This document shows positions 1 through 64,000 of a DNA stretch of 64,000 bases, piece after piece. The notes beneath the pieces are model-generated. The model had not been told where the DNA came from, did no database searches, and saw only the letters and a list, made by a program, of their open reading frames with translations. Origin of the DNA: Deltaproteobacteria bacterium (GTDB lineage: Bacteria > Myxococcota_A > Polyangia > Polyangiales > Sandaracinaceae); NCBI GenBank assembly GCA_017303575.1, contig JAFLCL010000011.1, positions 1 through 64,000 on the forward strand, given 5' to 3'. Both the position numbers and the translations under genes were made by a program. Positions within the stretch are counted from its first letter, which is position 1. Each line of letters begins with the position of its first letter.

Positions 1-1
1 C

Positions 2-751
2 AGGCGGCCCGCGCCGCTCGAGCCGAGCGCTGCCGCGTCGGGCTTCACGTTGCTCGAGGTGATGGTCGCTGTCGCGATCCTCGGCATCACGCTCGTCTCG
101 ATCTTCTCGGCCGAGGCGGGGGCGATTCGCATGGCGGGACGCGCACGCTTGCTCACGACGGCCTCGCTCCTGGCCCGCTGCAAGATGGGCGAGATTGAAG
201 AAGAGATCATGCGCACGGGCTTTCCCGCCGTGTCGTCGCAGGGCTCCGACGAGTGCTGCGAGGGCGGCGAGATCGAGGGCTTCGAGTGTGAGTGGGAGAT
301 CTCGCGCGTCGTGATCCCGGACCAGATGCCGCTCGGTGAGGACGAAGAGGGCGGCGGCGTGCTCGGAGGCTTGCTCGGCGGCGCCGCGGGTGGTGCCGAA
401 GCAGGCGGTGCGCCGCCGGCGATGCCCTCCCCCGAGGCGATCCTCTCGGGCTCGATGATGGGCGGCGGCGGTGGCGGGAACATGATCAGCCAGATGGCGA
501 TGCAGTACGTGCTGCCGATGCTCAAGCCGATCATCGAGGAGCAGATCCGCCGCGCCACCGTCACCGTGCGATGGCGCGAGGGCGAGGGCTCGCAGGAATT
601 CGACGTGGTGCAGTACCTCGTCGCCGAGCAACTCAACGAAGCACAGATGCAGGCCGCCTCGGGCGGCGTGATCGGTGGCACCGGTGGAACCGGCGGCACC
701 GGCGGCACCGGCGGCACGGGACAGACCGGTCAGACGAGGACGGGCCAGTGA
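2..751 (+). CDS. gspI: Type II secretion minor pseudopilin GspI, 5' end outside window
   Basis: The reading frame is open to the window edge, and the type IV prepilin motif GFTLLEVMVAVAILG begins at base 41, so the TTG at 50 cannot be the real start because it would cut the motif. GspI is part of the pseudopilus tip complex in the inner membrane and periplasm. At least 249 residues are visible, against roughly 120-130 for typical GspI; the extra length is a Gly-rich insert (bases about 340-490) and a Gly-Thr repeat tail. The stop overlaps the GTG start of gspJ by 4 bases, so the two are translationally coupled. The family call rests on the prepilin motif and the operon; the insert is unusual. 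Confidence 0.85.
   Translation, partial: RRPAPLEPSAAASGFTLLEVMVAVAILGITLVSIFSAEAGAIRMAGRARLLTTASLLARCKMGEIEEEIMRTGFPAVSSQGSDECCEGGEIEGFECEWEISRVVIPDQMPLGEDEEGGGVLGGLLGGAAGGAEAGGAPPAMPSPEAILSGSMMGGGGGGNMISQMAMQYVLPMLKPIIEEQIRRATVTVRWREGEGSQEFDVVQYLVAEQLNEAQMQAASGGVIGGTGGTGGTGGTGGTGQTGQTRTGQ
674..736 (+). repeat. 9-bp tandem repeat in the 3' end of gspI
   Basis: Seven 9-base units of the type GGCGGCACC lie in phase with the codons and encode Gly-Gly-Thr triplets. The first five units are nearly identical and the last two have drifted (GGACAGACC, GGTCAGACG). In-frame slippage here would change the protein tail length without breaking the frame. Confidence 0.8.
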
Positions 752-1476
752 ACCGCGCGACCGAGCTCGCGAAGAAGCAGCGAAGCACGCGCACGGGCGG
801 CTTCACGCTCGTCGAGGCGCTCGTCGCGATCGCCGTGTTCGGCATCGTCGCGACGATCGTGTTCGGCGGCTTCTCGCAGACGATGCGCAACCGCCGCTTC
901 GTCGAGGCGCAGTCCGATCGCTCGCACGTCATCCGCGTCGCGATGGAGCGCATGGTCCGCGAGATCTCCTCGGCGTTCGTGTCGATCCACGTGAACCCGA
1001 ACCCGCAGCTCATCACGAGCCGCACCGGCTTCCACGGTCGACGTGAGGGACGCGGCGCGCGCCTCGACTTCACGTCGTTCTCGCACCGACGCCTCTACCG
1101 CGACGCGCACGAGTCCGATCAGAACGAGGTCGGCTACTTCATCGCGGAGTTCCGCGACGAGGACGGCCACTCGCACCACGCGCTCGTGCGCCGCGAGCAG
1201 AACCGCATCGACGACGACTTCGAGCGCGGTGGACAGAACGCGGTGCTCGTCGAGGACGTGATGGAGTTCGAGCTCAGCTTCCTCGACCCGATGTCCTTGG
1301 AATGGCGCGACACGTGGGACGCGTCGTCGGGTCAGGAGCAGAACCGTCTGCCCGCGCAGGTTCGCATCCGTCTCGTCGTCCCGCAGACGCAGAACCCGCG
1401 ACGCGAAGAGGTCTACACCACGCGCGCGATGGTCCCCATCGTCTGGGCGCTCAACCACGCCGTCTACAACCCCTGA
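748..1476 (+). CDS. gspJ: Type II secretion minor pseudopilin GspJ
   Basis: This 242-residue protein has a prepilin peptidase site and hydrophobic helix near residues 17-40 (GGFTLVEALVAIAVFG), followed by a globular domain of about 200 residues. GspJ caps the pseudopilus with GspI and GspK. The GTG start at 748 overlaps the gspI stop and leaves a basic leader of about 17 residues, as expected for a prepilin; a longer open frame begins at 571 but would place the prepilin helix too deep. No gspK lies between this gene and gspL, which is the usual place for it. Confidence 0.88.
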   Translation: MNRATELAKKQRSTRTGGFTLVEALVAIAVFGIVATIVFGGFSQTMRNRRFVEAQSDRSHVIRVAMERMVREISSAFVSIHVNPNPQLITSRTGFHGRREGRGARLDFTSFSHRRLYRDAHESDQNEVGYFIAEFRDEDGHSHHALVRREQNRIDDDFERGGQNAVLVEDVMEFELSFLDPMSLEWRDTWDASSGQEQNRLPAQVRIRLVVPQTQNPRREEVYTTRAMVPIVWALNHAVYNP

Positions 1477-1491
1477 TTCCGTCGTCGCATC

Positions 1492-3132
1492 ATGGCCACC
1501 TACGTAGGCATCGAGCAGGACTCTCTCTCCGTACGCGCCGCGATCGTGCGCTCGCAGCTGGGGCGCACGCAGATCGTGAAGTACGTGGAGCTCTGGCTCT
1601 CGCAGTTCCCGATGGGCAACGTCGAGCTCGTCGATCCCTCGAGCACCGAGCCGCAGGCCCCCGCCCCTGCGCTCGGAAGCCCTGCGCGACAAGCGATCGC
1701 GGAGATCCTGCGCCTCGCGGGCTCGGGCGCCGAGGTCATCGCGGCGATGCCGACCGAGGACGTCTCGCTCCGTCGCGTCGAGCTCCCGATGGCCGCGGCG
1801 CGCAAGGTCGACGAGCTCCTTCCGTTCGAGATCGAGTCGCTCATCCCCTTCGAGACCGACGCGACGCAGCTCGAGCACCAGACGATCGAGAGCGGCGACC
1901 CGACGAAGCTCCACTTGCTCGTGTGCGCGGCGCCGAAGGCGAAGATCCGACAGCGCCTCGATCAGCTCGCGGAGGTGGGCCTCGATCCCATGGCGCTCGT
2001 GCCGAGCGCACCGGCGCTCGCGGGGCTCTCCACGTTCCTCGCGAGCTTCGCGGTGACCGAAGCGCCGCAGATGCTCGTCACGATCCTCGTCGATCGCACC
2101 GAGATCGCGATCGTGCGCCGCGGCAAGTGCGAGCTCGCGCGCACGATCACCGCGGGCCACCGGCAGGTCGAGGAGATCGGCTACGCCGAGCCGCAGCCCG
2201 GCTCCGAGGCCGAGCGTCTCGCGCGCGAGCTGAGACAGACGATCACGAGCTACCGCATGCAGGGCGGCACGGAGCCCGAGGGCACGTGGGCGCTGGGCCT
2301 GATCGATCCGAGCGCGATGATCGTGCGCTGGCTCGGTCACGTGCTGAGCAAGAACGTCGAGCTGTTCGCGATGCCGGACGTGGCGGCCGGAACGAGCAAG
2401 ACGATCGAGGCGCCGCTCGACCCGGTGGCGAAGGCGCGCTTCGCGATCCCCCTCGGCCTCGTGGGGCACGTGCTCGCGAGGCAGCGGATCGATCTCCGCA
2501 AGGGCGAGTTCGTGCGCACGCGGCAGCTCGGCCTCGCACGGGAGCTGGCGCCCCTGCTCGGCATCGCGGCCATGGCGATCTTCTTCTCGTGGGGCTTCTC
2601 GGTGTACGCGCAGTACTCGGTGCTGCGTGCGCGCCGCGAGGTGCTCGAGAGCGAGCTCGCGCGCATCTCGCTCACGCACCTCGGTCAAGAGACCGTCGAT
2701 GTGACCGAGGCGCGCGAGCTGCTCGAGCAAGGTCGCGCCAACCCCGATCCGATGCCGCAGTGGACGGCGTTCGACGCGCTGCTCGCGATCTCGAACGCGA
2801 TCCCGGGCGGTGAGACGGGGGGCATCACGCACGACGTGCAGCGCCTGCAGATCGATCTCGCGCAGGATCGGAGCGAGGGCCACTTCGAGCTGCAGGGCGT
2901 GGTCGGCACGATCGAAGAGAGCGATCGTGTGCGCGCGGCGCTCGCCGAGATCCCGTGCTTCCAGAACCTCGAGCAGGCGGGCGCCACCACGCCGGCCGCC
3001 GATGGTCGTCGTCAGTACCGCCTCGAGGCCGACATCCGCTGCCCCGACGAGCGTCGCGCTTCGGACGACACGGGTCGTCGTCGTGGTCGTCGATCGGGCG
3101 GCGCGGCCGCCGCGGCGCAGGGAGGCGAGTGA
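1492..3132 (+). CDS. gspL: Type II secretion inner-membrane platform protein GspL
   Basis: This 546-residue protein has a cytoplasmic actin/PilM-like domain (about 1-340), one transmembrane segment near residues 352-372 and a periplasmic ferredoxin-like domain. GspL recruits the GspE ATPase to the platform and pairs with GspM. Start ATG follows gspJ by 15 bases. The stop overlaps the ATG of gspM (TGATG), indicating coupling. The C-terminal tail is rich in Arg, Gly and Ala (last 25 or so residues), which is not typical of the family. Identification rests on architecture plus operon position. Confidence 0.85.
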   Translation: MATYVGIEQDSLSVRAAIVRSQLGRTQIVKYVELWLSQFPMGNVELVDPSSTEPQAPAPALGSPARQAIAEILRLAGSGAEVIAAMPTEDVSLRRVELPMAAARKVDELLPFEIESLIPFETDATQLEHQTIESGDPTKLHLLVCAAPKAKIRQRLDQLAEVGLDPMALVPSAPALAGLSTFLASFAVTEAPQMLVTILVDRTEIAIVRRGKCELARTITAGHRQVEEIGYAEPQPGSEAERLARELRQTITSYRMQGGTEPEGTWALGLIDPSAMIVRWLGHVLSKNVELFAMPDVAAGTSKTIEAPLDPVAKARFAIPLGLVGHVLARQRIDLRKGEFVRTRQLGLARELAPLLGIAAMAIFFSWGFSVYAQYSVLRARREVLESELARISLTHLGQETVDVTEARELLEQGRANPDPMPQWTAFDALLAISNAIPGGETGGITHDVQRLQIDLAQDRSEGHFELQGVVGTIEESDRVRAALAEIPCFQNLEQAGATTPAADGRRQYRLEADIRCPDERRASDDTGRRRGRRSGGAAAAAQGGE

Positions 3133-3740
3133 TGCGTGCACGTCTCGAAGCCGCATGGGCGGGCCTCAACGATCGCGAGAAGCGCCTCGTGGGCATCATG
3201 GGTGTCGTGTTCGCGCTGCTCGCGATCTTCCTGCCCATGTACCTCCTCAGCACCTCGATCGCCGCGCTCGAGGACGAGAACGAAGAGATCGCGACGGTCA
3301 TGCGCGACATCGAGCGCGCCGCGCCTCAGCTCGCCGAGCGTGAGGCCGCGCGACGCGCCGCCGAGGCTCGCTACGACATCCAAGCGCCCGCACTGTCGTC
3401 GCTCCTCGAGGCGCAGAGCCGCGATCAGACGATGGCGATCAACGCGGTGACGAACCAGCCCGAGGTGCAGGAGGGCCGCTTCCGTCGCCGTCACGTGCGC
3501 GCGTCGTTCCCTGGAACGGGCCTTCGCGCGGCAGTGAAGCTGATGAATTCGCTCGAGGCCTCGCAGTACCCCATCGCGCTCGAGCGCGTGCACATCGATC
3601 ACTTCGCGCCCGGCGAGGATCGCTACAACGTCGAGCTCGGCGTGATCACCTACGACCGCCAGGGACCGGCCGAAGGTGCCGCGCCGGCGACGCCCGCCCG
3701 TCCTCAGCCCGCCGGACGCGCGGGCCCTCCCACTCCCTGA
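3132..3740 (+). CDS. gspM: Type II secretion protein GspM
   Basis: This 202-residue protein has a short cytoplasmic start, a transmembrane helix at about residues 19-40 and a coiled-coil region leading into a small periplasmic domain, the GspM layout. It stabilises GspL at the inner membrane. The ATG at 3132 overlaps the gspL stop by one base and is preferred to an upstream in-frame start at 2955 that lies inside gspL. The tail is Pro/Ala rich. Confidence 0.82.
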   Translation: MRARLEAAWAGLNDREKRLVGIMGVVFALLAIFLPMYLLSTSIAALEDENEEIATVMRDIERAAPQLAEREAARRAAEARYDIQAPALSSLLEAQSRDQTMAINAVTNQPEVQEGRFRRRHVRASFPGTGLRAAVKLMNSLEASQYPIALERVHIDHFAPGEDRYNVELGVITYDRQGPAEGAAPATPARPQPAGRAGPPTP

Positions 3741-3745
3741 TCGCC

Positions 3746-4843
3746 ATGAGCTCCACCACTTCACCGTCGGCGTTCCAGAGCTTCCTCGCGCGCTTTCGTC
3801 GCTCGGGCTCTCCGTCGCCACGCCCCCTCAGCCCGCAGACCGGAGGACGCCGGTGGCTGCGCGTCACCGGCTACGTGCTCTTCTTCCTCGTCTCGTTCGT
3901 GACGTTCACGTACCTCACGTTCCCCTACGACCGCGTGCGCGACTTCGTCGTGCACCAGATCGAGAGCGCCCTCCCGGGCAGCGAGGTCGAGATCGTGAGC
4001 CTCGAGCCCGCGTGGCTGACCGGCATCGAAGCGCACGGTGTGCGCATCCGCTTGCCGCCCGAGCCCGTCGAGCCCGCCCGTCCGGGCACGCCGGCGGCAG
4101 GCGAATCGCGACGCCCCGTTCGGCCCAGCGTCACCGTTCCCTACCTCTACGCCCGCCTCAGCATCCTCTCGTACCTGCTCGGCACCACCGAGGTCGTGTT
4201 CGAGGTGGAGACCGACGGCGGCGGAACGATCGAAGGATCGGTCACCGACACGGGCACCGAGAGCCACGTCACCGCGCACCTCGATGCCGTCGATCTGCGA
4301 CGCATCGGCGTCCTGCGTCACTACCTCGGCATGTCGCTCGCGGGTGAGGTGAGCGGCGACATCGATCTCCAGCTCGCCGACGAGCCGGACGGGACCGACG
4401 GAACGATCGCGCTCTCCATCGCGGGCGCGTCGATCGGCGACGAGCAGTTCACGGTGCCGCTGCCCGTGCCGGGCATGACGGGCCTCCAGCTCACGCGCGT
4501 GACGGTCGGCGAGCTCACGCTGAATGTCACGGTCGAGGACGGCGTGGGCCGCATCGAGCGCTTCGCTGGTGATGGCGACGACATCATCCTCCGCGGCACC
4601 GGCTCGATCCGATTGCATCGCTCGCTGCGCATGACAGCGCTCGACGTGCTGCTCCGCGCGGCCATCCAGCCCGCGTACCTCACGCGCAACCCCGCGGTGG
4701 ATGGCGCCCTCCAGCTCGCGGGATCGAGCCCGCTCGTCGCGCCGTACCGCGCGCCCGACGGTGCATTCCAGGTCCGCCTGCAAGGAACGCTGGGCAGCCG
4801 CGTGACCGCGCTGGCGGCGGGAAGCGCGTCGATCCCGCAGTAG
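3746..4843 (+). CDS. gspN: Type II secretion system protein GspN
   Basis: This 365-residue protein starts five bases after gspM. It has a basic N-terminus, a transmembrane helix at about 40-59, then a periplasmic beta-rich domain. The segment around residues 70-100 (IESALPGSEVEIVSLEPAW) and the membrane anchoring fit the GspN family found in delta-proteobacterial-type systems. It is the last gene of the visible operon. Its exact role is less defined than that of the other Gsp proteins. Confidence 0.78.
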   Translation: MSSTTSPSAFQSFLARFRRSGSPSPRPLSPQTGGRRWLRVTGYVLFFLVSFVTFTYLTFPYDRVRDFVVHQIESALPGSEVEIVSLEPAWLTGIEAHGVRIRLPPEPVEPARPGTPAAGESRRPVRPSVTVPYLYARLSILSYLLGTTEVVFEVETDGGGTIEGSVTDTGTESHVTAHLDAVDLRRIGVLRHYLGMSLAGEVSGDIDLQLADEPDGTDGTIALSIAGASIGDEQFTVPLPVPGMTGLQLTRVTVGELTLNVTVEDGVGRIERFAGDGDDIILRGTGSIRLHRSLRMTALDVLLRAAIQPAYLTRNPAVDGALQLAGSSPLVAPYRAPDGAFQVRLQGTLGSRVTALAAGSASIPQ

Positions 4844-4894
4844 CCCTCGATCTGCCGGCCGTGCGCCCGGGATTTTACCGAGTCACGTCGGACA

Positions 4895-4924
4895 CTTGAA
4901 CCTTCTTCAACGCGCGATTCCATC
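4895..4924 (+). promoter_or_regulatory. Possible heat-shock-type promoter ahead of the Hsp70 gene
   Basis: CTTGAA (4895-4900), then 16 bases, then ATTCCATC (4917-4924) resembles a sigma-32 class promoter (CTTGAA / CCCCAT-T). The same stretch holds an inverted repeat TTGAA-CCTTC-TTCAA at 4896-4910. It lies 40-70 bases before the Hsp70 ATG at 4964. This is read by eye only. Confidence 0.3.
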
Positions 4925-4963
4925 GACAAGCACCGCCCGAGTCGCGCACAATCGCCGTCGCTA

Positions 4964-6793
4964 ATGCCGCGTGTCATCGGCATCGACCTCGGAACGACGA
5001 ACTGCTGTGTGGCCGTCGTGGATGGAACCCGATCGCAGGTCCTCCACAACAAGGCCGGCTACAAGACCACGCCCTCCGTGATCGCGGTCACCGAGGACGG
5101 CAAGCGTCTCATCGGCCAGCTCGCCGTTCGTCAGCAGGTCACCAACCCCGAGCACACCGTCTACGCGGCCAAGCGCCTGATCGGCCGCGCGTTCGACTCG
5201 CCGCAGGTGCAGCACGCCATGAAGGTGTGCCCGTACCGCATCGTGCAGGGTCCGAACAACGACGTGCGCATCGAGCTGCGCGGCAAGATCTATTCGATTC
5301 CCGAGACCTCGGCGATGTTGCTCCAAGAGATGCGAGCGCTCGCGGAGGAGCAGCTCGGGGAGACCGTCGAGCACGCGGTGGTCACGGTGCCCGCGTACTT
5401 CAACGACAACCAGCGTCAGGCCGTGCGTGACGCGGGTCGCATCGCGGGCCTCGACGTGCTGCGCATCCTCAACGAGCCCACCGCCGCTGCGATCGCGTAC
5501 GGACACACCCGCGACACGGCCAAGACGATCGTCGTCTACGACATGGGCGGCGGCACCTTCGACGTCTCGATCGTGCGCGTGGATCCGGGCACCGGCTACG
5601 ACGTCATCGCGACCACGGGCGACTCGTACCTGGGCGGCGAGGACTTCGACAACCGCGTGGTCGAGTGGATGATCGATCGCCTCAAAGAGTCCTCGGGCAT
5701 CGACGCGACCGAGTCGCCGCTCGCGCTCGCGCGCATGCGGCAGGCCGCGCAGAAGGCCAAGTGCGAGCTCTCGGACATCGCAGCCGCGGAGATCCAGCTG
5801 CCGTTCCTCATGACGGGCTCGCAGGGCGCGGTGCACCTCGAGACCACGCTGCGCCGCGACGAGCTCGAGAAGATGACGGGCGATCTCGTCACGCGAAGCC
5901 TCGCGATCTGCGAGAAGGCGCTGCGCCTCGCGGAGCTGCGCATCAAGGACGTCGAGGAGGTCGTGCTCGTCGGCGGCATGACGCGCATGCCCGCGGTGCA
6001 GCGCGCTGTCTTCGAGTTCTTCGAGCGCGAGCCGAGCCGAGGCGTGCACCCCGACGAGGTCGTCGCCGTCGGCGCTGCGATCCACGGCCAGCAGCTGCTC
6101 GCGAGCCAAGAGGGACAAGGGAGCTCGGTTCCCCTCCACGACGTCACCGCGCACGCGCTCGGCATCATGACGGCGGGCGGCAACTTCGACCCGGTGATCC
6201 CCGCGAACACCACGGTCCCCGTGCGCATCGGCAACGTCTTCGCGACGAGCCGCGACAACCAGGAGCAGGTGAAGATCGTCGTGCTCCAGGGTGAGAGCAC
6301 CAAGGCCGCGCAGAACGAGTTCCTCGGTCAGTTCGCGCTCACGGGGCTCCGCAAGGCCAAGGCGGGCGAGGTCGAGGTCGAGGTCGTCTTCGAGATCGAC
6401 GACGACGGCATCTTCCGCGTGGCGGCGATCGATCGCGAGACGGGCGAGGCGCAGACGATCGAGGTGCTCGCGCAGAGCGGCCTCGACGAGGCAGAGATCT
6501 CGAAGATGATGAGCGACGCCGAGCAGCACATGGCGGACCGGCGTGAGCTCGAGGAGCAGGAGCGCAACCGCCAGGGCATCCACGTGCTCCTGGCGGATCT
6601 CGATCGACTCTTGCCCCAGGCCGAGCAAAAGGTCGCGAGCACGCCCGTCGCCGCGGCGGCGATCGTCAAGGCGCGCAAGGCCGTCGATCAGGTGCGACAC
6701 CAGGTCGATCACGGCGACCCGAAGAAGCTCGGCGACAACCTCGCCACGCTGCAGAAGCTCTCGGGGATGCTGAAGCAGGTCCTCTCGCGTTGA
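4964..6793 (+). CDS. Hsp70/DnaK-family chaperone, divergent paralogue
   Basis: This 609-residue protein has the Hsp70 ATPase signatures IDLGTTN (residues 7-13), VVTVPAYFND, the phosphate motif GGGTFDVS near 195-202 and VVLVGGMTRMP. It has a beta substrate-binding domain and a helical lid. It differs from housekeeping DnaK: the linker/substrate region reads DVTAHALGI rather than the usual DVTPLSLGI, and the acidic C-terminal tail is missing, the protein ending LKQVLSR. No grpE or dnaJ is adjacent, so it is likely a specialised paralogue. It is monocistronic as far as can be seen. Confidence 0.9.
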   Translation: MPRVIGIDLGTTNCCVAVVDGTRSQVLHNKAGYKTTPSVIAVTEDGKRLIGQLAVRQQVTNPEHTVYAAKRLIGRAFDSPQVQHAMKVCPYRIVQGPNNDVRIELRGKIYSIPETSAMLLQEMRALAEEQLGETVEHAVVTVPAYFNDNQRQAVRDAGRIAGLDVLRILNEPTAAAIAYGHTRDTAKTIVVYDMGGGTFDVSIVRVDPGTGYDVIATTGDSYLGGEDFDNRVVEWMIDRLKESSGIDATESPLALARMRQAAQKAKCELSDIAAAEIQLPFLMTGSQGAVHLETTLRRDELEKMTGDLVTRSLAICEKALRLAELRIKDVEEVVLVGGMTRMPAVQRAVFEFFEREPSRGVHPDEVVAVGAAIHGQQLLASQEGQGSSVPLHDVTAHALGIMTAGGNFDPVIPANTTVPVRIGNVFATSRDNQEQVKIVVLQGESTKAAQNEFLGQFALTGLRKAKAGEVEVEVVFEIDDDGIFRVAAIDRETGEAQTIEVLAQSGLDEAEISKMMSDAEQHMADRRELEEQERNRQGIHVLLADLDRLLPQAEQKVASTPVAAAAIVKARKAVDQVRHQVDHGDPKKLGDNLATLQKLSGMLKQVLSR

Positions 6794-6865
6794 CACGAAG
6801 AGCCCCGCCGAGCGTCGCGTGAGGCGTCCAAGCGCGGTCGGGGCCCCGCGAGGCGGGTGGGGAAA

Positions 6866-7864
6866 TCAACGCGCCGAGGAGACCGTGCGCGCGGCCTCGG
6901 CGAAGCGCGGAAGCCACGTGTCGCGATCCGTCTCCGAGACGACGCCAGCGACGAGGAACGTCTCGTCGGCGAGGTAGACCACGGCGGCGTACGTCGCGAG
7001 CGGCGTGGTGGTGCCGTCGGGGCGCTCGTTCTCCTGCCAGCCCGTGATCTCGCAGCCCTCGACGGTGTCCGTCTCGATGCGTCCACGCGTGCGCACGTGA
7101 TCGTCGGTGATCGGGCCCGCCTGGAAGAGAATGGGCTCGCACGCGTCGTCCCGTTGGGCGAGCGGCACCTGCGCGGGCACAGCGATGAGGAAGAGCGTGG
7201 GCGCGCCGATCACCGGCGGCACCATCTGACCTTCCACGCCGTAGGTGACCGAGCCCGTCGTCGATCGATCGAGCACGAGGCCGGTCGGCGCGGTGAGACG
7301 AAACCCCACGGCCGCCTCGGGATCGAGCGGAACGGTCGTGTCCCAGCTCGCCGTGAGCACGCTCGCACGCACGAGGTCGCGCACACGCTCGCTGCGCGAC
7401 GCGTCGTAGGCCCCAGCCACCACGAACGCGCGATCGCCCTCGGTCACCAGCACCCACACACGCTCGAGCAGCAGGTCCTGTCCCGTCTCCTGATGATCGA
7501 CGTGCAGCGTCACAGCACGGCCCGCGACCTCGACCTCTTCGGTCTCGAGTGACTCCGCGTCCGCCGCGATGCCGCGCTCGAACGTCGCGATGACCTGGGC
7601 ATCGCCCTGCGCCGCGGCGACGAGCATCTGGATCCGGCGCGCGCGATGCACGAAGCCCGCGCCGAACGGCGTCGGCTCGCTGCCGCGCGGCGCACGCATC
7701 GAGACGCCGGTGCCCGGAACCTGCCGCATCGGATCGAGCGGAAGCGCCTCCGGCGCCTCGACAGTCTGCGTCGTCTCGGGCGGAGGTGTCGTCCGCGGGG
7801 CAGTGCGAGCACCACCACAACCGACCAGCACGAGCAGCAGCGAGACGAAGAGCCGAGTCGACAT
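6866..7864 (-). CDS. Predicted lipoprotein of unknown function
   Basis: This 332-residue protein begins with a lipoprotein signal; the lipobox is LVGC with the acylated Cys at 16. The ATG at 7864 was chosen over an in-frame start 30 bases upstream because it gives a compact signal peptide. The mature part starts with a Thr/Pro-rich linker, then a globular domain with two similar-looking halves, each with an aspartate/glutamate-rich beta pattern and words such as RAFVVAGAYD and ETFLVAGVVSE. I recognise no family. It converges on the Hsp70 gene across 72 bases. Confidence 0.7.
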   Translation of the reverse strand: MSTRLFVSLLLVLVGCGGARTAPRTTPPPETTQTVEAPEALPLDPMRQVPGTGVSMRAPRGSEPTPFGAGFVHRARRIQMLVAAAQGDAQVIATFERGIAADAESLETEEVEVAGRAVTLHVDHQETGQDLLLERVWVLVTEGDRAFVVAGAYDASRSERVRDLVRASVLTASWDTTVPLDPEAAVGFRLTAPTGLVLDRSTTGSVTYGVEGQMVPPVIGAPTLFLIAVPAQVPLAQRDDACEPILFQAGPITDDHVRTRGRIETDTVEGCEITGWQENERPDGTTTPLATYAAVVYLADETFLVAGVVSETDRDTWLPRFAEAARTVSSAR

Positions 7865-7901
7865 CGAGAGTCCGCTTAGCACGTCGGTCCGCACGAGAGA
7901 C

Positions 7902-7949
7902 GATCAGCGCCCGAGACCGATCAGGACTCAGAGACCGAGAAAGATTCGA
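7902..7949. repeat. Dispersed intergenic element, copy A
   Basis: The stretch GATCAG..CCCGAGACC..CTCAGAGACCGAGAAAGATTCGA is shared, with gaps, with 63589-63642. The 23-base core at 7927-7949 matches the core at 63620-63642 at 21 of 23 positions. Both copies are between genes. A shorter match (AGAGACCGAGAAA) occurs on the opposite strand near 59677-59700, upstream of a PilZ gene. Function unknown. Confidence 0.55.
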
Positions 7950-7976
7950 GACGTCGCTCGCGGGGAGCCAGCCGGC

Positions 7977-8077
7977 GGGGGCGAAGCCCCCTTGAGGCGC
8001 GAGCGATGGAGGAGCGAAGCGACGAAGGAGCGATGGGGGTGCGGGGGTCGGGCCCCCGCATCGAGCGCCGGAGGCGC
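7977..8077. repeat. Intergenic patch with three GC hairpins
   Basis: Three perfect inverted repeats lie in a row: GGGGGC-GAA-GCCCCC (7977-7991), GCGGGGG-TCGGG-CCCCCGC (8041-8059) and GCGCC-GGA-GGCGC (8065-8077). Between them is a purine-rich run with repeated GGAGCGA words. No T-tract follows, so simple terminators are not obvious. The patch separates a minus-strand lipoprotein from a minus-strand membrane protein gene, so it is just downstream of the latter. It looks like a repetitive extragenic element. Confidence 0.5.
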
Positions 8078-8084
8078 GGGAAAC

Positions 8085-8438
8085 TCAGGAGAGGCGACGG
8101 CGCAGCCAGAGCCAGCCGAGGCCGAACGTCATCACCACGAACACGCGCTCCATCCACGTCAGCGCGCGGGGCTTGGAGGGGATCGCGATGGACGCGCTCA
8201 CGGGCGCGGGAGGCAACGCCGCGAGCGCGAGGCGCGCGGCCTCGGCGTCGAGCGCCATCGCACGCTGCGTCATGCCCGAGCGACGCGGCGGCTCCCCGAG
8301 CGTGATGCCGCAGTAGCCGCAGAGGCTGGCTCCGAGCTCGCTCGGAGCATCGCAGTGAGGGCACACGCTGCCCTTCGACGCGCGAGCGCGAGCGAGGGGA
8401 CTGGGTGCGACGGACGAGGCAACACCGGCGGCGAGCAT
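8085..8438 (-). CDS. Small zinc-ribbon membrane protein
   Basis: This 117-residue protein has a zinc ribbon CPHC...CGYC near residues 24-44 and a hydrophobic C-terminal segment (about 95-113) ending in RRRLS, so it is probably a C-tail-anchored membrane protein. The ATG at 8438 is chosen because upstream codons are Arg-rich shadow sequence. It is divergent from thyA with 59 bases between starts. Function unknown. Confidence 0.6.
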
Positions 8439-8497
8439 GCGTCGCGAGTAACCGAGCTCGCGCCGCGGGCGCAAGAAACCGGCTACACCTTGCCGCC

Positions 8498-9331
8498 ATG
8501 GAGCCCACGTCCACGCCCCTCGCCACCCGGCCCGTCTCGTCGGCCTACGAGGATCTTCTGCGCGACGTTCGGACGCGCGGCACACGCAAGACCGATCGCA
8601 CGGGCACCGGCACGCTGAGCCTCTTCGGCCATCAGATCCGCTTCGATCTCCGCGATGGCTTCCCTCTCGTGACGACGAAGAAAGTGCACGTGAAGTCGAT
8701 CGTTCACGAGCTCTTGTGGTTTCTCCGAGGCGAGTCGAACGTCGCGTACCTCCGCGAGCACGGCGTCACGATCTGGGACGAGTGGGCCGACGCGCAGGGC
8801 GAGCTCGGCCCCGTCTACGGCGTGCAGTGGCGCAGCTGGCCCACACCCGACGGCAGCCTGATCGATCAGCTCGCGAACGTGGTGAAAGAGATCGAGACGC
8901 GCCCCGACTCGCGTCGCCTGATCGTCTCGGCGTGGAACGTCGCGGATCTGCCGAAGATGGCGCTCCAGCCCTGTCACGCGCTCTTCCAGTTCTACGTCGC
9001 CGACGGCCGCCTCAGCTGTCAGCTCTACCAGCGAAGCGCAGACGTCTTCCTCGGCGTTCCCTTCAACATCGCGAGCTACGCGCTGCTGACCCACATGGTC
9101 GCGCAGGTGACGAAGCTCGAGGTCGGCGACTTCGTCCACACGTTCGGCGACGTGCACCTCTACACGAACCACCTCGAGCAGGCCGACACACAGCTGGCGC
9201 GCGCGCCGCGGCCGTTCCCGAAGCTCGTGCTCGATCCGAGCATCACGAGGCTCGACGACTTCCGCTTCGAGCACGTGTCGTTCGAAGGCTACGACCCGCA
9301 CCCGGCGATCAAGGCGCCGGTCGCCGTCTGA
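8498..9331 (+). CDS. thyA: Thymidylate synthase
   Basis: This 277-residue protein makes dTMP from dUMP with methylene-tetrahydrofolate. The catalytic Cys is residue 159 in [11 protein letters not shown], and [10 protein letters not shown] and the C-terminal [10 protein letters not shown] tail fit ThyA. Length is close to the classical enzyme (about 264). The ATG at 8498 was chosen over an upstream in-frame start at 8405 because family homology begins only a few residues in. It overlaps folA by one base (TGATG), so synthase and reductase are made together, closing the folate cycle. Confidence 0.96.
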
Positions 9332-9813
9332 TGGAGATCGTCCTCGTCGCGGCGCTCGCGGACAACGGCGTGATCGGCGCCGACGGATCGTTGCCTTGGC
9401 ACCTCCCCGACGATCTCAAGCGCTTCAAGGCGCTCACGCTGGGCAAGCCGATCGTGATGGGCCGCAAGACGTACGCGTCGATCGGTCGGCCGCTGCCGAA
9501 GCGCCGCAACGTGGTGCTCTCGCGCAGCGAGCGCGCGATCGACGGCGTCGAGATCGTGCACGGCGTGGACGAGGCGCTCGCGCTCCTCGCGAGCGAACGA
9601 GAGATCGCGATCATCGGCGGCGAGCAGATCTACCGATCGTTCCTCCCCCACGCGACGAAGCTCGAGCTCACGCACGTGGAGACCAGCGTCGAGGGCGACG
9701 CGCGCTTTCCTGCGATCGATGCAGGCACGTGGGAGGTCGTGAGCGAGACGCGGCACGAGGCCGACGAGACGCACCGCTGGCCGATGCGCTTCGTGACGTA
9801 CACGCGACGCTGA
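9331..9813 (+). CDS. folA: Dihydrofolate reductase
   Basis: This 160-residue protein has the usual DHFR length. Key elements are the N-terminal strand and active-site stretch GVIGADGSLPWHLPDDLKRF, with Asp of the PDDLK helix as catalytic acid, the NADPH-binding words VMGRKTYASIG and the later AIIGGEQIY. It recycles the dihydrofolate produced by ThyA. The ATG overlaps the thyA stop. A longer in-frame extension into thyA is a shadow. Confidence 0.95.
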   Translation: MEIVLVAALADNGVIGADGSLPWHLPDDLKRFKALTLGKPIVMGRKTYASIGRPLPKRRNVVLSRSERAIDGVEIVHGVDEALALLASEREIAIIGGEQIYRSFLPHATKLELTHVETSVEGDARFPAIDAGTWEVVSETRHEADETHRWPMRFVTYTRR

Positions 9814-9976
9814 GTCGCGGCGGACGAGCCTGGCCTGGGCGTTGCTCTAGGCGGCGACGTCGCACGTTCTTCGAGGCAGGAGCCCAGATCGTCGACGGAA
9901 CCGCAGTTCTTCCCTGGCCAGTCGCGTCGCCATGCATGGCCGACCGAGGCGCCAGCCGCTCTCGAGGAGTCTCGTC

Positions 9977-11110
9977 ATGAACCGATCGCTCTCGCTCCGC
10001 GCCCTCTTCCTCGCCGCGTCCCTCGGAGGCAGCACGCTCATGGGCTGTGTCGCGGAACAGTCCGAGCTCGAGAAGCTCGAGGGCGACGCCGAGGTGGAGG
10101 ACTGGGATCTCGCGGCCGACAGCATCACGCGCCCCACCGAGATGGGCCCGATCGCGTCGGGCTCGAGCGTGAACGGAACGTTCGGTCGCAACGAGCGCTA
10201 CCTCGCGTGGACCTTCACAGCGAACGAAGGCGACGCGATCGAGATCACGGCGAACGGCGTCACGCCGCGCTGGCTCGACACGGTCGTCAGCGTGTACCGC
10301 ACCACGCCGGGCCTTCGCCCCACCGGTCGCGCGCTCGCCTCGAACGACGACTGCGATCCCACCACGCTCGGCTCGTGCATCGACTACACGGCGCGTGACA
10401 GCGGCACGTTCGCGATCGTCGTGCGCCGCTACGACCGCGGGAGCTCGGGCACCTTCGCGCTCACGCTCGACGTGACCTCGAGCGTGCGTCGCTGCGGCGG
10501 CCGCGGCGGTGCGACCTGCAACGCCGACGAGTTCTGCTCGTTCGCGCCGGAGGCCGGCTGCGGCCGCTGGGACGCGCAGGGCACGTGCACGCGCCGCCCC
10601 GAGGCGTGCATCACGCTCTACCGACCGGTGTGCGGCTGCGACGGCCAGACCTACTCGAACTCCTGCGCGGCCGCGAACGCGGGCGTGAGCGTCGAGACGC
10701 AGGGCGAGTGCGCCGCGAGCTGCACGCCCTCGATCACCGCGATCCAGGAGGCCGCCGCGCAGGTGTGGTTCCTCAGCGAGAGCGATCGCCCGATCACCGT
10801 CACCGTCTACGACGGCGAGGGCACCGAGGCCCCGACGCTCGAGAGCGTGCTCGCCCGCGCGATGCCCGAGACGGGCGCGACCACGAGCGTTCGCGCGACG
10901 GCCTCGTACTTCCGTGCGTTCGAGCCCGCGCCGGGCTCCGCCGAAGAGTCGCCCACGGCGCTCCAGGCCGCGATCGAGGCAGGCCTCACGGATCTGCTCT
11001 ACGTCGCGATCACGCCGGTCGAGCGTCGCGCCGAGGTCCGCGTGATCCTCGTGGGCCGCACGAGCTGCGGCGAGCTCGTCTGGCTCGAGTCCATCTCGAT
11101 CGAGACCTGA
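9977..11110 (+). CDS. Lipoprotein with PPC-like and Kazal domains
   Basis: This 377-residue lipoprotein has lipobox LMGC (Cys 24). Residues about 55-175 form a beta sandwich resembling the pre-peptidase C-terminal (PPC) domain. A Cys-rich segment then leads into a Kazal-type motif at about 210-245 (PVCGCDGQTYSNSC), typical of serine protease inhibitors. The C-terminal 110 residues are an unknown domain. The ATG at 9977 gives a proper signal peptide; an in-frame upstream start at 9932 does not. It probably acts on the cell surface. Protease inhibition is inferred from the Kazal motif only. Confidence 0.75.
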   Translation: MNRSLSLRALFLAASLGGSTLMGCVAEQSELEKLEGDAEVEDWDLAADSITRPTEMGPIASGSSVNGTFGRNERYLAWTFTANEGDAIEITANGVTPRWLDTVVSVYRTTPGLRPTGRALASNDDCDPTTLGSCIDYTARDSGTFAIVVRRYDRGSSGTFALTLDVTSSVRRCGGRGGATCNADEFCSFAPEAGCGRWDAQGTCTRRPEACITLYRPVCGCDGQTYSNSCAAANAGVSVETQGECAASCTPSITAIQEAAAQVWFLSESDRPITVTVYDGEGTEAPTLESVLARAMPETGATTSVRATASYFRAFEPAPGSAEESPTALQAAIEAGLTDLLYVAITPVERRAEVRVILVGRTSCGELVWLESISIET

Positions 11111-11168
11111 TCGCTGCCCTCGGCACGCGCGCTGCAGTGCGCTCGGTCCTCGGAAGGAGCGGCGCGCC

Positions 11169-11630
11169 ATGGCACAACGATCGAACCGAGAGCGGGCAGC
11201 CATCGTCGTTCTGGCGTGCGGCGCCCTGACCACCCTCGCGACCTCACGCGCCAACGACCCCCAGATCGTGGACGAGATCTCGCTCGAGCTCGAGGCCGGC
11301 GAGCGGGTGCACCTGGTGGTGCGTGCGTCGCGATCCGCCGTTCGTCATGCGGAGCGCGCGAGCATCCAGACCACGAACGGCGCTCGCATCGACCTCGTGC
11401 CCGACGACGAGTCGCTGAGAGACCAGAACCTCGGGAGCCTCGGAGATCCCGAAGCGCTCTGCCCCGGTGAGGGCGACTGCGACCTCGGGCTCGAAGTCGA
11501 GAACATCGAGGACAGCGCCACGACCGCGCGCATCACCGTGTCGTTCCTGGTGCAGGGCGACTCGGCGTTCCTCTTCCCGTCGAACCGCGAGTTTCCCGAG
11601 GACGCGACGCTGGAGATCCTCGTCGAATGA
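11169..11630 (+). CDS. Secreted protein of unknown function
   Basis: This 153-residue protein has an N-terminal hydrophobic segment (about 10-27) and an acidic, beta-rich remainder with one Cys pair (LCPGEGDCDLGL). It follows the Kazal lipoprotein by 58 bases and overlaps the next gene by 4 bases (ATGA), so it is co-translated with the membrane protein behind it. I recognise no family. Confidence 0.65.
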   Translation: MAQRSNRERAAIVVLACGALTTLATSRANDPQIVDEISLELEAGERVHLVVRASRSAVRHAERASIQTTNGARIDLVPDDESLRDQNLGSLGDPEALCPGEGDCDLGLEVENIEDSATTARITVSFLVQGDSAFLFPSNREFPEDATLEILVE

Positions 11631-12148
11631 GCGCGCGGGCCCCTGGCGATCTCTTGCTCCATCCGCTCGCGCTCGCCGCGCTTGCCACGTGGATCGTGAA
11701 CGATCACGTCCTCAAGCACGCGTGTCCTTCGGTGCTGACGGGCAAGTTGAGCGACGTGGCGAGCCTCGCGTTCTTTCCGCTCCTGCCCATCGCCGCGCGT
11801 GAGCTCGTGCTCGCGCGACGCCACGCCATCGTGGCCCCGAGCCATGCGTGGTCGATCTCGTGGATCGTCGCGACGGGCCTGGTGATGGCGACGATCAACA
11901 CGATCGACCTCGCAGCCGATGCCTACCGCTGGGGCCTCGGCGTGGCCCAGTGGCCGTTCCGCGCGCTCTTCGCGGGCGCCATGCTCGACGTCGTGCCGGT
12001 CCAGAAGTGGATGGATCCGAGCGACCTCTGGACACTCCCCGCGCTGGTCGTGCCCCTCGCGATCGCCTTGCGCCGCGGGGTGATCAGGTCGGCGCAGGCG
12101 TCCGACGCAGCGGCCACAGCGGCATGTCCGGCCCCAGCGCGACCGTGA
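11627..12148 (+). CDS. Integral membrane protein of unknown function
   Basis: This 173-residue protein has about four hydrophobic segments and conserved-looking words such as HPLALAALATWIVNDHVLK and LTGKLSDVASL near the N-terminus. It starts inside the stop of the preceding secreted protein. Its 3' end overlaps the 3' end of the convergent MauE/DoxX gene by 65 bases. I recall similar proteins as uncharacterised in myxobacteria, but assign no function. Confidence 0.65.
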   Translation: MSARAPGDLLLHPLALAALATWIVNDHVLKHACPSVLTGKLSDVASLAFFPLLPIAARELVLARRHAIVAPSHAWSISWIVATGLVMATINTIDLAADAYRWGLGVAQWPFRALFAGAMLDVVPVQKWMDPSDLWTLPALVVPLAIALRRGVIRSAQASDAAATAACPAPARP

Positions 12149-12578
12149 CGGCCATGAGCGTCAGCGTCGCGTTGCGGGCGACGGTCCACCAGCTGACCTG
12201 CGCCTCGGCGAAGTGACCGAAGCAGCCGCAGTCGAGGTCGATGCCGCGCACGATCGCCTGCACCATCCCGATCGCGAAGCCGACGAGCAGGAGCCCCGCC
12301 GTGATCGCCGCGCCGCGTGCGTACACACCCGTCACCAGCGCGAGCCCGATGACGATCTCCGCGACCGGAAGCATCAGCGCGATCGGACCGATCAGCGCGT
12401 CGGGCAGCATCCGGTAGTTGTCGATGTCGCGCGCGAACGTGACGGGATCGAGCAGCTTCGGCACCGCTGCGAAGAGGAACATCCCCGCGAGCACGAAGCG
12501 GAACAGCACGAGCAGACCTCGGCCGCGATCGGTCGCGAAGAAGGTCTGCGCCTTCTCGATCACGGGCACCTCACGCAC
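12084..12578 (-). CDS. MauE/DoxX-family membrane protein
   Basis: This 164-residue protein has four hydrophobic helices. It shows the MauE/DoxX pattern RFVLAGMFLFAAVPKLLDP at the first helix and a Cys pair DCGCFGHF near residue 118, typical of MauE-like redox partners. It overlaps the rhodanese gene upstream by 19 bases, so the two are co-expressed. A role in envelope sulfur or disulfide redox is likely but inferred. Confidence 0.78.
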   Translation of the reverse strand: MREVPVIEKAQTFFATDRGRGLLVLFRFVLAGMFLFAAVPKLLDPVTFARDIDNYRMLPDALIGPIALMLPVAEIVIGLALVTGVYARGAAITAGLLLVGFAIGMVQAIVRGIDLDCGCFGHFAEAQVSWWTVARNATLTLMAVTVALGPDMPLWPLRRTPAPT

Positions 12579-13123
12579 GGTCCGGACTCGGCGGGGAAGT
12601 CGTTCGAGAGCCAGAGGGGCATACCGCCACGGAGCACGCGCACGTCGTTCACGCCGTTCTCCACGAGGAGGCCCGCGAGGCGTCGGCTGCCCGCACAGTC
12701 GTCGTTGGTGTCGCAGTAGGCGACCACGGTGCTCGCGCCCGCCACGAGCGGCAGGGCGCGCGCGTCGATCACGCCGGTGTCCATGGGCATCGCGATCGCA
12801 TCGGGCACGTGCCCGGTCTCGAAATCGACGAGCGTGCGCGCATCGACGAACACCACGTCGGAGGCGTCGACGAGGGCGCGCGCGTCGTCCTGCTCGATCC
12901 AGCGAACGTCGGGGTGCTCGGCGACGGGCGGCGCGCAGGCCGTCACCGTGCGGAAGTCATCGGGCGTGGGCACGGTGCGGAACGCCCAGCCGAGGATCGC
13001 GAGCGACGCGCACACCGCGACGAAGCGAGCCGCCTCGGGGAGGAGCGTGCTGGCGGCGCGGGGCGTCGGCGCGGGCGTATTCGTCACGACGGAGCTCGCA
13101 TGAGGCGGACGTGGCGGTGACAT
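12560..13123 (-). CDS. Membrane-anchored rhodanese-domain protein
   Basis: This 187-residue protein has a transmembrane helix at about 31-48 and a rhodanese domain from about 65 on. The candidate catalytic Cys is residue 137 in AYCDTNDDC, following the DVVFVDAR and GHVPDAIAMP motifs of the fold. A short active-site loop suggests sulfurtransferase-like rather than phosphatase activity. The domain probably faces the periplasm. It is first in a two-gene unit with the MauE/DoxX gene. Confidence 0.8.
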   Translation of the reverse strand: MSPPRPPHASSVVTNTPAPTPRAASTLLPEAARFVAVCASLAILGWAFRTVPTPDDFRTVTACAPPVAEHPDVRWIEQDDARALVDASDVVFVDARTLVDFETGHVPDAIAMPMDTGVIDARALPLVAGASTVVAYCDTNDDCAGSRRLAGLLVENGVNDVRVLRGGMPLWLSNDFPAESGPCVRCP

Positions 13124-13142
13124 AGCACGGCAGAGCGCACGG

Positions 13143-13700
13143 CTATTCCGGCCGAGGCAGCTCGTGCCGCACGAGCTCCGCGCTCTTGCGGAGCACGAAG
13201 CTCGCGGCCGAGATCATCGCGCAGTCGCCCGCGTCGTACGCCGCCGCCTGGGAGACCAGCGCGGGCACGAGGGCCAGGTCCTCGAAGTCCGCGACCTCCC
13301 CGTACGTGGCGCGTGCGGCCACGACGATCGCGCGACGCGCGAACGAGACGGCAGCGTCCGGTGCGTCGTCCGCGTCTCGCTCGAGCGCATCGACGTCGTC
13401 ACGGCTCGGCGGGGTGCCGCCCTGCGCCGCCAGCGCGGCGCTCGCGAGCACGGCGCGCGCGTGGGTGTCGTCGTCGGGGAGGTAGTCGAGGCCGAGCTCC
13501 GCGATCGCCGCACCGACGCGGAGGATCGCAGCGCGACGTGCGTCGTCGTCGCCGCGCGCGCGGATCGCGATCGCGAGCAACCAGTCGCCGCGCGGGCAGG
13601 CGCTCCAGAACGCCGAGGCATCGCCTTCGATCGTCTCGGCGTACGCGACCACGTCGCGCGTGGCGCCCAGGGACTCGAGCCACTCGGAGGCCGCGCTCAT
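13143..13700 (-). CDS. Hypothetical protein coupled to a GNAT gene
   Basis: This 185-residue protein is Ala- and Asp-rich and looks wholly alpha-helical, with no signal or membrane segment. The ATG at 13700 overlaps the stop of the GNAT gene (ATGA), which fixes the start; the open frame extends far upstream only as shadow sequence. Cytosolic, function unknown, probably translated with the acetyltransferase. Confidence 0.6.
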   Translation of the reverse strand: MSAASEWLESLGATRDVVAYAETIEGDASAFWSACPRGDWLLAIAIRARGDDDARRAAILRVGAAIAELGLDYLPDDDTHARAVLASAALAAQGGTPPSRDDVDALERDADDAPDAAVSFARRAIVVAARATYGEVADFEDLALVPALVSQAAAYDAGDCAMISAASFVLRKSAELVRHELPRPE

Positions 13701-14320
13701 GCGATCGGCCGATCGATGGCGTCGAACGCCTGGTAGCGCGCCCAGTTCACGCGCGAGGCGCGGCCCATGTCCTCGCGGAACAGCGTCCAGTACACGAGAT
13801 CGCGGAGCGGCCGATCGCTCGCGTACTGGTGACGCTTGCGCAGCACGCCCTCGCGCGTGAAGCCCAGCTTCTCGGCGATGCGGTTCGAGCCTGCGTTGTC
13901 GGGGTCGCAGTGGATCTCGACGCGAGAGAGGGCGAGATCGGTGAGCGCGTGCTTGGCGAGCGCAGAGGCCGCTTCGGTCACGAGACCCTTGCCCTGATGG
14001 CGCTCGTCGACCCAGTAGCCGATCTCGAGACCGGAGGGCCCGCAGTGAGGATGGAGACCCGTGCCGCCCACGAAGGTCCCGTCGCGCAAGAACATCCCGT
14101 AGAAGTAGTCGTCGCCGAGATCGAAGCGCCCACGGAACGAGCGCAGGAGATCGACGCGCTCCTCGAACGTCGTCGGCTCGCGCACGGCCCACCCCATGAA
14201 CGGCACCAGATGCGCCTTGTTGCGCGTGACGACCTCGTGCACGCCCTGCGCATCGCGCGGCTCGTAGCAACGCACGACGAGCCGATCCGTGAGGAGCTTG
14301 TACGCAGGCGCGCGGTTCAT
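13697..14320 (-). CDS. GNAT-family N-acetyltransferase (RimJ/RimL type)
   Basis: This 207-residue protein fits the ribosomal-protein/small-molecule acetyltransferase branch: TDRLVVRCYEPRDA at the start, GLEIGYWVDERHQGKGLVTEA as the acetyl-CoA loop (motif A, Q/RxxGxG/A type) and NAGSNRIAEKLGF near the end. The ATG at 14320 gives the usual start just before the first strand. It is divergent from the LysR gene with 34 bases between starts, so they may share a control region. The substrate is unknown. Confidence 0.85.
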   Translation of the reverse strand: MNRAPAYKLLTDRLVVRCYEPRDAQGVHEVVTRNKAHLVPFMGWAVREPTTFEERVDLLRSFRGRFDLGDDYFYGMFLRDGTFVGGTGLHPHCGPSGLEIGYWVDERHQGKGLVTEAASALAKHALTDLALSRVEIHCDPDNAGSNRIAEKLGFTREGVLRKRHQYASDRPLRDLVYWTLFREDMGRASRVNWARYQAFDAIDRPIA

Positions 14321-14354
14321 CTGCTCGCCCACCGAGGCTATCCTCCGCCGCGGA

Positions 14355-15395
14355 ATGAGTGAACCCACCAAGAAGACATCCTCGGGCGCGGGCGCCGGCG
14401 TGGGCCCCGAGCTGCGCCAAGGACGCGAGAGCCCCGTCCAGCTGGACGATCTCGACGTGTTCGTGCGCGTCTTCGAGGCGGAGAGCATGTCGGCCGCGGC
14501 GCGCGTGCTCGGCGTGCCCAAGTCCACGGTGAGCCGCGCGGTCAGCCGCCTCGAGGACGCGATGAAGGTGCGCCTGCTCCAGCGCACCAGCCGGGCGCTC
14601 TCCCCGACCGACGCGGGGCGCGCGCTCTTCGAGGAGTCGCAGCCCCACGTGCACGCCCTCCGCAGCGCGAGCGACGTGGTCTCGGCGCTCGTCGACACGC
14701 CCCGCGGCTCCTTGCGCGTGACCGCGCCGAACGACCTCGCGTCGGTGTTCCTCGCGGACGTGTTCGCGCGCTTCGTCGCGCGTTATCCGGACGTCTCGCT
14801 CGAGGTGGTGCTCACACCACGCACGGTCGATCTCGTGGCCGAGGGCTTCGACGTCGCGATCCGCGCGGGCACGCTGCGCGACAGCTCGCTCGTCGCGCGC
14901 AAGGTCGGCGAGGCCGACGGCGCGCTCTACGCGTCTCAGGCCTACATCGCGAAGCGCGGCTTGCCCCGCACGGTCGAGGAGCTCGCGGGACACGACCACG
15001 TGCTCTTTCGTCCTTCGCGCGGCAGGTGTCGCTACGTGCTCGAGCCCTCCACCGGCACACGAACCGAGAAGAAGACGACCGTGGAGGTGCAAGGCCGCCT
15101 CGGGGGCGACGACTTCGGCTTCGTCTGCGCGGCCGTGCTCGCGGGCGCGGGCATCGGGCTCATGCCCTCGTTCATGGCGCACGCCTACATGGGCAAGTCG
15201 GCCAAGGCCGCGGGACGCGAGCCGCAGCTCGTTCGGATCCTGCCGGAGCTCGCGTGGCGCGACGGCGCCTTCTTCCTCGTGCACGCGAGCGGACGTCACG
15301 TGCCGCGCAAGATCGTCGTCCTGCGCGAGTTCCTCATCGAGGCGTTCAAGAGCCTGCCGAGCTGCACCGCCGAGATCGCCGCGCGCGCCCGCTGA
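14355..15395 (+). CDS. LysR-family transcriptional regulator
   Basis: This 346-residue protein has an N-terminal winged HTH at about residues 34-95 (DLDVFVRVFEAESMSAAARV then KSTVSRAVSRLE) and a periplasmic-binding-like effector domain. A Ser/Gly-rich extension of about 30 residues precedes the HTH; the ATG at 14355 is used because the next upstream start lies inside the divergent GNAT gene. Being divergent from the GNAT gene, it probably controls that unit. The effector is unknown. Confidence 0.9.
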   Translation: MSEPTKKTSSGAGAGVGPELRQGRESPVQLDDLDVFVRVFEAESMSAAARVLGVPKSTVSRAVSRLEDAMKVRLLQRTSRALSPTDAGRALFEESQPHVHALRSASDVVSALVDTPRGSLRVTAPNDLASVFLADVFARFVARYPDVSLEVVLTPRTVDLVAEGFDVAIRAGTLRDSSLVARKVGEADGALYASQAYIAKRGLPRTVEELAGHDHVLFRPSRGRCRYVLEPSTGTRTEKKTTVEVQGRLGGDDFGFVCAAVLAGAGIGLMPSFMAHAYMGKSAKAAGREPQLVRILPELAWRDGAFFLVHASGRHVPRKIVVLREFLIEAFKSLPSCTAEIAARAR

Positions 15396-15490
15396 ACGAG
15401 GATTCGCGAGCGCCGCGCCCGCCGCTCCGCTCACCCCCCATCCGGACGGCGTTTTTTGACCGCATCGGACGCGTTCCTCATACTCGCGCG

Positions 15491-16159
15491 ATGACGGAGA
15501 GCGACCCCCTCTTCGCGCGGTTCGGGCGCGACTGCGCTGCAGGTGAGGTCTTGTTCCGCGAAGGCGATCAGGGCGACGTCATGTACGTCATCCGCGAGGG
15601 CGTCGTGCGCATCTCGAAGGCCGCGGGCGATGGCGACAAGACGCTCGCGGTGCTCGGCGCCGGCGAGTTCTTCGGCGAGATGTCGATCCTCAACGCCAAG
15701 CCGCGGAACGCGACCGCCGAGGTCGTCGAGCCCTCCAAGCTCCTCGTCATCAACGCGCGAACGTTCGAGCAGATGGTGAAGGGCAACGCCGAGATCGCGA
15801 TCCGCCTCGTCAAGAAGCTCGCCCTGCGGCTCGACAGCGCGAACGAGCTCATCGAGGTGCTCTTGCACCGCGATCCCAAGGCCCGCGTCATCCTCGGCCT
15901 CGCGCGACAGGTCGAGCTCACGGGCGAGGAGCGCGAGGGCGGTGCGGTCTTCGTGCCGATGGAGCGTGAAGAGCTCGCGGGCGAGGTCGGCGTCTCGGTG
16001 TCGGAGTCGAACGAGGTGATCCAGCGCCTGCGCCGGCTCCACATCGCGGAAGAGTCCGTAGACGAGCTCGGTCGCCTCGGCTTCCTGGTGCACGACGTGC
16101 GACGCCTCCGCGAGTTCCTCGAGTTCCTCGAGATGCGCGAGAAGTTCGGAGACGGCTGA
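15491..16159 (+). CDS. CRP/FNR-type cyclic-nucleotide-binding regulator
   Basis: This 222-residue protein has a cyclic-nucleotide-binding barrel at about 8-125 (EVLFREGDQGDVMYVIREG, LGAGEFFGEMSIL with the phosphate cassette around FFGEMSI) and a C-terminal winged HTH at about 155-215. The cassette has Gly-Glu but the usual Arg position reads within KPRNATA, as in cNMP-binding members. Its stop overlaps the start of a cyclic-nucleotide phosphodiesterase gene by one base, which strongly suggests a cNMP signalling unit. Confidence 0.88.
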   Translation: MTESDPLFARFGRDCAAGEVLFREGDQGDVMYVIREGVVRISKAAGDGDKTLAVLGAGEFFGEMSILNAKPRNATAEVVEPSKLLVINARTFEQMVKGNAEIAIRLVKKLALRLDSANELIEVLLHRDPKARVILGLARQVELTGEEREGGAVFVPMEREELAGEVGVSVSESNEVIQRLRRLHIAEESVDELGRLGFLVHDVRRLREFLEFLEMREKFGDG

Positions 16160-16959
16160 TGGAGCTGCGCGTCCTGGGCTGCCACGGTGGGGAGACGCCG
16201 AAGCATCGGACCTCGAGCTTCCTCCTCGACGGCACCACTGCGATCGATGCAGGCGCCGTGACGTCGATGCTGGCCCTCGAGGATCAACACCGCATCGAGC
16301 ACGTGCTCGTGAGCCACGCACACCTCGATCACGTACGCGATCTGGCCACGATGGCGGACAACCGCTGCCAGCAGGGCGGCAAGTCGCTCGTCGTCGCAGC
16401 GATCCCCGAGACGATCGCGGTGCTGAAGAAGCACTTCTTCAACGACCTCCTCTGGCCCGACTTCACCAAGATCCCGCTGCGCGGTCAGGGCACGGAGATG
16501 ACGGTCGTGTTCCAGGCGATCGAGCCCGAGAAGACGATCCGCCTCGGCGCCAACGAGATCACGCCCGTGCTCGTCGATCATACGATCGATGCGTGCGGCT
16601 TCGTCGTGAAGACGCCGACGGGCACGCTCGCCTACAGCGGCGACACGGGGCCGACCGAGCGGCTGTGGGAAGTGCTCGCCGGTCACGAGGATCTGCGCGC
16701 GCTCCTCATGGAGATCTCGTTCCCCGATGATCACCACCGCCTCGCGAAGGTGAGCGGGCATCACACGCCCCAGTCGCTCGAGGCCGAGCTCGGCAAGCTC
16801 GATCGCCTCTCGGGCCCCGGCGAGAGCGCGGCGCGTCAGCTGCCGGTGCTGCTCTACCACATCAAGCCCGTGTTCGAGTCGCAGGTCGAGCGTGAGCTCG
16901 CGCGGATCGCCCATCGAAACATGGAGATCTGTCGCCTCGGCGAGCAGTTCATCCTCTAG
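16159..16959 (+). CDS. Class II 3',5'-cyclic-nucleotide phosphodiesterase (MBL fold)
   Basis: This 266-residue protein carries the metal-binding signature SHAHLDHV (near 52-59), as in class II cAMP phosphodiesterases such as yeast PDE1, followed by the further His/Asp ligands VDHTIDACG and YSGDTGPTERLW. It should hydrolyse cAMP or cGMP and so reset the CRP-like regulator encoded just upstream. Start overlaps that regulator's stop (TGATG). General MBL hydrolase activity is the alternative. Confidence 0.8.
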   Translation: MELRVLGCHGGETPKHRTSSFLLDGTTAIDAGAVTSMLALEDQHRIEHVLVSHAHLDHVRDLATMADNRCQQGGKSLVVAAIPETIAVLKKHFFNDLLWPDFTKIPLRGQGTEMTVVFQAIEPEKTIRLGANEITPVLVDHTIDACGFVVKTPTGTLAYSGDTGPTERLWEVLAGHEDLRALLMEISFPDDHHRLAKVSGHHTPQSLEAELGKLDRLSGPGESAARQLPVLLYHIKPVFESQVERELARIAHRNMEICRLGEQFIL

Positions 16960-16962
16960 TCC

Positions 16963-17748
16963 ATGACGTCGCGCCACTTCCTCTGCCTCGCGCTCGCCTG
17001 CTGTCTCGCTCCGACCGCGGCGCGTGCCGAGGTGACGGCGCCCGCGCCCGACGACGACCAGCCTGCGCCACGTACGTACGCGGACGACTCCGACGCCCCG
17101 CTCGCGCGCATCGCCGGCCCGACGTCGGGTGCAGCGTCGATCCTCTCCGGTCGGACGCTCGGCGCAGGGCGCAGCGCCGTCGCCGCTGCCGCCGGCTGGC
17201 CGGGCGTGTGGGGTGAGCTCGCGCTCGCGCCGACGTCGGAGATCAACGTCCACGCGCGCGCCACGTTCCTCTACGGCGCGCCGATCATGGGCTTGATCGA
17301 AGGGCTCGGGGGCGAGCTCGCGATCCCCGTACGCGTGCACGTGCTCGGCGACGGACAGATCGATCTCGCGGTCCGCATGACGCCGCGCCTCTCGATCGGA
17401 GAAGGTCGTCTCTTCGGTGAGCGCGAGGGGCTCGGCGGATCGCTCTCGGGCGGGCTCGTCGTCGACGTGCACGGCGTGATGGGCTTCGCGATCGATCCGA
17501 ACGTCACGCTGATCGCTGGCCTCGGCGGCGGCGCAGGTGGATCGCTCGTCGATCAGTCGCCCGTGGGTCTCGCGTGGGTCGCGCGCGTGGCGGGCGAGCT
17601 CGGGCTCGAGGCGCTTCTCGCACGGGACTTCATGCTCTTCGCGCACGTGGAGGCGGGCTACGGCTTCGCCCCGGATCGCAGCGGGCTCCCGTTCTATCCG
17701 CAGCGCGAGGTGCTGAACGTCTCGCTCGGCGCCGCGTACGTTCTCTAG
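16963..17748 (+). CDS. Predicted outer-membrane/secreted beta-rich protein
   Basis: This 261-residue protein starts 3 bases after the phosphodiesterase gene. It has a Sec signal peptide (residues 1-22, ending AARA) and no lipobox Cys. The mature part alternates Gly-rich turns with amphipathic strands and ends VSLGAAYVL, the aromatic/aliphatic end typical of small outer-membrane barrels. No family recognised. It lies in the same transcript as the CRP-phosphodiesterase pair. Confidence 0.6.
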   Translation: MTSRHFLCLALACCLAPTAARAEVTAPAPDDDQPAPRTYADDSDAPLARIAGPTSGAASILSGRTLGAGRSAVAAAAGWPGVWGELALAPTSEINVHARATFLYGAPIMGLIEGLGGELAIPVRVHVLGDGQIDLAVRMTPRLSIGEGRLFGEREGLGGSLSGGLVVDVHGVMGFAIDPNVTLIAGLGGGAGGSLVDQSPVGLAWVARVAGELGLEALLARDFMLFAHVEAGYGFAPDRSGLPFYPQREVLNVSLGAAYVL

Positions 17749-17757
17749 GTCAGTCGA

Positions 17758-18210
17758 TCACGAGGCGAGCGCCTCGACGCGCGCGCGCAGCGCCTCGATC
17801 TCGTGTGCGTCGTAGACGCCCACGTGTCTCTCGACCACGACGCCCTCGCGATCGATCACCATCACGTTCGCCTGCCCGCGGGCCAGCAAGAACGGCGGCT
17901 TCGTCAGCGCGCCCTTCCAGTCGAGGAGGATCTCGAGGTCGTTCTTGTTGCCGAGCGTGCGCACGACGCGACGGACGATGCTGCGCACCGGATCGAAGTC
18001 GAACGAGGCCACGTCGCCGATGGCCAGCACGTCGAGGCTCGGGACGCGTCGCGCGAGCTCGCGCAGCGAGCGCTTGAGCTCGGCGTTGTCCTCGAGGCGA
18101 TCGCGGGGCTCGTAGAACGCGACGATCACGCGACCCCGCAGGAACGGCGTCCGCTCACCACCGCGGTTGGACTCGAGACGCAGCGTCTCGATCGCACGCG
18201 TCTCGGTCAG
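17758..18210 (-). CDS. Thioredoxin-fold (redoxin-like) protein
   Basis: About 150 residues. The core GRVIVAFYEPRDRLEDN resembles the redoxin entry strand and helix, and the last third (NVMVIDREGVVVERHVGVYD) matches the redoxin strand pair. The Cys-X-X-Cys site is absent, Glu-Pro-Arg-Asp standing in its place, so normal redox catalysis is unlikely. No ATG exists in the right place; the best start is CTG at 18210, which overlaps the stop of the upstream Tat protein gene (CTGA). The start is uncertain. Confidence 0.6.
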   Translation of the reverse strand: MTETRAIETLRLESNRGGERTPFLRGRVIVAFYEPRDRLEDNAELKRSLRELARRVPSLDVLAIGDVASFDFDPVRSIVRRVVRTLGNKNDLEILLDWKGALTKPPFLLARGQANVMVIDREGVVVERHVGVYDAHEIEALRARVEALAS

Positions 18211-18521
18211 GGCGTCGTCCCGCCGGTGGCTGGCACCGCCGGCGGCGTCACCGTGCCGCCGCAGTTGCGCCCGCTGTTGACGCCATCGCTCGGATCGCTG
18301 TCGGTGCAGCCCGTCGTCGTGCAGTGCGTGCCGCGGCCCAGACCGTCGCTCGGATCTTGGTCGCTGCAGCCACCGCCCGACATCGCGCCCAGACAGCAAC
18401 CCACAGCGCCGAGCGCGGAGGCGACGCCGATCGTCGCCCCACCGAGCATCGTGATCGCGCGGCGCGACATCGTGCGGCTCGTGGCGATCTCATCGTGCGA
18501 GAGCGTGCTCTTCTTGGTCAT
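18207..18521 (-). CDS. Small Tat-type exported protein with Asp-Pro-Ser-Asp repeats
   Basis: This 104-residue protein has SRRAITMLGG at about 18-27, a twin-arginine signal, followed by a hydrophobic stretch and a CC pair. The mature part has two copies of a Cys/Asp-rich unit (CSDQDPSDG..GTHC and CTDSDPSDG..GRNC) and a Thr/Pro tail. It is exported folded and may bind a metal ion. The stop overlaps the proposed CTG start of the redoxin-like gene. Confidence 0.6.
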   Translation of the reverse strand: MTKKSTLSHDEIATSRTMSRRAITMLGGATIGVASALGAVGCCLGAMSGGGCSDQDPSDGLGRGTHCTTTGCTDSDPSDGVNSGRNCGGTVTPPAVPATGGTTP

Positions 18522-18613
18522 GGCCACCTCGTGCGCGAGGAGACCACGTTCCCGCGCGTCGCAGCAAGCCGGGGGCTCTCGCGTGTGAGTCGAGCGCTGC
18601 CGCAGGCGCAGTG

Positions 18614-18642
18614 TTGATCGCGCGCGCGATTCAGCGTGTACT
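18614..18642 (+). promoter_or_regulatory. Possible sigma-70-type promoter for the VWA lipoprotein gene
   Basis: TTGATC (18614-18619) and TGTACT (18637-18642) are separated by 17 bases, about 30 bases before the ATG at 18673. It sits in the divergent gap between the Tat protein gene and the VWA gene. Weak match, read by eye. Confidence 0.25.
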
Positions 18643-18672
18643 TTCTTCTTTCGATCTCGCACGAGGTACGTC

Positions 18673-20091
18673 ATGAAGCGCGCGCTCCTTCTTCTCGCGG
18701 TGGTGGCCCTGACCTCGGCCTGCGAGGTCAGCGGTGGAGGCACGCGGCGACGTGACTCTGGTCCTTCGATCTTCACCGATGCGCCCGGCCTCGAGACGCC
18801 GGATGCGTACTTCGAGCGCGCCGACATCGGCCCCCTGCCCGACGCTCCGCCTCTGCCCGGCGACAGCGACGGTGATGGCATCCCCGACGCGGACGAAGCG
18901 CGCTACGGCACCGATCCGAGCAACGCCGACACGGACGGTGATGGGCTCGGTGACGGTGTGGAGGTGCTCGCAGAGACCGATCCCACCGATCGAGCGGACC
19001 GCATCCCCGACACCGACTTCTACGTGGTGCTCCCCTACATGGAGGAGCCGATCCATCGGCCGCTCGACTTCCGTGCGCGCCTCGGACGCGCCGACATCTT
19101 CTTCCTCGTCGACACCACCGGCTCGATGGGGGCGGCGATCACGAACGTCACTTCCTCGCTGTCGACGACGATCGTGCCGGCCGTCAACGACGCGATCGCG
19201 GATGCAGTGATGGGCGTGGGCGACTACCGCGACTTCCCCGTCGATCCGCACGGAGATCCGGGCGATTGGGCGTTCCAGATCCGTCAGACGATGACGAGCG
19301 ATCTGCCCTCGGTGCAGACGGCGCTCCGCGGGCTTCGTGCGGGCGGCGGCAACGACGGTCCCGAGTCCGCGACGGAAGGCCTCTTCCGCACCGCCTCGGG
19401 CGACACGTGCCCCGACGGCTTCGGCGAGGCGTGCTTCCGCTTCTCGTCGCACCCGATCATCGTCCTCGTCACCGACGCTCAGTTCCACAACGGTCCCGAC
19501 ACCTCGAACGACTACGGGTCCGCGGTGCCGACCGCGCGTACGTGGAGCGAGACGACCGCCGCGCTCAACGCGAACGACGTGAAGGTCGTGGGAGTCGCGG
19601 TCGACTCCGCGCCGTTCCCGCTGCCGTTCCCCATCCCCGTCGCGAGCGAGCCCGACCTGCGCGCGCTCGCGATGGCGACCGACTCGCGCTCGAGCACCGG
19701 CACGTTGACGGTGTTCACCGCCGCGAGCGGCTCGGTGAGCACCTCGGTGGTCGATGGCATCGTCGACCTCGTCGGCGCGGCGGAGCAGGACGTGTCCGCG
19801 CGCAAGCTCGACGACGACACCGACGCGATGGACGCCACGCAGTTCATCCTCGCGATCACGCCGCTCCGCGCGACGCGGGCGACGCGCTTCGACGACACGA
19901 CGTTCTTCGGTGTCGCGGGCGGCACGACGGTCACGTTCGACGTGACGTTCCAGAACAACGTCGCGCCCGCGACCGATCGCGTGCAGCTCTACCGCGCCTT
20001 CATCGAGGTGTTCGAGGTCTCGAGCGGCACGGCGCTCGATCGCCGCAACGTCTACATCGTCATCCCGCGCGAGGACGGCGGCCTCATCTGA
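18673..20091 (+). CDS. VWA-domain lipoprotein with thrombospondin type 3 repeats
   Basis: This 472-residue lipoprotein has lipobox TSAC (Cys 17). Calcium-binding TSP3-like repeats (GDSDGDGIPDADE, ADTDGDGLGDG) lie at about 62-105, and a von Willebrand A domain begins near 140 with MIDAS motif DTTGSMG. The remaining strand-helix pattern is complete, with DVKVVGVAVDS late in the domain. A beta domain of about 100 residues ends the protein. It is likely a surface adhesion or binding protein. Its stop abuts the stop of rtcB on the other strand in a TGATCA. Confidence 0.85.
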   Translation: MKRALLLLAVVALTSACEVSGGGTRRRDSGPSIFTDAPGLETPDAYFERADIGPLPDAPPLPGDSDGDGIPDADEARYGTDPSNADTDGDGLGDGVEVLAETDPTDRADRIPDTDFYVVLPYMEEPIHRPLDFRARLGRADIFFLVDTTGSMGAAITNVTSSLSTTIVPAVNDAIADAVMGVGDYRDFPVDPHGDPGDWAFQIRQTMTSDLPSVQTALRGLRAGGGNDGPESATEGLFRTASGDTCPDGFGEACFRFSSHPIIVLVTDAQFHNGPDTSNDYGSAVPTARTWSETTAALNANDVKVVGVAVDSAPFPLPFPIPVASEPDLRALAMATDSRSSTGTLTVFTAASGSVSTSVVDGIVDLVGAAEQDVSARKLDDDTDAMDATQFILAITPLRATRATRFDDTTFFGVAGGTTVTFDVTFQNNVAPATDRVQLYRAFIEVFEVSSGTALDRRNVYIVIPREDGGLI

Positions 20092-21207
20092 TCACCCGAT
20101 CCCCTTGTGCACGAGGAGCGGGGTGAGGCGCTCCTCGACGCGCATAAGAGGTCGTGCATCGGCCAGCACCGCGTCGAGATCCTTGTAGGCAGAAGGGATC
20201 TCGTCGAGGAGCCCTCGCGCGAGGCGTGCGTCGAAGAGCACGCCGTGCATCGCGCGCGCGAGGTCAGGCACCTCGTGCGTTCGACGCGCCTCCGTGCGAG
20301 TCATCGCGCGACCCGCGCCGTGTGGACACGATCCGAGCGCGCCCGCGGGCGCATCGTCTCGCGCACGCACGATCGCGACGTCGGCGCCCATCGACCCGGG
20401 CACGAGGCCTCGCTCGCCGGCCCCAAGCGCCATCGCGCCCTTGCGGTGCACGTAGACGTCGCGCGGCTCGCCGTCGATCACGTGACGCTCGCGCCGCACC
20501 GAGTCGTGGTGCGTGTCGAGGCGCGTGCTCTCGTCGACCGTGAGCGCGACGCGATCGCCGATCGCCTCGAGCACGCGCGTCATCACGACGCGACGGTTCT
20601 GACGCGCCCACGCGACCGCACGCTCGACGTCCGCGAGGTAGCCTGCACCTTCTTCGGATCGCGCGAGCACGCGCGCGTAGCCTCCGCGTCGCTCGGTGGC
20701 CGACCTGCGATGGAGGGCCTGGAGGCACGGTCCGAGCGAGCGCGAACCCGTGTGCACGAGCAGCCACAGCGATCCGTCGTGCCTCGCGCGCCGGAGCTCG
20801 ACGAAGTGGTTGCCGCGACCGATCGTGCCGAGCTCGTGGCCGTGCTCCACGTCGGCGAGCGGAGTCGTGTGCCGCTGGATGGGGACCGCACGCGCGATTC
20901 GCTCGAGCACGTCGCGCGCCCGCCGCGGGTCCTCGAGCGAGTCCGTCGAGCGGGCGATGCGGAGCCCCGCGATGCCGCAGCCGAGATCCGAGCCGAGCCA
21001 GGCGGGCACGAGCCAGTCGCGCGTCGCGATGGCGGTGCCCACGCACGCGGGCTCCTCGTCGAGCGAGCCCGCGAGGTGAACGTCCGGAAAGACCCCGAGG
21101 TGCGCGACATCGTCGATCGCCAGCACACGATCGACGAAGCGCGCGATGTCGGGATCGAGCGCCGAGACGAACGTGCTGAGGCGCTGTCGATCGCGCGCGC
21201 GCGTCAT
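20092..21207 (-). CDS. rtcB: RtcB-family RNA ligase
   Basis: This 371-residue protein ligates RNA 2',3'-cyclic-phosphate or 3'-phosphate ends to 5'-OH ends through a GMP-histidine intermediate. All metal and catalytic positions expected from the family are visible: Asp74 and Cys77 (GSDLGCG), His134 (GRGNHFVE), His152 (VHTGSRSLG), His254 (VYVHRKGA) and the guanylylated His296 (GSCPHGAGR). It is shorter than E. coli RtcB (408), as in the RtcB2-type branch. No archease or RNA cyclase is beside it. Its ATG overlaps the stop of an RbfA-like gene, so the two are coupled. Confidence 0.93.
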   Translation of the reverse strand: MTRARDRQRLSTFVSALDPDIARFVDRVLAIDDVAHLGVFPDVHLAGSLDEEPACVGTAIATRDWLVPAWLGSDLGCGIAGLRIARSTDSLEDPRRARDVLERIARAVPIQRHTTPLADVEHGHELGTIGRGNHFVELRRARHDGSLWLLVHTGSRSLGPCLQALHRRSATERRGGYARVLARSEEGAGYLADVERAVAWARQNRRVVMTRVLEAIGDRVALTVDESTRLDTHHDSVRRERHVIDGEPRDVYVHRKGAMALGAGERGLVPGSMGADVAIVRARDDAPAGALGSCPHGAGRAMTRTEARRTHEVPDLARAMHGVLFDARLARGLLDEIPSAYKDLDAVLADARPLMRVEERLTPLLVHKGIG

Positions 21208-21677
21208 CGTTCACCTCCCACGAGCGCCGCGAGCGCGAGCTCGTCCTCCGTGAGCAGAGACCACGTGAGCCGCAGCGCGCGCTTGCGATCGAGCTCGACG
21301 GCCAGCTCGCTCGCGAGGCGTCGCTCGACGCGCGTGAGCGCAGCGTGCGCGGCCGCGTGGACCTCCGCAGGGCACGCGAACGTCGCATGCACGGACTTGC
21401 CGTCGTTGCGCGCCCCCTCGAGGCGTACGTCCTCGAGCGCGGGATCCTCGAGGCTCGCGAGCGTGAGGGCGAGGGCTTCGCGCGCGGCCGATGCGATCAT
21501 CGCGGCGCGCGGGTCGGGGAACAGATCGAACGAATCGAAGGAGCCAGGAACATGCGCGCGGGTGCCTCTTCGGCCCCGCTCGCGAGAGCGTCGATGGGTC
21601 AAGACGAGCCTCGTGTGCTCGCGAACGCGAGCCGCCAGGGTGAGGTGCGAACGCGCCGCGTCGTCACCCGGCTTCAC
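21204..21677 (-). CDS. RbfA-like ribosome-binding protein coupled to rtcB
   Basis: The open frame gives up to 157 residues; a TTG at 21602 (132 residues, THRRSRERG) is a likelier start, and the RbfA-like part begins still later. The pattern AAREALALTLASLEDPALEDV followed by an alternating strand, a long helix (ALTRVERRLASELAVEL) and a final strand (RALRLTWS) matches the KH-type fold of RbfA, including the DPxL element after the first helix. RbfA helps finish the 30S subunit. It is not a PrfH release factor, since no GGQ motif is present. Identification is by pattern only. Confidence 0.55.
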   Translation of the reverse strand: MKPGDDAARSHLTLAARVREHTRLVLTHRRSRERGRRGTRAHVPGSFDSFDLFPDPRAAMIASAAREALALTLASLEDPALEDVRLEGARNDGKSVHATFACPAEVHAAAHAALTRVERRLASELAVELDRKRALRLTWSLLTEDELALAALVGGER

Positions 21678-21916
21678 GAAGGAGCGTGGCGTCGCGCGTC
21701 ATGCGGACGCACCGAGGCGCTCAGGCTTCGTCGTGCCGAGAGAGGATCGCGGGATGTGCGTGCGCAGTCATGACGTCCTCGAGAGGTGCGGACGAGACGC
21801 GCGCGGCGCGCCGTGCTGACGACACAAGGCGCAGAAACGCGAAACGAGGAAGAGATCGCTCTCTTCCTCGTTCGTCGGACCGGTGCGCGATCAGCCGATC
21901 CCGCGCTCGCCCCAGC
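21678..21916. other. Gap between the RbfA-like gene and the PilZ-PEGA gene
   Basis: No convincing gene is seen. Any promoter of the RbfA-rtcB unit should lie here, read on the minus strand. The plus-strand open frames crossing the region are Arg-rich shadows. The gap grows to more than 300 bases if the RbfA-like gene starts at 21602. Confidence 0.5.
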
Positions 21917-23854
21917 TCAGAAGGGATTCTCGGGCGGCGCCTCTTCAGGCTCCGATCCGCCGCTGCCCTCGCTACCGCCGCCGCCACCACCACCGCCGGA
22001 GCTTTCGCTGCCACCCGAGGGCTCGCTGCCACCCGAGGGCTCGCTGCCGCCGCCGCCGCCCGAGCCTTCGCTGCCGCCGCTTCCTTCGCTGCCGCCCGTC
22101 GTCTCCGGCGGACGCGGTCGCCCGCCACCACCCGTCGACGCGGGCGCGGCGACGAGCGCGATCTCGACGCGGGCCTGCATCGCGTCGGCGCCGGCGGTGA
22201 ACGCCGACGGAGCGACGTTCGCGGTGGCCGACGTGTAGCCCGAGAGCGAGGCCGAGACGCGAAGGTCGCGCGTGGGTCGCGTGATCGTCAGCGTCGCAGG
22301 CGAGGTGCCCGAGCGTCCTCCCGCGCGAACCGTGGCGCCTGGCGGCGTCGTCACGATCTCGATGCGATACGGCAGCGCCTCGAGGGCGATGCGCACGGGA
22401 CGCGCTCCCTCCGCGACCTGGATCTCTTGGGTCGCGTCGCGGTAGCCATCGAGGTGCGCGACGATCGTCATGGGGCCGACCATCGCCTCGAGATCGAAGG
22501 GCGAGGTGCCCAGCGTCGCCCCGCCTGCGCGGAGCGTCGCGCCTGGCGGCGTGGTCTCGATGCGGACCGTCGCGCGCGGCATCTCGACGCCGATGCCAGC
22601 GCCCTCGGGCGTGCCCTCGGTGCCTTCGACTGGCGTGCCTTCGGTGCCCTCGACCGGCGTTCCTTCCGTGCCCTCGGTGCCCTCGACCGGCGTTCCTTCC
22701 GTGCCCTCGGTCCCTTCCGGCACGACCTCGGTGGTCTCGGGCGGCGTGACCTCGGTGCTCGTCGTCGTCTCGGGAGGCGTCGTCGTCTCCGGCGGCGTCT
22801 GCATCGAGTTGTAGACGAAGTACCCGCCCACACCGATGACGAGCAGCGAGACGAGGATGATCGGGAGCATGTTCGAGCCCGGCTCGGCCGGCGGCGTCAC
22901 CGGTGCAGCGACCGGCGGCTTGGACGCGGGCTTGTCTGCCGTGGCCTTGGTCTCCGCGGCAGCGGCTGCCTTCTTCGCGGCCGCTTCCTTCTCCGCCTTC
23001 TCGGCGGCGGCCTTCTTCGCGGCGTCCGCAGCGGCCTTGTCCTTGGCGGCCTTCTCCGCGTCCTCGGCCTCGCGCTTCTTCGCCTCGGCCTCGGCCTTCT
23101 CGCGCTCTTCGCGCTCGCCCTTCTCGCGCTCGGCCCGATCACGCGCGTCCTTCTCCGCGCGCTCCTTGGCCTCGGCCTCGTCCTTGGCCTTCTGCGCGGC
23201 GGCCTCGCGCTCCTTCTCGATCTCGTCGGTGCGCTTGCGCGCCTCCACGGCCTTTGCCTCGGCCTCCTTGCCTGCGAGATCGTCGGCGCCGCCTTCGCTC
23301 AGCGCCGCGGCGAGGAACTCGCTCGCCTGGCGCACCTGCGTGCGATCCTCGGGCGGCGGGAGCTCGGCCTCGGTCGGCCCCGCGCTCGGGAAGAACTGCA
23401 TCGTCGCCTTGGCCGAGCGCACGGGACGCGGCGAGGGCGAGGGGGACGCGACCAGGCCGTCGTCTTCCTTGGCCTCCTTGTCGCCGCCGCCCGCTTCGTA
23501 CTGGCCCGGCTCGTCGCCGCGCTGCTCCACGATCTTGTCGACCAGCGTCCGGCTCTCCGGATCCATCTTGATGAACTTGATCCCCATGCCGGCGGGGTTC
23601 GCGTCCGTCGCGCCGTCCGTCGCCTCGCGCTTCCACACGACGCGGCCGACGCCCTGGATCAGCTTGCTCTCGTCCTTGAGCTGCAGCTCGAACTTGAGGA
23701 GCGTGCCGATCGCCATCGGCTGCTTGGACTTGATGAAGAGACCGCCGTGGCTGATGTCGTTGCTGTAGTGCTCGACGAACTCGTCGACCGTGGCGCTCTT
23801 GAAGCGGACCTTCAGCGAGACGGGTGCGCGCTTGTCCTTGCGCGTGTCATTCAT
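21917..23854 (-). CDS. PilZ - coiled coil - TM - PEGA fusion protein
   Basis: This 645-residue protein begins with a PilZ domain (about 1-105) with both c-di-GMP motifs intact: RKDKR at 5-9 and DISHGG at 33-38. A Lys/Glu/Ala-rich charged helix of about 120 residues follows (about 190-310), then one transmembrane segment (about 328-348), a Thr/Pro/Glu linker containing EGTEGTP repeats, two PEGA domains (around 428-490 and 500-570, each with TTPPGATxRAGG) and a Gly/Ser tail. PilZ should be cytosolic and PEGA periplasmic, so c-di-GMP sensing may be relayed to the envelope. Confidence 0.88.
   Translation of the reverse strand: MNDTRKDKRAPVSLKVRFKSATVDEFVEHYSNDISHGGLFIKSKQPMAIGTLLKFELQLKDESKLIQGVGRVVWKREATDGATDANPAGMGIKFIKMDPESRTLVDKIVEQRGDEPGQYEAGGGDKEAKEDDGLVASPSPSPRPVRSAKATMQFFPSAGPTEAELPPPEDRTQVRQASEFLAAALSEGGADDLAGKEAEAKAVEARKRTDEIEKEREAAAQKAKDEAEAKERAEKDARDRAEREKGEREEREKAEAEAKKREAEDAEKAAKDKAAADAAKKAAAEKAEKEAAAKKAAAAAETKATADKPASKPPVAAPVTPPAEPGSNMLPIILVSLLVIGVGGYFVYNSMQTPPETTTPPETTTSTEVTPPETTEVVPEGTEGTEGTPVEGTEGTEGTPVEGTEGTPVEGTEGTPEGAGIGVEMPRATVRIETTPPGATLRAGGATLGTSPFDLEAMVGPMTIVAHLDGYRDATQEIQVAEGARPVRIALEALPYRIEIVTTPPGATVRAGGRSGTSPATLTITRPTRDLRVSASLSGYTSATANVAPSAFTAGADAMQARVEIALVAAPASTGGGGRPRPPETTGGSEGSGGSEGSGGGGGSEPSGGSEPSGGSESSGGGGGGGGSEGSGGSEPEEAPPENPF
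22602..22720 (-). repeat. Low-complexity tandem repeat in the PilZ-PEGA gene
   Basis: Repeated units related to GTGCCCTCGG and TCGACCGGCGTTCC encode several copies of Pro-Val-Glu-Gly-Thr-Glu-Gly-Thr in the periplasmic linker. Copies are nearly identical at the DNA level, indicating recent expansion and possible length variation between strains. Confidence 0.7.
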
Positions 23855-23960
23855 CGTTGGGCTCCTCGACGGTCGGGGATGGAGACCCCGAACGAGGCCG
23901 CGACGATACCACGGCCCGCGCCCGCCGCGTCCTTTCCGGCCGTCTGTCGGGCCCGCGTCC

Positions 23961-24452
23961 TCAGGCGCCTTCGAGGGCCGCGGTGCGCACGCGCTCGAAC
24001 GCCGCGACCACGCTCTTCTCGTCGAGCGTCGGATAGCGCGCGCAGATCCGCGCGGCGGCGACTGGCACCGTCGCGACGATGTCGGGATGGATGCGCGCGC
24101 GCGACGCCATCGCGATCCCCGTCACCACCGCCCGGATCATGCTCGCGCGAAAGCCCGAGCCTTCGTGCACGCCGACCGAGGCGTCCATGTGGTTGGGCAG
24201 CTCCGCGAGGATGTTGCGCGCCTCGGCGCCCGGGACCTCGGCGAGCTCACCCATCACGTACGCGTAGAGCAGCGCACCGCGGTGCGTCGTCTTGCGGAGC
24301 CGCGAGACCTCGTCGACGGCGCGCCGCGCTGCGTGCGCGGAGAAAGGGTGGCGACCACTGATCACCGCGATCACCAGCGGCCCGTGGACTCCCAGCGCCG
24401 CACCTTCATCCTCGAAGCAGATCGTCGTCGAGACGGCCGGACGCAGCATCAA
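23961..24452 (-). CDS. Small cytosolic protein of unknown function
   Basis: This 163-residue protein has no signal peptide and shows an alternating alpha/beta pattern (VIAVISGRHPFS; a helix; GALLYAYV; a helix; then a long helical C-terminus). The layout recalls STAS/SpoIIAA-like proteins. Length and layout also resemble the product at 44489-44950 in this window. It is the last gene of a run with the two genes upstream (16 bases from the HEAT lipoprotein gene). Confidence 0.55.
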   Translation of the reverse strand: MMLRPAVSTTICFEDEGAALGVHGPLVIAVISGRHPFSAHAARRAVDEVSRLRKTTHRGALLYAYVMGELAEVPGAEARNILAELPNHMDASVGVHEGSGFRASMIRAVVTGIAMASRARIHPDIVATVPVAAARICARYPTLDEKSVVAAFERVRTAALEGA

Positions 24453-24468
24453 GAGGGGAAAGATTCAT

Positions 24469-25803
24469 TCAACCCGCGCGTGCTGCAACCGCCGCGAGGA
24501 TCCCTCCTGCCGCTTGGATGCGCACGAGCGCGTCCTCGTCCGCGAGGGAGTCCCGCACCTCGAGCGGCCGCATGGCGTCCCGCGCGAGCGAGCGCGCCGC
24601 CACACGACGGATGGTCGCGTCGGACGAGCTCAGATCGGCACGGAGACGGGCCACACCCTCGTCGTCACCGACGCCCGCGAGCACCACGCCCGCCTGAACG
24701 CCCGTCATTCCATGATCTTCCGCGAGCAGGCGGTGGAGCGCCGTGCGGGCGGCGTCGCGAGAGCCTTCACGCGAGATCAGCGCGCGCGCGAGCGAGAGGC
24801 GCACACCGACGTCGGGCTCCGACTCGACGAGGAGCCGAAGGGCGTGAGTCGTGACCTCGTCGGGCACGAGCGCGACGAGCGCCATCGCAGCCTGGCCGCG
24901 CAGCGTGGGATCGGCGTGCGTGAGCGCGGCAAAGAGGTGGGTGCGCGCGTGGAGCACGTCCTCGTCTGTGGGCATGACGTCGGCCTCGAGGCGCGTCGCG
25001 AGCAGCCGCGCCGCCTCGATCGTGCTCGCGCTCGTCGGAGTCTCGAGCAGCGACGCGACGGTGTCGCGGCCTTCTGCTCGCTGCGCGCGCAAGAGCGACT
25101 CGAGCGCGGCGTTGCGCACCCGAGGCTCGGCGTCCGAGAGGCGATCACGGAGCGCGAGCACTGCCTGCTCGCCGAAGCGACCGAGCGCGCGCGCAGACGT
25201 CGCGCGCACACCGGCGTCCGGATCGATGCGCGCGCGCTCGACGAGCACCGCGAGGATCTCGCTGTCCGGTGCGAGCTCACCCAGACGACCACACGCCGCG
25301 TCCCGCACCTCGCGGGCCGTGTCGGCACACCACGCGACGAGGAGCGCACGATCGTCGTCGGTCGACATGCCGAGCACCGACGCCGCGCGCACGCTCGCAT
25401 CGGGGGAGTCGGCGAAGCCGCGGAGGAGGCGACGCGCGTCGCGATGCCCCACCCGCGCGAGCGCGACGAGCGCCTCGGTCGCCTCGGGACCTGCGCGCGA
25501 CGCCAAGCGCTCGAGCGGCTCACGACCTCGCGTGCCCGCGAGCGAGAGCTGCTGCACCGCCGCCGATCGCCGCGCGGGATCCCCGGATCGCGCCTCCGAC
25601 ACGAGCAGCGCTTCGGCCACGTAGCCGAGCAGTTCTTCGTCGTCGCCATCCCGCGATCGGATGTCCTCGTAGCTCGATCGGGCGGTGTCGAGATCTCCAT
25701 CGCGCGCGGCCTCCGCGACGCGCGCGCGCATGCCGCCCCCGCACCCCACGAGGCTGAGCATCACGACGAGAGCCAGGGACGACGGCGAAGAGCGACGGAT
25801 CAT
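24469..25803 (-). CDS. Lipoprotein with HEAT-like repeats
   Basis: This 444-residue lipoprotein has lipobox LVGC (Cys 21). Almost the whole mature protein is a series of about ten helical pairs with HEAT/PBS-lyase-like words (DPEVRNAALESLL, DAGVRATSARALGRFG, DATIRRVAARSLARDA). Such solenoids act as binding scaffolds; partners are unknown. The ATG at 25803 is chosen because the frame further upstream is Arg/Ser shadow sequence. It lies 28 bases downstream of the large membrane protein gene. Confidence 0.8.
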   Translation of the reverse strand: MIRRSSPSSLALVVMLSLVGCGGGMRARVAEAARDGDLDTARSSYEDIRSRDGDDEELLGYVAEALLVSEARSGDPARRSAAVQQLSLAGTRGREPLERLASRAGPEATEALVALARVGHRDARRLLRGFADSPDASVRAASVLGMSTDDDRALLVAWCADTAREVRDAACGRLGELAPDSEILAVLVERARIDPDAGVRATSARALGRFGEQAVLALRDRLSDAEPRVRNAALESLLRAQRAEGRDTVASLLETPTSASTIEAARLLATRLEADVMPTDEDVLHARTHLFAALTHADPTLRGQAAMALVALVPDEVTTHALRLLVESEPDVGVRLSLARALISREGSRDAARTALHRLLAEDHGMTGVQAGVVLAGVGDDEGVARLRADLSSSDATIRRVAARSLARDAMRPLEVRDSLADEDALVRIQAAGGILAAVAARAG

Positions 25804-25831
25804 CGGCGAACGAAGGTACACGATCGCGCGC

Positions 25832-27949
25832 TCACTCCTCGATCGGCGCGGCGGCGTCGGCCGCGTGGATCGTGCCGAAGAAGCCCTGGAGCAGCTCGGC
25901 GCCCAGTCGATCGAAGGCCTCCGTCGCCATCGCTTCGTAGATGGCGCCCGCGCTCGCGAGATCTTCGCCCGCGTCCATGTGGAACGAGGGCGGTGGCGCG
26001 ACCTCGATGCTGAAGCGCGCGCGCGGCGCCAGCTCGGTGGGTGCGGCGACGTCGGTGGGCGGAGGTGAGGTCGGAGGCGTGCGCATCTCGATGTCGAAGC
26101 GGATGCGGAAGCCGACGAACGCTCGGTCGTCCTGCACGGGCTCGAGGTCGGGACGACGGATGCCCATGCGCGCGAGCGCCGCGGCGAGCCCGGGGTCACC
26201 ACGCATGCCCGGCAGCGCGGCCTCGGGGCTCGAGGTGTAGAGGCGGCCGTCGGGGATCACCTCGTAGACGATGCGGATCTCGGGCTCGCCGCTGTCGTCG
26301 TCCTGATCGCGATCGAGCGCGCTCGTCGCGGCCGCGAGCGCGTCGGGATCCTCGAGGTGCGGTGCGAGGTAGGCCTCACGCTGCTCGGTGGTGAGCAGCG
26401 AGGGCAGCTGATTGCCACGCACCACGGGCAGCACGTCGCGCGGCGCGACCTCCGTGAACGCCTCGCGCAGTCGATCGAACACCAGGGCCTCGCGCTGCTC
26501 CGACAGACGTCGCGAGAACGAGGGCGCGATCGGCTCGACCGCGCGCTCGGCGAGCTCGGACGCGATGCGGTCGAAGTCGCGCAGCGTCTCGCTCGAGGGC
26601 GTGCGGAAGCGGACGAGCACGTCGTGGGTCTCGTGCGCCTCGAGGTACGCAAAGAGCGCGCGGAAGAACGTGATCGCCTCGTCGCGCCCGCCGCGCGCGG
26701 TGATCTCGTCGAGCACGCGGGTGTAGCGCTCGCTCCTGCGACGCGCGGCCTCGGCGGCCTCCGTCGTGCCCGGATGCTCGCGGATCACGAACGCATAGCT
26801 GCCCACGTCGTCGGCCTGGATCGCAGCCGCGAGCGCGAGCCGCGGCAGCCGCTCACGCGCCTCGCCGACCTGCGGCGCATCGGGAAATCGTGCGAGGAAC
26901 GCGCGGAGGCGCCACGCATCGTCGCGCGCGATCGCGAATTCGCCCTCGATCCAGGCCGTGCGCGCGGCGGGCGTGTCGGGGCCCTCGGGATAGGCCGTGA
27001 CGTAGTCACCGAGCGCCACCAGATCGCCGCTCGTCACCGCGCGCTGATAGGCCGCATGCGGCAGCGCGTTCGCCGCGACGTCGGCGGCGTGGACCCCTTC
27101 GTGCTCGACGTAGCAGCGCAGTGCCTCGACGTCGTGAGCGGCGATCGCGCCCTGGAGCGCGATGCGATCGGAGATCGTGTTGCGCGTCACGAGCAGGAGC
27201 GCGCCGAGCACGAGCGCCACGAGGGCGCTCACCACCACGGACCGTGCGACGTCGCTCGCGGGCGCCGCGTGGCTCGCGCGCTCCCACACCGTCGTTCGCT
27301 TGATCTCACCGAGAGGATCTCGTCGTCGCTGATCGCGCGCCGATCCCATCGCAGGCGTGGGCTCGCGCACACGCTCGATCGCGCCGACTGCCTCGTCTGC
27401 CTGGATCGCGGGGATCGAGAGTGTCTCGGCAGGCTCGCTCTCGAGCCAGATCGTGACCTCGGCGTAGGGCGAGAGGGGAAACCGACGCGGCGTGCCCACG
27501 GCCGCGATCGACGACACCGGGACGATACGCATCGCCGCAGCGGCGCTCGCGTGCGCGACGATCACGTCCTCGCTCGTCACGTAGACGCCCGGTGCGATCG
27601 GCATGCGCTGCGACGCGATCCGCGCGCCGATCGCACGCGTGACGGCGTACGCGATCGGCATCGACGCTGTCGCGTAAGCCACGGCCCAGATCCACGTCTG
27701 CATCGGCCAGCACGCGTCGGCGAACGCGGCGAGCGCGAGCGCGACGATGCCCACCAGCGAGAAGGGCAGCATGCCGAGGGCCAGCCGCTCGCGTGCCGCG
27801 AAGCGATCGAGCGCGCGCACCACGGCGCCGCCACTGCCCGCGCCGAGTGACTTCACGAGCTCCGCGCGCTGCGTGTCCGACAGCGACGCGAACGCGATCG
27901 TGCGACCCGACGCGACCGGTCTCTGAGCTTCGGTCTCGCTCTCGCTCAC
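25832..27949 (-). CDS. Large membrane protein of unknown function
   Basis: This 705-residue protein has two close transmembrane helices at about 57-105, a cytosolic beta domain of about 100 residues (with a PH-like strand pattern, VYVTSEDVIVAHA), a third membrane helix near 240-260 and a long helical, probably periplasmic region with TPR-like pairs (YVTAYPEGPDTPAARTAW). The C-terminal 150 residues are beta-rich and Pro-linked. I recognise no named family. It heads a three-gene minus-strand run with the HEAT lipoprotein. Confidence 0.7.
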   Translation of the reverse strand: MSESETEAQRPVASGRTIAFASLSDTQRAELVKSLGAGSGGAVVRALDRFAARERLALGMLPFSLVGIVALALAAFADACWPMQTWIWAVAYATASMPIAYAVTRAIGARIASQRMPIAPGVYVTSEDVIVAHASAAAAMRIVPVSSIAAVGTPRRFPLSPYAEVTIWLESEPAETLSIPAIQADEAVGAIERVREPTPAMGSARDQRRRDPLGEIKRTTVWERASHAAPASDVARSVVVSALVALVLGALLLVTRNTISDRIALQGAIAAHDVEALRCYVEHEGVHAADVAANALPHAAYQRAVTSGDLVALGDYVTAYPEGPDTPAARTAWIEGEFAIARDDAWRLRAFLARFPDAPQVGEARERLPRLALAAAIQADDVGSYAFVIREHPGTTEAAEAARRRSERYTRVLDEITARGGRDEAITFFRALFAYLEAHETHDVLVRFRTPSSETLRDFDRIASELAERAVEPIAPSFSRRLSEQREALVFDRLREAFTEVAPRDVLPVVRGNQLPSLLTTEQREAYLAPHLEDPDALAAATSALDRDQDDDSGEPEIRIVYEVIPDGRLYTSSPEAALPGMRGDPGLAAALARMGIRRPDLEPVQDDRAFVGFRIRFDIEMRTPPTSPPPTDVAAPTELAPRARFSIEVAPPPSFHMDAGEDLASAGAIYEAMATEAFDRLGAELLQGFFGTIHAADAAAPIEE

Positions 27950-28068
27950 GCAGAGGTCCAGTCGTGCTCGATGTCCGCTCGCGGGTCCCGGCGCATGGTC
28001 GGCGATTCTGCCGGAGGTCGAGGGCAGGACGCACCCGCCTCGTGCACGGCCTCCGGTATCGTCCCCTC

Positions 28069-29169
28069 ATGCATCGACTCCGCTCCGCCTCGTGCCTCGT
28101 GTTCGCGACTCTGCTCGGCTGTGGCGGAGGGGAGGCCTCGGACGACGCGAGCGCGCCTCGCGACACGGGCCGCAGCGACGACGCCAGCCCCGCCATGGAC
28201 ACCGGCGAGTCGATCGACGCGCGATCGGCCGACGACACGGGCACGCCGATCGACGCGAGCGCGAGCCCCGACGCGGCGCGACCCGCTCCCTGCAGCGGCA
28301 CGCACGCGCCGCCCGATCTCGACGGAGTGACGCTCACGACGATCGACGCGGTCCCCATCCGTGACGGCTTCGCGCCAGGCTGGGGCATCGTCGAAGGTCC
28401 CGTGTGGATCGGCAATGCGCTGCTCGTCTCGCACTTCGGTGGCGGCGCGACGCCGAGCGCGCGTCTCTACCGCATCGAACCCGACGGCAGCGTGTCAATC
28501 GCGAGGACCGACTCGGGCACGAACGGTCTCGCCCTCGGCTCCGACGGTGCGCTCTACGGCGCGAGCCACGCGCTCGGCGCGATCGTGCGCTTCGATCTCG
28601 ACGACCTCGCGGCCGCACCCACGACGGTGATCGGCGCATACGCCGGCGACCGCTTGAATGGCCCGAACGATCTCGTGATCAGCACGCGCGGCGCGATCTA
28701 CTTCACCGACCCCGACTACCAAGCGCCGAGCCCGAGACCGCAGGAGGCGACACGCGCCTACCGCTTCGCAGACGGCGTGCTCGAGGTGATCGCCGAGGAT
28801 CTCACGCAGCCCAACGGCATCGCGCTCTCGCTCGACGAGCGCACGCTCTACCTCGGTCACTCGGGCGGCCTCGTGCGCTACCCGCTCGACGAAGACGGCG
28901 CGATCGCGGGCATGCGCACGCCGATCGCTGCGATCACCCGCGGCGTGGATGGCCTCGGTCGCGACTGCGCAGGCGATCTCTACGTGACCACGAACGGCAG
29001 CGTCGTGGTGCTCCGCGCCGATGGAACGGAGCTCGGCCGCCTCGACGCACCCGGCGCCACGAACGTCGCGTTCGGTGGCCTCGACGGCCGCACCCTCTAC
29101 GTCACCTCGCTCGGCGATCCCCCGCGCCTCCGCACAGCGACCCTCGACGTGATCGGGCTCCCCGACTGA
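28069..29169 (+). CDS. SMP-30/gluconolactonase-like beta-propeller lipoprotein
   Basis: This 366-residue lipoprotein has lipobox LLGC (Cys 18), an Asp/Ser/Ala-rich linker (to about 80) and a six-bladed propeller of the SMP-30/gluconolactonase/LRE type. Family words include GIVEGPVWIGNALLVSHF, RLNGPNDLVISTRGAIYFTDP and AEDLTQPNGIALSLDERTLY; the Glu and the two Asn/Asp metal ligands are thus present. It probably acts on a lactone or ester outside the cytoplasm. ATG at 28069 matches the signal peptide. It converges on kbl with 6 bases between stops. Confidence 0.85.
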   Translation: MHRLRSASCLVFATLLGCGGGEASDDASAPRDTGRSDDASPAMDTGESIDARSADDTGTPIDASASPDAARPAPCSGTHAPPDLDGVTLTTIDAVPIRDGFAPGWGIVEGPVWIGNALLVSHFGGGATPSARLYRIEPDGSVSIARTDSGTNGLALGSDGALYGASHALGAIVRFDLDDLAAAPTTVIGAYAGDRLNGPNDLVISTRGAIYFTDPDYQAPSPRPQEATRAYRFADGVLEVIAEDLTQPNGIALSLDERTLYLGHSGGLVRYPLDEDGAIAGMRTPIAAITRGVDGLGRDCAGDLYVTTNGSVVVLRADGTELGRLDAPGATNVAFGGLDGRTLYVTSLGDPPRLRTATLDVIGLPD

Positions 29170-29175
29170 CCAACC

Positions 29176-30369
29176 TCAGGATACGAGGCCCATCTCGCGG
29201 CCGATCTCCGTGAACGCGGCGACCGCGCGATCCACGTGCGCGGGCTCGTGGGCCGCCGACATCTGCGTGCGAATGCGGGCCTGACCACGCGGCACGACGG
29301 GGAACGAGAACCCGATCACGTAGATGCCGCGCGCCATCATGCGCTGTGCCATGTCGCTCGCGACCTTCGCGTCGCCGAGCATCACCGGGATGATCGGATG
29401 ACCCGCGCCCGCGAGCGTGAAGCCGGCCTTCGACATGCCCTCGCGGAAGCGCGCGGAGTTGTCGCGCACACGCTGACGAAGCGCGTCGCCCTCCTCGAGG
29501 AGGTCGAGGCACGCGATCGTCGTCTTCGCGATCACCGGCGCGAGCGTGTTCGAGAACAAGTACGGGCGGCTGCGCTGTCGCAGCCACGCGACGATCTCCT
29601 TGCGGCCCGAGGTGTAGCCGCCGCTCGCGCCGCCGAGCGCCTTGCCGAGGGTGCCGGTGATCACGTCGATGCGACCCATGACGCCCGCGAGCTCGTGCGT
29701 GCCTCGACCCTTCTCGCCCACGAAGCCCACCGCGTGGCTGTCGTCGACCATCGTCATCGCGCCGTAACGATCGGCGAGGTCGCAGAGCGACGCGAGGTCC
29801 GCGATGACGCCGTCCATCGAGAACACGCCATCGGTCGCCACGAGGATGCGCTCGGCCCCGTCCGCGCGCGCCTGCTTCAGCTGCGCCTCGAGGTCGTTCA
29901 TGTCGTTGTTGGCGTACCGGTAGCGCTTGGCCTTGCTGAGGCGCACGCCGTCGATGATCGAGGCGTGGTTGAGGGCGTCCGAGACGATCGCGTCCTTCTC
30001 GCCGAGCAGCGTCTCGAAGAGGCCGCCGTTCGCGTCGAAGCAGCTCGAGTAGAGGATCGTGTCCTCGGTGCCGAGGAACTTCGACAGGCGCGCCTCGAGC
30101 TCTTTGTGCACGTCCTGCGTCCCGCAGATGAAGCGCACCGACGCCATGCCGTAGCCGTACTTCGGGATCGCCTCGAGCGCGGCCTCGATCAGGCGCGGGT
30201 GGTTCGCGAGGCCGAGGTAGTTGTTCGCGCAGAAGTTGAGGACCTCGCGGCCCTCGGAGCGGATCACCGCGTCCTGCGGCGAGACGATCACGCGCTCCTG
30301 CTTGAAGAGCCCCTGCTCCTTCAGGCCTTCGAGCTCGCGAGCGAGATGATCGAGGTAGGCGCGATCCAT
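29176..30369 (-). CDS. kbl: Glycine C-acetyltransferase (2-amino-3-ketobutyrate CoA ligase)
   Basis: This 397-residue PLP enzyme converts 2-amino-3-ketobutyrate and CoA to glycine and acetyl-CoA in threonine breakdown. The PLP Lys is residue 243 in [10 protein letters not shown]; other family words are [23 protein letters not shown] and [10 protein letters not shown]. The ATG at 30369 ([10 protein letters not shown]) matches the usual N-terminus. Threonine dehydrogenase (tdh), its usual partner, is not next to it in this window. Confidence 0.93.
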
Positions 30370-30458
30370 GACGATGTCCTCCGAGAGAGGCGCCGACACT
30401 ACCCGGACGAACGCGCGTACGCGACGAGGACGGCGCGGGATCGACGTACGCTCGGCGG

Positions 30459-30791
30459 ATGAGCGACGTCGAGTCCGTCACCCTCACGTTCTTCGCGCCC
30501 GTGCCTCGCGGGCACGAGCTCCACTACGCGACGTTTCACCTGGGCGAGTCCGGTGTGAAGGTCGCGTTCGTCCACGACGTCACGGCAGGCGTGCTCTACG
30601 CGAGCGATCGCCTCGCGGGACCGCTCGGGAGCCACGCGGCGGTGCAGGATCCGCTCGGCGTGCTCTCGAAGTTCTCGTGGATCCTCGACCACCAGGACCG
30701 CGGTCGGTCGCTGGGGTCGATGTGCTCGGCCGAGGGCGACCAGACACGCACACGGCTCTTCTTCACGCGCGAGGTCGCCGGCTACCGCTGA
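30459..30791 (+). CDS. Small protein of unknown function
   Basis: A 110-residue cytosolic-looking protein, beta-rich at the start ([22 protein letters not shown]) with no signal or membrane segment. It is divergent from kbl across 89 bases. No family recognised; codon use matches the neighbours, which supports it being real. Confidence 0.5.
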
Positions 30792-30815
30792 GCACGCTCA
30801 CGTCACCGGGGCCGC

Positions 30816-31625
30816 TCACTGCGGGGCGCAGTAACGCCGGTTCATGGGATCGGACTCGATGAACGTGCAGCGCTCCGTCGATCGACAGGGCTCCTCCGCG
30901 TCGCAGATGCGGTAGCACGCATAGTTGCCCGTCGTTCGACTGCCGAGGCAGATGTCGTAGGGGGAGCCGCCGCAGTCGGTGTCGCTCTCGCACGACTGCC
31001 GACACGCCATCGCCCCCGACGGTCCGTCGCAGTGGCGACAGGTCGCGTCGTCCATCGTGCACGCCGTCCCCGCCGCGACCTGACAGGCTCGCGGGCTCGT
31101 GCCTTCGGGAGAGCCCGAGCAATTGGCCGACGCGCACTGATCGTTGCCCTCGCAGGTCTCACCCAGCTCGCGAGGCACGATGCAGGCGGGGTAGCCCTCG
31201 ACGTACGAGCACAGCCGGCCCCCGTCGCATCCACACACGAAGCAGTGCTCGCCCTCGGGATCGGTCACCATCGCGCACGGGGTGATCTGGCCATCGACAC
31301 ACGCACGCCCCATCTCCCACTCGACGCCTCCCGACGGGCTGTCGACGAGGAAGTCGAAGTCGCCGCTGCACGCGGTGCTGCAGCGACGTCCTCGCGTGAA
31401 GTCGCTCTCGTAGTCGCAGAGCTCGTTCGCGGCACAGTCGTCGTCCGATTCGCAGCCTGGCTCGCAGAGCCCGGACGCGCCGCAGTGTTCGCTCACGCAG
31501 TCCGTCGCGTCCGCGCACACTGCCCCGATCTCGCAGCTGGCCCGCGCCGTCTCGGCGCACGGCGCCGGCGCACACGCCGAGCACGCGAACACACCGAGCA
31601 CCACCCACATCACCGATCGATTCAT
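30816..31625 (-). CDS. Cys-rich secreted lipoprotein
   Basis: This 269-residue protein has lipobox CSAC (Cys 18) and about 35 further cysteines in repeats of the type C..D.DC....C, as in myxobacterial surface proteins with Dickkopf-like modules (GLCEPGCESDDDCAANELC, CRQSCESDTDCGGSPYDIC). The ATG at 31625 is preceded by GGAGGG at a good distance; an alternative GTG lies two codons upstream. Likely surface-exposed, disulfide-stabilised; role unknown. Confidence 0.72.
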   Translation of the reverse strand: MNRSVMWVVLGVFACSACAPAPCAETARASCEIGAVCADATDCVSEHCGASGLCEPGCESDDDCAANELCDYESDFTRGRRCSTACSGDFDFLVDSPSGGVEWEMGRACVDGQITPCAMVTDPEGEHCFVCGCDGGRLCSYVEGYPACIVPRELGETCEGNDQCASANCSGSPEGTSPRACQVAAGTACTMDDATCRHCDGPSGAMACRQSCESDTDCGGSPYDICLGSRTTGNYACYRICDAEEPCRSTERCTFIESDPMNRRYCAPQ

Positions 31626-31711
31626 GGTCACCCTCCGACGGCGAGGGTAACGAGCCTCGCAGCGAGGTCCAAGCGCGTAACGAGCGCGCTCGCGATCCGT
31701 AGACCTCGCAC

Positions 31712-32545
31712 ATGCGTACCGACGACATGCCCGAATCGCCCCGTGCCTCCGAGCCGCGCGAGCCCGATCCGCAGCCGTCCGCGGAGGATCGCATCCCGCG
31801 TGGTGGCTTTCCGTGGCTCACGGTGGCCTTGATCGTCGTGGGCCTCGGTGCGCTTGCGTCGAGCACGATGATGACGCCCGCCGTGATGGGCCAGCACGCG
31901 ACCACGATGCCCTCACGCGAGCGCGCGCTCCGTGGTCGCGCGACACCGATCCCCACCGCCACCGAGCACTTCGTGTTCCACACGCCGCTCGCTGGCCCCT
32001 TCCCCGCCGGCAGCGAGCGCGCGTACTTCGCGATGGGCTGCTTCTGGGGCGCGGAGCGTCACTTCTGGACGATCCCGGGCGTCGTCTCCACGGCCGTCGG
32101 CTACATGGGCGGCTACACGCCGAACGCGACGTACGAAGAAGTGTGCAGCGGTGACACGGGGCACGCGGAGATCGTGAGCGTCGTCTACGACCCGCGACGT
32201 GTGCGCTTCCCCGAGCTCTTGCGCACGTTCTGGGAGAGCCACGATCCGACGCAGGGCATGCGTCAGGGCAACGACGTGGGCACCCAGTACCGATCGGCGA
32301 TCTACACGACGACGCCCGCGCAGCTCGCCGCGGCACGACGCAGCGTCGAGGTGTACCAGGCAGCGCTCAGCCGCGACGGCTTCGGCGCGATCACCACCGA
32401 GGTGCGACCGGCGAGCGAGGCGGGCGCGTTCTACTTCGCCGAGGACTATCACCAGCAGTACCTCGCGAAGAACCCGAACGGCTACTGCGGGCACGGGGGC
32501 ACGGGCACCAGCTGCCCCATCGGTCTCGTTCCCTACGACGGCTGA
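31712..32545 (+). CDS. msrA: Membrane-anchored peptide methionine (S)-S-oxide reductase
   Basis: This 277-residue protein has a transmembrane segment at about 35-58 and a C-terminal MsrA domain. The catalytic Cys is residue 110 in GCFWG, and the resolving Cys residues are in [13 protein letters not shown] near the end. The N-terminal anchor suggests repair of oxidised methionine in envelope proteins rather than in the cytosol. An alternative ATG lies 15 bases downstream. No msrB is adjacent. Confidence 0.92.
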
Positions 32546-32697
32546 TCGCACGAGCGTCCCCACATCTTCGGGCGGCCCCGCGTGCGGACTGTGCGTGACC
32601 GACGCGACGTCTTCGCCACACGACGAGGCAGCACGCGGCGAGATCGGGCGGCGACGCGCGTGATCGGCGGTGCACGGAGTTTGCTGAGCCTGTGCGC

Positions 32698-33420
32698 ATG
32701 TCACAGCTCCACACCGAATGGACCGTGCTCCCCCACGGTCCCCTCACGCACTTCGATGACGACATCGCGACGGTCCAAGGGGATCTGTCGATGCCGCTGG
32801 GACACTTTCCGAGACGCATGACCGTCGTGCGATTGCGGGACGGAGGCCTCGTGATCTTCAGCGCGATCGCGCTCGAGGATCACGAGATGCGATGGCTCGA
32901 GAGCTGGGGGCGACCCGCGTTCCTCGTGGTGCCCAACGCGCTCCATCGCATCGACGCCAAGGCATGGAAGGACCGCTACCCCACGCTCCGCGTCATCGCG
33001 CCGGCGGGCGCGCGCGGCAAGGTGGAGGAGGTGGTGCACGTCGACGACACGCAGGGGAGCTTCGGCGACCCGAGCGTTCGTCTCGTGATCGTCCCTGGCA
33101 CGCGCGAGGGCGAGGCCGCGCTGGAGGTGGATCGCAGCGGCGGCACCACGCTCGTGGTGAACGACGTGGTGTGGAACCTCTCGCACCGCGGCGGTCTGAG
33201 CGGCTGGGTCCTCGGCGCCGTGGGCATGACGCACGACACGCCCCACCTGCCTCGCTTCGTCGAGAAGCTCTCGGTGCACGACGCACGCGCGCTCGCCGAT
33301 CAGCTCGACGCGTGGGCCGCTCTGCCGCGCCTTCGTCGCGTGCTGGTCTCTCACGGTGAAGAGATCACGACCGAGCCCGCAGAGGCGCTCCGGCGCATCG
33401 CTCGACATCTACGTCACTGA
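32698..33420 (+). CDS. DUF4336-like MBL-fold protein
   Basis: A 240-residue cytosolic protein with words of the DUF4336 family (PRRMTVVRLRDGGLVIFSAI, FLVVPNALHRIDAKAWKDRYP). This family has the metallo-beta-lactamase shape but lacks the full HxHxDH ligand set, and so does this one. The ATG at 32698 is chosen over a GTG two codons earlier. Function unknown. Confidence 0.72.
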   Translation: MSQLHTEWTVLPHGPLTHFDDDIATVQGDLSMPLGHFPRRMTVVRLRDGGLVIFSAIALEDHEMRWLESWGRPAFLVVPNALHRIDAKAWKDRYPTLRVIAPAGARGKVEEVVHVDDTQGSFGDPSVRLVIVPGTREGEAALEVDRSGGTTLVVNDVVWNLSHRGGLSGWVLGAVGMTHDTPHLPRFVEKLSVHDARALADQLDAWAALPRLRRVLVSHGEEITTEPAEALRRIARHLRH

Positions 33421-33552
33421 CCTCGTGCGCTCGGTCGACTCGGACCTCGGGCGTCGCGGGCGCCCATGTGACTTCGCTCGACGACGCACCGTCCGCGCAG
33501 TGACGACGCGTCGTTGACGAGTGCGCAGCACACCTCCGATGCTTCCGTGCGC

Positions 33553-34539
33553 ATGGCGCGGTGGGTCAGCAGGCTCGGGGTGGCAGCGGTGCTCGCGTGG
33601 GCGAGTCTGGGCGCGACCGCCACGGCGCAAGTCCGCACGGGCGATCCTGTCGAGACGCATCGACACGCGTTCGAGGGAGAGCTCGACGCTGGTCTCGGAG
33701 TCCTCCGCACCGAGCCGCCACCCGTCTGTCTGCCCGGTCTCGCGTGCGACCTCGGCCCGAGCTTGCGCACCAACGCGTTCGGGACACTCGTGCTCGACGC
33801 CACGACGCGCTTGGCCACGCTCGATCAGGATCTCTTCCTCGAGGTCGATGGCGATGCCCGCCTCGGGCTCGTGGAGTCGTTCCGAGACGATGGGTCGTGG
33901 AACGGCTTCTGGCTCGGCAACGCATGGGCCGCGCTCGCGCTCGCGCATCGTCGCGCAGACTTCACGCTGCGCGGCGCGATCGGCGTCGCGCTGCCGCTGC
34001 GGACGATCCACTGGACGGTGATCGATCGCCCCGTGCCCGGCGCATGGCTCGGCTGGGACGCGTGGCTCTCGGTGTGGGGCGTGGTGCCCGTCGGCTTCAC
34101 GGGCCTCGCCGAGTGGAGGCAGCGCGACCTCCAGGTCGGCATCGACACCGCGCTCCTCGTCGCTCCCTCGTTCTCGTTCCCCACCACACTGAGCGCGTCG
34201 CCGCCGCGAGGCGTCTTCGGGTACCTCGGCGTCGGAGGTTGGATCGCCGGACGCCTCGACGCGCACGTGCAGCTCGGTGTGCGCGTCCACGTCGTGGGCA
34301 CCATGCACGTCAGCGACATCGAGTGCTCGCCCGACGACTTCGCGAGCGAGTGTCGATCGGGCACCCGCGCATCGTTCGACGCGACGCTCGGCGTGATCCC
34401 GTTCGTGCGGCTGCCGTTCGGTCCCGGCTACGTCGAGGCGCGCTTGGCGATCGGCGTGATCGAGCCGTACGGCCCGCCGGTCGTCGGCGCGTTCCAGACG
34501 TACACGCTCACCGTGCGCGGTGGGCTCACGTGGGACTGA
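33553..34539 (+). CDS. Predicted outer-membrane beta-barrel protein
   Basis: A 328-residue protein with a Sec signal peptide (ending near ATATAQ) and alternating strands with aromatic ends through the whole mature part; the last strand ends LTVRGGLTWD. One Cys pair lies near residue 45-52 and another near 255-265. No family recognised. Its stop abuts the convergent cyclase gene in a TGATCA. The ATG at 33553 gives a good signal peptide; a TTG at 33514 is in frame upstream. Confidence 0.6.
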   Translation: MARWVSRLGVAAVLAWASLGATATAQVRTGDPVETHRHAFEGELDAGLGVLRTEPPPVCLPGLACDLGPSLRTNAFGTLVLDATTRLATLDQDLFLEVDGDARLGLVESFRDDGSWNGFWLGNAWAALALAHRRADFTLRGAIGVALPLRTIHWTVIDRPVPGAWLGWDAWLSVWGVVPVGFTGLAEWRQRDLQVGIDTALLVAPSFSFPTTLSASPPRGVFGYLGVGGWIAGRLDAHVQLGVRVHVVGTMHVSDIECSPDDFASECRSGTRASFDATLGVIPFVRLPFGPGYVEARLAIGVIEPYGPPVVGAFQTYTLTVRGGLTWD

Positions 34540-36248
34540 TCACGCGGCGTCGCGCGACGCGAGCAGCCACGTGCGCATCTCGCCCTTGCCCTTCACGGCG
34601 ATCACGCCGCGGTCCTCGATCGCGAGCGCGCCGTCGAGCGCCTGCGCGGTGACGTCCGAGACCTGCACGCGGCCCGGCATGCCCGTGGACTCCATGCGCG
34701 AGGCGGTGTTCACGGTGTCGCCCCAGATGTCGTAGATGAACTTCTTCTTGCCGATCACCCCGGCCACCGCGGGCCCGCTGTGGATGCCGATACGGATGCC
34801 GAGCTCGGTGTTGAACGCGCGGATCTCGTCGAGCATGTCGAGCGCCATCGTGGCGACGGCCACGGCGTGATCGGGACGTGGCTCGGGCACACCCGCGACG
34901 ACCATGTACGCGTCGCCGATCGTCTTGATCTTCTCGAGCCCGTGCCGCTCCGCGAGCGTGTCGAAGCGCGAGAACACGTCGTTGAGCACCACCACGAGCT
35001 CGGTCGCCGGCACCTTCGACGAGAGCGTCGTGAAGCCCACGATGTCGGCGAACAACACGGTGACCGAGTCGAACGCGTCGGCGATCGTGCCCTCGCCGTG
35101 CTTGAGCCGCTCGGCGATCGGCCCCGGCAGCACGTTGCGCAAGAGGCGCTCGGCCTTGGCGCGCTCGCCCTCGAGCTCGGTGTTGAGGCGCTCGAGCGAC
35201 GTCAGCATCTCGTTCACCGTGCGCGCGAGGTTGCCGAGCTCGTCACCGCCCGAGACGGACACCCGCAGCGAGTGATCGCGGGCCGCGCCGACCGCGCCGA
35301 CCTCCACGCCGAGGTGCATCACGCGACGCAGGATCGTGCGCTCGAGGAGCAGGAGCACGATGAGGCCGAACGCGAGGCACGCGACGCCCACCGAGGCTGC
35401 GATGAAGTTCGCGTCCGCACGGCCCTCCGCGTACACGGTGCGCGGCACGAGCACACGGAGCACCGCGACGGGCGTGCCGTGCAGGTCACGCACGAGCGCG
35501 TGCGCGGCGAGCCTCTCGTCGTCGATGGGCGCGATGTGATGGGCGCCGGGCGCGAGGCCGCGAACGATGTCGAGGTGGGCGCGCAGATCCTCGGGCACCT
35601 CGCCGTCGAGCGGGATGATCGAGAGCGCGAGGCGCACGCGCTCCGCGAGCTCGGCCACGGGCTCGGCCGCGAGCGATCGACGAGGAGCAGCGTACCGCGC
35701 CGCTCGCCCGTCTCGGCGCTGGTGAGGATCGCGTGGGTGCCCACGAGGAAGAGACCGCCGCTCGTGCGCACGATGCCGGAGGCCGCTCGTGCACCGAGCA
35801 CGTCGTCGCCCTCGGGCAGGAGCTCTCGGATCGGGACCGGCGTCGCGCGCGGCTCGCCCTCGCCCACGAAGCGCGTCTCGTAGCGCGGCGCGCCGTCCGG
35901 GCGGGCGATGACCGCAAGCTCGAGGCGGTTCTCGGTGAACATCGCGTCCGAGAAGTTCGAGGTCACGAACTCGCTCTCGGGCCCCTGCGTGTCGTCCGCC
36001 ACGAAGGCATACGTCTCGTCCCACACGCCGTAGTCGCGGGCCATCGCGCCCACGGCCTCGATCTCCGCGTCGATCGTGTTGCGGGCGGCGTCCAGATCGT
36101 CGGCCGCGAGCTGTCGCTCGATCGCCGCGAAGCGCTCGAGGATGTGCGCGCGCAGCGGAAAGCAGATGACGAGCACGAGGCCGAGCGTCGCGACGAGCAC
36201 GACGAGGACCATCTTGGTGCGGAGCGAGCGGGAGGAGGTCGTTCCCAT
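34540..36248 (-). pseudogene. Receptor adenylate/guanylate cyclase (CHASE4-HAMP-CYCc) split by a frameshift
   Basis: Two overlapping frames together make a complete receptor cyclase. The first (from ATG 36248) holds a transmembrane helix and a CHASE4-like sensor with GVWDETYAFVADD. The second (to 34540) holds the second membrane helix, a HAMP region and a class III cyclase domain with intact residues (FADIVGFTTL, KTIGDAYMV, WGDTVNTASRMES). The frames join at about 35665-35682, where GATCGCTCGCGGCC looks like the loss of one 4-base unit from a CGCTCGCT-type repeat. It may be a true mutation, a read error or programmed frameshifting. Confidence 0.75.
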
Positions 36249-36362
36249 CGGCGGCGATGCTACCAACGCCGCTCGCCTCGGCGCTTCGTCACGGCCTGGA
36301 ATTCAGGCCGTTTCAGCGCATCGCTCGCTGACGACGCGCTTGGCCTATCCTCGCGCTCCTTC

Positions 36363-37073
36363 GTGCGCGGCATCGACAAGTGGGTTGGCACGCCTGCGGG
36401 CCTGCGCGTCGCGAACGCGATCATCGACTACTTCTCCGCGACGATCGCAGGCCTCGAGCACGTGCCGCGCGAGGGCGGCGCGCTGCTGGTGGGCAACCAT
36501 GGCCTCTTCGGCCTCGATGCGTTCATCCTCGGCGCGCTCTTGTCGCGTGATCTGCGTCGCATGCCCACGTGGCTCGCGGAGCGTCACCTGTGGCGCAACC
36601 CGATCCTTCCTCGCGCGCTCGACTACGTGGGTGCGATCGTGGGCGAGCCCGAGGCCGCGCGGCGACACCTCGCGTCGGGCGAGCTCGTCGTCGTGTACCC
36701 CGGCGGCATCTACGACTCGTTCAAGACCTCGCGACAGCGCCATCGCCTGCAGTGGGGCGCGCGCGCTGGATTCGCGCGCGTCGCGATGCGCGCGGGCGTG
36801 CCCATCGTGCCCGTCGCGGCGTGCGGGATCGACGATGCCTACCGCGTGCTCGCGCGCGAGCCAGGCCTGGGCAAGCTGCTCTTCGGCGATGCTCGTTACA
36901 ACCTCCCGATCCCGCTCGGTCGCCGCGGGACGTTGATCCCCAAGCGAGTGCCCGTCGCGTTCCGCGTGCTCTCGCCGATCGACACGCGCGGCGATGCCCA
37001 TTCGACGGGCGACGTGGAGCGGGTGCGCGCAGCGACGCACGACGCGCTCTCACACGTCCTCGCCGATCACTGA
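36363..37073 (+). CDS. Lysophospholipid acyltransferase-like (PlsC fold) protein
   Basis: A 236-residue protein with the acyltransferase pattern GNHGLFGLD for the catalytic His-Asp motif (His and Asp five residues apart here, as in the DGAT2/TMEM68-like branch, rather than the usual four), then VYPGGIYDSF as the phosphate-binding block, and VPIVPVAACG. It transfers acyl chains to lysophospholipid or a related acceptor at the membrane. The start taken is GTG 36363; no ATG is nearby. Confidence 0.75.
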   Translation: MRGIDKWVGTPAGLRVANAIIDYFSATIAGLEHVPREGGALLVGNHGLFGLDAFILGALLSRDLRRMPTWLAERHLWRNPILPRALDYVGAIVGEPEAARRHLASGELVVVYPGGIYDSFKTSRQRHRLQWGARAGFARVAMRAGVPIVPVAACGIDDAYRVLAREPGLGKLLFGDARYNLPIPLGRRGTLIPKRVPVAFRVLSPIDTRGDAHSTGDVERVRAATHDALSHVLADH

Positions 37074-37114
37074 ACGCCCATCACGCAGCGCACGGCGCCT
37101 CGGAGGATCGCGAT

Positions 37115-37168
37115 CGTCCGTGGACGCTTCCGGACCGTCCGCGGACGGTTTGCCATCGTCCATGGACG
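37115..37168. promoter_or_regulatory. Three 12-bp palindromes spaced exactly 21 bp
   Basis: CGTCCGTGGACG (37115-37126), CGTCCGCGGACG (37136-37147) and CGTCCATGGACG (37157-37168) share the form CGTCC-NN-GGACG. Their centres, 37120.5, 37141.5 and 37162.5, are 21 bases apart, two helical turns, so they face the same side of the DNA. They lie in the gap between the acyltransferase stop and the membrane protein start. This is the pattern of cooperative operator sites for a dimeric regulator; the regulator is unknown. Confidence 0.7.
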
Positions 37169-37305
37169 GTGGGCGCGAGACGGTGCCGATGCTCCCCGCT
37201 CGAGGTCGGGGTCGTGCGGTCAGCGGCGCCGCGCGACCTCTCCGTGCGCTCTCGCGCGCCCAGGCACGAGGTGCGTCCTCGCAAGCGCTCGGGCAGGCTC
37301 TTCCG

Positions 37306-38220
37306 ATGGACGCCGTCCCGCGCGCCGTTCGCGCGCTCGAGCTCGTGTGCCTCACGTTCGTGGGGCTCGGGATGTCGCTGCCGTTCGTGTACCCGCTGGC
37401 CGTCTTCGCGCCCCATCGCGACGCGCTGGCGGCGTACACGATGGACGCGTCCTCGGCCGATGCTTCGCCCGCGCTCACCTACTGTCTGGGGATGACGGGC
37501 GGATCCATCGCGGGAAAGTGGCTCGCGCATTGGGCGGTCGTCCGCTTCGGTCTGCGCAGCGGGCATCGGTGGGCCTGGGACGCGACGGTGCACGGGTTGC
37601 TCGGCTGGCTCGTGCTCGACTCTGCGAGCTCCCTCCTTCACGGCGCGTGGGCCAACGTCGTGATGATCAACGTCTTGCCGCCGTTGCTCGTGGTGCCGTT
37701 GCTCGCGGCCACACGGCCCCGAACCGAGGCACGCGTGGCGGATGCACCGCGAAGCGCGGATGCACCGCGAAGCGCGCCCGCACGTGCGGCGCTCGCTGCG
37801 TCGATCGCGGGCATGGGCAGCGGCATCGTGATCGCGCTCCTCGGAGACACCGCGCTGTTCGCGCCGCTCCACGCCGCGTGGGGCGAGGCCCACTTCGGGG
37901 GCGAGCTCCCGAGCGGCGGGCATGCGCTCCTACGCTTCTTCCTCGGCCCGATCGGAGGCTCGACGCTCGGGCAGTTCATCTCGGTGTTCGCCCTCGTGCG
38001 CCACGCGCCCACGATCGACGAGCGTCGTGCGATCGGTTGGGCGCTCGCGTCGGTGCTGCTGTGGTTTCTGTTCGACAGCGGGGTGAGCCTCGCTTCGGGC
38101 GCGACCTTCAACGTGTGGATGGTGAACGTCCCGGCCGTGGTCGTCACCGCAGGCCCGCTGGCATGGGCGTGGTCGGCCGCGCCACCGTCGTCGCCGATCG
38201 GCTCAGAAGTCGGCGGGTAG
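37306..38220 (+). CDS. Polytopic membrane protein of unknown function
   Basis: A 304-residue protein with about seven hydrophobic segments in two similar halves; each half has a Gly-rich helix and conserved His/Asp (WDATVHGLLGWLVLDS in the first, GWALASVLLWFLFDS in the second), suggesting an internal repeat. The ATG at 37306 is chosen because the frame upstream is Arg/Ser shadow. It lies 138 bases after the palindrome array, its probable control site. Its end overlaps the convergent lipoprotein gene by 18 bases. Confidence 0.65.
   Translation: MDAVPRAVRALELVCLTFVGLGMSLPFVYPLAVFAPHRDALAAYTMDASSADASPALTYCLGMTGGSIAGKWLAHWAVVRFGLRSGHRWAWDATVHGLLGWLVLDSASSLLHGAWANVVMINVLPPLLVVPLLAATRPRTEARVADAPRSADAPRSAPARAALAASIAGMGSGIVIALLGDTALFAPLHAAWGEAHFGGELPSGGHALLRFFLGPIGGSTLGQFISVFALVRHAPTIDERRAIGWALASVLLWFLFDSGVSLASGATFNVWMVNVPAVVVTAGPLAWAWSAAPPSSPIGSEVGG
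37741..37776 (+). repeat. Perfect 18-bp tandem duplication
   Basis: GATGCACCGCGAAGCGCG occurs twice without a gap, encoding Asp-Ala-Pro-Arg-Ser-Ala twice in the loop between the two halves of the membrane protein. Being perfect, the duplication is recent. Confidence 0.85.
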
Positions 38221-38904
38221 GAGCGGGACACCGTGCGCGTCGTCGCGCGTACGCTCGTAGATCGCCTGGAGGTAGGGCTCGATCCGCTCGGGCCCGTCGA
38301 GCAGCGCATCGAGGTGGTACTGGTACTCGAGCCGCGTGAGGCTCGGATCGTCGGGGTGCGGGCTCGCGACCAACGAGCCCTCGAGCGTCGTGAGGATCGT
38401 GGTGCCCCACACCTTCTGCCAGCGCGAGGCCGTGAGCAGCGGCGCCTCGTCGGTGCCCTCGATCACCTCGTGTCGCCAGCAGATGCGGAAGTCCACGTCC
38501 ACCACGTCGTCGACGTGCACCTGCGTCTGGTAGAGGCCGTCACACTCCTCGGCGATCGGCTCGGGCAAGACGATGAAGGGTGGTGACGACGAGCTGGGAT
38601 CGCGGCCCGTCTGCGGGTTGCGGATCGCGCGCCACACCTCGGTGATGGGCGCGTGGATGCACGCGCGCGCATGGACGTTCGTGGATCGGCCGAGCTCCGG
38701 GCGCCGCGAGAACGTGATCGTCTCGGGGCACGGATCGCCGTCGATCGGCGGGGGCCACGCGGCCGCGTTGGGGCTCTCCCACGGCTCGAGACCCGACGGA
38801 AACGGTGTCGCCGTGGTGTCGAAGCAACCCGACACCACGGCGCTCGTGAGCACACCGAGGCCCCAGAGCCCCAGAAGAGAGAGCCTCGGACCGACGCGCG
38901 TCAC
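38203..38904 (-). CDS. Lipoprotein, possibly SRPBCC-like
   Basis: A 233-residue lipoprotein with lipobox VSGC (Cys 27). The mature domain starts with strand-helix-strand (NVHARACIHAPITEVWRAIRNP) and ends with a long helix (PERIEPYLQAIYERTRDDA), the layout of START/SRPBCC ligand-binding folds. It is the downstream partner of the lipoprotein gene at 38901, with a 4-base ATGA overlap. Confidence 0.6.
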   Translation of the reverse strand: MTRVGPRLSLLGLWGLGVLTSAVVSGCFDTTATPFPSGLEPWESPNAAAWPPPIDGDPCPETITFSRRPELGRSTNVHARACIHAPITEVWRAIRNPQTGRDPSSSSPPFIVLPEPIAEECDGLYQTQVHVDDVVDVDFRICWRHEVIEGTDEAPLLTASRWQKVWGTTILTTLEGSLVASPHPDDPSLTRLEYQYHLDALLDGPERIEPYLQAIYERTRDDAHGVPLLPADF

Positions 38905-39602
38905 TGCTGTTGGATGATCACTTCGCCGCCCGCCGTCCCGCCGGCCTGACCCGCGGGCACGACCTCACTGACGTAGCCCGACGACGGCGGGAACTGCGAC
39001 GCAGGCGCGGGCTCGGTCGCGCCGCACTGCGTGGCCTGCATCTGCCCGTTCGCGTCCTGCACCAGGCGCTGACACGTGGCCTGACACTGACCGACGCCCG
39101 CGAACTCGTACTGCACGAGGTAGACGGCGCCCGCGTAGGGCACCTGATCGAGGGCCGCGCCGCAGCCGCCATCGGACACGCGCTGGGTCACCGTCACGAG
39201 CTGCTGACGCGGGACCTGACGCGTGCAGTACACGGGGCCCTGACGGTTGTAGCCGCACTGGTAGCGCTGCGTGTCGTAGACCGTGCGCCATTCCTGCGTC
39301 TGGATGAAGTGATAGAACTCGGTCTCGAAGCCGTACTGCAGGCCCTCGGGCCGCACGCGCATCGTGCCCTGTCGCACGCCGCCGCCGCCCTCGCTGAGCG
39401 TCACGGCCTCGCCGTTGATGGTGACGATCTCGTCGACGTTGGTGCCGAGCGTCGCGTGGTGGACGACGCGGATCTGCACGTCCGCGTGGGGCTCCTCGGG
39501 GCTCGGCTGCGAGTAGCGACGTACGCAACCGACGCTGGTGAGCGCGCCGAGCGCGAGTGCGCCGAGGGCAGCGCGTGCGAGGAGAGACGATGGATGGGTC
39601 AT
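38901..39602 (-). CDS. Lipoprotein of unknown function
   Basis: A 233-residue lipoprotein with lipobox SVGC (Cys 26), then an all-beta domain with several Cys (QRYQCGYNRQGPVYC, GVGQCQATCQRLV) and a Gln/Gly-rich tail. No family recognised. Overlaps the next lipoprotein gene by 4 bases, so the two are made together and may form a complex. Confidence 0.6.
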   Translation of the reverse strand: MTHPSSLLARAALGALALGALTSVGCVRRYSQPSPEEPHADVQIRVVHHATLGTNVDEIVTINGEAVTLSEGGGGVRQGTMRVRPEGLQYGFETEFYHFIQTQEWRTVYDTQRYQCGYNRQGPVYCTRQVPRQQLVTVTQRVSDGGCGAALDQVPYAGAVYLVQYEFAGVGQCQATCQRLVQDANGQMQATQCGATEPAPASQFPPSSGYVSEVVPAGQAGGTAGGEVIIQQQ

Positions 39603-39828
39603 GGTGGCTGTGTCCTGAGGTCGGCGTGCGAACCGGGCAGCGCCGTGTGCTCGTCGCGCTTTGCGACGCGCATGCCAGAGGCGATCTTCACCGCGTTCTC
39701 TCGCGAGGGCCCGGTCCGTGGCAAGGCCCCTCGGTGGGTTCGAGTGAACGACGCTTCACGAGGCCTCTGCGCGAGCGTGAACGCGCCTTGACCCCCCTCG
39801 GACCGACGCATAGCGTTGCGGCCCTCGA

Positions 39829-40413
39829 ATGTTGGGCCTCCTCGCTCCTACGGACCCTGCCTGGGTCGATGCCGTCGAAGGCGATCTCGACCGCATGCTG
39901 CGGGACCACGCCCACTGCGAGCTGAAGGCTGCACAGAGCGCGCTCTCGCTGGTGGCGCGCTTCGCCGGCGAGCACCCGGAGCTGGTGGCGCCGCTGGTCG
40001 CGCTCGCGCACGAGGAGACGGAGCACTTCGATCAGGTGCACGGTCACATCCGCGCGCGCGGCGGCACCATGAGCCTGCCCGACAGCGATCTCTACGTGGC
40101 CTCGCTCCGCAAGGCAGCGAGCAAGGATCACGGCGATCTGCCGGTGCTGCTCGATCGGCTGCTCGTCTCGGCGCTCGTCGAGGCCCGCTCGTGTGAGCGC
40201 TTCAAGCTGCTCTCGGAGCGGCTGAAGGACGCGTCGCTGCGCGAGTTCTACAAGGACTTGATGGCCTCCGAGGCCCGACATTTCAGGCTCTTCGCGCGCT
40301 TGGCGGAAGAGCGATTCGGCGAGCACGAGACGCGCGCGCGCCTCGCGATCCTCGCGGAGCGGGAGGCCGACCTCGCGGGGTCTCTCCCGCTCGGACCCAC
40401 GGTGCACGGGTGA
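39829..40413 (+). CDS. miaE: tRNA-(ms2io6A)-hydroxylase-like diiron protein
   Basis: A 194-residue ferritin-like helical protein. The diiron ligands appear in DHAHCELKAAQ, HEETEHFDQVH, EARSCERFKLL and SEARHFRLF, matching MiaE, which hydroxylates the isoprenyl group of ms2i6A37 in tRNA. No miaA or miaB is nearby. The stop overlaps the GTG start of lepB by 4 bases. The MiaE call is by motif pattern. Confidence 0.88.
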   Translation: MLGLLAPTDPAWVDAVEGDLDRMLRDHAHCELKAAQSALSLVARFAGEHPELVAPLVALAHEETEHFDQVHGHIRARGGTMSLPDSDLYVASLRKAASKDHGDLPVLLDRLLVSALVEARSCERFKLLSERLKDASLREFYKDLMASEARHFRLFARLAEERFGEHETRARLAILAEREADLAGSLPLGPTVHG

Positions 40414-41279
40414 GCGAGAGCGAACGCAGCGCGAGCGAGGCCGACGAGGCCGAGATCAAGACGAGCGCGAAGGACGACGAGGCGGCCGCAGCGGACGCCG
40501 GTGCGGGCACGGCCAAGGCCGAGGGGAAGGCCGAAGGCAGCGCGCCCAAGGCGGAGGCCAGCAAGCCCACCGTGCCCAGCACGACCAAGCCCGCTGCGCC
40601 CAAGACGCCGCCGCAAGAGGTGGACTCGTTCCGCTCGAACGTCCGCACGATCGCGGGCGCGTTCCTCGTCGCGATCTTCATCCGCGTCGTGGTGTTCGAG
40701 GCCTTCGAGATCGAGGGCCCTTCGATGGAGCCCACGTTCGTGAACGGCGATCGCGTGATCGTCGCGAAGTACCCCTTCGGCCTCTTCCTCCCGTTCATGA
40801 ACGAGGCGGTCGTGAGCTGGGGCATGCCCAACGCCGGCGACGTGGTGATCGTGCGGAGCCCCGCCGACAACGTCGACATCGTGAAGCGCGTGATCGGCGT
40901 GCCTGGCGATCGCGTCGAGATCCGCGACGACGTCGTGTACCGCAACGGCGAGGCGATCCGCACCCGCGAGCTCGGTCCCTGCCGCGAAGAAGAGAGCTCC
41001 GAGGATCCGGGCATCTGCGTCTGGTACGAGGAGCGCATCGATGGCGTCCTCCACCGCACGAGCACGAGCGTGATCGAGCCGCCGTCCTCGCTCTCGGAGC
41101 GCGAGGTGCCTCCGGGCCACGTGTTCGTGCTCGGTGATCACCGCGATCGCTCGAACGACTCGCGCAACCCCGCGGTGGGCATGATCCCCGTGGGCCGCAT
41201 CAAGGGCCGCGCGGTCGCGATCTACTGGTCGAGCGACGAAGAGGTCCGCTGGGATCGGTTCTTCACCGGCGTCCAGTGA
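40410..41279 (+). CDS. lepB: Signal peptidase I
   Basis: A 289-residue inner-membrane protease that removes signal peptides of exported proteins. The Ser/Lys dyad is Ser105 (EGPSMEPTF) and Lys159 (DIVKRVIGVPGD); the C-terminal box is VLGDHRDRSNDSR. A charged Ala/Lys/Glu-rich cytosolic extension (about 65 residues) comes before the membrane helix (77-97), longer than usual. Start GTG overlaps miaE. The many lipoproteins here use signal peptidase II instead. Confidence 0.93.
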   Translation: MSESERSASEADEAEIKTSAKDDEAAAADAGAGTAKAEGKAEGSAPKAEASKPTVPSTTKPAAPKTPPQEVDSFRSNVRTIAGAFLVAIFIRVVVFEAFEIEGPSMEPTFVNGDRVIVAKYPFGLFLPFMNEAVVSWGMPNAGDVVIVRSPADNVDIVKRVIGVPGDRVEIRDDVVYRNGEAIRTRELGPCREEESSEDPGICVWYEERIDGVLHRTSTSVIEPPSSLSEREVPPGHVFVLGDHRDRSNDSRNPAVGMIPVGRIKGRAVAIYWSSDEEVRWDRFFTGVQ

Positions 41280-41292
41280 TCCGTCGGCCCGC

Positions 41293-41962
41293 GTGCATCG
41301 CGGGCTCGTGGCGGGGACGATGGTGCGCGGCGAGATCCACCAGGCGACGCTCGAGTCGCTGCAGCTCGAGGCGCGCGGCACGTCGGGCTGCGTGTACGCC
41401 GGCGGTGTGGTCGGGCACGCGACGGGAGTGACCATCGGCGAGATCGCCGTGAGCGGCTCGCTCCTCCCGAGCGAAGGCGGCTACGGGGGCGCGTTCGGGC
41501 TCCTGGGCGATCGATCGATGGTGTCCGATCTGCGCATCACGATGAGCGTGCCGGACGTGATGAGCGCGGTGTGCGACGGACACGGAGGCGCCGTGGGTCA
41601 GCTGCGCGGCGACGCGCAGGTCCGCGCGTGCTGGTCGTCGGCGACGTCGCCGGCGGCGGCGGGCTCGTGGGCGACGTGATGAGCGGGGTCTCTTCAGCAG
41701 CGCCGTCGTCGGTCCGCATCCGGGCTTGCCCGAGGTGTACGTCCGAACCTGCTCCGACTTCGGGAGCGCGGACCTCCACCACCTCGACGACGGCACCCCC
41801 GACGTCATGCGCGCGTGCCCGGTGCCTGGCACGGCCCACGTGGCGATCGACTACTTCTACACGCCGACCAACGCGCCGATGACGAGCTGGGACTTCACCT
41901 CCGTGTGGGACGCCAGCCCGGTCTCACTGCCGACGCTCCGCCGTGTCCCACCCCTTCCCTGA
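41293..41962 (+). pseudogene. Decayed fragment of a GLUG-repeat adhesin-like gene
   Basis: Three successive frames hold pieces of one protein. The first (41293 to about 41625) reads GLUG-like text such as GGVVGHATGVTIGEIAVSGS and GGAFGLLGDRSMVSDLRI. The second (about 41625-41685) has GGLVGDVMSG. The third (about 41686-41962) has VYVRTCSDFG and the ending WDFTSVWD, as in proteins that close with a W-F-VW motif after GLUG repeats. No start or signal peptide is seen; the remnant begins 14 bases after the lepB stop. Two frameshifts and a missing 5' end mark a pseudogene. Confidence 0.6.
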
Positions 41963-42024
41963 GCCGCAGCTCCGTGAGGAGTGCCTCTCGCGTGCGCTGC
42001 GAGGCTCGTGCTAGAGCGCGCGCC

Positions 42025-43221
42025 ATGGCGACGATGGTGCAGGCCGTTCGTATGGCCCTTCACGTGGGCGAGACCAAGCTCGGTGTCACCGACATCTTCG
42101 GCGAGGACGTGGGCCCGCCGCTCGGTGGTGTGTTCACGGCGTCGCAGGGCCTTCGCACCGCGTGGAACACGCCGCTCGACGAGCGCGGCATCATCGGCAC
42201 CGCGATGGGCCTCGCGATGGCGGGGCAGAAGCCCGTCTGCGAGATCCAGTTCTGCGACTACGCGTTCAACACGGTCGACCTGCTGAAGGTCGCGGGGAAC
42301 ACGTACTGGGCCTCGGGCGGAGACTGGAACCTGCCGCTCGTGATGATGACGCCCGTGGGCGCAGGCATCCACGGCTCGCTCTATCACTCGCACTCGTTCG
42401 ACGCGCAGGCGACGCGCACGCCGGGCTGGAAGATCGTGATGCCGAGCAACCCGCGCGACGCGTACGGCTTGCTGCTCTCGGCGATCGACGATCCGAACCC
42501 CGTGATGGTGCTGATCCCCAAGGCCCTCATGCGCAGCAAGGCGGCAGGGCCCGACGAGCTCATCCCCGGCGAGCCCGAGGACGCGCGCGCGCTCGGCAAG
42601 ATGATCGATGCGCCGATCGGCTCGCGCGAGGGCTGGGAGCCCGAGTGGCCCGACACCGCGATCGAGAAGATCCCGCTCGGCGTCGCCAAGACCGTGCGCA
42701 GCGGACGCGACGTCTCGGTGTTCACGTACGGCCGCATGGTCCACGTGTGCAAGCGCGCCGCGGAGGAGCTCGCCGAGGAGGGCATCGACGTGGAGCTCGT
42801 CGATCTGCGCACGCTCCACCCCTACGACTGGGCCGCGATCGCGACGTCGATCCGGAAGACCGGCCGCGCTGTCTTCGCGAACGAGGACACCGAGGTCACG
42901 AACTTCGGCGAGCACCTGATCCGTCGCGCGATCGAGGAGCTGTGGGACGCGCTCACCACGGCGCCCGTGCTCGAGGCGGGCAAGCACCTGCCAGGCGTGG
43001 GCCTCGCGGACAACCTCGAGAACGCGTCGGTGCCGGGCCTCGCTTCGGTGAAGTCCGCGATCCGTCGCGCGAGGGAGGGCACCAAGCGACGCGCCGACGT
43101 GCCGCGCGACCGCAAGCACGCGTCGAGCTTCGCGTTCACGCACGTGGACTTCGATCCCGGCTCGGGCCCCGTCTCGCGCGAGATGTTCGCCGCGATGGAC
43201 CGCGCCCACCGTCATCGTTGA
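42025..43221 (+). CDS. 2-oxo-acid dehydrogenase E1 component, beta subunit
   Basis: A 398-residue protein with the transketolase-type pyrimidine domain and C-terminal domain of E1-beta: FGEDVGPPLGGVFTASQGL, GAGIHGSLYHSHSFDA, MPSNPRDAYGLLLSAI and VELVDLRTLHPYDW. In such proteins the Glu near the start (IFGEDVG) activates the ThDP cofactor. It is longer than most (about 325-340) owing to an insert around residues 185-215. No E1-alpha or E2 gene is beside it, so its partner must be elsewhere. Either a pyruvate or branched-chain complex is possible. Confidence 0.87.
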   Translation: MATMVQAVRMALHVGETKLGVTDIFGEDVGPPLGGVFTASQGLRTAWNTPLDERGIIGTAMGLAMAGQKPVCEIQFCDYAFNTVDLLKVAGNTYWASGGDWNLPLVMMTPVGAGIHGSLYHSHSFDAQATRTPGWKIVMPSNPRDAYGLLLSAIDDPNPVMVLIPKALMRSKAAGPDELIPGEPEDARALGKMIDAPIGSREGWEPEWPDTAIEKIPLGVAKTVRSGRDVSVFTYGRMVHVCKRAAEELAEEGIDVELVDLRTLHPYDWAAIATSIRKTGRAVFANEDTEVTNFGEHLIRRAIEELWDALTTAPVLEAGKHLPGVGLADNLENASVPGLASVKSAIRRAREGTKRRADVPRDRKHASSFAFTHVDFDPGSGPVSREMFAAMDRAHRHR

Positions 43222-43227
43222 GGGGGA

Positions 43228-44472
43228 TCAGGGGGCTTCGAACGGAACCGGCTCGGCGGCTTCGCCGGTGAACGAGAGCGCGCCGATCGAGTCGCTCTCC
43301 GACACGCGCACGTGGATGTGGTTGTCGTGGTTGGGCCAGTGCTGGAGGTGCACGCCGTCGTCGAAGAGCGGCACGAGGTCTTCGTCGAGCTCGCCGACGA
43401 GGCTCGCCTCTTCGGCGCCCGTGACCGTGGCGGGGATGAGCTCGCGATCGAGGAAGCACATCGTCACGCGGCCGCTCGCGAAGATGTCGCCGAACCACGT
43501 CGCGTTCGCGGTGCCGTCGTAGTTCGTGATCGTGCCGGGCACGCACTCGCGGCCGTCGCTCGTGCGCTCGGGCTCGCAGTACGTGCGCCACTCGTTCTGA
43601 CCATCGAGGCCGTGGAGCGAGATGTCCACGTCCTTGCCGCGCTGGTGGCTCGCGTGCCTCGTCGCGCCCACGTCGGTGCCCGGCGTGAGGCCGTCCCACT
43701 GGGAGAAGTCCTCGGGGATGAACGGCGCCATGCCGAGCGCGGCCACGCGCTGACCTGCGTGACGCACGTACATGAGGAGATCGCGGCGGCCGTACTGATA
43801 GCGGAACACCGTGCTCGAGCGTGTGGTGTAGCCATCGACCGCGGGATCGTTGGGCAGCGGCATCTGGAGCAGGTGCGCGCAGTCCTCGAAGCACATCGGC
43901 CCGTCCTCGAAGGGCACGCGCGTGATGGTGAGCGTCGCATCGAGCGAGGGGAGCTCCGTCGTGACGCGCGCCCAGAAGGTGCGTGGTCCCGAGTCGTCGA
44001 ACACAGCGAGCGTGCGCAGACCGGGGCCCGCGTCGGTGAGGCCGAGCGAGACGGCCTCGTCGCCATCCCACCGCAAGACCTCGAGCTCGATCGTGCGCAG
44101 ACCTTCTTCGAACGTGAGGAAGAACGTGACGTGCTCGTCGGGCGCGGCCTCGATGCGCACGAGCGCGGGCGCGCTCGGCGTGACGCGCAGATCGATCTCG
44201 TCGTCGCCCTCGAGCTCACCCGGAAGGCCCGGACGCGGCGCGACTGCGCTCGCGCTCGCGGACGCGTCGCTCAGCGCGGGGGCATCGGTCGCCGACATCG
44301 GCGCATCGAGCGCGCCCGTGGACGCGTCGAACGCCACGGCGTCGGCACTCACGGCATCGGGCACGGGTCCACCGTCGAGCAAGCTGTCGTCGGGCGGACC
44401 GTCGCAGCCCAGGAGGCCGACCGAGGTGGACAGGGCGATCACGCACGCTCGCGAGGTGTGTTTCCAGAGCAC
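43228..44472 (-). CDS. Lipoprotein with M74/M15-like murein endopeptidase domain
   Basis: A 414-residue lipoprotein with lipobox LLGC (Cys 23) and an Asp/Ala-rich linker to about residue 80. The C-terminal half has HASHQRGKDVDISL and NHDNHIHVRV, the HxxGxDxD and HxH zinc motifs of LAS-type peptidoglycan peptidases (MepA family). The middle is a beta domain. It probably trims peptidoglycan from the outer membrane or surface. It converges with the E1-beta gene. Confidence 0.78.
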   Translation of the reverse strand: MLWKHTSRACVIALSTSVGLLGCDGPPDDSLLDGGPVPDAVSADAVAFDASTGALDAPMSATDAPALSDASASASAVAPRPGLPGELEGDDEIDLRVTPSAPALVRIEAAPDEHVTFFLTFEEGLRTIELEVLRWDGDEAVSLGLTDAGPGLRTLAVFDDSGPRTFWARVTTELPSLDATLTITRVPFEDGPMCFEDCAHLLQMPLPNDPAVDGYTTRSSTVFRYQYGRRDLLMYVRHAGQRVAALGMAPFIPEDFSQWDGLTPGTDVGATRHASHQRGKDVDISLHGLDGQNEWRTYCEPERTSDGRECVPGTITNYDGTANATWFGDIFASGRVTMCFLDRELIPATVTGAEEASLVGELDEDLVPLFDDGVHLQHWPNHDNHIHVRVSESDSIGALSFTGEAAEPVPFEAP

Positions 44473-44488
44473 GCGCTAGGGTACCGCG

Positions 44489-44950
44489 ATGTCCGTCCGG
44501 GTACGTCTGGAGCATTGGCCGCTCGTGGTGATCGTCGTCGATGAGTCGCTGGAGCGGCACGAGCTGCCCGAGCTCGAGCGACAGATCGACGCCGTCTACG
44601 CGCGCAAGGAGCGCTTCGCGACGCTCGCCGACGGCTCGAGGGTCGCGCGCATGCCGGACGCCTCGACGCGCAAGCGCCTGGCCGAGTGGCAGAACGAGAC
44701 GCGCGGATCGATCGCTCGCTACAACGTGCTCTCCGCCACCGTGGTCACCTCGTCACTCGTGCGAGGGGCCATGACCGCGATGAACTGGATCTTCCAGCCA
44801 CCCAACCGCCAGATCACCGTCGCCACGTTCGCCGAGGCGCTCGCCGCATGCCTCGACGCGCTGCGCGCCGAGGGCCTGACCCTCCCCGCTGGCCTCGAGC
44901 AGCCATCGCGTCCACTGCCCCAGAAGGCGCGCGACCTCTTCGCCGACTGA
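44489..44950 (+). CDS. Small protein of unknown function
   Basis: A 153-residue protein without signal or membrane segment, beginning with a strand-helix pair (PLVVIVVDESLERHELPELERQI) and then helical. Its length and layout resemble the 23961-24452 product. It is divergent from the M74-like lipoprotein gene (16 bases) and 7 bases before the esterase gene, so probably cotranscribed with it. Function unknown; STAS-like fold is a guess. Confidence 0.55.
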   Translation: MSVRVRLEHWPLVVIVVDESLERHELPELERQIDAVYARKERFATLADGSRVARMPDASTRKRLAEWQNETRGSIARYNVLSATVVTSSLVRGAMTAMNWIFQPPNRQITVATFAEALAACLDALRAEGLTLPAGLEQPSRPLPQKARDLFAD

Positions 44951-44957
44951 TCGCGCG

Positions 44958-45671
44958 ATGCGCGCGTCCCCGCCGATCACGATCACGCCGAGCTACCGCG
45001 GGCATCCGCGCCGGGTGCGCCTCGTCGTGCCGCCGCACGATCGCGCGCGCGACGAGCCGAGCCCGCCGGTGCTCGTGCTCTTCGACGGACAGAACGTGCT
45101 CGGCGATCACGGCAGCTTCGCGGGCGGATGGCACGCGCACACGGCGGTCGCGAAGCTCCCCAAGACGATCCGTCGGCCCGTGATCGTCGCGATCGACTCC
45201 GGGCCGGGGCGCATGGCCGAGCTCTGGCCCGAGATCGACCACTTCCTCCGCTTCGTGATGCACGACGTGCTGCCGCTCGCGGAGCACACGCTGTCCTTGC
45301 GCTTCGATCCGAGCGCGCACGGCATCGGCGGCGCGTCGATGGGTGGTCTCGCGAGCCTCGCCGCAGCGGCGCGTCATCCCCGCGTGTTCCGCAAGGTCAT
45401 CGCGATGTCGCCCTCGGTGTGGACGGTGCCGCGCGAGATCAGCCGCGAGCTCCACCGCGCGATCGTTCCGCGCGACGCGCGCCTCTACGTGGACGTCGGT
45501 CTCCGTGAGAGCGAGCGCATGGTGAGGCGCGCGACCGAGACCGCGGCGTTGCTCGCGCGCGACCTCCCCAAGGAGTGCGTGATGTGGAGGCCTGACGCGC
45601 GCGGCAAGCACCGCGAGCTCGACTGGCGGAGGCGCCTGCCGAAGGCGCTGCGCTTCGCCTACCGCCGCTGA
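44958..45671 (+). CDS. Alpha/beta-hydrolase of the esterase D-like (putative esterase) family
   Basis: A 237-residue protein with LVLFDGQNVLGDHGSFAG at the first core strand and nucleophile elbow GIGGASMGGLASL; the His is probably in the C-terminal GKHRELDW segment. The family includes Fes-like and siderophore/polyester esterases. It is probably cytosolic, since no signal is visible. Its 3' end overlaps the convergent amidase gene by 13 bases. Confidence 0.8.
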   Translation: MRASPPITITPSYRGHPRRVRLVVPPHDRARDEPSPPVLVLFDGQNVLGDHGSFAGGWHAHTAVAKLPKTIRRPVIVAIDSGPGRMAELWPEIDHFLRFVMHDVLPLAEHTLSLRFDPSAHGIGGASMGGLASLAAAARHPRVFRKVIAMSPSVWTVPREISRELHRAIVPRDARLYVDVGLRESERMVRRATETAALLARDLPKECVMWRPDARGKHRELDWRRRLPKALRFAYRR

Positions 45672-46297
45672 CGTCGACGCCGTATGCGAGCCGGTGGAGG
45701 CGCTGTGGGCTCGGCGGCGAGGCGGTGCACGATCGCGTCGAGCGAGTTTCCTGGGCACTCCGTGTGCGCGCCCGCGACGCCGCCGTGACCGAGCACGCGC
45801 GAAGGCGCGATGTGGAAGCGGCGTCGCAGCGCGCCCACCAGCTGCGTGAGCGAGGCGACCTGCCTCTCGGTGGGCGCCGTCTCTTCGAAGTTGCCGATGA
45901 GCACGATGCCGATGGCGACATCGTCCCAGAGCGCGTGCGTGTCCGCGTCGCGCAGCGACGAGGCGACGTGCGCCCCCGGCTGCTGTCGCGTCCAGCGAGG
46001 GCCCGCTTCGATCACGCCGTCGCCGAGGCCGCGGCCGTTGCCGATCACGAAGTGGTACGCGAGGCCGCGCGGGAAGCCGCGGACGCGGCGATGGAAGTCG
46101 TCGATCGAGGCCACGCTCCCCGACCGCGACGCTGAGTGATGGACGACGATCGCGCTCCACGCGCGTGCGCTCACGCCGGGCGCGCGGAGGACCGTCGCGA
46201 GGGAGGTCGGTCCCTCCGGTGTTCGATCTTGGGCTTGCGCGCCGTCCAGGGTGAACGCGAGGACGGCGATGGCTGCGAGCGTCGAGAGGGTCCGCAT
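45659..46297 (-). CDS. N-acetylmuramoyl-L-alanine amidase / PGRP-type domain
   Basis: A 212-residue secreted protein with a Sec signal peptide (about 1-22, ending GAQAQD region) and an amidase_2/PGRP domain. Zinc ligands are seen in VVHHSASRSG, LGHGGVAGAHTECPGN; the tail is Arg-rich. It cleaves the amide between the glycan strand and the peptide stem of peptidoglycan. ATG 46297 is used as it starts the signal peptide. It converges on the esterase gene. Confidence 0.85.
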   Translation of the reverse strand: MRTLSTLAAIAVLAFTLDGAQAQDRTPEGPTSLATVLRAPGVSARAWSAIVVHHSASRSGSVASIDDFHRRVRGFPRGLAYHFVIGNGRGLGDGVIEAGPRWTRQQPGAHVASSLRDADTHALWDDVAIGIVLIGNFEETAPTERQVASLTQLVGALRRRFHIAPSRVLGHGGVAGAHTECPGNSLDAIVHRLAAEPTAPPPARIRRRRQRR

Positions 46298-46404
46298 GGC
46301 GGCACGGTAGGAGAGATCGACCGGGCGCATCGACTTCTCGGCCCACTGCCTTCTCGATCCTGGTCTCTTGTCGGAGGAGGGCCCGAGGACATAGAACCTT
46401 CGCC

Positions 46405-47502
46405 ATGACGCGCGTCCACAACTTCAACGCAGGTCCCGCCGCTCTGCCCCTCGAGGCCATCGAGCGCGCGCAGAAGGAGCTCGTCGAGATCGACGGCACG
46501 GGCATGTCGATCCTCGAGCACAGCCACCGCGAGGCCACCTACGAGAAGGTGCACCGCGAGGCGATCACGCTCTTGCGCGAGTACCTCTCGATCCCCGACA
46601 CGCACGACGTGATCTTCATGCAGGGCGGCGCGCGCATGCAGTTCGCGTTCGTCCCGCTGAACCTCCTCCACGCGGGCAAGAGCGCCGACTACCTCGTCAC
46701 CGGCACCTGGGCGAAGCAGGCGCACGAAGAGGCCACGCTCGTGGCGGCGAGCTACGGCGCCAAGGCGCGCAAGGTGATCTCCACCGAGGTCGACAAGAAG
46801 TTCACGCGTGTGCCCGAGCCCAGCGAGTACACGCTCGACGCCGACGCCGCGTACGTGCACCTCACGAGCAACAACACGCTCTTCGGCTCGCAGTGGGCGA
46901 GCTACCCCGACACGGGCAGCGTGCCGCTGGTCTGCGACACCACGAGCGATCTCGGCTCACGCGCGATGGACTGGAGCAAGGTCGCCCTCGCGTACGCGGG
47001 CGCGCAGAAGAACCTCGGGCCCGCGGGCGTGACGATCGTGATCGCGCGCAAGGACCTCGTCGCCAACGGTCGCACCGACATCCCCGGCATCTTTCGCTAC
47101 AAGGCGTATGCGGAGAGCGAGTCGCTCCTCAACACGCCGCCGGTGTTCGCGATCTACATGTTGCGTAACACCGTACGCGCGCTGCTCGACTGGGGCGGCC
47201 TCTCCGTCGTGAGCAAGGAGTGCGACGACAAGGCCGCGCTCCTCTACGGCGTGATCGACGCCAAGCCCGACTTCTGGCGGGCCCCCGTCGAGAAGAACAG
47301 CCGCTCGAAGATGAACGTCGTGTTCCGTCTGCCCACGGAGGAGCTCGAGAAGAAGTTCCTCTCGGAGGCGACCAAGGCCGGCCTGGTGGGCCTCAAGGGA
47401 CATCGCTCCGTCGGGGGCGTGCGCGCGTCGATCTACACGGCCGTGCGCAGGTCCTCGGTCGAGGCGCTCGCGAAGCTCATGGAGGGCTTCGCAGGATCGT
47501 GA
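46405..47502 (+). CDS. serC: Phosphoserine aminotransferase
   Basis: A 365-residue PLP enzyme that makes O-phospho-L-serine from 3-phosphohydroxypyruvate and glutamate. The PLP Lys is residue 202 in GAQKNLGPAG; FNAGPAALP at the start, HREATYEKVHREA and FMQGGARMQFAFVPLNLL are family words. Length is normal. No serA or serB is next to it. Its end overlaps the convergent YkgJ-family gene by 26 bases. Confidence 0.95.
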   Translation: MTRVHNFNAGPAALPLEAIERAQKELVEIDGTGMSILEHSHREATYEKVHREAITLLREYLSIPDTHDVIFMQGGARMQFAFVPLNLLHAGKSADYLVTGTWAKQAHEEATLVAASYGAKARKVISTEVDKKFTRVPEPSEYTLDADAAYVHLTSNNTLFGSQWASYPDTGSVPLVCDTTSDLGSRAMDWSKVALAYAGAQKNLGPAGVTIVIARKDLVANGRTDIPGIFRYKAYAESESLLNTPPVFAIYMLRNTVRALLDWGGLSVVSKECDDKAALLYGVIDAKPDFWRAPVEKNSRSKMNVVFRLPTEELEKKFLSEATKAGLVGLKGHRSVGGVRASIYTAVRRSSVEALAKLMEGFAGS

Positions 47503-48058
47503 GCCGGCGGCGGGGGCCTCGGCGCTCGAACGGTGCGACGAGATCACCCGCGAGGTCCTCTCGTCGCTGCGCGACGGAGATGCCTCCGATCGCACCGATC
47601 CAGTAGTAGATCGGATCGCCGAAGCGGATGATCTCGATGCCTTCGATGTGCCCGTCGGAGCGTGAAGCGTGCGCGAGGAGGCGCGCGACGACGGCCTGCG
47701 CACCCTCGGAGTCGATGCTTCCTTCGACCGACTCCCACGCGTCGAAACAGCGGCGCGACACCTCCCCGGAGACGTCGTACTTCGAGGGATTCAGCGTGAA
47801 GTAGACGCCGATCCGATCGGGACGCTCGTCCTCGCCGAGGAGCTCGGGATGCGTGAGCCACAGGCACTCGTAGCGACGACACGACTCGGGGCGCGCCTCG
47901 TAGATGCGGCAGCCCATTCCTCTCGCATGCACTGCACCGAGGTGGGCGCAGGTCTCGAACTGTGCCTTGCCGAGCTCCGCGATCACGGGCCCGCTGCAGC
48001 AGCCGTGGCACTCACCGCACGAGCGCGGCGAGACAGAATCGTCGATGGCGCGCGTCAC
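47477..48058 (-). CDS. YkgJ-family cysteine-cluster protein
   Basis: A 193-residue protein with a CxxCxxCC cluster (Cys 14, 17, 20, 21; RSCGECHGCC) and later Cys residues (ARGMGCRIYEARPESCRRY), the zinc/iron-binding cluster of the YkgJ/UPF0153 family. The GTG start at 48058 directly follows the stop of the outer-membrane protein gene with no gap. Its role is unknown in general. Confidence 0.82.
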   Translation of the reverse strand: MTRAIDDSVSPRSCGECHGCCSGPVIAELGKAQFETCAHLGAVHARGMGCRIYEARPESCRRYECLWLTHPELLGEDERPDRIGVYFTLNPSKYDVSGEVSRRCFDAWESVEGSIDSEGAQAVVARLLAHASRSDGHIEGIEIIRFGDPIYYWIGAIGGISVAQRREDLAGDLVAPFERRGPRRRLTILRSPP

Positions 48059-49288
48059 TCAGAAGACGGCGCCGGCGCCGGCGTGGAGGCCCCAGCCCAC
48101 GAAGTCGCTGCCCACGCCGTACGGACCTCCGAGGCCGAGGGTCGCGCGCACGAGCACGCTCACCGGCGCGAGCTCGAGGCGGGCCCAACCCTCGACGGAC
48201 GGCTGCGCAGCGCTCGACGGCGTGCCCACCGCGAGCGCTGCCACCTGCGCGCGCGCCCCGAGGCGCAGGAACGACGCGACCCCTGCGCCGATCTCGGCGC
48301 CGAGCACGAGGTCGCCGAGCACCTCTTGCCCCATACCGCCCAGCACGCGCACGCCGACAGCACCCGCGCCATCGAGCGCGAGCACAGCGTCGTCCGAGAG
48401 CGCGATCGCGAGCGTGAGAGGCACGTACACAGCGACCCGCTCGGGTCGGTAGCGCCACGCACGGTAGGCGCCGTTCTGCGCGAGGTAGGCCTCGTGCGTG
48501 AGGCTCGACGCGTCGAAGTCCGCTTGGGACGCCGCGTCGAACGGAAGGCGCGTGGTCGCCGCCACGGGCACCGCGACGCCGACGCCGAAGCCGAAGCGCA
48601 CGTCGCGACCGACGAGCGGCAGCCACTCGAACCGGAGGTCTGCGTTGCGACCTTCGACGCGACCTGTGCGCGCATCGAAGGGCTCGACCGTCGCCCCGTT
48701 GTACGCGCCGCGCACGTGCGCATCCGCGAACGCGACGCCCCAGTCGAGGGTCGCCCGCGCGTCCGGCGCGATCGCGAGTCGGAGGCCGACGTCGATCGTG
48801 CCCATGGTGATCGCGTCGTTGCGAACATCCCCTGCGAACACGCCGAACGAGACCCAGGCTGCGTCGTCGAGCCCCGAGTCGTCGAGGCCGAGGCGGAGAT
48901 CGTCGAGCCAACGCAGGCGCCGTGCGGGCTCGACGTCGACTGGCGTCGAGTCTTCGGCGGCCTCCTCGACGGTGGCGAGCGGCGGGACGCTCTCCGCGTC
49001 CGTGTCGACTGGGTCCAGGGGACGCGCCTCGTCGGACGTGACCGCGCCTGCCTCCGTGGCTGCGCCCGCCTCCGTCAGCGTGTCCGATTCCGCGGCGACG
49101 ATGGGCTCGTCCGGAGGCGTCTCCGCGGCGAGGGCCGCAGCCGCTTCTGAAGGCGAGGCCTGCTCCGTGTCGACGGTCTGCGCGTCCTCGGGCTCGGCCT
49201 CGATCATGCGCGCCTGCGCCCGCGCGGCGAACGACACCGAGCCCACGCCCAGGGAGAGGGCGATCAGCGCGCGAGCGGCCCGACGCAT
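48059..49288 (-). CDS. Predicted outer-membrane protein
   Basis: A 409-residue protein with a Sec signal peptide (ending near ARAQA), an acidic Ala/Glu/Thr/Pro-rich linker to about residue 125 and a beta-strand-rich C-terminal part ending GWGLHAGAGAVF, the aromatic end of barrel proteins. It abuts both neighbours (SCP2-like and YkgJ-like genes) with no spacer, so the three are one transcription and translation unit. No family recognised. Confidence 0.65.
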   Translation of the reverse strand: MRRAARALIALSLGVGSVSFAARAQARMIEAEPEDAQTVDTEQASPSEAAAALAAETPPDEPIVAAESDTLTEAGAATEAGAVTSDEARPLDPVDTDAESVPPLATVEEAAEDSTPVDVEPARRLRWLDDLRLGLDDSGLDDAAWVSFGVFAGDVRNDAITMGTIDVGLRLAIAPDARATLDWGVAFADAHVRGAYNGATVEPFDARTGRVEGRNADLRFEWLPLVGRDVRFGFGVGVAVPVAATTRLPFDAASQADFDASSLTHEAYLAQNGAYRAWRYRPERVAVYVPLTLAIALSDDAVLALDGAGAVGVRVLGGMGQEVLGDLVLGAEIGAGVASFLRLGARAQVAALAVGTPSSAAQPSVEGWARLELAPVSVLVRATLGLGGPYGVGSDFVGWGLHAGAGAVF

Positions 49289-49921
49289 CTACTTCTTCTT
49301 CGGCGGCGCGAAGAGCGTCATGCCGAGCGCCATCGCGCGCGAGGCATCGCCCGTGAGCTTGAGGCGACCGATGACCTGCTGAGGCGTGAGATCCCCTTCG
49401 CGCATGTCCTCGAGGTCGTCGTAGCCGATCGCTGCCGTGAACTGCGGCTTGGCGGGCGGCTCGGCGACGCCGATGCCGCAGCGGACCGTCACGTCGTCCA
49501 TGCCGTCGGGCAGGTCCGTCACGATCACGTGGAACTCGATCTTCTGGTTCGTGAGGATCTTCTCGGCGCGCTTGCTCGCCACGCGCGAGAGGCCCATCGC
49601 GGCCTTGGGATCATCGAGGCGTCCGCTCTCGGCGAGCAGATCGAGCGCCCCCTTGGCGGCCTCCGCGGAGAACGCGAACACGCCGCGCACGGCGAGCTCG
49701 GGCTTGGCCTCCGTGACCGTCATCGTGCCGTTCTGCACGGCCACCCAGCGCTCACCGCCACCGTCACCCTCGATGATCACACGCACGACGCCGACGGCCT
49801 GGCGCACGTCCTCGAGCTCGTCCTTCGCGTTCGGCGCGCTCGAGGACTCGAGCGAGGCGAGGCCCTTGGCGAACTGCGCGGGGAGATCGTTGTCGAGAAA
49901 GGCGAGCGGTTCCTTGTGCAT
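49289..49921 (-). CDS. SCP2-domain-like protein
   Basis: A 210-residue cytosolic protein of the sterol carrier protein 2 fold: a helix-rich start, VRVIIEGDGGGERWVAVQNGTMTV, then a helical and beta end with a conserved hydrophobic core (LTPQQVIGRLKLTGDASRA). Such domains bind lipids or fatty-acyl CoA. First gene of the three-gene group with the outer-membrane and YkgJ-like genes, so it may supply or sense lipid for it. Confidence 0.65.
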   Translation of the reverse strand: MHKEPLAFLDNDLPAQFAKGLASLESSSAPNAKDELEDVRQAVGVVRVIIEGDGGGERWVAVQNGTMTVTEAKPELAVRGVFAFSAEAAKGALDLLAESGRLDDPKAAMGLSRVASKRAEKILTNQKIEFHVIVTDLPDGMDDVTVRCGIGVAEPPAKPQFTAAIGYDDLEDMREGDLTPQQVIGRLKLTGDASRAMALGMTLFAPPKKK

Positions 49922-50023
49922 GCGCGTCCTGCTTCTCCGCGAGCGGGAGGGGCCCGCGGGGCGCGCAGTATAGCCGTCTCGCGGGGCCCGCCATGGACGA
50001 TGCGCACGCTCGCCGGCGCCGCG

Positions 50024-51433
50024 TCAGCGAGGCGTCGGCGCGAGCTCGCGGGCGGTCGCTTCGGTCGCCGCCATCACGCGGAGCACGTTCTCGCCCGCGA
50101 TCGCGCGCACCTCGAGGTGCCTCCGCTCGAGCTCGCGGAAGAGGGCGGGCAGATCGCTCACGTCGTCCATCCCGCGCGGCAGCTCGCCGACACCGTCGAA
50201 GTCCGATCCGAGGCAGGGCACCTCGGGACCCGCGACCGCTGCGACGTGCGCGAAGTGCTCGCCCAGCGTGCGCAGCGTGGGCGGATGGAGCTCGGGCGCC
50301 AGGCGTCGCGCGAGCGCGTTGCGCGCGGCCGACGTCGTCCACGAACGACCGCGGGGCAGCGCGTCGAACTCGGCGCGGTGCTCACGCTCGACGGCGCGTC
50401 GCGCCGTGCCGTACGCGGGATCGAGGAACTGCGCGTAGTAGTTGATGCACACGGCGCCGTGCGTCTCACCGATGCGGCGCAGGATCGGATCGGGGATGTT
50501 CCTCGGGTGATCGCCGATCGCGCGCGCCCCCGAGTGCGACGCGAACACGGGCGCGCGCGAGGCCTCGATCGCGTCGAGCGCCGTGCGATCGGAGACGTGG
50601 CTCACGTCGACCATCACGCCGAGCTCGTTCATGCGCGCGACGAGCAGGCGGCCCGCATCGGTGAGGCCGCGGCTCGGGTGCGCGCCGCTCGAGGCGTGCG
50701 CGAACACGTTGTCGTTCGTCCACGTGATCGTGACGTAGCGGACCCCATCGCGCGCGAGCTCACCGAGCCGATCGAGCATCACGCTGGGCTCGGTCTCGCC
50801 CAGGCCGTGCGCCCCCTCGAGGCCCATCAGGAACGCGACGCGGTGCGATCGCGCAGCGGCACGCACCTCTTCGGCCGTCGTCGCGAGCACCACGTCGTCC
50901 GGATGTGCAGCGACGAACGCGCGCACCGAAGCGACCAGCGCGCGCGAACGATCCCAGCCCGCCTCTCCTGCGAAGCGACGCGGATCGACCCAGATGCTCA
51001 TGAAGACCGCGGTCAGACCGCCCTCGCGCATGCGCGGCAGATCGAGGTGACCGTCGGAGAGGCGCGTCGAGAGATCGGCGTGCTCGTCGAGCAGGCGCTG
51101 CGTGGTGTCCGAGTGAGTGTCGATCGCGACGAGCGGCGCTGGCTCGGTGTCCTCGATCGTCTCTGCCTCCACCACGGGCTCGGCAGCGACGACAGGCTCT
51201 GCCCCGACGACGGGATCGGCGACGACGACAGGCGCCGTCTCGACGCCAGGCGCTGTCTCGAGGGTCGGCTCCGGCTCTTCGACGCGCTCCGCCGCGGGAT
51301 CGGTGACGACGACGGGATCGACCTCCTCGCTCGAGCTCTCGCTCGACTGCGTCGATCCACACGCCCCGATCCCCCCGCACACCCCGGCAGACAGGGCGAC
51401 GATCACGAGCGCGATCGCTCGCGCGTCGATCAC
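50024..51433 (-). CDS. Membrane dipeptidase (M19 family) lipoprotein
   Basis: A 469-residue protein with a lipoprotein-type signal (IGAC, Cys 25), a Val/Glu/Pro linker to about residue 100, then a renal-dipeptidase-type domain. Zinc ligands fit: DTHSDT, GLEGAH, MVDVSHVSD and ASHSGARAIGDHPRNI. It cleaves dipeptides outside the cytoplasm, perhaps peptidoglycan-derived. The start overlaps the sspB stop by 4 bases (ATGA). Confidence 0.88.
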   Translation of the reverse strand: MIDARAIALVIVALSAGVCGGIGACGSTQSSESSSEEVDPVVVTDPAAERVEEPEPTLETAPGVETAPVVVADPVVGAEPVVAAEPVVEAETIEDTEPAPLVAIDTHSDTTQRLLDEHADLSTRLSDGHLDLPRMREGGLTAVFMSIWVDPRRFAGEAGWDRSRALVASVRAFVAAHPDDVVLATTAEEVRAAARSHRVAFLMGLEGAHGLGETEPSVMLDRLGELARDGVRYVTITWTNDNVFAHASSGAHPSRGLTDAGRLLVARMNELGVMVDVSHVSDRTALDAIEASRAPVFASHSGARAIGDHPRNIPDPILRRIGETHGAVCINYYAQFLDPAYGTARRAVEREHRAEFDALPRGRSWTTSAARNALARRLAPELHPPTLRTLGEHFAHVAAVAGPEVPCLGSDFDGVGELPRGMDDVSDLPALFRELERRHLEVRAIAGENVLRVMAATEATARELAPTPR

Positions 51434-52008
51434 CGCCCGCCGTCGATCACGCGGAAGCGCGCGCGTCGCTCCTTGGCCGCCTCGTCCGAGCCCGGTATCG
51501 GCGCAGGGGCCTCGGCCACGGGCGCGCTCACGGCGGGCATCGGCTTGGGTGTTCCTTCACTGCCGGCTGCCCGCTCGCTGGCGGCAGGTTTGCCGACCAG
51601 GCCGAGCGGACGCACCGACGGCACAGCGCTCAGGCGCGGCTTCTTCTGTCGATCGACCCACACGAGCTCGGCGTCGAGCTCGGGCGGCGGCAGGTGCGCC
51701 TCGATCACGATGCCGCGTCCGGTCGCGCGATCGATCACGGCGTACACAGCGCGCCAGCCGAAGCGGCAGCGCGACACCACGCCCTGGAACGCGAGGTCCA
51801 CCGACACACCGTCGGCGTCGTACGCGAGGTCGAGCGGGTAGCTCGGGTCGAGATCGATCACGAGCCGCGCGCCCCACGTGCGACGGACCGACTCCGGCAC
51901 CTCGACGTCGTTGCGGCGCGCATCGATCTGGAGGCGCGGCGTGTGGCCGGCGCCGTAGACGTCCTCGACCGCGGCCTGGATCGGATGATGGATTCCCTTG
52001 CGCATCAC
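51430..52008 (-). CDS. sspB: SspB-like ClpXP adaptor
   Basis: A 192-residue protein: an adaptor-type start (PIQAAVEDVYGAGHTPRLQID), then beta strands up to EAHLPPPEL, the SspB fold, then a disordered Pro/Ala/Glu tail with a positively charged end (RRARFRVIDGGR) that may be the ClpX-binding hook. SspB hands tagged proteins to ClpXP. It overlaps the ArsA-like gene upstream and the dipeptidase gene downstream by 4 bases each. Confidence 0.75.
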   Translation of the reverse strand: MMRKGIHHPIQAAVEDVYGAGHTPRLQIDARRNDVEVPESVRRTWGARLVIDLDPSYPLDLAYDADGVSVDLAFQGVVSRCRFGWRAVYAVIDRATGRGIVIEAHLPPPELDAELVWVDRQKKPRLSAVPSVRPLGLVGKPAASERAAGSEGTPKPMPAVSAPVAEAPAPIPGSDEAAKERRARFRVIDGGR

Positions 52009-52943
52009 GACTTGAACGCCTCGGCGAGAGACTCCACCTGCGCTCGTGCGAGCTCGGGGGTGAAGAGCAGCGGGAGCGTGACACGAGGCAGGCCGGGAAG
52101 CTTCTCCGACAAGCGCTTGAGGCTCTCCTCCTGGATCGACTCGCGCGCCGCACGTGCCCGGCCGGCGACGGCGAGCGGCTGGAGCGCAGCGCTCGGATCG
52201 AGCGCGTCGGGCAGCGCCTCGATCGTGCTCCGCTCTGCAGGCTGGAAGAGGCGCGGCAACACTTGGTTCACCACCAGCATCTTCACCGGCAGCACGAGCT
52301 CGGTGCGCAGGATGCCGTGGAGCTCGATGCTCTCCTGCACCGGCATCTCCTCGGCGAGTGAGACGATGACGACGCCGGCGCGCGACGGATCGCGGAAGAG
52401 GCCTACCGCTTCCTCGGCCTCACGACGCAAGAGGCCGGGCGGCGCGACGTCCGTGATGATGCGGGGCACGCGCAGCATCTCGAGGCCGTGGCCCGTCGCC
52501 GGTGCATCGACGATCACGAGGTCGTAGCGAGGGCGGCCGTCCTCGAGCGTCTCTTTGGTGTGGAAGTACGCCTTGCCGAGCATCGACCAGGCCTCGATGC
52601 CAGGCGTGCCGCGCAGGAGCGCCGAGACCACGTTGCTCTCGAACACCGCCTTGAAGAGGGTGCGCGAGCGCAAGATCATGAGGCCGTACTCCTCGAGCGC
52701 GTCCCGCGGGACCATGTTCACCGCGTGGAGGTTCGGGGCGACCTGGACGTTCTTCGAGCCGATGGGCGGGACGCCGAGCAGCGAGCTCACCCGCTCCTTC
52801 GCGTTGCACATCGCGAGCAGCACACGCTTGCCGCGCGCGGCAGCGGCGAGCGCGATCGCCGTCCCGACCGTCGTCTTGCCCACGCCGCCCTTGCCCACGA
52901 CGAAGAGGAAGCGATGACCGAGCAGGTTCGTGGAGGAGGACAT
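52005..52943 (-). CDS. ArsA/GET3-type ATPase
   Basis: A 312-residue P-loop ATPase with the deviant Walker A GKGGVGKTT (about 17-25) and the ArsA-type DAPATGHGLEML segment near residue 170. ArsA/Get3 proteins move membrane-protein or metal substrates or position cell structures. No arsenite pump is nearby. It opens a three-gene overlapping group with sspB and the M19 gene. Confidence 0.85.
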   Translation of the reverse strand: MSSSTNLLGHRFLFVVGKGGVGKTTVGTAIALAAAARGKRVLLAMCNAKERVSSLLGVPPIGSKNVQVAPNLHAVNMVPRDALEEYGLMILRSRTLFKAVFESNVVSALLRGTPGIEAWSMLGKAYFHTKETLEDGRPRYDLVIVDAPATGHGLEMLRVPRIITDVAPPGLLRREAEEAVGLFRDPSRAGVVIVSLAEEMPVQESIELHGILRTELVLPVKMLVVNQVLPRLFQPAERSTIEALPDALDPSAALQPLAVAGRARAARESIQEESLKRLSEKLPGLPRVTLPLLFTPELARAQVESLAEAFKS

Positions 52944-53075
52944 CGTGAGGCTCGAGAGGCGCGGCCGTCGCGGCGCGGCGCGATGCTACCGCGATAGGTG
53001 GAGGCGTCCACGACGTTCGTCTCGCGCCGAGCGCGCCGAGCGCGGCGCGAGCACCTCGAGCGCGTCCTCCGTGGT

Positions 53076-53927
53076 ATGCGGGCGACCGTGACGGCTCGGT
53101 CCCTCGCACCGATCGCGCTCCTCGCGCTCGTGATCTTCGTGCTCGTCTACGCCGCGAGCGCACTGCTCGATCGGCCCGAGGGCGACGCGCGCGCAGCGAC
53201 CGAGACGCCCGACGCAGGCCCCGCCCTCGACGCGGGCGGCTTCTGGATCGAGGAGCCCGATCGTTTCGGCCCCGACGGCGCCGTGCTCGCGGCGCCGAGC
53301 TCCGAGCGCTTCGCGTGTCGGATGCCGCGCCTCGAGATCGCGCGAGAGGCGGCGTGCGCGCGCGGCGAGCCCTACCCCGCGTGTCGTTGGCAGCTGCCCG
53401 ACGCGGACCAGAGCGGAGGGCTCTACGACATCTGGCGCAACACCACCCCCGATCACCGATGGGCGCGCCCCGGCCTCGTGTCGTTGGTGCTCGCGTCGGT
53501 ACGCGAGTACGCGATGCGCTGGCCCGGAGAGCACGTGACGGTGGGCGATCTCGACGCCGAGGGGCCGCGTCATCAGACGCACGATCACGGCGTCGACGTG
53601 GACCTCTACCTCCTCCACGCGATGGCCGATCGCAACGAGGCGGGCCGCCCGCAGACCGACAACTATCACGGCCTCTCGCGCCGCACGGTGCGTCTGCACC
53701 GCGCCCGTGTGCTCGACCTCGCCAAGATCCTCGCGCGCTGCTCGAACGGTCGACTGCGCATCTACTACGCGGATCGCGAGGTGGTGGATGCCTTCCGCAG
53801 CTGGTTCACGGAGGCCGGTCTCCACACCGACGTCGCACCGCAGGCCATGCAGATGCACAACGATCTCCACCGCTTCCACTTCCACATGACGGTGGCGGAG
53901 GATCTCGAGGTGCTGCCCTCGGAGTAG
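53076..53927 (+). CDS. Membrane-anchored M15/M74-like murein peptidase-like protein
   Basis: A 283-residue protein with an N-terminal membrane helix (about 10-30) and a C-terminal domain with HDHGVDVDLYL and HNDLHRFHFHMTV, the HxxGxDxD and HxH zinc motifs of LAS-type peptidases. The motifs are similar to those in the 43228 lipoprotein. ATG at 53076 precedes the anchor; upstream in-frame start at 52998 gives only an Arg-rich extension. A second window gene for peptidoglycan trimming. Confidence 0.75.
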   Translation: MRATVTARSLAPIALLALVIFVLVYAASALLDRPEGDARAATETPDAGPALDAGGFWIEEPDRFGPDGAVLAAPSSERFACRMPRLEIAREAACARGEPYPACRWQLPDADQSGGLYDIWRNTTPDHRWARPGLVSLVLASVREYAMRWPGEHVTVGDLDAEGPRHQTHDHGVDVDLYLLHAMADRNEAGRPQTDNYHGLSRRTVRLHRARVLDLAKILARCSNGRLRIYYADREVVDAFRSWFTEAGLHTDVAPQAMQMHNDLHRFHFHMTVAEDLEVLPSE

Positions 53928-53947
53928 AAGGCATACGATCGCGAGGC

Positions 53948-56284
53948 TCAGCGAACCCAGACGCGGTGGATCGTCGCGTTGTCGTCGTTGACCGGTAGGT
54001 CGTCGACCTCCCAGCGAAGGCCGCTGCCCCGCACACACCAGTCGGCGGTGCTGCCGAAGAACGGGAAGTCCGTCAGCACCGTGTCGGGGCTCGCGGGCGC
54101 GGGGAACACGAGGGCGCTCGCGGGGAGCCGTCCGCTGTGTCCAGTGAGCGGCGTGAAGCTCGTGGCGATGCCCGAGAAGCCGTTCGCGCCGCTGCGCCAC
54201 GCCGTCAGTCCCACCGTCGTCGAGAAGTGGATGACGCGTGGATGCGCCGAGGTGGTGCCCTGGAATCGCATCTCGGTCGCCGAGGTGATCCGAGACGCGA
54301 CCGCCATACCCACGTGGCCCCAACGCGGAGAGCGAACGCCGTCACCACCGCCGAGCGTCGTGGGGCTCGTGGTGGGCCAGTCCTCACCAGGCTGCACCAC
54401 GTCGAGCTCGGGGCTCGCATCCGGGGCGTGCACGTACTGGAGCACGAGCGCCCAGCCGCCGCCCTCGCTGCCATCGATCCACACGTGGTGCGGACCGGCA
54501 CCGAGATCGATCCAGTAGCGGCCCGTGGGCACCAGGCGCAGATCCGACAGCGAGCCCACCGGGCAATCGAGGTGCGTGCCCGCGATGCAGCCGGTGAGGC
54601 GCGGCTGACGCGCGGCAGGCGCGCTCGACCAGCGTCGAACGAGGTAGCGCTCGGCGGTGGTGAGCGCCTCGTCGTCGAGGGCGCGCGCGTACGCGAGCAC
54701 CTCGCCGTAGCGCACGGCGAGCGCCCCCTCGCCGTCGTCGGGATGGCGGCCGAGGAACCACGTGGCGGGCGACGTGATGGGCCCCGGACGCGTGTCCCCG
54801 CTCACGATCACCTCGTGATCCACCCACATCTCGAGGCGTCCATCCGCGCTCGATCGACGCACCGCGAGCACGTGAAGGTCGCCGTCGTCGAGCCGTCGAC
54901 GCGAGGTCGGCGTGCTCGTCGCCTCGCGCCCGAATCCCACGTGCCCCGACACGAGCACCACCGCGCCGTCGTCGGGATCGCGACGAGCATCGGCGCCGAT
55001 GAGGTTGGGCGAGCTCCAAGCCTCTCCCTCGCCCGCACCGTCGTCGGTCGCGAACGCCACGAGCAGCGTCATGTCGCCGCTGACAGGCCGCGGGAACGAC
55101 ACGTTGCTCGCGCCCGCGTCGCGCATGAGCTCGATGGCGGGACGGCCTCCCCCGAAGCCATCGGCGCGGTAGGTCGCAGCGACCGCGGTGGCCGTCACCG
55201 CACGCGGCGAGCGATCGTCCCAGCGCGCGAGCGTCGCGCCGTCGACGACGTCCTCGTCGCGCAGCGGCATGCGCGCATCGAGCCACAGCGACAGATCGTC
55301 GGTCGACGGAGTCGCAGGCGAGCCGAGGCCCCAGCGATCGAGCAACGCGGCGGTGATGGTCGCGCGATCGCCCGCAGACAGCGGTCGATCGAAGACGAGC
55401 AGCTCGGAGACGTCGATCGACTGCGCACGACCGTCCTCGCTCGCCCCGATCAGCAGGCGGCTCGCGAGCGGCGCAGCGACGCCCCCCTCACCACGCACGA
55501 CGACAGTGCCGTCGATGCGCACCTCACGACCCGTCGGTCCGCCGAACGCGTGCCACAGCGTCGTGTGCCTGGTGTCGCGTCCGAACGGTGCGGTCATCGG
55601 CGTCGCAGGCTCGACGCCGGGGAGCGCGAACACGTAGCCACTCTCGCCCGGCAGCTGGACCATCACGCCCTGCGCCATGTCGGCGTGCGTCGTGAGCGCG
55701 ACGCCCGTCGCGAGCGACGTGGAGCGCGCGACGAGGAAGATCTCGGCGTGATCCCCGCTCTCGCTCAGCACCCCCATCGTGTCGAGCGCGCTGCCGGCGA
55801 AGCGCACCACACGACGCCCTCCTGCACCCTCCTCGAGCGTCGGCGCACCGAGCGAGGGCACCGCGTCGCCGGTGCTGGTGCGCGCGAGGTTCACCCAGCG
55901 CGCGAGCGGACCGATCGTCCCGGCGCTGCCGTCACCCGCGGGGTTGCGCGCGTCGAGCCACAGACGCAGCGAGACGCCACACACGCCGTAGGCCGTCGGC
56001 GCGCTGCAGCCCTCGCAGGATCCGTCGGTGCAAGTCTGCCCGGGGACGCACGCCACCCCGCAGTCGCCGCAGTGCATCGGGTCCGCCATCGTGTCCGTGC
56101 ACCGCGACGCGCACACACGCTCGTCCACGCCGCAGACGAGCCCGGTGTCGTCCTCCACCTCGTGGGCATCGACCGACGCGTCACGCTCAGGCGGAGCGAG
56201 CAGGTCCTCGCGGTTCACCAGACAGCCGACGCAGGTCATCGAGACGAACAGCGTGATCGCGACCCCGACGAGCGCCCGAGCCAT
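53948..56284 (-). CDS. Large lipoprotein with LamG-like and fibrinogen-like domains
   Basis: A 778-residue lipoprotein with lipobox CVGC (Cys 21). After a Cys-rich module (CGDCGVACVPGQTC) come two laminin-G/concanavalin-like domains, each starting LWLDARNP/LWLDARMP, then a C-terminal domain with SEGGGWALVLQYVHA, like the fibrinogen-related GGGWTLV motif. The ATG at 56284 is chosen because the frame upstream is shadow. Likely a carbohydrate-binding surface protein. Confidence 0.78.
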   Translation of the reverse strand: MARALVGVAITLFVSMTCVGCLVNREDLLAPPERDASVDAHEVEDDTGLVCGVDERVCASRCTDTMADPMHCGDCGVACVPGQTCTDGSCEGCSAPTAYGVCGVSLRLWLDARNPAGDGSAGTIGPLARWVNLARTSTGDAVPSLGAPTLEEGAGGRRVVRFAGSALDTMGVLSESGDHAEIFLVARSTSLATGVALTTHADMAQGVMVQLPGESGYVFALPGVEPATPMTAPFGRDTRHTTLWHAFGGPTGREVRIDGTVVVRGEGGVAAPLASRLLIGASEDGRAQSIDVSELLVFDRPLSAGDRATITAALLDRWGLGSPATPSTDDLSLWLDARMPLRDEDVVDGATLARWDDRSPRAVTATAVAATYRADGFGGGRPAIELMRDAGASNVSFPRPVSGDMTLLVAFATDDGAGEGEAWSSPNLIGADARRDPDDGAVVLVSGHVGFGREATSTPTSRRRLDDGDLHVLAVRRSSADGRLEMWVDHEVIVSGDTRPGPITSPATWFLGRHPDDGEGALAVRYGEVLAYARALDDEALTTAERYLVRRWSSAPAARQPRLTGCIAGTHLDCPVGSLSDLRLVPTGRYWIDLGAGPHHVWIDGSEGGGWALVLQYVHAPDASPELDVVQPGEDWPTTSPTTLGGGDGVRSPRWGHVGMAVASRITSATEMRFQGTTSAHPRVIHFSTTVGLTAWRSGANGFSGIATSFTPLTGHSGRLPASALVFPAPASPDTVLTDFPFFGSTADWCVRGSGLRWEVDDLPVNDDNATIHRVWVR

Positions 56285-56304
56285 GGTCCCCCGTGTCACG
56301 AGGA

Positions 56305-58623
56305 TCACTCGGCGTCGAGATCGAAGAAGACGTTCTCGGTCGCGCCTGCCGCGACACGGACGGAGCGGTTGAACGTGCGGCCATCGCGGTCGACGATGCG
56401 GAGGCGCACAGTGCCCGAAGGCACCGTCGCCTCGCCGATCGGCGTCGTGCCGAGCTCGCGCGATCCGATCCACACCCGCGACCAGGGACGCGTGTTGATC
56501 GACAGTGTCGCGGGCGGTGCGGCAGGCGTGCGCGGCGTGCTCGACTCGCGCACCAGCTCGGGCGTCACGGAGGACTCGCGCCCCGCCGACACCACGATCT
56601 CGTTCTCCCACGTGCGGTAGCCCTCACGCTCCACGTGCACGGTGAACGTGCCCGCCGCCATCGCGAGGGGCGCCGCCAGCTCGGCCGCCGTGAGCGTGCG
56701 ATCTCCGACGCGGATCGTCGCGCCTTCGAAGCTCGATCCCTCGAGCACGAAGCGCAACGAGCCCTCCGTCGCAGGAGGGAGGCTCGTCGCTGGCGGCGTC
56801 GCGACCTCCGTGGTGGCCGGAGGCACCGTGGGCGGCGGGATCACCGCGGTCGTCGTGGGCGGAGGGGTCACCTGCGTGATGGTCACGGTGCGACCTTCGT
56901 CGCGACCTCCGATCACGACCACGGCGATCACGCCCGCGAGCAGCACCGCGACGAGCGCGAGCACCGTGGGCAGCCAGCGCGAGAGAGCGCCGCCACGGTC
57001 GCTCTGTGCTGGTGCGACGGCCGCGGGCAGTGGCAACTGCAGCGCCGCATAGCTCGGCTGCTGGATGGGCGGCTGCGCGGGCGCCGGCCGCGCGTCGGCA
57101 GCCGCGGCCGCGATCTCTGCGCCGAAGGTGTTGGGATCGAGCGGCAGCTCCGAGCCCGGCATGCTGAGGCGATCGCCAGTCGCCACGCTCGCAGGCCCAG
57201 CGCCCGAGAGGCCAGACGACGACGGGTTCGACCCGATGAGCCCGATCCCGCTCGGCGAGCTCCCATCGATGCCCTTGCGGCGCTGGAACGAGCTACCGAA
57301 CGGCGTCGAGTCCACCAACGGACCGGCCGCGATCTGCTCCTCGAAGAGCTTCTCCATCACGTCCGCGATGCGCGACGTGGTGACGACCTTGCCCGAGCGC
57401 GCGATCCAGTCCTCGAGCGCGTTCTGCATGTCCGACGCGGTCTTGAAGCGATCCTCGGGCTGCTTCTGCAGCGCCTTCTGCACGATCGCATCGAGCTCGA
57501 TCGGGAGCTTCGGCTTCTTGTCGCGGATCGACGGGACCGGGTCCTCGATCACCGCGCGCATCGTCTCGTACTCGGTCGGCCGGTGGTAGAGCGACTCGCC
57601 CACGAGCGCCTCGTAGAGCACCACGCCGAGCGCGAACACGTCCGCGCGGTGATCGATGTGCTTCCCCATGCACTGCTGGGGAGACATGTACGAGAACTTG
57701 CCCTTCACCACGCCCGCCTGGGTCTTGGTGGTGTGGGAGCCCGCCTTCGCGATGCCGAAGTCGAGGAGCTTGACCTGCCCCTCGTACGAGATCATCACGT
57801 TCTGCGGGCTGACGTCGCGGTGCACGATGTTGAGCGGCGTCCCGTTCGAGTCCTTCGCGCGGTGCGCGTAGTGGAGCGCCTCGGCGACCTGGGCCACGAC
57901 CTTCGCGACGAACTCCGGCGGCAGGCCTCCCTTGGCGCGCGCGCGTCGGATGATCTTTCCGAACGCCGCCCCGTAGATCCACTCCATCGCGATGAAGTAG
58001 GAGCTCTCGAGCTCGCCGAACTCGTAGATGTGGCAGATGTGCGGGTGGTTGAGGAGGATCGCGAGGCGCGCCTCGTCGAGGAACATCTCGACGAACGAAG
58101 GGTCGTCGGCGACGTGCGGCAGGATGCGCTTGATCGCGAGCATGCGCGTCGCGCCGATGTTGGTGCTCTCGCGGCCGAGGAAGATCTCCGCCATGCCGCC
58201 GAACGCGATGCGTCCGAGGATCTCGAAGCGGCCGAACGTGCAGATCGCAGGCAGCTGGTTGGGCGGCACCCGCGGCGCCGTGGGCTCGGTCTGACCCGTG
58301 TTCACGGCGGCCAAGGACGACGCGCTCGGCTCCGGCGCCAGCGCCTTCTCGATCTCGTCGATCGCGACGTCGAGATCAGCGGCGTCTTCGTTCGGCTCCT
58401 CGGGCGGCGGGAGCGGCGCGCGCGGGAGCTTGGGCAGCGCACGGTTGGTCTCGTGCGCGCCCTTGCCGTTCGCGACCGCAGCAGCGGCTGCGGCTGCCGA
58501 GACGGCAGGGTTGGCCCCCGTCTGTCCGGTGGGTCGGCGCGCCACCGTCATGACCTCACCCGCCGGTGCGGCCGGGGGTGAGCGAACGTCCGAGATCCTC
58601 GTCGGCCCTTCGGAGTCAGGCAT
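56305..58623 (-). CDS. Ser/Thr protein kinase with C-terminal PEGA domain
   Basis: A 772-residue protein with an acidic Pro/Ala N-terminus (about 1-130), a Hanks-type kinase domain (about 131-395; Gly loop GRIAFGGMAEIFLG, Lys165, HRD 268-270, DFG 288-290), a linker, a transmembrane helix near 549-570 and a PEGA-type extracytoplasmic part (GSSFEGATIRVGDRTL; TLSINTRPWSRVWIGS). It phosphorylates proteins in response to an envelope cue. Start ATG 58623; an alternative ATG lies 33 bases upstream. A divergent partner gene starts 80 bases away. Confidence 0.92.
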   Translation of the reverse strand: MPDSEGPTRISDVRSPPAAPAGEVMTVARRPTGQTGANPAVSAAAAAAAVANGKGAHETNRALPKLPRAPLPPPEEPNEDAADLDVAIDEIEKALAPEPSASSLAAVNTGQTEPTAPRVPPNQLPAICTFGRFEILGRIAFGGMAEIFLGRESTNIGATRMLAIKRILPHVADDPSFVEMFLDEARLAILLNHPHICHIYEFGELESSYFIAMEWIYGAAFGKIIRRARAKGGLPPEFVAKVVAQVAEALHYAHRAKDSNGTPLNIVHRDVSPQNVMISYEGQVKLLDFGIAKAGSHTTKTQAGVVKGKFSYMSPQQCMGKHIDHRADVFALGVVLYEALVGESLYHRPTEYETMRAVIEDPVPSIRDKKPKLPIELDAIVQKALQKQPEDRFKTASDMQNALEDWIARSGKVVTTSRIADVMEKLFEEQIAAGPLVDSTPFGSSFQRRKGIDGSSPSGIGLIGSNPSSSGLSGAGPASVATGDRLSMPGSELPLDPNTFGAEIAAAAADARPAPAQPPIQQPSYAALQLPLPAAVAPAQSDRGGALSRWLPTVLALVAVLLAGVIAVVVIGGRDEGRTVTITQVTPPPTTTAVIPPPTVPPATTEVATPPATSLPPATEGSLRFVLEGSSFEGATIRVGDRTLTAAELAAPLAMAAGTFTVHVEREGYRTWENEIVVSAGRESSVTPELVRESSTPRTPAAPPATLSINTRPWSRVWIGSRELGTTPIGEATVPSGTVRLRIVDRDGRTFNRSVRVAAGATENVFFDLDAE

Positions 58624-58702
58624 GACGGGATCTCTGGTGCCCGGACGAGAGGTCATGGGAAGTGGCCAGCATACACCGCTTCTCGGATACAATGCTGCCT
58701 CC

Positions 58703-59608
58703 ATGCGTTGGGCCCTCGCTTCCACTCCGACGATCCCCCTGTTCCTCGCGGCCGTTCTGCTCGCGTTCGCCCTGGCGTTCGCGCCGGCTGCGGCCGCGCA
58801 GGATGGCCCCGAGGCCGAGCTCGCAGCCGCGCGCGAGCTGGTGCTGCACGCGAGCTACCGACCCGCGTTGACCGCGACGCAGCGCTACCTCGAGCGTGGG
58901 GACCTCAGCGCGACCCAGCGCAACGCGGGCCTCGAGCTCGTCGCGATCATCCACCTCGCGCTCCGCGACGACGTCTCGGCGCGGCAGGCGCTCGGCCAGC
59001 TCTACGCGCGCGATCCCGACTTCCGCCTGACCGATCCCGACGCCAGCCCCGTGGTGCTCTCGGCCGTGGCGCGCGCTCGCGCCCAAGCGCGACCGGTGAC
59101 CGTCACGCTCGCGCACGATCCGCCGCTGCTCACGCGACGTCGCGCACCGCTCGTGAGCGTTCGCGTCGAAGAAGGCGCCGACGCGGTGGCGGAGATCCGC
59201 ATGCACCATCGCGTGCGAGGGCAGACCAACGTCGAGACCGTCGTCATGCGCATCGGCGAGCTCGCGACGGCAGAAGGCCGCCTGCCCGTCTCCGCCGATC
59301 CCGCCGCGTACACGGCCGAGTACTGGCTCGAGGCCGTCGCGCCCTCCGGGTACGTGCTCGCGCGACGCGGCTCCGAAGCGCAGCCCGTGGCGGTGAACAT
59401 CCCGATCGAGACCGTCGAGGTCCGCGTCGAGACGCGCACGGAGGTCATCGAGACGCAGACCGACATCGCGAGCGAGCCCTGGTTCTGGGTGCTGATCGGC
59501 CTGGTCGTCGCCGGCGGCGCAGGCGCAGCGGTCGGCATCGTGTTCGCGACGCAAGGTCCGCAAGACGGAACGCTCGGCACCGTCACCCTCCCGCTCGTCG
59601 AGTTTTGA
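58703..59608 (+). CDS. Signal-anchored protein, divergent partner of the kinase
   Basis: A 301-residue protein with a signal peptide (ending near AAAAQ), a helical TPR-like part (about 33-120), a beta domain and a C-terminal membrane helix (about 255-280; WFWVLIGLVVAGGAGAAVG) followed by GTLGTVTLPLVEF. It is divergent from the PEGA kinase gene; the pairing suggests a sensor or substrate for the kinase. No named family. Confidence 0.65.
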   Translation: MRWALASTPTIPLFLAAVLLAFALAFAPAAAAQDGPEAELAAARELVLHASYRPALTATQRYLERGDLSATQRNAGLELVAIIHLALRDDVSARQALGQLYARDPDFRLTDPDASPVVLSAVARARAQARPVTVTLAHDPPLLTRRRAPLVSVRVEEGADAVAEIRMHHRVRGQTNVETVVMRIGELATAEGRLPVSADPAAYTAEYWLEAVAPSGYVLARRGSEAQPVAVNIPIETVEVRVETRTEVIETQTDIASEPWFWVLIGLVVAGGAGAAVGIVFATQGPQDGTLGTVTLPLVEF

Positions 59609-59719
59609 TTTGGACTGGGTCGGAGCTCGCGCCTTTCTGGCTCGGGGGCCGGGCTCGATCGTAGGGTGCTCCTCGGGAAACGGATTGTTTCTCGGTCTCT
59701 CGGATCAGAGGAGCGCGCC

Positions 59720-60154
59720 ATGTTCGACATCCCCGACGTCAAGCGCAGGAGCGCCCCGCGGCGCATGGCGCGGATCACCTGCGAGGCCGTGACCGAAGAG
59801 GGCTTCGTGCGCGTGGGCGGCACGCTCCGCGACGTGAGCGACACCGGCATGCTGCTCGAGTCCGCGATCTCGCTCGCGCCGGGTGAGGAGATCTACGTGG
59901 CCTTCCGACTGCCCCGCTCGACGCAGTGGGTCGGCCTCGTGGCGCGCGTGCAGCGCGCGAGCCGGCCCATCGAAGGACCGGTCTGCCTCGCGGGCCTCAC
60001 CATCGAGGAGATGGATCCGCTCGAGCGCTCGCTGCTCGCGACGGCGATCGAGCTGCTGCCGGCGAGGCCCCAGAAGCGCAAGGCGCCTCGCGACTACGCC
60101 GCGTGGGTGGCCGAGGTCTCGGGCCTGCACGACATGCTCGCGCTCGGTCACTGA
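59720..60154 (+). CDS. Stand-alone PilZ-domain protein
   Basis: A 144-residue protein, mostly one PilZ domain. Both c-di-GMP motifs are present: RSAPR at 10-14 (RxxxR) and DVSDTG at 38-43 (DxSxxG). The ATG at 59720 follows AGAGGAG at a fitting distance; an in-frame start at 59666 would break the RBS-gene spacing. Acts as a c-di-GMP-binding adaptor with unknown output. Confidence 0.83.
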   Translation: MFDIPDVKRRSAPRRMARITCEAVTEEGFVRVGGTLRDVSDTGMLLESAISLAPGEEIYVAFRLPRSTQWVGLVARVQRASRPIEGPVCLAGLTIEEMDPLERSLLATAIELLPARPQKRKAPRDYAAWVAEVSGLHDMLALGH

Positions 60155-60209
60155 CCTGCGGATCTCCGCCGATGTTGACCCGCGTGGCGGCACCGTCGAT
60201 CCTCGACGC

Positions 60210-62531
60210 ATGCTCGGTACGCCCCTCGACGTCTGGCGGTTCTCCCGTGCGGGGATCCTCGGTGTGCTCGCGTTCTCCCTCGCGCTCGCGATGGCAGGAT
60301 GTGCGGATCGCACCTCGATCCTCATCCAGGTGAGCTCTGAGGATCTCGTCGCACCCGACGACATCAACCAGCTCGACATCTCCGTCATCGGACAGACGAC
60401 GGGCATGGGCATCAACCAGACCTTCGTGCTCGAAGGACCGTGGCCTCACTCGCTCGCCGTCCGCCCCGGCATGGTCGAGTCGAACGCTGTGCGCATCACG
60501 GTGACCGGCTACCACGGCGAGGAGTTCGTGGTGCGACGCGTGCTCGATCGCTCGTTCACCTCGGGCTTCGAGGAGATCGTGGAGATCGAGCTCCAGGCCG
60601 CCTGCCGCGGCCGCATGTGCAACGAGGGTTTCGACTGCATCGACGGCAACTGCGCCGGGCAGATGCGCGACGCGGGTCCGCCGCCCGACTCCGGCCTCGA
60701 CGCGGCGATCGACGGCGGCGTCGATGCGAACACCGACGCGCCCTGCCCTGCGGGCTACACGAACTGCGGCGGCACGTGCATCGTCCCCACCGAGAATCCC
60801 ATGCGCTGCGGCGCCGATCTCGCGTGCGAGAACTACACGGTCTGCGTCGGCAACGAGCAGTGCATCGCGGGCGAGTGCTCGCTCTACTGCGAGCCTGGCC
60901 TCATCAACTGCGACGGCTTCTGCGTGAACCCGCAGACGGACCGCAACCACTGCGGCGCGAACCTCCTCGACTGCAGCGGCGGCGCCGTGTGCCCCGCGGG
61001 TGAGTACTGCGCGCTCGGCGGCTGCACCGCGAGCTGTCCGCCCGGCCTCTACCTCTGCTTCGGCAACTGCATCGATCCGACCAGCGATCGCCAGTACTGC
61101 GGCGTCGGCCCCGACTGCACCGGCGGAGCGGGCACCTGCTTCGCGGGTGAGTCGTGCTCGCAGGGCAACTGCGTGACGAGCTGCCCTGGTGGCCAGATCG
61201 CGTGCGGTGGTCGCTGCATCGACCCCATGTCCGATCGCGTCTACTGCGGCGCCGACAGCGAGTGCTCGGGCGGCACGTCGTGCATGGCGGGACAGGTCTG
61301 CGTCGCCGGCGTCTGCGGCGCCTCGTGTCCGAGCCCACAGGTCGCGTGCGGCGGACGCTGCATCGACCCGGAGACGGACGAGGGCTACTGCGGCGCCGCG
61401 CCCGACTGCACGACGGGCTCGGTCTGCGTCAGCGGCTTCATCTGCCGCGACGGCGAGTGCATCGCGAACTGTCCCTCGGGCCAGGTCGGCTGCATGGGCC
61501 GCTGCATCGACCCGCTCACCGACGAGTCGTACTGCAACGCCTCGCCGACCTGCATGGGCTACGAGGCGTGCGGTGCGCGCGAGGCGTGCGTGTCGGGCGC
61601 GTGCGGCTGTCAGGTGCCCGAGCGGGACTGTGGGTCAGGCTGCGTCGACACGCGCTTCGATCCGACGAACTGCGGGATGTGCGGGAACGCCTGCGATCCG
61701 GGTGAGGTCTGCGCGGGCAGCACGTGCGCACCGCTGAGCGGCGGCGGCTTCACCGGCGAGTTCGGCGCCACGTGGACGCCCTTCATGTTCCGCGAGGTGA
61801 GCTGCATCCAGGAGTTCATCCCCCGCACGGCGCCCGAGGTGTACTCGGGCCAGGGCCCGAACTTCGGCCCCTGGGATCCGGGAACGATGACGTACCGCGC
61901 AGAGACGCCGCCCGCGTACACGATCCAACCCAACTGCTCGTTCGCCTACTACGGCGGCGGCATCTTCCAGGTCACGTCCACCGACGTGACGTTCTTCCAG
62001 CCTCCGACCCACGAGTGGCGCACCGCGCCGTTGGGCATGGACCTCGGCCCCGTCGGCATGTCGATCACCGACCTCGACTCGCTGTGGACGGCCAACAGCG
62101 CGTTCCTCATCCGCGGCTCGCCTGCCACCTCGACGGTCGAGACGATCTCCGTCGGCACCACGCTGACCGCGCCGCGCGTGACGTTCGACGACCTCACCGA
62201 TCGCATCTACTTCGCGAGCCAGGGCACGCGGGAGCTCCGCTCCTACGACCCGATCGGGCGCACGTTCCGCGTGGAAGGCATGGCGCCGGCCAACATCGGC
62301 GCAGCGTTCTGCAGCGATCGCGCGGGTCACATCTACGTGGGCTCGATGACGAACCCCGCCCAGGTCTGGCAGTACACGCCGGCGAGCAGCCGCTGGATGG
62401 ATCTGCCGCTCATCCCCGGCACGGTGTCGGGCACGACGAACTGCGGTGTCGCCGAGGTGGGCTTCCTCTACGTCGCGCTCTCTCCCGGCACCACGCTCTA
62501 CCGGCTGCCGCTGACGCGCCTCGGCACCTGA
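60210..62531 (+). CDS. Lipoprotein with Cys-rich tandem repeats and C-terminal propeller-like region
   Basis: A 773-residue lipoprotein with lipobox MAGC (Cys 31), a beta domain (about 35-150), then seven Cys-rich repeats of about 46 residues (about 179-510; core CGGRCIDP..DR.YCGA and C.GG..C..G..C..G.C), the last shorter. The C-terminal 260 residues read as repeated strands (RIYFASQGTRELRSYDPIGRTF; AGHIYVGSMTNPAQVWQYTP), like a partial beta-propeller. Likely surface-exposed and disulfide-rich. Confidence 0.72.
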   Translation: MLGTPLDVWRFSRAGILGVLAFSLALAMAGCADRTSILIQVSSEDLVAPDDINQLDISVIGQTTGMGINQTFVLEGPWPHSLAVRPGMVESNAVRITVTGYHGEEFVVRRVLDRSFTSGFEEIVEIELQAACRGRMCNEGFDCIDGNCAGQMRDAGPPPDSGLDAAIDGGVDANTDAPCPAGYTNCGGTCIVPTENPMRCGADLACENYTVCVGNEQCIAGECSLYCEPGLINCDGFCVNPQTDRNHCGANLLDCSGGAVCPAGEYCALGGCTASCPPGLYLCFGNCIDPTSDRQYCGVGPDCTGGAGTCFAGESCSQGNCVTSCPGGQIACGGRCIDPMSDRVYCGADSECSGGTSCMAGQVCVAGVCGASCPSPQVACGGRCIDPETDEGYCGAAPDCTTGSVCVSGFICRDGECIANCPSGQVGCMGRCIDPLTDESYCNASPTCMGYEACGAREACVSGACGCQVPERDCGSGCVDTRFDPTNCGMCGNACDPGEVCAGSTCAPLSGGGFTGEFGATWTPFMFREVSCIQEFIPRTAPEVYSGQGPNFGPWDPGTMTYRAETPPAYTIQPNCSFAYYGGGIFQVTSTDVTFFQPPTHEWRTAPLGMDLGPVGMSITDLDSLWTANSAFLIRGSPATSTVETISVGTTLTAPRVTFDDLTDRIYFASQGTRELRSYDPIGRTFRVEGMAPANIGAAFCSDRAGHIYVGSMTNPAQVWQYTPASSRWMDLPLIPGTVSGTTNCGVAEVGFLYVALSPGTTLYRLPLTRLGT

Positions 62532-62627
62532 CGCGGGCTCGGCCTGCACGAATGCAGGCTGGAGCTGCGCTCGTGCAGCTACCGGCGATGTGCGTTCCGG
62601 CGCATCACGTGATCGAAGGAGGCCACC

Positions 62628-63590
62628 ATGAAGGAGCCCACCTCGATCGAAGCGCTCGAGCTCACCCTGACCACCACCGACGGCGCCACCCTGGGCGCAC
62701 GTCTCTTCGAGCCGAAGGACGCGCGCGGCAGCGTGCTCGTCCAAGGCGCCACGGCCACGCCCTCTCGGTACTACGACCGCTTCGCGACGTGGCTCGCGGA
62801 GCGCGGCCTGCGCGTCCTCACGTTCGACTACCGCGGCATCGGTCGCTCGCGACGAGGCGCGCTCGGTCGTGACGCGATGTCGATGCGCGAGTGGGCCGAG
62901 CGCGACTCCGTCGCTGCGCACGAGGCGCTGCGCGCCCGCGATCCGGACGCGAAGGTCCTGCTCGTCGCGCACAGCTTCGGAGGACAATCGCTGGGCCTGG
63001 CGGACCGGCTCCACGACGTGAGCGCCGCGGCGATGGTCGGCGTGCAGTTCGGCTACGTCGGTCACTGGCCGACGCTCGGGCAAGCGCGCCTGGGCATCGT
63101 GTGGAACGTGCTCGTGCCCGGCTTCTCGACGGCCCTCGGCTACGTGCCGGGCTGGGCAGGCCTCGGTGAGGATCTGCCAGGCGGCGTCGCGCGCGAGTGG
63201 GCGCGCTGGTGCACGAGCCCGGGCTATCTGCTCGATCACGTCGAGGGCTCGCGCGAGCGCTTCGCGCGCTTCACCGCCCCGACGCTCTTCTACTCGTTCA
63301 CCGACGACGACTACGCCCCGCGCGCCGCCGTCGAGCACTACCTCGCGACCCTCTCGGGCAGCGAGCGCACTCACCGACGCTTCGCGCCCAGCGACCTCGC
63401 GCAGAAGGAGGTCGGCCACTTCGGCTTCTTCCGTCCCCGCTTCGAGCCGACGCTCTGGCGCGAGGTCCTCCGCTTCTTCGACGACGCGATCGAAGGCCAC
63501 CCGAGCTCGCTGGGCCCCCACGAGTCCCGCGCCGCCTCGCGCCCGAACGAGACCGACATCGCGATGGACCTCGCGCACGGCCGCGACTGA
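62628..63590 (+). CDS. Alpha/beta-hydrolase (fold 1)
   Basis: A 320-residue protein with oxyanion and strand words RVLTFDYRGIGRS, nucleophile elbow AHSFGGQS, Asp/His later (LFYSFTDDDYAPR, KEVGHFGFF). The ATG follows AAGGAGGCC, a strong ribosome binding site. Substrate unknown; similar proteins are called alpha/beta fold hydrolases. The stop lies inside the downstream intergenic element copy B. Confidence 0.82.
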   Translation: MKEPTSIEALELTLTTTDGATLGARLFEPKDARGSVLVQGATATPSRYYDRFATWLAERGLRVLTFDYRGIGRSRRGALGRDAMSMREWAERDSVAAHEALRARDPDAKVLLVAHSFGGQSLGLADRLHDVSAAAMVGVQFGYVGHWPTLGQARLGIVWNVLVPGFSTALGYVPGWAGLGEDLPGGVAREWARWCTSPGYLLDHVEGSRERFARFTAPTLFYSFTDDDYAPRAAVEHYLATLSGSERTHRRFAPSDLAQKEVGHFGFFRPRFEPTLWREVLRFFDDAIEGHPSSLGPHESRAASRPNETDIAMDLAHGRD

Positions 63591-63642
63591 TCAGTCCCGA
63601 GACCAGAGCGCGCGCGGCGCTCAGGGACCGAGACAGATTCGA
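63589..63642. repeat. Dispersed intergenic element, copy B
   Basis: GATCAGTCCCGAGACC then a GC spacer then CTCAGGGACCGAGACAGATTCGA; partner of 7902-7949 (core 21/23 identical). The first bases coincide with the stop of the hydrolase gene, so the element follows a gene end here, while copy A follows the start region of a lipoprotein gene. Confidence 0.55.
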
Positions 63643-63696
63643 TTCACGGCCCAAGCGACAAAATTCGAGGACGACAATCGCTCGTTTCTCGCTCTC

Positions 63697-64000
63697 TCAC
63701 TTCTTCTTCTTCGTGAACGCGCCGAAGGTCTCGGCGAGGAAGCGCACCACCGTCTTCACGCGCTTCTGGCGGGCGCTCGTGGGGTGCATCGAGAGCCACA
63801 CGGGGCGGCTCGGGCCGGGTGCGGTGAGCTCGATCTTCACGAGGCCGTCGGCGAGCACGTCGGGCAGGAGCCCCAGGCCCACGCCGGCCTTCACGGCGCT
63901 CAGCGCCGTCGACACGTTGTCGGTGCGGAGCGCGATCGGTCCCTCCGGCAGCTGCTGCCTCAGCCAGTCGCCCTCCGCGACGGAGAAGCGCAGACCGAAG
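63697..64000 (-). CDS. LysR-family regulator, effector domain (5' end outside window)
   Basis: The frame stays open to the window edge, reading inward: ...FSVAEGDWLRQQLPEGPIALRTDNVSTALSAVKAGVGLGLLPDVLADG, typical of the last part of the LysR effector domain; the conserved GVGLGLLP is clear. It ends with KKKK. The DNA-binding domain lies beyond the window. It converges on the hydrolase gene, with copy B of the intergenic element between. Confidence 0.8.
   Translation of the reverse strand, partial: FGLRFSVAEGDWLRQQLPEGPIALRTDNVSTALSAVKAGVGLGLLPDVLADGLVKIELTAPGPSRPVWLSMHPTSARQKRVKTVVRFLAETFGAFTKKKK

Follow-up and report, generated by a model that had tools for sequence, protein, structure and literature searches.

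RtcB RNA ligases are widespread in bacteria, and their natural substrates are mostly not established. In the stretch of DNA analyzed here (64,000 nucleotides, referred to as the window), an rtcB gene overlaps a small gene directly upstream, which an earlier note on this sequence had called RbfA-like by pattern. The locus raises the question of what the small protein is, how widely the two genes occur together and which RNA the pair might act on.

Architecture of the rbfA2-rtcB locus

Both genes are encoded on the reverse strand. The rtcB gene (20,092–21,207) codes for a 371-residue protein that is assigned to the RtcB family by its Pfam match, its intact catalytic residues and its position in the tree. 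In the profile search it matches PF01139 with an E-value of 3.6e-59 (201.5 bits, cut-off 27). The catalytic positions D74, C77, N133/H134, E137, H152, H234, H296 and K368 are present and, in an alignment, invariant across 28 RbfA-linked relatives, in agreement with the earlier description of a complete active site. By family and active site, the protein is predicted to be a GTP/Mn-dependent ligase of 3'-phosphate and 5'-OH ends. The same genome encodes a second RtcB, which has no RbfA partner. It contains no match to Archease (PF01951) in an assembly that is 94% complete, and Archease was rejected as the missing partner on this ground.

The small gene, which we name rbfA2 (21,204–21,602, reverse strand), encodes 132 residues plus a stop codon. 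We read its start as the TTG at 21,602, since the conservation with a 73%-identical relative (L007) begins at this codon and a GAGG motif is located 6 nt upstream (21,612–21,609). The GTG at 21,677, previously given as the start, is only the mechanical beginning of the open reading frame and is probably not used. The overlap of the two genes described earlier is found as an ATGA at 21,204–21,207, formed by the TGA stop of rbfA2 (21,206–21,204) and the ATG start of rtcB (21,207–21,205). A GGGAGG sequence within the 3' end of rbfA2 (21,214–21,219) is the likely Shine-Dalgarno sequence of rtcB, and GGAGG-like motifs occupy the same position within the RbfA gene in most relatives. In 25 of 26 loci, RtcB can be read from an in-frame start that gives an overlap of 4–14 nt with the stop codon upstream, with the starts inferred. 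As judged from these sequences, rbfA2 and rtcB form a conserved operon that is probably translationally coupled.

The two genes stand alone as a unit. An 11-bp hairpin with a GCGA loop, followed by TTTCGCGTTT, separates them from the PilZ/PEGA gene upstream (21,845–21,870, reverse strand). The surrounding 71-nt stretch folds at −37.9 kcal/mol (z −3.8). The hairpin carries a T-containing tail, was missed by a consensus terminator scan and is a probable terminator of the PilZ/PEGA gene. On the other side, downstream of rtcB, a convergent VWA-domain gene ends at 20,091. A scan for consensus promoters at the locus found none.

Identity of the partner and conservation of the pair

As a single sequence, the small protein matches no Pfam family and gives nothing meaningful in NCBIfam, and its top match in the PDB, Thermus RbfA (2dyj), reaches an E-value of only 0.012. 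We therefore rely on the family and the fold for its identity. In an alignment of 34 rows, comprising the window protein and 33 relatives that adjoin other RtcBs, the family profile finds RbfA structures as its seven best PDB matches, with 2dyj first (E-value 3.8e-9). Individually, 30 of the 34 members match PF02033, the Pfam RBFA model (best E-value 3.2e-10), and 25–26 match the two main NCBIfam rbfA models. The AlphaFold model of the window protein has a core with pLDDT mostly above 90 and the element order alpha-beta-beta-alpha-alpha-beta, which is that of RbfA, a type-II KH fold with a kinked helix pair. In a Foldseek search with this model, 2dyj is again the best match, with a TM-score of 0.80. 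The RbfA-specific sequence features (L.R...A...RKR.P.L.F) are kept. The family profile, the member-wise Pfam matches and the fold settle the partner's membership of the RbfA family. The call made by pattern is borne out, and the profile comparison that the earlier note had suggested finds RbfA similarity above background at the level of the family, though the window sequence alone has no Pfam match.

Differences from the housekeeping protein can be observed. While RbfA2 shares the fold and the family profile of housekeeping RbfA, it is an additional paralog that is coupled to rtcB and carries a basic N-terminal extension. Several linked members score above the PF02033 gathering cut-off of 34.7 bits, but most, including that of the window, lie below it. 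In the window protein the extension is an arginine-rich tail (MTHRRSRERGRRGTRAH..., 21,500–21,602, reverse strand), modeled with pLDDT 50–62 over residues 1–30 and probably disordered. Basic N-terminal extensions are present in other members too, many with a C..DDG.DPR motif. A separate RbfA above the Pfam cut-off is encoded in 24 of 26 genomes that hold the pair. The window's genome likewise has an additional canonical RbfA (82 bits), and separate canonical copies are also found in three further genomes (G116, G090 and G163). The linked RbfA is therefore an extra paralog and not the housekeeping copy.

To see how far the pairing extends, we used the window's RtcB to scan approximately 85,000 species genomes, which gave 80 loci with a relative of it. 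An RbfA-like open reading frame lies directly upstream of RtcB in 33 of them, which represent Myxococcota, Planctomycetota, Acidobacteriota and unclassified bacteria. At the RtcBs that come next in similarity, most of them actinobacterial, the neighbor is PrfH instead (39 loci), and no RtcB that we examined has both partners. Selection by similarity was avoided in two phylum samples searched with an RtcB profile. In 246 genomes sampled around a planctomycete, the RtcB scores split into a group of at least 389 bits and a group of at most 330 bits; the RbfA-like frame is directly upstream in 11 of 11 RtcBs above the gap and in none of the 19 loci fetched below it. Among 189 Myxococcota, all five RtcBs above the gap (at least 386 bits) are linked, as opposed to 2 of 25 fetched loci below. 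The pair occurs patchily, in 11 of the 246 genomes of the first sample and in about 7 of the 189 Myxococcota. A scan of genome neighborhoods had been proposed earlier as a check, and it shows that the pairing is conserved in at least three phyla rather than absent from relatives. Most linked RbfA2 proteins are 15–29% identical to that of the window.

The conserved context is restricted to the two genes. In an all-against-all comparison within 5 kb of 27 loci, no third gene recurred; only RtcB, the RbfA-like gene and their shadow frames did. No nuclease toxin, stress regulator or defence gene recurs beside the pair, RbfA-RtcB fusions were not found, and 80 viral RtcB loci contain neither an RbfA-like nor a PrfH partner.

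RbfA2-type genes also occur on their own. Without an RtcB within about 1.5 kb, they are present in 14 of the 246 genomes of the planctomycete sample, often beside SufT/SUF genes, and in six Myxococcota genomes. The family thus extends beyond its pairing with RtcB. An unlinked RtcB is encoded elsewhere in 13 of the 14 orphan-containing genomes compared with about 68% of the remaining genomes of the sample; this association is only suggestive. The alignment behind the tree of the RbfA family is too short to place linked relative to orphan members. In five loci (L153, L158, L159, L163 and L165, with the RbfA-like gene at about 1,480–1,930), orphan RbfA2-type genes of about 100 residues with no RtcB nearby adjoin SufT/SUF iron-sulfur genes and a SufS-like cysteine desulfurase.

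The RtcB clade and its relation to RtcB2-PrfH

The earlier note had placed the ligase with the RtcB2 type, which is found next to prfH. This assignment is not upheld. Against TIGR03073, the model of PrfH-associated RtcBs, the window's protein scores 109 bits with a cut-off of 271.8. PrfH-linked RtcBs stand apart in the tree, where nine of the ten group in a clade of their own (support 100/100). There is no adjacent prfH. Together, these results rule out RtcB2 membership. The window's RtcB is located within a clade of 32 RbfA-linked rows, with support of 94/57 for the whole and 100/96 for 29 of them; the SH-aLRT value of the branch uniting the linked RtcBs is only 57.

Two further pairs fall outside this main clade. 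At L212 (genome G116, 937–2,607), an RbfA that groups with canonical RbfAs is encoded upstream of a canonical-type RtcB, and at L213 (genome G163) an RbfA-like gene is found a few hundred bases upstream of another. Both RtcBs are inside the canonical clade of the tree, which suggests that the RbfA-RtcB pairing arose more than once. Besides the 11 of 11 linkage, such a repeated origin is the strongest hint that the two proteins are linked in function.

The window's genome encodes no PrfH above the cut-off. A search of 34 genomes, almost all with the RbfA pair, found one in a single genome. A separate PrfH-RtcB pair is present at L172, L173 and L174, in genomes that hold the RbfA pair elsewhere (G068, G150 and G214), and there the PrfH-like proteins are divergent (139–150 bits, below the TIGR03072 cut-off). 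Because the two coexist in a few genomes (L171–L174), PrfH and the RbfA pair are not strict alternatives. A further RtcB-PrfH pair is encoded on a Skermanella plasmid (L236, 1–4,245), approximately 2.2 kb from a gene for a polynucleotide kinase-phosphatase that carries an RNA repair annotation.

The closest known counterpart is the RtcB2-PrfH operon (PMC9223846; PMC6514570), in which two genes likewise encode an RtcB ligase and a factor that associates with the ribosome, and which is also patchy in bacteria. There, however, the partner is a release factor encoded downstream, whereas here it is an RbfA paralog encoded upstream, and the RtcB belongs to a different clade. The RtcA-RtcB-RtcR and RtcB-Archease operons also provide RtcB with a dedicated functional partner. 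Unlike in those systems, only two genes recur here, and Archease is absent from the window's genome. Our literature search found no paper that treats RtcB and RbfA together; an earlier mention is possible, most likely in Burroughs and Aravind 2016, which was outside the search. That RtcB can have a partner acting on the ribosome is known, and what is new here is the partner, the gene order and the RtcB clade.

Possible function in 30S repair

RbfA binds deep in the neck of the 30S subunit, displacing the tips of h44 and h45, which blocks 50S joining (PMC8201178). With PrfH, RtcB2 reseals a 16S rRNA cut between positions 1493 and 1494, on the 30S subunit after subunit splitting (PMC9223846), and for E. 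coli RtcB, religation of the 3' ends of MazF-cut 16S rRNA has been reported (PMC12186496). The decoding-centre and MazF cuts are both in the region that RbfA moves. We consider repair of the 30S subunit the likeliest function of the pair and, with 16S rRNA as the presumed substrate, the most economical model.

In this model an endoribonuclease would cut 16S rRNA in the 3' minor domain, in the decoding centre or at the 3' end, as colicin-E3-type or MazF-type nucleases do, and the ribosomal subunits would part. RbfA2 would then bind the 30S neck in the manner of RbfA and presumably shift helices 44 and 45, keeping the damaged subunit open, out of translation and with the nick presented. Through a putative physical handover from RbfA2, RtcB would seal the nick in 16S rRNA, joining a 2',3'-cyclic phosphate (or 3'-phosphate) to a 5'-OH end, after which RbfA2 would depart. 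We lean slightly towards the view that the two genes together make up a self-contained module for 30S/16S rRNA repair, with a dedicated RbfA paralog. Points that weigh against it are the orphan RbfA2 genes, the lack of a recurrent nuclease toxin or stress regulator near the pair, and the SH-aLRT value of 57 for the branch that unites the linked RtcBs. The wider proposal seems to us evenly balanced: that RtcB-based ribosome repair has evolved a second time, independently, as a system in which an RbfA paralog opens the decoding centre or 3' minor domain, a clade-specific RtcB reseals 16S rRNA, an RbfA-type factor has been recruited to finished ribosomes and the pairing has arisen more than once.

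It could be argued that RbfA2 has no role on the ribosome and that, in a part like that of Archease, its KH fold activates RtcB or supplies it with substrate, the ligase then repairing tRNA or other RNA. The strict coupling, presumably with near-stoichiometric synthesis, fits a subunit of a complex, Archease could not be detected in the window's genome, and a KH fold is able to bind RNA generally. We nevertheless find this unlikely: the protein scores as RbfA and keeps the RbfA-specific features, the Archease fold is unrelated, and the other RtcB encoded in this genome does without an RbfA partner. The chance that an additional assembly factor and a generic RtcB are simply co-transcribed, with functions that have nothing to do with each other, appears very small. 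The orphan genes imply that RbfA2 functions without an adjacent RtcB, but the linkage persists across at least three phyla despite the low identity of most RbfA2 proteins to that of the window, it is complete for the RtcBs of the clade, and pairs exist in other RtcB clades too.

Bacterial rRNA processing normally leaves 5'-phosphate ends. This speaks against a role in rRNA maturation rather than repair, in which RbfA2 and RtcB would join, circularize or trim pre-16S ends produced, during normal 30S assembly, by a nuclease that leaves 5'-OH and cyclic phosphate. Such a role would agree with RbfA being an assembly factor that acts on the 17S precursor and its 5' end (PMC8201178), as well as with the chromosomal contexts of the pair, which have no recurrent defence gene, and with the lack of RbfA-like partners in the viral loci. 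The presence of a separate housekeeping RbfA and the patchy occurrence, which is at odds with an essential step, make maturation a distinctly improbable explanation.

If the 30S repair model is correct, an entire RtcB clade would have its own 30S-binding partner and, through it, a named likely substrate. The pair would be a counterpart to PrfH-RtcB2 that acts by re-opening an assembly intermediate rather than by peptide release. The linkage also makes sense of RbfA paralogs for which an annotation pipeline would give only the plain label ribosome-binding factor A, and 30S repair becomes testable with two small soluble proteins.
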